Shown here: positions 1 through 64,000 of the stretch, in pieces
Layout: every line of letters starts with the position of its first letter
How positions within the stretch are numbered: position 1 is the first letter of the stretch
Assembly: GCF_964199755.1 (NCBI RefSeq)
Contig: NC_133903.1
Coordinates: 57,356,739-57,420,738, forward strand
DNA: 64,000 nt
DNA from: Larus michahellis
Lineage: Eukaryota > Chordata > Aves > Charadriiformes > Laridae
Direction of reading: 5' to 3'
Position numbers and translations under genes: made by a program
Notes under the pieces: generated by a model
The model's database searches: none
Told to the model about the DNA's origin: nothing
What the model saw: only the letters and a program-made list of their open reading frames with translations

Positions 1-1927
1 TGCAAACCTTCTCCCATCGTGTCAAATGCAGCTTCTGAGACACCAAAGGAACCTGGCGAGGCCCCCCAGGTACCCCCCAGTCACAGCACGCTGGTTAGTA
101 ACCAGCTCCGTCGGCTCTCCCCAACGGCAGCACGCTACTCTGCATACCCACAGCGTCGGTGTCCCGAGATCGGGTTAATTATGTAGCTGCAGGGAGAAAA
201 TGTCACCTTCCCAGAAGAGAAACTTGATCTTTCAAAATAATACAGATGCTGTCACTCTTCACAGGCTTAGTAGTTCAGGAAAACTATCACTGGGGCACAG
301 ATTTTTTTTTAATCTTTTTTATTTATCCACTAAGTAAAAACAGACTAAAATATCACTGAAACAAACTGAAATAAGAAGGATCAATACGCAGAAAAGTAAT
401 GCCCTGATCCTCTGTCTGTCTTGATTAAAATTCTGATGGACAGAATACAAATAAAAAAACATCCTCAGGAAAAGAATGTGAATTTAAGTAATAAAAAAAA
501 TAGCAAAAAGATCCAATTACAGCACCAGTCGTGAATTTTTCACAAGATCACCCAAGAGGCAAGTCTTCATCTGGAAAAAATAATCCCAGGAGCTTTTAAC
601 CAGATATAAAGCACACAGGACATCATCTAAAGACAGGAACAACCACCTCTGCAGGGTGGATTCCGAGGACCTTGGCTGTCCCTGCAAAAAGGTCAGGGCC
701 AGAACTGACTCGACTCTACCTGGAACGACAGTTCTGCAAAAAATTGGTAGCCAAAGCTAAGGCTGCACTGAAACCACCACCTCTTTTGGGGAGGGAAGGA
801 GCAATCTGTCCTCAAACCCAATCTTTTACTGTCTGTGTGGAATGATGTGGAGTAACTGTATGTTCCACCGCCTCCACGGGCGTTCTGGCATCGCTGCCAC
901 AGTGGTTCCCGAGAACACGCTTTCCTTCCAAGGGAAAGTGCACAAATACGTTACAGGTTACCAAAGGTGGTGAGAATCAAAAGAAGCAAATTCTGCCAAA
1001 TGCACTGAGCCCCGCTCCTCCCACTTTTGAAGAATACCAATACTTTGATGTTCCATTAATACATTCTTATAGCAGACTGCAGAGATGGTAAACAAAAAGT
1101 GTAAGGTACAACCTGGTTCTAGAAAGCTGCAAGAAAATAGCCTCCTTCATGAAAATAATAAGACAACAACTGTATGTCAACCTGTCAGCAGACGGCAGCC
1201 AGCCTCCCGGCGCAGGACAACAGCTCCCATCCGAGTGCACTCACCGGTAACGGTGGGGAATGGCACAAACTGTGGTTCCTGGTGAAAGCCCAGCTAAACA
1301 CCCAGGTGAGGGAGAAAAGCACCCAACGCAGACCGTGTCGCCTGCAGAGCCACCATGCACTACTCTAACTCACCAAAAACGCCTCAAGGAAGAAACGTTT
1401 TGAGCAACAGAACTGAATCTATTACCATCTATTAACTTCATAAACAGTAGAAACACATGAAGTCTGGGAAACTTCGGTAAAGAGTTTCAGCATTGGGATC
1501 TGACAAAACACTAAAATCCTGATATACAGACACTAAAATCCTGATATACAAACCTATATGTATGATAAAGTCATACAACTGAACTACTATAGATATCAAA
1601 CACTTTTTGCTTTGTTATATTATTACTGGAGTGATTGCTCTTGTAGCTATGAAGTATGGGCAGGTTTATATGCAAATGAAGTTATTTTACATCCTCACAA
1701 TGAAATACAATCAAGTTCTTAGCAACGTAAGAGATAAAACGCAAATGCAGTCATGATTTTATCTGCAGTAGAGATGCTACTTACAGTACTTGTTTTCTGC
1801 CATTCACCTGACTTTAACAAATTAAACTAAATACATTAGTAAACAAATGCTGAGATTCTGAAAGTTCACCCTCGATTATAAAAGAAGTGCTCGTCGAACA
1901 CAGCGCGCATATAATTCTAATACAGAG
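1..1927. other. Noncoding flank with no recognised gene
   Basis: This AT-rich stretch has only short, unrelated open frames and no exon I could recognise. The later exons of LRRIQ3 (a long charged helical C-terminal region in mammals) would be expected here on the - strand if that gene were intact. I could not find them by reading, although such a region is hard to recognise by eye once decayed. The only distinct structure is a small 22-bp tandem duplication at 1509-1552, listed separately. Confidence 0.5.
1509..1552. repeat. 22-bp tandem duplication, two copies
   Basis: Two adjacent copies of a 22-base unit (CACTAAAATCCTGATATACA plus two bases) occupy 1509-1530 and 1531-1552 and differ only at the last base. 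This looks like a simple recent tandem duplication in noncoding DNA, with no function apparent. Confidence 0.9.
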
Positions 1928-2072
1928 AGTTCTAATATAAAGCCCTTGAAAGCGTAGAGTATGAAAGACACCGAGTCCAGAGTTGTGCAATCCAACGTTC
2001 TGGCTCACAGCACAGCCACTGTGTATTTTTTAGCTTGAGGTACTGTCTCATGTTACCATACTTTGGGAAAAG
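1928..2072 (-). pseudogene. LRRIQ3: Possible relic of the LRRIQ3 IQ-motif exon
   Basis: On the - strand a good splice acceptor (TGTTTTTAG) ends just before position 2072. From about 2005 down to 1928 the frame reads SQNVGLHNSGLGV followed by FHTLRFQGLYIRT. This resembles the segment of mammalian LRRIQ3 just before and within its IQ motif (HNSP..., then VQRWIRGFLVRK as I remember it). The glycine and terminal arginine positions agree, but the key IQ glutamine is not present and the middle arginine reads CAA (Gln), which a CpG transition from CGA would produce. Upstream, between 2072 and 2005, the frame would have to change to stay open. The match is weak and depends on its position next to the better relics at 3.7-5.3 kb. 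It could be chance. Confidence 0.35.
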
Positions 2073-3711
2073 CTAAAAACACAGAAATTTTTGTATCTCA
2101 TAACATTAATGGATTTACATAACCTGTAAAATCAAATTACGCTACGTTAAGTAAAAGTATGGTCTGTTCTATGCAGAGAATTTTTCATACTTTTTTTTTA
2201 CTTCTAAAAGTATTATTTTCTCAATCACTAGCATATTTGAAACTGTATAGATTAAATAATGATTGACTATTAACAGGCCCTCAAAATTATTTCCATAAGC
2301 AATAGTTTTGTTACATCCAAAGGGACCTGAGTAAAATTGAGTGACCATTTACGAAAATACGGTCAGAAATTTTAAAAGCCAGTTTAAATGGGTTTGGTGG
2401 TATCTTTGCTATCCTTAGTCACCAAGGCAACGAACAATTTACAAATAGCCTATGAGAAAATGTTGTCCTATGCGCAAACAATAATGTGAGAGCCTGTCTG
2501 CATTTAACTCATGGATTTTGATGAACATTTGTAATAAAAAAATAGCTTTATCGTGAAATGTCTCCAGGTAGACAGTTTTGATGAAAGATTTATCATATGC
2601 CCACTGGCCTAGAAAATGGAAAATATTTTACAATAACTACTAGGCTTAGAGAATGGGTAGAAGCAGGAGAATGAGTTTTTCCCTATCTGCTTTCAAGCAA
2701 AGGACTTGGGTTCCCCAAAGACAAAGTAACCGAAATGATAATGAAAACATTTAGAAAGGACTCACACAAAGAATAAAGGGGAAAGTTTTCAAAAGCCCAA
2801 CGGGAAGCCTTGAATATAGAGGAAAATAAATTAGTATGACTTTATAGTAAACAAGAAATATTTCGTTCAGCTGTAACTAGGCAAGGTGAGAAAGGGCATG
2901 CTGGAAGAGCTTCTGGAGAAAACAGGCAAGGAAAGTACGGAAAGACGGGACAATATGGTCCAGAGGCAGAAGGAAACCCGGAAAAGCAAAAAACTACAGG
3001 CTTCCTTTCTGTCTACGCCTGCGGATTTCTTGTCCTGTTAAGTAAGCAGAGATGAAGCAGTAAATAAGATCACTCTCTGCAGGGCCAGAGCAAGGTCCCC
3101 AGCCCGTTTGCCGTCCTGCCGAAGGCAAGCGCAGGTGATGGCAGCAGAGCAGCCGCGGGGACCGACCCCGCTCAGGGCGAGTGCCCCGCACTGCCCGGCC
3201 GCTCACACCCCACACAGCAAGGCAAGGACCGCCTTTGGGTCTAGGAGAGGCCCCCAGCACTGGAACCCGGCGCAAGTTCTGCAAAACACCCCAGTTGGGA
3301 AGCTCAACTGGTTTAAGACGTAGAAAGAGTTCATATAGGGTCTCCTCTCTGTTCAACCACAGGATGCACCAGGAGGTCTCATAAACGTGCAGGACAAAAG
3401 AATTCGGAACTTAGCATGAGCTAAGTGGGCTACTTATACCCAGTTAAATGTTGTTCTTAATGCACAGATGTTTCATTCTGAAGAAGATACCGTGCAGTGC
3501 CACTACATCACATTAAAAACATTATGTAGCCACATTAAATAAACATTTTCAGTAACGGATCCCTGATCCTATTAGACTGAATACAGTTTGATACAATATT
3601 GTGTTAATGACTCTCTATCTAATCAAACAAGAGCCAGTTTGATTTCACAATTAGGAAAAACATCCTCACAACGGAACCTTTTAGAGAACAGCATGCTATG
3701 AGCTGGCTCAC
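2073..3711. other. Noncoding; no recognised gene
   Basis: The sequence is mostly AT-rich, with one GC-rich patch at about 3070-3300. Open frames across that patch on both strands have no recognisable domain and look like products of base composition. By position it corresponds to an intron of the LRRIQ3 relic. Confidence 0.5.
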
Positions 3712-3920
3712 CTCTCAGCAACAGGAGGGACGTCGGCAGAAGTCAATGGCAAAAACATTTCTATTTGTCAGGAAGTTTCCATCTCCCAACAATTTCCTCA
3801 TCAGAAATTACATAGTAACGCAGGGCTTTGAGGGAGAAAATGCTGTTAACAACAATGTGCCTACAGGCTATTTTCAGGCTCAGTGGAGTATCACACAAGG
3901 TGAGACCTATCAGATTAGGA
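3712..3920 (-). pseudogene. LRRIQ3: LRRIQ3 relic exon with premature stop
   Basis: On the - strand an acceptor (TATCTTTCAG) precedes position 3920 and a strong donor (GTGAGC) follows position 3712, outlining a 209-bp exon. From 3919 down to 3764 there are 52 open codons, beginning PNLIGLTLCDTPLSLK and including HIVVNSIFSLKALRYY and VISDEEIVGRWKLPDK. These match the end of the LRR domain of mammalian LRRIQ3 as I remember it (VNSIWPLKAL, VISDEEII, then WHLPE), and the location next to FPGT on the opposite strand is the syntenic one. An in-frame TAG follows at 3761-3763. One frame over, the text resumes with FAIDFC, resembling the mammalian FFNFC, so a frame disruption lies just after LPDK. I infer a broken exon. 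A lineage-specific shortened protein ending here is the alternative. Confidence 0.7.
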
Positions 3921-4717
3921 CTGAAAGATAATGAGTGCACATTAGCCATTTTTTCCAATTTCATTATCACAAAGATAAAGTAGACTTAATTCCTCCATGC
4001 CTTCCCAAAACACGAGGCCTGGAAGATGCCGTATCTGAAATAATGATGAAAATTCATCCTTCAGAAAAATGTAATTTATTAACACCTAAGATTACAAACC
4101 ATCATACACAGGCCAGCTCAATATTGGAAAAAAGAGAAGCAAATGTACAGAGTAGAGACGGGCTGAGCCTGGCCTTCGCGACTGCGGTATGATCGTGCCA
4201 ACCTTAGAGCTCACCACGGCAGCGCTGGAACACCAGGCACTCCCTGAGCCACCCACTGCAGCACCAGCTTTCTACACACCCGACAAAACCGGACTTCATG
4301 CAAATTAGACCGGAATTTTGGATTCGGTTGTTCTAAGCAGTGTTGCAGAATTGTTCTGTTTCTGGTTTGTTCTCATTTTATCTCTAGCACATAGAGAGCT
4401 CAGAAAGCCAAATGTGAAACTGCAGATTCAAGTTCAACTTTTGCTCCATAAAATGAAAGATTAAATAGTAGATTAACAGAGATTAAAACCGAGAGCTGGA
4501 AAACTATACCAAACATCTACGGAAAAACCTTCCAAGTATGTCTGGGGGTAGGGGAAGCAGCAGATGCCTTCGGGTTTAGTCATTTACAGAGAGACAGATG
4601 AAGCTCTTCAACGCACAGTAGGAACAATAAATCATTACAAGCTTACAATACGTAAACTGTCACATAGACTTTTCCTATTGTTTATTTATGTCATTTAAAA
4701 TATGTACAAATACTCAC
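3921..4717. other. Intron-like interval between LRRIQ3 relic exons
   Basis: No exon, repeat or regulatory site was recognised. It separates two LRRIQ3-like blocks on the - strand and is bounded by a donor-like GTGAGT at 4717-4712 and an acceptor ending at 3921. Confidence 0.45.
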
Positions 4718-4796
4718 AAGTTGTTCTACCGTTTTCTCTGTACTGCAAAGATTATTTTTTTCCAAGTACAGCCCTTAAGCCAAATCCATTTCAATA
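4718..4796 (-). pseudogene. LRRIQ3: Probable LRRIQ3 relic exon with a leucine-rich repeat
   Basis: On the - strand a strong acceptor (GGATTTTTCAG) precedes position 4796 and a strong donor (GTGAGT) follows 4718, giving a 79-bp exon. One frame contains LYLEKNNLCSTEKTVEQL, a leucine-rich-repeat pattern (LxLxxN). It corresponds to the LLYLHDNGF segment of mammalian LRRIQ3, which precedes the CPTL segment carried by the exon at 3920. The same frame has a TAA at 4777-4775, and the text before LYL is shorter than in mammals. The placement and order are right, but the similarity is short. Confidence 0.5.
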
Positions 4797-5136
4797 CTGA
4801 AAAATCCTGAATTCACACGTAACTAACTGTGTTATCACCATCATCCTTTCCACTCCTTTATAAAGGAAGGGAGACGTCAAACACCGAAACTCCTGGTATC
4901 AGGCCTCTCACCGAACAGCAGGGTAGGCATGGGAAAAACACTTGCCTTTTTATCACAAATGGCAAAAATTCTGTGAGCCCAAGATGTAACCACCTGTTCC
5001 TAGGAAAAAAATGAATATATTGAGTCAGAAGAGTTTCCTCCATGAAGAAACCGTATTTTATTCAAAATACATATAGTTCCTAAGGAATGCAATTACACAA
5101 GTCTAAAGACAAATCAACTTCATTTTTGCATCTTCA

Positions 5137-5317
5137 CAAAGTATTATTATTTACCTGATGTGCATGGAGCTCCAGCACACCACCAAATGAATCAATATTG
5201 ATAACGTAACTATTTGAGAGGATGCATATTTTAAGGGAAAAACCAGCACTGCAAATGCCCCACATTCTTTAGATACAGCCCATTTAACTGAACTATGACC
5301 AGGCCTTCGAACTTTTA
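5137..5317 (-). pseudogene. LRRIQ3: LRRIQ3 relic, N-terminal LRR exon with frameshift
   Basis: Reading the - strand, 5302-5249 encodes LVIVQLNGLYLKNVGHLQ, matching FVFVKFNGLHLKSMENLQ of mammalian LRRIQ3 as I remember it. After 10 bases (5248-5239) the frame changes by one, and 5238-5137 reads SLKICILSNSYVINID, then SFGGVLELHAHQ. These match SLRVCIFSNNFITDI and, with five residues missing, KLDLHGNQ. So one frameshift splits a single LRR block. The frame upstream of LVIV meets a TAA at 5317-5315, and the frame downstream meets a TGA at 5136-5134. The CAG|GTAAAT at about 5155-5147 could instead be a splice donor, in which case the TGA would be intronic. The frameshift is the firmest lesion. No start codon could be placed. 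Confidence 0.65.
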
Positions 5318-8229
5318 CAACAGACTTTGATCAATAGTTTGTAGGCATTCAAGTATCAGCTTTGTTGAAGCAGAAACAAGATGTTCAATATTCAGTTAAC
5401 TTCTTCATGATAAGCTCTCCTTTGATTCATCCCTCAGAGATCGGGAAAAGAATACAAAGACTATATAAAAGGCTACGTGTTCAGCTTCAGAAGGAGAATT
5501 TCAGATAACGAAAGACACTATCCGGGTATGTGTTATACTACTACTTATGAAATACTGTACAGCCACAGGGCAGAACAAACTCCAGTGGCACTAACTGCTT
5601 AAGTAAGAAATACTGTTGTGCTAACGACATATTGTATATGACATCTTGCCTCCCAAAGGGTCACAGAAAGTACTTTGCTAATGCCTAGCATGATTCCACA
5701 ACGCTCACACTGTATTTACTCAACAAAATGCTCGTACAGAAACACTGGGAGTTTTGCATTAATCCATCTCCTCTGCCTGAGGCGGGGATGGCAGCGTCGG
5801 GCTGTGCCTACGCCGCTGACACCACAGGCTGAAGGGTACGGGAGAGCGGCAGGGTCAGAGGGGAGCGGAGGCAGCTCTCAGCAACACACAACGTGTGTGT
5901 TCTCCGCTGTTCTGTAACCACAGTCTCCACAGAAAAACTCGACTTGGGCATTTATACTTCAGTTAAATACCAGCGTAAATAGTGCTGCTCTTAGAAAAGC
6001 TCTCCTGGGACTAAGCTCAACCAGTGAACACCTCTGCCTTCATCACGCAGACTAAACGGATCTCCTGGAGCCGTTTACTGGCTCTGCCACCCAGTCTGAT
6101 GAATGGCCAGCATTACTCCATGTACTGTTTGAGATTCTGGGGGCACAGAGCAATGCAGCATTGATGAAAATCTATCATTTCCTGGAATCACCTATCAGGC
6201 TAAGTGATTATAAATTAGTACTATTAAAAGCATGAATAACCATCCAACTGAAATAATTTTAAAAAAAATTATTACCATGAATAGTGGGATTCAATAATTA
6301 TTCTAGTCTTGGATTATCTTAGAGAGTGCAAACAGAAACTTTTGCATTAGGAATGACTAATGATGAAACGTTCAAAACAAAAATTCTGTTGAACTGCAGC
6401 AGTATTTCATCGCAAGCATTAGAGTCCCAATTATAGCTTCAAAGGCTTGGGCTCTTAAAAAGAAATCAGTATTATTGCCAGTAAACCATTAATTACTTTG
6501 TATCTCCAGTCATTCCCTAAATGACTTGTAAATTAGCATGTATTTTTAATCGCACTGTGAAAACTGTGTCACTATTGAACTAAACATGTATTATAAAAGA
6601 CATCTCTTAAACTGTATTTATTATATACATCTTAAGACACGCAAGTCAGAGATAGATTAAGAAGAGCACAATTAATAAAGGGCAATCTACTCTAACATGA
6701 TAAAAAGATTTCCCAACTTCAATTCCTTTCTTTGCATTTCAGAAAGCCAGCAATTCTCCCTTGGCAAATAAACTACTAATAAGGAATGGGAGACAGGAAA
6801 ACTTGCTGGTTAGTATGTGAGGGTTCCCAGCTTTGTTGAGAATCACTCATTCTTCTGACTTAAAATAGAAAATGTTTCCTTAATGTCTAGAGCACTTCTG
6901 AATGTAATCGGGGTGATGCAGTTGCTAATTGGGTTCATGAAAACACAGTAATTGACAGGGTTCCTCACTAACGCTGCGTTAGCCAGAAGGTATGAAAGGG
7001 GAAAACAGTATTAAAAAACCCTGTAGGCAGCAGTGAATCTTCACCTGTTGTAACTGAACATCACACCCGTAACGCTGGACTTGGGATCCAGCACCTTGTG
7101 CTCATTGGGGTCAACACAGCTGTTGTCAACAACGAAAACCCAATGCCAAAGAGTAAAAGCACAGTTTCAAGAAAATAGGCTGTGTTCCTTATTAGAGTAA
7201 GTTGAGAACATACGGAAGGATCAAACAGATCTTTGCGGTGTACATTACTCTGATTAAGGCTGTTATCACACGCATCACAGAGAAGTCTCAAACTGATAAA
7301 GCAGCAGTGAAGTATTCATCTTTTTTTCTTTTATCTTCTCTGTCAGCGGTTTACAATCATGAAAAACTATGGATTTTTTGTAACTTTTTAACTTCCCAAA
7401 TTCTTTTTTTCAGTAGCTCCTACAGTGCTTTTACAGCCACTTGTTATTGTAATATTTATGCATAATGAGACCTTATCAAGACAAACCCTCCTTTCATTTT
7501 GATCTGTTTGTATTTGGTATCTGTAGTCTCAGCAGACTCTAAGTTCAGTCAGACAGATGAAGTCCCCAGATCAAAAATCACAATACCCAGGGCAAAGAGC
7601 TGCCGTGGGAAAACCTTTCAGCGGCGTGAATGTGCCAGCAGCTATCAGATAACCACACACACCACGGGAGCCGGCAGCCGGTCCCTGCAGGATCAGTTCA
7701 TCGGACCCAAACCCGCGCAGCAGGCGTGCGCCCCCACAGCCGGGGAGCCCGGCACACGCAAGCCCAGCAGGAACGGCTTCAGCACAGTAGTTCATCTGCA
7801 ATTAGGATTCCATCCCTAATTAGATTACTACACTAGCAATCTAACTCACGCCGCTCCCTCCCGTGACTGTCAGGAGCTGTAACCCCGGCCTCACACCGTG
7901 GCCTGTCTCCACACACAGGCCCCGGCCTGGGCAGACCCGGCCCCGCGGACCCCAAGCTCAACACCAGAACCGCCATCCCGGCAGAGACGTGTCTCCAAAT
8001 CTGGGCCCATAGGCGGGAACGTGTCCTCTACAAGCTGCGTAACTAAAGGGAATGGGAAAGGAACTTCTTTTCCTGAAAGCCCTCGGATGCATTCGACACC
8101 CCAAGGCCGCAGCAGGCCATGTGCGTGGAGCCAGAGAGGGGGGCCAGCAGGGCCCTGTGCCTTCCTTCCGAACAAAACCCACTTGCACCATCCTTAGACC
8201 CAAGAACTTAGTGAACCAGAATTATTAAA
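5318..8229. other. Noncoding interval between LRRIQ3 relics and FPGT CpG island
   Basis: It is AT-rich to about 7500 and then becomes progressively GC-rich toward the FPGT island. In mammals this position corresponds to the 5' part of LRRIQ3 (untranslated exon and first intron). I found no convincing exon on either strand. Open frames around 7570-8200 lack any recognisable domain. Confidence 0.5.
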
Positions 8230-8577
8230 TAAAAAAAGTAAATATAAAAAGAGCGGCGGGCGGGCGAGAGCAGCAGCACGGCACACGGGCCTGTGCCCGC
8301 CAGACGCGGCGAGGCCCGACCGCACGGGGAGGGGGGGGCGGCAGCGGCACCGCCCGCGCTCCGTGCTTCGACGGGCGGCCGCGGGGCCGCTCCCCGGGCT
8401 CGCACTCGCCGGCCCGAGGCCAGTCTCCCGGCCACCCCAGGCGGCAGCCCCCCCCTTCCCCACCCCCTCCGCCCAGCCCAGCTCAGCTCTGCCCCGGGCG
8501 CGACCGAGGGCGGCGCTCCGCGACGGCGCCGCGGGGCCGACCCGAGCACCGGGAACCGGCAGGGCCTGAGGCGGCCC

Positions 8578-8646
8578 CCGCCCCGCCCCGGCTCCCCGCC
8601 CGGCGCTTCCGGGTCGGGCGCGGCGGGTGACGGCGGCGGCGCGGCC
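8578..8646 (+). promoter_or_regulatory. FPGT proximal promoter / 5' UTR with GC boxes and ETS site
   Basis: Just upstream of the FPGT ATG are tandem GC boxes (8578-8600), a CTTCCGG ETS-family core at 8606-8612, and a TGACG half-site at 8628-8632. These combinations are typical at start sites of housekeeping genes. The transcription start itself cannot be fixed from sequence. A TATA-like TATAAAAA at 8243-8250 is about 400 bp from the ATG and is probably not the main element. Confidence 0.5.
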
Positions 8647-8725
8647 ATGCCGGCGGCGGGCGAGCGGAGCGCGGCGCGGCGGGAGGCTACGGGGCGGCGG
8701 CTGGCGCGGTTCGCGGCGCTCAGAG
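8647..8725 (+). CDS. FPGT: FPGT coding exon 1
   Basis: Encodes residues 1-26 ([20 protein letters not shown]...) plus one base. The basic, alanine-rich N-terminus aligns with the REAT..L.RF..LRG segment of mammalian FPGT. The donor is AGAG|GTGGGG. Intron 1 is only 127 bp (8726-8852). Confidence 0.9.
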
Positions 8726-11700
8726 GTGGGGCGGGCAGGGGGCGGTGGGGCCCGGTCTGGGAGAGCCGCGCCGCGGGGGCCCGGCTGGGCGAGCGCGCCC
8801 TGCCCGGCCCCGGGCCGCCCGTCCCCTGACGCGGCCCCCGCTGTGCCCGCAGGGAAGGCCGCCGGGCCCGGCCAGTTCTGGGACGTGGTGGCGGTGACGG
8901 CCGCGGACGCGGAGCAGGCGCGCGCCTACCGGCGGCAGCTGGCGGAGAAGCTGCGCGGGAGGGAGCTGCCGCTGGGCGCCCGGTACCATGTCTTCGTGGA
9001 TCCGCCGGGACCCAAAATCGGTGCGCACCCGTCCGCGCCGGCTCGACCCGGGGGGCGCCGCGCCCGGGCTGGGCTCTCCGGCCTCGACTCCGGCTCCTGC
9101 GGGGGGCCGGGCCCGGTGCGGGCCTGTGCAGCGGGAGGGGCCGCGGGAGGCGGCAGCGCGCCCGCACGTGTGCGGGGCAAGCGTCGAGCCGCCACCGCGC
9201 CCCGACACCCACGGCCCGCGGCCAGAACCGGGGAACCGGCTCGCTCGATGCAGCATTAATGCGCTTCCCCATCACCCGCCGCAGCACCAATCCCAGTGCG
9301 CTCGGCGTGTCGGTGCAGGTAGTGTGGGTGCACTTCCCAGCAGACACTAACGTATTTTTTCTTTAGGCAATGGTGGATCAACACTTCATGTTCTTCGATG
9401 CCTGGAAGATCTGTATGGTGATAAATGGACTTCTTTTATTGTGCTGCTAATTCACTCTGGTAATGCTGGTTTACGTTTCACACACTAAAATTGTACGCCC
9501 TCCCCCCCCCCCTTTTTTTTTAAAATAATATGATGGCAGGGAAGGAGTCAGAGTTGTAAAATACAGTTCCCTCGGAAAAGTAATCCCAAACATATCTGAT
9601 CTGATCATTTGAATTGAGATTGATCCTTAGGAGATACTACTGTCACTTAAGCACTTAAGTCGTTCGATCAAACAGTGGAGAAAGAAGTGTAATTCAGAGT
9701 ATCTGAATTAAGCTCCTGCCTTGAAATTCCCATTTGAGGAGCAGCCCCCTCTGTAGGGGACCTGGGGCCCCTCCTGACTACAGGCAGACTGGATGCCTGC
9801 CACCTTACCCCGTTGGTTAGGGCTCTGCCAAAAGGGGCATCGGTTTTGGAGGGGAGAAAGTAACTCACCCAACGAAAACACTGCTTAGTTGACTCATCTG
9901 TGACTTAAAATTCCAGGCGGGGGTCCTACTTGTTTTTTCAAGTGAAAAGCAGGCATCATTTGCTTTCTTCACGTTAGTTACAGACAAGTGGTCCATTTTC
10001 CATCTCTGAAGCAAACTAAAGGCAATGAAATTAAACACAATTTTAATATAAGCTATTTAAGGCATGCTAAATTTTGGACATAAGGTCAGATCTGCTTTGA
10101 GAAATGTGTTAAGAAGAAGGATTGATGATCTTTTTCCATCTGCCGTTTTTTGAGGAGTACTTGGTATATGACCAAGTTGGGGGGATTATACCTTTGTGTA
10201 GATGCAAAAGAGCTGTATAGGTTTAGTTTTTACTTATATGCAGTGTCTCTGTATAATTAAAAATGTCTTTTTCTTCAAGGTGGTTACAGTCAACGTTTAC
10301 CAAACGCAAGTGCCCTGGGAAAGATTTTCACAGCTTTGCCTTTTGGCGATCCCGTTTACCAGATGTTGGACCTGAAGCTCGCCATGTACATTGATTTCCC
10401 CAGTCACATGAAGCCAGGAATTCTCGTTACGTGTTCAGATGATCTAGAACTGTACAGCACCGGACTTACAGAAACCATCACATTTGATAAGCCTGGATTT
10501 ACCGCGTTAGCTCACCCTTCGGATTTGACAGTTGGGACCACTCATGGAGTGTTTGTTCTGGATCCATCCAGCATTTCGGGAAAAGGAGGACTTGAATACA
10601 CGTCTTGCCATCATTTCCTGCACAAGCCTGATGTCGAGACGATGCGCCAGTGTGGCGCGGTATGCGTAAGGGGGAATTCTTCTCAGCTAAGTTCCTCTGG
10701 AGACCACAGCGACTCAGAAATGGACTCGGAGTGTGTGTATACAGACAGTATATTTTACATGGATCATAGCATTGCAAAACAATTACTGATGTTTTATAAG
10801 CAGATAGGCACTCTTTCCTGTGAAATAGATGCATACGGTGACTTCCTCCAGGCCCTGGGACCTGGAGCCACTCAAGATTACACAAAAAACACAAGTAACG
10901 TCACAAAAGAGGAATCCCAGTTAGTAGAAGTACGGCAGAAGCTATACTCCCTTCTGAAAGGAACTGCACTTAATGTTATAGTCTTAAACAACTCCAAGTT
11001 CTATCACATTGGAACAACGCAAGAGTATTTGTTTCATTTTACATCTGATAGCAAACTGAAATTTGAGCTTGACTTACTGCCTGTGGCTTTCAGCAGCTTT
11101 TCTGAGAAAGCTGAGAGCTTGGATCAGTCAGCAAGTGTCATTCAAAGCATACTCGAGCCTGGGTGTTCCGTAGGGCCTGGGTCCGTCATTGAATACTCTA
11201 GAATCGGACCTGAAGTCTCAGTAGGGAAGAAGAGCATTATTAGTGGATCGCACATAAATGTGAAAGTAGACATACCTTCAGATTGTTTTCTAAGTTCATT
11301 AAGTATAAAAATTAACGGTCAAGTAAAGTACATAAGTATGGTGTTCAGTGTAGAAGATGACTTGAAGCGGAGTGTGAAATTGTTGTCAGAGATACACTCG
11401 CTCCAGTTTTTTGGAGTCAGCTTGCTGGAATGCTTGGAGCTCTGGGGTGTGAAGGTTTCGGACCAGCTCTTCTCCGGTGAGAACACGCGCCTGGGGCTGT
11501 GGACTGCCAGGATCTTTCCTGTTTGTTCTACCTTAAGTGAATCAGTTAGGATGTCGTTAAAAATGTTAAACTCTGTGCGGCGCATGTCAGCTTTTAAATT
11601 GCATGGCTTTAAGCTCTTGTCTGTTGAAGAAATGCTCACCTACAAGGATGTAGAAGACATGTTGAAGTTTAGGAAGCAAATTTATGATGAAATCTGTCTA

Positions 11701-11730
11701 CAAAGACAAAAAGAGAAGTCTGATTTGTAG
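8647..11730 (+). CDS. FPGT: Fucose-1-phosphate guanylyltransferase (four coding exons)
   Basis: FPGT catalyses fucose-1-phosphate + GTP to GDP-fucose + PPi in the cytosol, the second step of the fucose salvage pathway after fucokinase. Coding exons are 8647-8725, 8853-9020, 9367-9459 and 10280-11730, all with GT-AG junctions and all introns in phase 1, giving 596 codons plus TAG. The length fits the mammalian protein (about 594-607 residues). Landmarks matching the family are YHVFVDP and GPKIGNGGSTL (end of exon 2 into exon 3), the glycine-rich nucleotide-binding loop [17 protein letters not shown] (about residues 112-128), [20 protein letters not shown] and [18 protein letters not shown] left-handed beta-helix-like region follows from about residue 405 ([19 protein letters not shown]). 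The start ATG in GCGGCCATGC lies in the CpG island and gives the expected N-terminus. The gene looks intact. Confidence 0.97.
8853..9020 (+). CDS. FPGT: FPGT coding exon 2
   Basis: Encodes residues 27-82, including [12 protein letters not shown] and [16 protein letters not shown]. The acceptor is CCCGCAG and the donor ATCG|GTGCGC. It enters and leaves in phase 1. Intron 2 (9021-9366) is 346 bp and GC-rich in its first half. Confidence 0.95.
9367..9459 (+). CDS. FPGT: FPGT coding exon 3
   Basis: Encodes residues 83-113, reading [20 protein letters not shown] and ending FIVLLIHS, plus one base of the next glycine. The acceptor is TTTCTTTAG and the donor CTCTG|GTAATG. The phase-1 end is the same as that of TNNI3K exon 1, so this exon can also splice in frame to TNNI3K exon 2 at 23924. 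The 820-bp intron 3 (9460-10279) contains a homopolymeric C then T run near 9503-9522 and no recognised repeat. Confidence 0.95.
10280..11730 (+). CDS. FPGT: FPGT coding exon 4 (terminal, most of protein)
   Basis: This 1451-bp exon encodes residues 114-596 and stops at TAG 11728-11730. It starts inside the nucleotide-binding loop ([15 protein letters not shown]) and contains the remainder of the catalytic region and the C-terminal beta-helix-like segment. A short Ser/Asp/Glu-rich stretch ([14 protein letters not shown], around residues 251-264) is a variable loop in the family. No disruption is visible. Confidence 0.97.
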
Positions 11731-11929
11731 AATGAACTGTACTTGAAGAAATTTCCTGTTTTCATTTGTAGGTGATTGATTACTTCCCATCTTGTAAAAA
11801 TCATAAGAAAAAAGTACACAAATGTCTGATTTCATTGAAGTAGGAATAATGAAATTGCATTAACAACGTTGTTGTAGCATAACATTAATAATGCAGCAAA
11901 TGCAGATAAACTATTCTTTTGATGAAATA

Positions 11930-11935
11930 ATTAAA
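11930..11935 (+). promoter_or_regulatory. FPGT poly(A) signal ATTAAA
   Basis: The common variant hexamer ATTAAA lies 200 bp after the FPGT stop, followed 25-60 bases later by a G/T-rich stretch (CATTGGTGACTTTTCTTGGG). No AATAAA lies between the stop codon and this point. It is the best candidate for the main 3' end; longer 3' UTRs are possible. Confidence 0.55.
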
Positions 11936-14438
11936 TATTTCACATGTCTGAAAACACTCATTGGTGACTTTTCTTGGGGTGCGTGTTATTATATTTTGTA
12001 GTCTTCATCAGTAAAATATGATACAGAACAAATTAATCAGCAATTTGACTGAAAACTGCTTTAAAAGTCTTTCAAAGTAGCTCCAACAACATGGAATGAT
12101 GCGGCAGTAACTTATTTGTCTGTCTTTTCATGATGCCTTTTTACAGTAGTATTTCAAATAGGTAGAGGTAAATTTATTAAAAGTACTTTTTAAATCAAGA
12201 CATCCTGTCTTAAGCATTAATCATTTTCTTTCTCTATATATTTCATTCTGTAATTTTTTTACAATTTCTTTGTTTTTATCAGAGGAAAAGGATTTGCACG
12301 AGAGATCATTCTTTCCCCTGTGACATAATATTGGGGCCAAAACCTGGCATCAAGACATACTGATTTTTGGTTTTTTTACAGTTGGTCATTTGGAAGCTGG
12401 TAGTTTGATTGACACCTACCAACTTCCTGTTATCCACGTTAGTGACATGTGCTACATGAAAACCTCCCTTTCGTTCCCTTCCGTATTTCTCTAAACTGAA
12501 CTGTCAGAGCCCTTGGAGTGATGCTTAATCCCGCTGCGGGCCAGTGGATAAAGCACAACAGGGAGGTTGACCGAGTGAGCGGTACCACGATGCACACCGT
12601 CAGAGAAACACAGTATCTGCTCTCCCTTCCCTTTCTCCGCCCGTCACTAGTAAAGACGTCCTTTTGTTTCTAGCTTAGGTGCCAAAGATCCAGCTCCAAA
12701 TAGATGAGTATGCTTTCTATACTTTCTGTTCTGGCCTGATCAAAAAGTAACGTGCCTTTTTTACGTGTCCAACTTTAAATTCACTTTTCTCTGCTCCCTC
12801 TTCCCTGCCCCCCTTTTTTAAAAGTAGAGGCCATGTCATACTAGGAGATGGCAGTGCCCCGCTCGCCCCGACTCGGTCTTGGGCCACGGCACCACAGAGG
12901 TGCTGTGCAGGGAGCGCACGCAAGCCCGGCCAATTCCTCTGTGTTTTCAACAGCTCATTACATTACTTCTGTGCTACAAGGTGGAAAAAAAGCTTGTTCA
13001 CACTAAGTTTATATTGAGATACCTCAATCATTTAGATTTGCTTCTATAATGACATTTTTAATTTTTCCATATCATGCTATTTTTAAGCATGTGCTGTGTA
13101 TTGTATCAGTGTAACTTGACTGCAAACATAATGCATCTTTTTCTGTTGCATTTATCTATGGGTTTTCATCTTTTCTTTAATGTTTTGTTATAACAGTGTT
13201 TGTCTCCCTGCTGACTGAATTCCCTCTTGACGTCTTTCTTACACCACCTGTAAGGTAGTAGTGTAATATCTCATGAATATTACCCAAGGTAGTTCAACCT
13301 TCACCAGTTTTCTTCCTCATTGATACAGAAACCTTTCAAGAGACCTACTCTTTTTCCTGAGGATCTCTTCTGAGCAAGAAGAAACACAAAGGAGCTAGAC
13401 ATGGAGGTTGTGAATTGCTTCAAAGGAATAAGGAGAATTTCTGAGCAAACAGAGGTTTTAAAAGTCGTTATAAAACATTAGTCTAACAGTGGAAACAGCA
13501 GTAGATTTGAGAGCATTAAGGTCCAAGACAAATGCATAAAGTCACAAAGTCATAGAACATGGAGCGTGAAATTGTGGTTTGTATGTCATCCTATTTGCAT
13601 AATCTATTCATCTATTAGAGTACACAAAAAGTTCTGGGAAAAACGAATGTTTGACGTAGAGTTTGCATCTTCAGTTGCAGACCAGACTTTGCTCCGAAAA
13701 GACTTCCCTGAGGATTGCTTTACTGCTAGACAGGCTTTCTGGATGTTTAGTAACAGTAAAATTAAGTTGCATTCTTTTTACGTGATTATTCACTTTAACT
13801 GTTGCAATTGCATTTATTCTAAAGTCCCTAAGTACCATGTATTGATTTCATTACTGAAAGCAATCTGGTTAAAATAGAAGATGGATTTGCTTCTGACACA
13901 TAAGTAATAGGAAAAAAGAATGAGGAAAAGCATACTGACTAAACGGCGTTTGGAAAGTGTTGGAGTAGACCTGATCAAACAGAAGCTGCTACGGTCTCGG
14001 AAGCGGTGTTCTTCCAAGAAAAAAAAGATAATAGCAGGAGTGGAATCCTGGTGGTAGTCTCAGACTACCTTGCCTGGCACCTGGGTCAAGAGGCTGCCCC
14101 AGGCTCTGGCAGTCCACCAGCTGCGCAAGGAAAGGCAAGAGGTGCTTCTTGGAGTATTTCCCTCAGATTTTCTTCCCTGGCCTGCTGCTGTCCTGCCTGC
14201 CCTGCCCTGGCCTGCTCAGCTGTGCTGGCTCAGCTGCAACCAGGATGGATAAGAAGTAAGGACTCACATCCCTGCAGAAAGTATTATCCTCTGGGATGCG
14301 CTATCCATTACTGTCACTCCTTAACCTAGCCGCTGCGTCAGAATGATCCAAGTTTCTGTGAAACGGTAAGTGTCACACAGAAATCCTGTCTTTCTGACAT
14401 ACCGTGTTGGAGACTGACTGTCAGTTTGACAGGGCGGT
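11936..14438. other. Intergenic sequence downstream of FPGT
   Basis: AT-rich, with only short open frames of no recognisable content. Nothing specific was recognised. Confidence 0.5.
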
Positions 14439-14935
14439 GATCACAGAATCACAGACTAGTAGGGGTTGGCAAGGACCTCTGGAGATATCTCCTCCAACCC
14501 CCTGCCAGAGGAGATTCACCCAGACCTGGCTGGACAGGATCATGTCCTGGCAGGGTTTGCATGTCTCCAGAGAAGACTCCACACCTCTCTGGGCAGCCTG
14601 TGCCAGGGCTCTGCCACCCTCACAGCAAAGAAGTTTTTCCTCATGTTGAGATGGAATTTTCTGTGTTCTGGTTCATGCCTGTTGCCCCTTGTCCTGTCCC
14701 CGGGCACCACTGAGAAGAGCCTGGCCCCATCCTCTTGCCCCCTGCCCTTTACATATTGATAAGCATTGACGAGGTCCCCTCTCAATCTGCTCTTCTCCAG
14801 CGGAACAGACTCAGTTTGCCCTTCTCCAGCCTGAACAGCCCCGGGGCTCTCAGCCTTTCCTCAGCAGAGGGGTGCTCCAGTCCCCTCAGCATCTTCATAG
14901 CCCCCCACTGGATCTCCACTGGTAGTCCCTTAACG
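14439..14935 (-). mobile_element. CR1 LINE fragment, antisense, 5'-truncated
   Basis: On the + strand the element begins TCACAGAATCACAGA followed by GGGTTGGCAAGGACCTCTGG, the reverse complement of the CR1 3' end. It continues with the characteristic CTGGGCAGCCTGTGCCAGGG, GAGGTCCCCTCTCAATCTGC and CAGCCTGAACAGCCCCGGGG blocks to about 14935. About 500 bp of the 3' end is present and the reverse-transcriptase region is missing, as is usual for CR1 copies. Open frames across it are spurious. Confidence 0.92.
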
Positions 14936-17900
14936 TCGACAGCCTGCAGGTCTGACCCTAAAGCCGGGCTCACACTCTGGTGAGATGGGTTGTGAGCCTG
15001 GTGGATGCTCGTTGGGGTCCACAAAGAAGCCTGGCCCCTGCTAACAGTAAACGCTCATGGAAGCCCCAGATTCCACAACTGACAGGTGGCTGCTGGAGAG
15101 CCCAGCTGCGTCTTCCTCACCAAGGGCAGTAACACTTTCACTGTCCTTAGTCCTGCCGTCAAGGATCGGAATGAGGAAAACTTTTGTAGAGGTTTGCTGA
15201 AAGTGTTCTTTGGCCACGGCCCCGGAGAGCGTGGCTGTGCTCTAGGCAGTGCACAAAGGAGCTGGATGTCGGCATACCTCAAAATGTGACATTTTTCCTG
15301 TTCCCGATCTTCTCCTCCGCTATGCAGTTTGTAGAGAGTGGCCCCATGAAGCTACTGCTTAAACAAATGGTGCGTGGTTTAAACACACCGAATGCACAGT
15401 TGCTGCTTCAGATACAGATACTAAAATATGTGACTGCGTTGAATAGCTTGTGGCTAAACATTTCAGTGAGGAGCTAGAAATTTTCTTAACCTTTGAATAA
15501 AGGCCTAAGATAACTTTTTTTGCAAACCTGTGCAACATGTCATGTCCAGCCTCATTTAACTGTTCTTAGCAGCATGTCAACGAACTGCCCTGTTAGGACA
15601 TAAAACATTTAGATCTTGAGGCAAAGAACTTAATAATTTAAAAAAAAAAAAACTGTTGTAATGGAATAAGCGTAGATTTTATTTACTAGGTAAGAAACGT
15701 AAGACTGCTTTAAGCCTTTAGGCCACTCCATGCTTTCCTTTTACAGTAAATATTTTTGTCTTAAATTTTATAAAGCAGATTTTGGTCAATATTAGCCATA
15801 GGTAATGTCAGCAGGCTTAATTAATTTATTCCACAGGTACTGCAACATCTGGATTTGTAATATTTTTCATTTTTAAACTACAACCAAGTTTAATGTAATA
15901 TTTTATTTAAAACATTAAAAAATATATTTTACTTTACAGAGCTCTATTAGTTATTTTCCCACACTTTTTAATATCATATAGGGTTATGTGCATGCATGTT
16001 CACTCACAGGTTCTGTAAATTCATTCTTGGACTCCACATTTCGGAATAGACATTTCTATATATAAGCTTCCACTAACGTCCATTGAGCCACAGGAAGCAC
16101 GTGTTTGCCCATTAAATTTCTAATGCACCCATAATCCTTTGTGGTCTTTCTAACTGTCAATAAAATTATCATTGTGAAGTACTAGATTACAAAGTTTATG
16201 GAAATATTCAGAGAAAATGGACCATGCCATAGAGAATGTTAGCGCGTGAAGATTGATAATGGTATTGGCAATCCAGGCATCCATCTGTTAAGGGCTGGTG
16301 GAATTTAAAAATTAAAATACACATCCATTGCACTTTGATGAATTCTATTGAAAGGATTTGGTAGATATGAGGCATATTTTTCTGCAGGCTTTTTTGTGAG
16401 TTTTAAATGCTGAAAGATGGCTACAGAACGTAGCTAGTTTTGTTGATTTTTCCTGCATCAGCTTCAGAATAAAATCTGAAAACCTGGAATGAATACCCTA
16501 TTTGATTGAAGTCACTAGGAGTTCTGCTTTTGATTTAAGCAGGGGCCAGGATTTTGGCCCTGGCGAGCATGTTGATGGAGCAAAGGTTTCTAGAGTCCGC
16601 CAGGGACTCCGAAGTGAAGCAGAACAAGAGCTGCAGAGCTCTCGTTATGTATCTTGCCAGCGAGTGCTGTAACCCTGCACACTCTGCCAAACTCTCGCTG
16701 CTGTGCTGCTCCTCGTTGGGCAGCCTGCTGAGGTCTGCTGGGCACCGGGAGAGCAGGGCACCAGCTGGCAAAGCGCCTCCGTCGCTGGTGTGCTGCACCG
16801 TGCTGGGCACCGGGAGAGGAGGGCGCCAGCCTGCGAAGCAAGCGCTGGGACTGCAGAGCACAGAAGCAGTGGCAACAGCAGTTAGTCTGCAGTGGATGAT
16901 GTGACCTCATTTGTGAGTTACCGCAATGATATTTCTGTCAAGGAGAGAGAGAGAGGGCATGACACATAAGCGAGTATTTCTACGTAGCCTTGATGACACA
17001 TCTGTAAAACGTCGTCTCTATTTAGGCATGAGATAACTCTTTCCTGTATATATTGCAGCTATTTATGAAGCATGCATGTTTTTTAGCTGTAACAAATTCC
17101 AGTCCTTACAACAAGGGCTATGTTATAGTGTGATCAAATCTTATTAAAATCAAAAAGACTGGAGACTGGACGCTTCCTGACAGTAATAACCTACGTTTGA
17201 TGAACACAATATGTGTATGTGTTTTATTCGTATTGCATTTTACAAGCTTTAGCTTATCTTTCTTTTTCACAGTCTGCTGTTAAGGTAGATGACAACAATT
17301 TTCTCATGCAACCAGCTGGGATAAACTTATCCCAAGGAAACTGAGAGACACGTGCAAGGCCACACAGTAAAATTTAACAGCGAGATAATAGTAATCATGG
17401 GGTTGCTGGTTTCTGGTATCAGATTCTGAAAATAAGACCATTGTGGCATCCCGGCCCATGATTTTCCTCCAGTCTGAGTAATAAAGGATGCAACACTGAA
17501 AATGCCCGTCAGGTAAGACTTCCTAAGGGCAAGAGGCAGCTACTGAAATTTGGAGTTTCATTTCGATTAAGGCTTATTGAGTTTCCTAGATGGATGCAGT
17601 TTTCATATGGGCCTCTAGATCTTGCCTGGCTCTGTCTGTCCTGAAATGCAACTCAGGCTGGTACAGTCTCAAATAAAGCCAAGATGAGTGTTTAATGATT
17701 TTATTCATGTCAGCTTTCTTTATTTAATTAGTTTTGCTGTGTAGTGTAATAATAGGGCTCATAATGAACATCATCTTAATGATTTCCCTGAATGCTTTGA
17801 GAGCATGCTATAATGAACAGAGATTTAGTCATACTGTATATATTACACTATGAAATTTGAGAGAGGGGGATTATTTCAGTAACCTTTTAGGCAGGAAATT

Positions 17901-19459
17901 GAAATCTGAGAAATTGGGCACTTAAAAAAGAACACAAGGGAAGGCAGCTGACATAAAAATGAGCAGCTGAAATATATCTGTGCCAGAAGGATTTGGGGAA
18001 CTGACGGAAGAAAGCAAGCTCCAACAATCATTTGGATCTGCATAGAAAGGTTCTTGACTTGGACAGGGAGTTTGTCTGTTCTGGAGCTCGGTGGTTCCAA
18101 CCTCTTCCCGTTCCTAAATCTCTGATGCAACAGCTTCATTTTATCCTCTCTGCACATGTGAAAAATTAATCCCCATGCGAATGCCACTGTAGTATTGTGA
18201 GAACAAAAACAGCAATACTATTCTTTTAATCCACTGCCACAGAGAAGCCATTGTAAACACCTGTTTCCTTATATGGGCTACAGAGTTCCTTGTACTTTAT
18301 TTTCATAAAAATGCATTTTCTTTTAACACCCTTTTCATTTTCTGTGATATATCTGAATGTCACCAGAATGACACTGAAATGTATACAAGCAACTTCCAGC
18401 CTCTTGAAGTAAATTATATATATGGATATGTTCTAATTCATTTGAAATAAAGATCATTTCAGAAGACTTAATCCTGTAAAGCCTCCCTGTGAAGGGCATT
18501 TAAAACCGGAAAAGGGAAAAGAATTTTTCACGTTTCTCTGGTGAGATTGGACATGACAGCTGCACATTCCAAACATAAAACTTCTAAAAAATTAATCAAA
18601 AAAAATTGCACAGCTCAGTAGTCTGTAAACATTACATCTGAAGACTTCACTCACTGAAAAACATTGCTCTTGACATCTTAGTGCTACTTGTATAGATGTT
18701 AATTAGAACTGGCCTAACATAATAGTGACTGCAGTTATTCCCTTCTCTGTTTGCAAACGGTCTGCAAACAGGCTCTGGAATTATTATTAGTTTTTGCCTT
18801 TTTATTTTCCCCTAGTTTCAATTATTCTGCAACTGCCTGTGATATGAATGCTTCAGGAATTCACCTGGAAGTTGCTTTCATGATGAACAAAGCTGTTGCC
18901 CTGACTTTGCTGACTGACCAATTCTCCTCCTGTGCTGTAGTTTCCACTGGCCTTCCCTGAGTGTCCACATCAATGAACCTTCACCCACACAAATGTTTGC
19001 AAAGAGCGAATGAAAACACGGTATAGAAACTGGTGACTTCTTTTTGATATATTTTCATAAAGTAGGTGGTACTAGAATACCAATAATAAGCAAGGTATTT
19101 ACTTCTTTTAAAGCAAATAATTTTCTCTTTCTTATCATGGAAATTTAATGTTCTTACTTTATAAAGCTGTTGTAGGAAAATGCTGTGCAGAAGCGAACAG
19201 AATGTTTCTTGGGCTTTGGAGTCTGTCCTGATCCTGTTTCTGTCACAGTTTGCTTGGTCTGGATGGAAAAAAGTTTTGCTCTTCAGGACATGGGGAGTCC
19301 CAAAACCTATTTTGTCAATTCCAGATTTTTTTCCCTGGCATTTCACTCCCTGCTGGGAGTCATCATTACCACCGCTCCCCTTACTGCTGCTGGAGTGTCC
19401 CACTTCTTCAAGCGACTCTCCGTTAACTGCCCTTAGAGCTGCTGGATTCCACCTCCAGT
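14936..19459. other. Intergenic sequence between CR1 and C/T-rich repeat
   Basis: No gene was recognised. A GC-rich patch at about 16540-16900 contains two copies of a roughly 63-bp segment beginning TGCTGGGCACCGGGAGAG (near 16737 and 16800). Most of the rest is AT-rich single-copy-looking sequence. Confidence 0.45.
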
Positions 19460-19830
19460 TACAGCCACAGCATGGGACCCTCACCTCTCCTCGCCTCACC
19501 TCACCACACCTCTCCTCCCGCCACTGTGCCTCACCTCACCTCACCACACCTCTCCTCGTTGTGCTGCACCTTGTCTCACACCATCTCAACACACGTCTTC
19601 TCGCCTCACTGCGTCTCACCAGGCCTCTCCTCACCTCACCTTGTCTCACCACTCCTCACCTCGCTGCTCTGTCTCGCCTCTGCTCTCGGCGTCTCTCCTC
19701 AGCTTTCGGCTCCTCGCCTCAGTGCTCTGTGCCTCGCCTCAGCTCGCTTCACCTGGCCGCTCTTCTCACCTTTATGCTCCTTGCTTCACCTTGCCTCGCC
19801 TCGCCTACCCTTTAGCTGCTGTTGTAGGCC
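19460..19830. repeat. Degenerate C/T-rich tandem repeat (CCTCACCTC / TCGCCTCAC units)
   Basis: About 370 bp are built from imperfect repeats of short units such as CCTCACCTCACC, CACCTCTCCTC and CTCGCCTCAG, giving strong strand asymmetry (pyrimidines on +). Open frames across it on the + strand are serine/leucine/proline repeats without domain character and are products of the repeat. Confidence 0.85.
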
Positions 19831-20419
19831 TTTTCCCTCCTCTCCTCCCTGCAGGCCATGCCACATCAGCTGAGGGAGCGGTTCGGAGGCGCTGCCCCAG
19901 ACGCGTGGGGCTGGCACAGCCCCTCACCAGACAACAACCCCGGGGCTTCCCTCAGAGACAGTGGGAGCCCAGACAGAAAAGGGGGGCTCCCTGGGCCCAG
20001 GAGCTATCAAGGGTCTGTTTCAGGCCATCCTGTGATTCTTACCTAAACTGACTAACTTCCAGTTTGGATTGTACAGGGCATCCAAGCCCCAAAGTGACAG
20101 CAGGCTGAAGCCAAGCCCTTCTGAAGTCCTAACCTGCACAGAGCAGCTAAGTCACCACCATGACGAGTCCCCCACCTTGGCTGGCGTACTCAAGGCAGTG
20201 CTGAGGGCTACCAGGCGGTGGGGGGAGGCGGCCGGAGGCTGGCTGGTGCAAGGGGGAGGCACAGCACTGTTGCAGGTCCAGCCGTTCTGGGTGATGGGCG
20301 CCAGCACAGCTTCCTTGCTGCTCTGCTGCCATGCAGCTGGCGCAGGAGGCGTGGATGCAGGGCTGCATACACGTGCGCGGTGGAGAGGAGAAGGCCGAGT
20401 CTCAGACGCCTGAGAACCG

Positions 20420-21022
20420 ATTCCTTGGCCTGTACCAGCACTAGTGTGGCCAGCAGGACGGGGGCAGTGACCGTCCCCCTGTACTGGGCACTGGCAAGGC
20501 CCCACCTCGAGGCCTGTGTCCAGTTTTGGGCCCCTCGCTCCAGGAAAGACATTGAGGGGCTGGAGCGTGTCCAGAGAAGGGCGACGGAGCTGGTGAGGGG
20601 TCTGGAGCACAAGCCTCGTGAGGAGCGGCTGAGGGAGCTGGGGGTGTTCAGCCTGGAGAAGAGGAGGCTGAGGGGAGACCTTCTCGCTCTCTGCAGCTCC
20701 CTGAAAGGAGGGGGCAGCCAGGGGGGGTCGGGCTCTTCTCCCAAGGAACAGGCCACGGGACAGGGGAAACGGCCTCAAGTTGTGCCAGGGGAGGTTTAGG
20801 ATGGATATTAGGAGAAATTTCTTCATGGAAAAGGTTGTCAAGCCTTGGCCCAGGCTGCCCAGGGCAGTGGTGGAGTCGCCATCCCTGGAGGGATTGAAAA
20901 GCCGGGCAGACGTGGTGCTGAGGGACATGGGCTGGTGGGGGTTTGGGCAGCGTTAGGCGAACAGCTGGACTTGATGATCTGAAAGGTCCCTTCCATCCTA
21001 GACGATTCTATGATTCTATGAT
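20420..21022 (+). mobile_element. CR1 LINE fragment, sense
   Basis: It shows CR1 3'-region blocks in order: GTGTGGCCAGCAGGACGG, GGCCCCACCTCGAGGCCTGT, GTGTCCAGAGAAGGGCGACG, GAGGCTGAGGGGAGACCTT, GATGGATATTAGGAGAAATT, CAGGCTGCCCAGGGCAGTGG, GACTTGATGATCTGAAAGG, and the tail GATTCTATGATTCTATGA at the end. The 5' end is truncated. The last 320 bp closely resemble the CR1 at 62757-63081, so both belong to the same or a closely related subfamily. Confidence 0.95.
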
Positions 21023-23050
21023 AGAAGGGAGTTAGCAACATCTGCAGCAGAGGCTGCTAAATGCTGCAGGAGTGCAAATACCTGCACAAGCGCTGAGACA
21101 CCCCATCTCTGAGCTGGGACCCCGGGGGGCCCAGCTGCGGGCCCTTCTTTCAGAGCAGCTCCTAAAAGCACAGGATATGAAGAAAAATGCTGATCTATCT
21201 TATTTGACAATGAAAGGTAATCCTAATATGATTAACGCTGTCCTGCATGAATGGATCAGAAAATGTTCAGAAAGCTCCACTGCTATAAAAAGATGAAATG
21301 CATCCATTGCTGAGCTCCTGATGTAGGCCAGGCTGCCGAGGGAGGTGTGTGCTGAAGTGAATGTGTCCTGGCAGGCCTTTTTACCCCAGAACGCTCTGGC
21401 GGGTGGGAGAGACAGCTAAACACTTGTCTTTGACTGCACAGGTACGGCGGCATTTTAGACATTTGAAGAAAAACAAACATCGCTCAGCTAATAAAAGCAG
21501 TGGGAGAGGAGATACCCATCTCCGAGCTGCATTTCCAGCTCTTCCAGTTGCTTGGCAACTAGATGTGGAGGATCAGTTACGAAGCTGCTGCCTTTTTGCA
21601 AATATTTGGTTGAATATCACAGGGCATATTGTCAAAGCAGTTCAAAGTCTTCTGAAATACATCCTTGGTTTTATGTGTAAATCAGTGCAAATAAGTGGAT
21701 GAGCTCATGCTGTGTCAGGAACTATCACAGGAGTGCAAGTTTGTTTACAATGGGATGCAGCATGTTGAAGATTTTATATATGTGTATTATATTAACATAT
21801 CTTCTTGCCTGAATCCTTAACTGAGAAAACTAAGAACTTAGACACAGAACAGCTGCCAAGGTCAATCAACACGCTTTAAATATATAAATGTGTATATAAA
21901 AATATATACACCAAATAAATTAAACAAAAATAAAAAAACAATAAGAGGAGGAAAAGAGACACATACAGAAACCAGCATGAATCCCATAACCGGCTGGGAC
22001 AATATGTGCCAAGTAGTTCCATTTGATAGAGAACATGGGGAAATGGATATGAAAAGGGTAGACAATAGATGAGCAGATCGGTGCTAAGCAGATTACTGAG
22101 GAGATTCAGTTTGTGCGAGAGAAAAGCAGTGTTATTTTGCTATTAACCAATCTTTCACAGTTCTTAAGCACAGGGTCTCACAGGAATGCATCTCTGCACA
22201 CAGTCTAGATTAATTTTGTCATGATTTGTTTGCATGAGACACGGAGTTTGCTCAGTTCACCCTTCCAGCTAGCCAGATCATGGGGGGTTTATTGTGTTAC
22301 TGTGACAGAGGGTCCAAACAGGATAAATTAGATTGAGCACAGGATTTAGTTGCGTATCTCTGTAGATCCTGGTCCTCAGCTGTCTTGTACATGGTCTGCT
22401 TGAAATGCGAACAAAGCACCTTGATTGTGTCCTCCTTCATTTCTGGAGAAATTCTAGCGAGAGCAGGAGCAGGAGCTAAAAGACCTTGAGAGTCCCCTCC
22501 CTTCTTTGTAAGCGGCGACCAGCCCTGCTGCCTGCAGGTCACGTCCTTTGCCGGCGGTCCCATGGCCCATTCCCAGCCGAGCTGCCGCTGCCTGCTGGTG
22601 CGAGGAGGCCCGTCGCCGCAGAGGGTCTGCTCACAGGGTACACGTTCTGGACTCCTGGCAGCCAGCTCATTTCCCAGTCTCATTCAGTGGGACTTCCTCG
22701 ACATAACAACACGTACAAATATTAACAAACTGCAAAAAGTCAGTACTCTCTGATGTGACACAATTTGCGCTTCCTAAGTAAAATGCCCAGATGCTCCAAA
22801 GCCATCCCCTGGGTCAGCACTCGGTTTTAATGTTACCAGTTGAGATCCTCTCCAGCCTCTCCAGACTGGGGACCCCCAGCACTCCTCGGGGATCCTGAAA
22901 GTGTGCTTGGGATTCAGCTTCTAAAATTCCTTTTTCTCTACAAAACTGGTAGCAAGCTGCCAAATTACCCGCTTCCCACCAGTTTTAGGTATTCAACAGA
23001 TGAAAGCAAATGTTTCTGTTGAAATAGACAGTCAATTTTTAAGCGAGCTG
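21023..23050. other. Intergenic sequence upstream of TNNI3K
   Basis: No gene or repeat family was recognised. Short open frames are present, including a 74-codon one at 21072-21296, without similarity that I know. Distal regulatory sequence for TNNI3K may lie here but cannot be pinpointed. Confidence 0.4.
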
Positions 23051-23075
23051 ATTAGGTACCTTTATTATTTTTTTA

Positions 23076-23150
23076 CAGTTGACAGCACAGCCAGTTTTGC
23101 TCCGTGTCATTGTTGCATGACATTCCATTTGGCACAGGGTTTATTTTTAG
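23076..23150 (+). promoter_or_regulatory. Putative TNNI3K muscle promoter: E-box, MCAT and MEF2 sites
   Basis: Within 180 bp of the TNNI3K start codon are a CAGTTG E-box (23076-23081), a perfect MCAT box CATTCCA (23121-23127, the TEAD target) and TTATTTTTAG (23141-23150), which fits the MEF2 consensus YTAWWWWTAR at every position. The MEF2 site ends 105 bp before the ATG, and no ordinary TATA box is closer. MCAT plus MEF2 is a well-known arrangement in heart and skeletal muscle promoters and fits the heart-enriched expression of TNNI3K. Site identity is seen in the sequence; activity is inferred. Confidence 0.55.
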
Positions 23151-23255
23151 CCAGAGACTATCAAAAGTATTTTTCAGTAGGACTGTCACTGCTCTTGAAC
23201 AAGGAATCATATTACTGCAAGAACTTTGCTGAAACAAAGAAGATATATTGGACAA

Positions 23256-64000
<40,745 letters not shown>

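Follow-up and report, generated by a model that had tools for sequence, protein, structure and literature searches.

The loss in birds of genes connected with cilia and sperm has several described precedents. For STK33, every one of the 28 neognaths analysed is reported to carry a unitary pseudogene, three palaeognaths being compared, and the loss was put at about 100 million years (PMC4509753); WDR93 and CFAP46 have been lost in landfowl, geese and other birds (PMC10445033). LRRIQ3 itself bears the label 'Class A (Cilia)' in one protein-level table (PMC3338421), and it is one of 28 candidates for which CilioGenics points to earlier experimental validation (PMC11317154). In cattle and roe deer the gene order is given as TNNI3K-FPGT-LRRIQ3 (PMC3751663). 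A loss of LRRIQ3 in birds was not found in the PubMed Central papers searched; among them, the titles of those that name both LRRIQ3 and chicken point to sheep, pigs, dogs and mammalian B chromosomes, and the main text of PMC10445033 contains no mention of 'LRRIQ'.

The window analysed here (the whole stretch of 64,000 nucleotides) corresponds to C12:57356739-57420738 of the Larus michahellis genome, which comprises 1,405,500,149 bases in 616 contigs. Among PDB chains, a haemoglobin beta exon of this genome has its best matches in a group of bird haemoglobins, in keeping with a bird-like genome. The single LRRIQ3 of this genome is read here as broken remains that lie at the ancestral place and keep at least one ancestral intron -- that is, as a unitary pseudogene -- with a probability that we put at roughly 0.87, judging from this one genome; this bird has probably lost LRRIQ3. 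A sequence-only reading had proposed just such a decayed unitary pseudogene beside an intact FPGT, and homology, order, synteny, the lesions and the failure to find a second copy all support it.

The likeness to STK33, a gene suspected to act in spermatogenesis, is that of a unitary pseudogene whose remaining exons carry indels and stops and which has lost other exons altogether; for STK33, however, many birds have been compared and the loss has been dated, whereas LRRIQ3 is known here from one genome and is undated (PMC4509753). With WDR93 and CFAP46 it shares being a ciliary gene lost in a bird lineage by gene-disrupting changes and deletion, but those two are components of the central apparatus C1d and were lost several times independently, the loss of WDR93 being backed by RNA evidence as well (PMC10445033). 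Mammalian LRRIQ3 has the same neighbours (PMC3751663), and about half of the residues of the second exon relic described below (exon B) are identical to the human protein; the latter is listed as ciliary (PMC3338421), while all the coding pieces detected here are disrupted. The present genome also has, on the minus strand at C4:81057850-81070050, four STK33 exon-like pieces in order, two of them clean, one with a one-base frame change in a run of A and one lacking a clear acceptor; one piece is identical to a provisional human STK33 sequence at 22 of 26 residues.

The reference for all LRRIQ3 alignments and identities was a provisional sequence of the human LRRIQ3 protein. The minus strand of the window carries LVIVQLNGLYLKNVGHLQ, CILSNSYVINI, HIVVNSIFSLKAL and VISDEEIVGRWKLPDK in the order expected for LRRIQ3, as had been claimed from the sequence; a further block on that list, LYLEKNN, is a chance likeness (see below). 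The tblastn comparison with a mammalian LRRIQ3 that had been suggested for this strand gives two matches to the human protein, at 4037-3951 (52% of 29 residues) and 3952-3746 (52% of 69), with a joint E of 7.6e-20 in the window. They belong to exon relic B, which lies at 3712-4034 on the minus strand (IRHLPGLVFWEGMEELSLLYLCDNEIGK ... NLIGLTLCDTPLSLKIACRHIVVNSIFSLKALRYYVISDEEIVGRWKLPDK) and to which human residues 84-179 can be aligned. In an alignment that tolerates frame changes, 4037-3746 reaches a score of 236 with 50/97 residues identical, as against at most 43 in 100 single-base shuffles, and the whole-genome match of this exon has an E of 7.4e-14. Its end at 3712 was set by the donor consensus, the last 30-odd bases (3745-3712) being without homology. 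Exon relic A, at 5155-5305 on the same strand (LVIVQLNGLYLKNVGHLQ ... SLKICILSNSYVINID ... LELHAHQ), corresponds to human residues ~31-83. Taken alone it is weak by tblastn in the window (E 0.29 for 5238-5146 and 1.9 for 5299-5213); the frame-tolerant alignment gives 5299-5137 a score of 83, with 100 single-base shuffles reaching at most 41. Its 5' limit, given here as 5305, is tentative.

The two relics are 1.1 kb apart, with splice consensus at both ends of the intron between them: an intact GT donor (CATCAG/GTAAAT) at 5153-5154, 3' of exon A, and an intact TTTCAG acceptor at 4035-4040, 5' of exon B, both on the minus strand. In terms of the human protein, this intron falls between Q83 and I84 and splits no codon. 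A further intact GT donor (GAGAG/GTGAGC, minus strand) follows exon B at 3710-3711. By alignment, exons A and B thus hold the N-terminal leucine-rich repeats (LRR) of LRRIQ3; a Pfam search with three short LRRIQ3 pieces returned no LRR family at E up to 1, only one sub-threshold chance match.

Several disabling lesions have been identified in the two exons, all on the minus strand: two frame changes, two stops (one past the aligned part) and one likely five-codon gap. In exon A a one-base change of reading frame lies at or near a TTTTT run at 5238-5242, the break falling between 5248 and 5238; the frame-tolerant alignment thus confirms that the frameshift claimed earlier at this point is present in the sequence. 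Exon A also seems likely, from its alignment, to lack five codons relative to human LRRIQ3, with the junction at 5175-5176. The gap, which had been proposed before as a five-residue deletion, appears in tblastn and in the alignment ended at the donor (score 82, 20/49 identical), though it is not certain, as a gap-free alternative running on into the intron scores 83 (18/54 identical), one point above the gapped version. In exon B there is a one-base frame change in an AAAAAA run at 3949-3954, located by the frame-tolerant alignment, an in-frame TAG at 3761-3763 opposite human F174, and a second in-frame stop, TGA, at 3743-3745, just beyond the well-aligned part. The whole-genome protein search independently counts one TGA and one TAG within its match to exon B. 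The sequence-only reading had missed the frame change in the run of A (3954-3949), the second stop (TGA, 3745-3743), the LYLCDN block -- the true counterpart block of this part of the LRR region, which sits in exon relic B -- and the C-terminal relic outside the window.

That reading had listed three stops, of which the TAG at 3763-3761 is real. The TAA at 5317-5315 shares the reading frame of the first part of exon A, but homology can be detected only downstream of it; this TAA is not placeable in an exon and has therefore been left out of the lesion count. The LYLEKNN block at ~4770 has been rejected: the matching human segment scores only 21 within 4850-4650, a value equalled or exceeded by 104 of 300 random 200-bp pieces (these probably include the true exon, hence the control maximum of 79), while the same segment scores 79 at 4037-3951. 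LYLEKNN being a chance likeness, the third of the listed stops, at 4775-4777, is assigned to the intron.

The downstream long coding region had not been found in that reading. The IQ part and residues 331-475 were not detected here either, but a relic of the C-terminal coil lies beyond the window edge. A further 200 kb downstream of that edge were searched, making 264 kb in all for tblastn. The third relic, matching residues 470-587 of the LRRIQ3 coil, was found at C12:57347867-57347509 (window coordinates -8871 to -9229), on the same strand and 12.6 kb downstream. By tblastn it has an E of only 0.061 in the 264 kb. In the frame-tolerant alignment it scores 68, with 29/115 residues identical, and none of 56 real 4-kb minus-strand pieces exceeds 47 (their mean is 39.2 with an s.d. 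of 3.6; of the 60 draws, four that fell near the locus were skipped); the reversed LRRIQ3 protein scores 32 on the relic's own piece. Under more permissive penalties its score is 84, while none of 113 one-kb control pieces exceeds 57 (seven of 120 draws skipped). It also ranks first among 64 one-kb tiles that cover both strands from -12999 to about 3500, the runner-up scoring 44. It contains five in-frame stops and one frame change. Since the reference protein had been fixed before this C-terminal stretch was compared, its match also supports the provisional LRRIQ3 sequence.

The remaining parts of the protein gave no detectable trace in the regions searched. The IQ motif (residues 206-240) reaches at best 32 between 3711 and -8800, where 18 controls reach 37, and its exon is taken as deleted or decayed. 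Residues 1-32, the N-terminal exon, score at best 25 upstream (40 controls reach 33), residues 185-330 score 40 (45 in 14 controls) and residues 331-475 score 38 (47 in 13 controls); scored without controls, residues 171-215 give a best value of 19 just after the TAG, at 3666-3655, and residues 561-624 give 29. A looser alignment of residues 223-587, with further frame changes and a score of 95, was set aside for want of a matching control.

The neighbouring genes are intact, in agreement with the earlier claim. FPGT extends on the plus strand from its start codon at 8647 to 11730, with protein matches at 8852-9022, 9363-9485 and 10279-11703; it carries the Pfam fucose pyrophosphorylase domain (E 1.2e-148) and is 65% identical to a likewise provisional human FPGT sequence over 476 residues. 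TNNI3K follows at 23256-60369 on the same strand, its exons matching the human protein from residue 1 to 590. The matched exon parts of these two control genes, 20 pieces in all, are open over about 3470 coding bases. A minisatellite of 1.7 kb at 26963-28659, built of units of ~25, 53 and 78 bases with about 64 short copies, lies within TNNI3K, in the intron bounded by the matches that end at 24030 and begin at 31063; its six frames are all open, each for more than 620 codons. Two similar stretches with related peptides, at 20152-20952 and 62646-63153, are probably copies of an interspersed repeat. The relics adjoin FPGT and TNNI3K in the order known from cattle and roe deer, which marks this as the ancestral place, and the intron with its splice consensus shows that they are not a processed copy. 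At the larger scale, the 58.4-Mb contig C12 also holds globin matches at 16.41-16.42 Mb (42-49% to haemoglobin beta, taken as alpha-like), FPGT and TNNI3K being at 57.36 Mb. The alpha globins of chicken are, we take it, on chromosome 14 and TNNI3K on chromosome 8; their presence on one contig here may therefore reflect a fusion or an assembly join.

Protein and DNA searches detected no other LRRIQ3-like place in the 1.41-Gb assembly. The whole-genome protein search (1.4055 Gb), taken as far as E 10, listed seven matches but only one clear place, C12:57360472-57360696, which is the exon B match given above. The next best, an open frame of 307 aa on contig C2 (E 0.006), aligns only to LRR residues 36-121 and is most likely another LRR gene. 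As exon A and the C-terminal relic are both missing from its matches, decayed copies could escape this search, though an intact one hardly could. As DNA, window positions 4700-5400 and 3700-4060 and the C-terminal relic each match themselves alone in their own genome. No related sequences were found in viral contigs, and one 36% match in a bacterial bin among prokaryote contigs was taken as a generic LRR protein.

Several observations speak against a pseudogene: both exon frame changes fall in homopolymers, where sequencing errors gather, three splice sites are intact, the C-terminal relic is weak by tblastn and in identity, and 3745-3712 has no homology. A working gene that only looks broken through errors of sequencing or assembly is nevertheless most improbable. 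The two frame changes do lie in homopolymers of 5 and 6 bases, and two of the three runs of at least 5 bases within the 487 bases taken for LRRIQ3 exons are broken, but none of the eight such runs in about 3470 FPGT and TNNI3K coding bases is (Fisher p 0.055). Moreover, in-frame stops are not produced by homopolymer errors, the C-terminal relic adds five of them, and several parts of LRRIQ3 have left no trace. It is very unlikely, too, that a shortened, LRR-only LRRIQ3 is still made, with the TAG at 3763-3761 as its natural end. Exon B would suit such a product, being open for 63 codons before the TAG, 52% identical to human LRRIQ3 in its match and flanked by an intact donor and acceptor, and the C-terminal half looks more decayed than the LRR half; yet frame changes precede the TAG in both exons, leaving no frame across A and B, and no start exon was found for it.

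LRR and LRR-cap motifs are common to many proteins -- in the PDB the reference LRRIQ3 sequence matches LRRC23, DRC3 and others, and of its 124 matches the best 60 include no chain under the name LRRIQ3 -- and the pieces might be ascribed to another leucine-rich-repeat gene or to a processed copy. This is extremely improbable, as exon B finds no LRR protein in the PDB up to E 10 but is 52% identical to LRRIQ3, the intron between A and B has its splice sites, LRRIQ3 is the gene expected beside FPGT, and the C-terminal relic matches the LRRIQ3 coil. There is similarly only the faintest chance that LRRIQ3 is intact elsewhere, translocated or on an unassembled microchromosome, and that the relics are a copy left behind. 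Bird assemblies miss GC-rich genes, and the whole-genome search scores best candidates only (here 10 of 10); against this stand the lack of an intact copy in 1.4055 Gb, the ancestral synteny and the good assembly of the neighbours. The unitary pseudogene is thus the preferred reading.

For the age of this pseudogene, decay was simulated with an assumed indel-to-substitution ratio of 0.12, the five-codon gap being counted as an indel. The lesions of the LRR exons fit about 0.05-0.10 substitutions per site; the stops alone would permit a higher divergence, and a lower indel ratio would raise the estimate. The identity of exon B (50/97) caps the divergence near 0.2 unless the working gene was more than 77% identical to human, and the cap is a soft one since TNNI3K exceeds 77% in most of its matched pieces. 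The coil relic looks older than the LRR relics, although this is a hint only: it has 5 stops in 115 codons, the LRR exons 2 in 149 (Fisher p 0.25), and in simulated neutral decay only 0.5% of runs produce at least five stops in 115 codons when 0.10 substitutions per site are assumed, and 3.0% when the value is 0.20. A loss in two steps, in which the IQ and coil half died first while the LRR half persisted for some time as a short protein and then broke, is accordingly an unlikely though conceivable course; against it, the coil alignment may include misaligned stretches.

As for the course of events, LRRIQ3, a cilia protein, would have become dispensable in this lineage under relaxed constraint; one truncating mutation would then have been fixed, and the rest of the gene would have decayed neutrally. 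The promoter side may have fared differently. A CpG island at 8250-9249 (GC 0.81-0.86, CpG o/e 0.82-1.12) covers the FPGT start. Human LRRIQ3 and FPGT presumably start head to head, within about 50 bases of each other, and from these human gene positions the island is a candidate promoter common to both genes. Serving FPGT as well, it may stay open, kept under selection for FPGT, and leftover non-coding transcription towards the dead LRRIQ3 is therefore possible.

The probable loss of LRRIQ3 is a new case, while the loss in birds of ciliary and sperm genes as such is already known from STK33, WDR93 and CFAP46; LRRIQ3 would join these three as a sign of birds shedding genes of this kind. LRRIQ3 is little studied, and a bird lacking it amounts to a natural knockout. 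If the cilia and sperm of this lineage work, LRRIQ3 must be dispensable or replaceable there, and a comparison of lineages with and without it would reveal its role.
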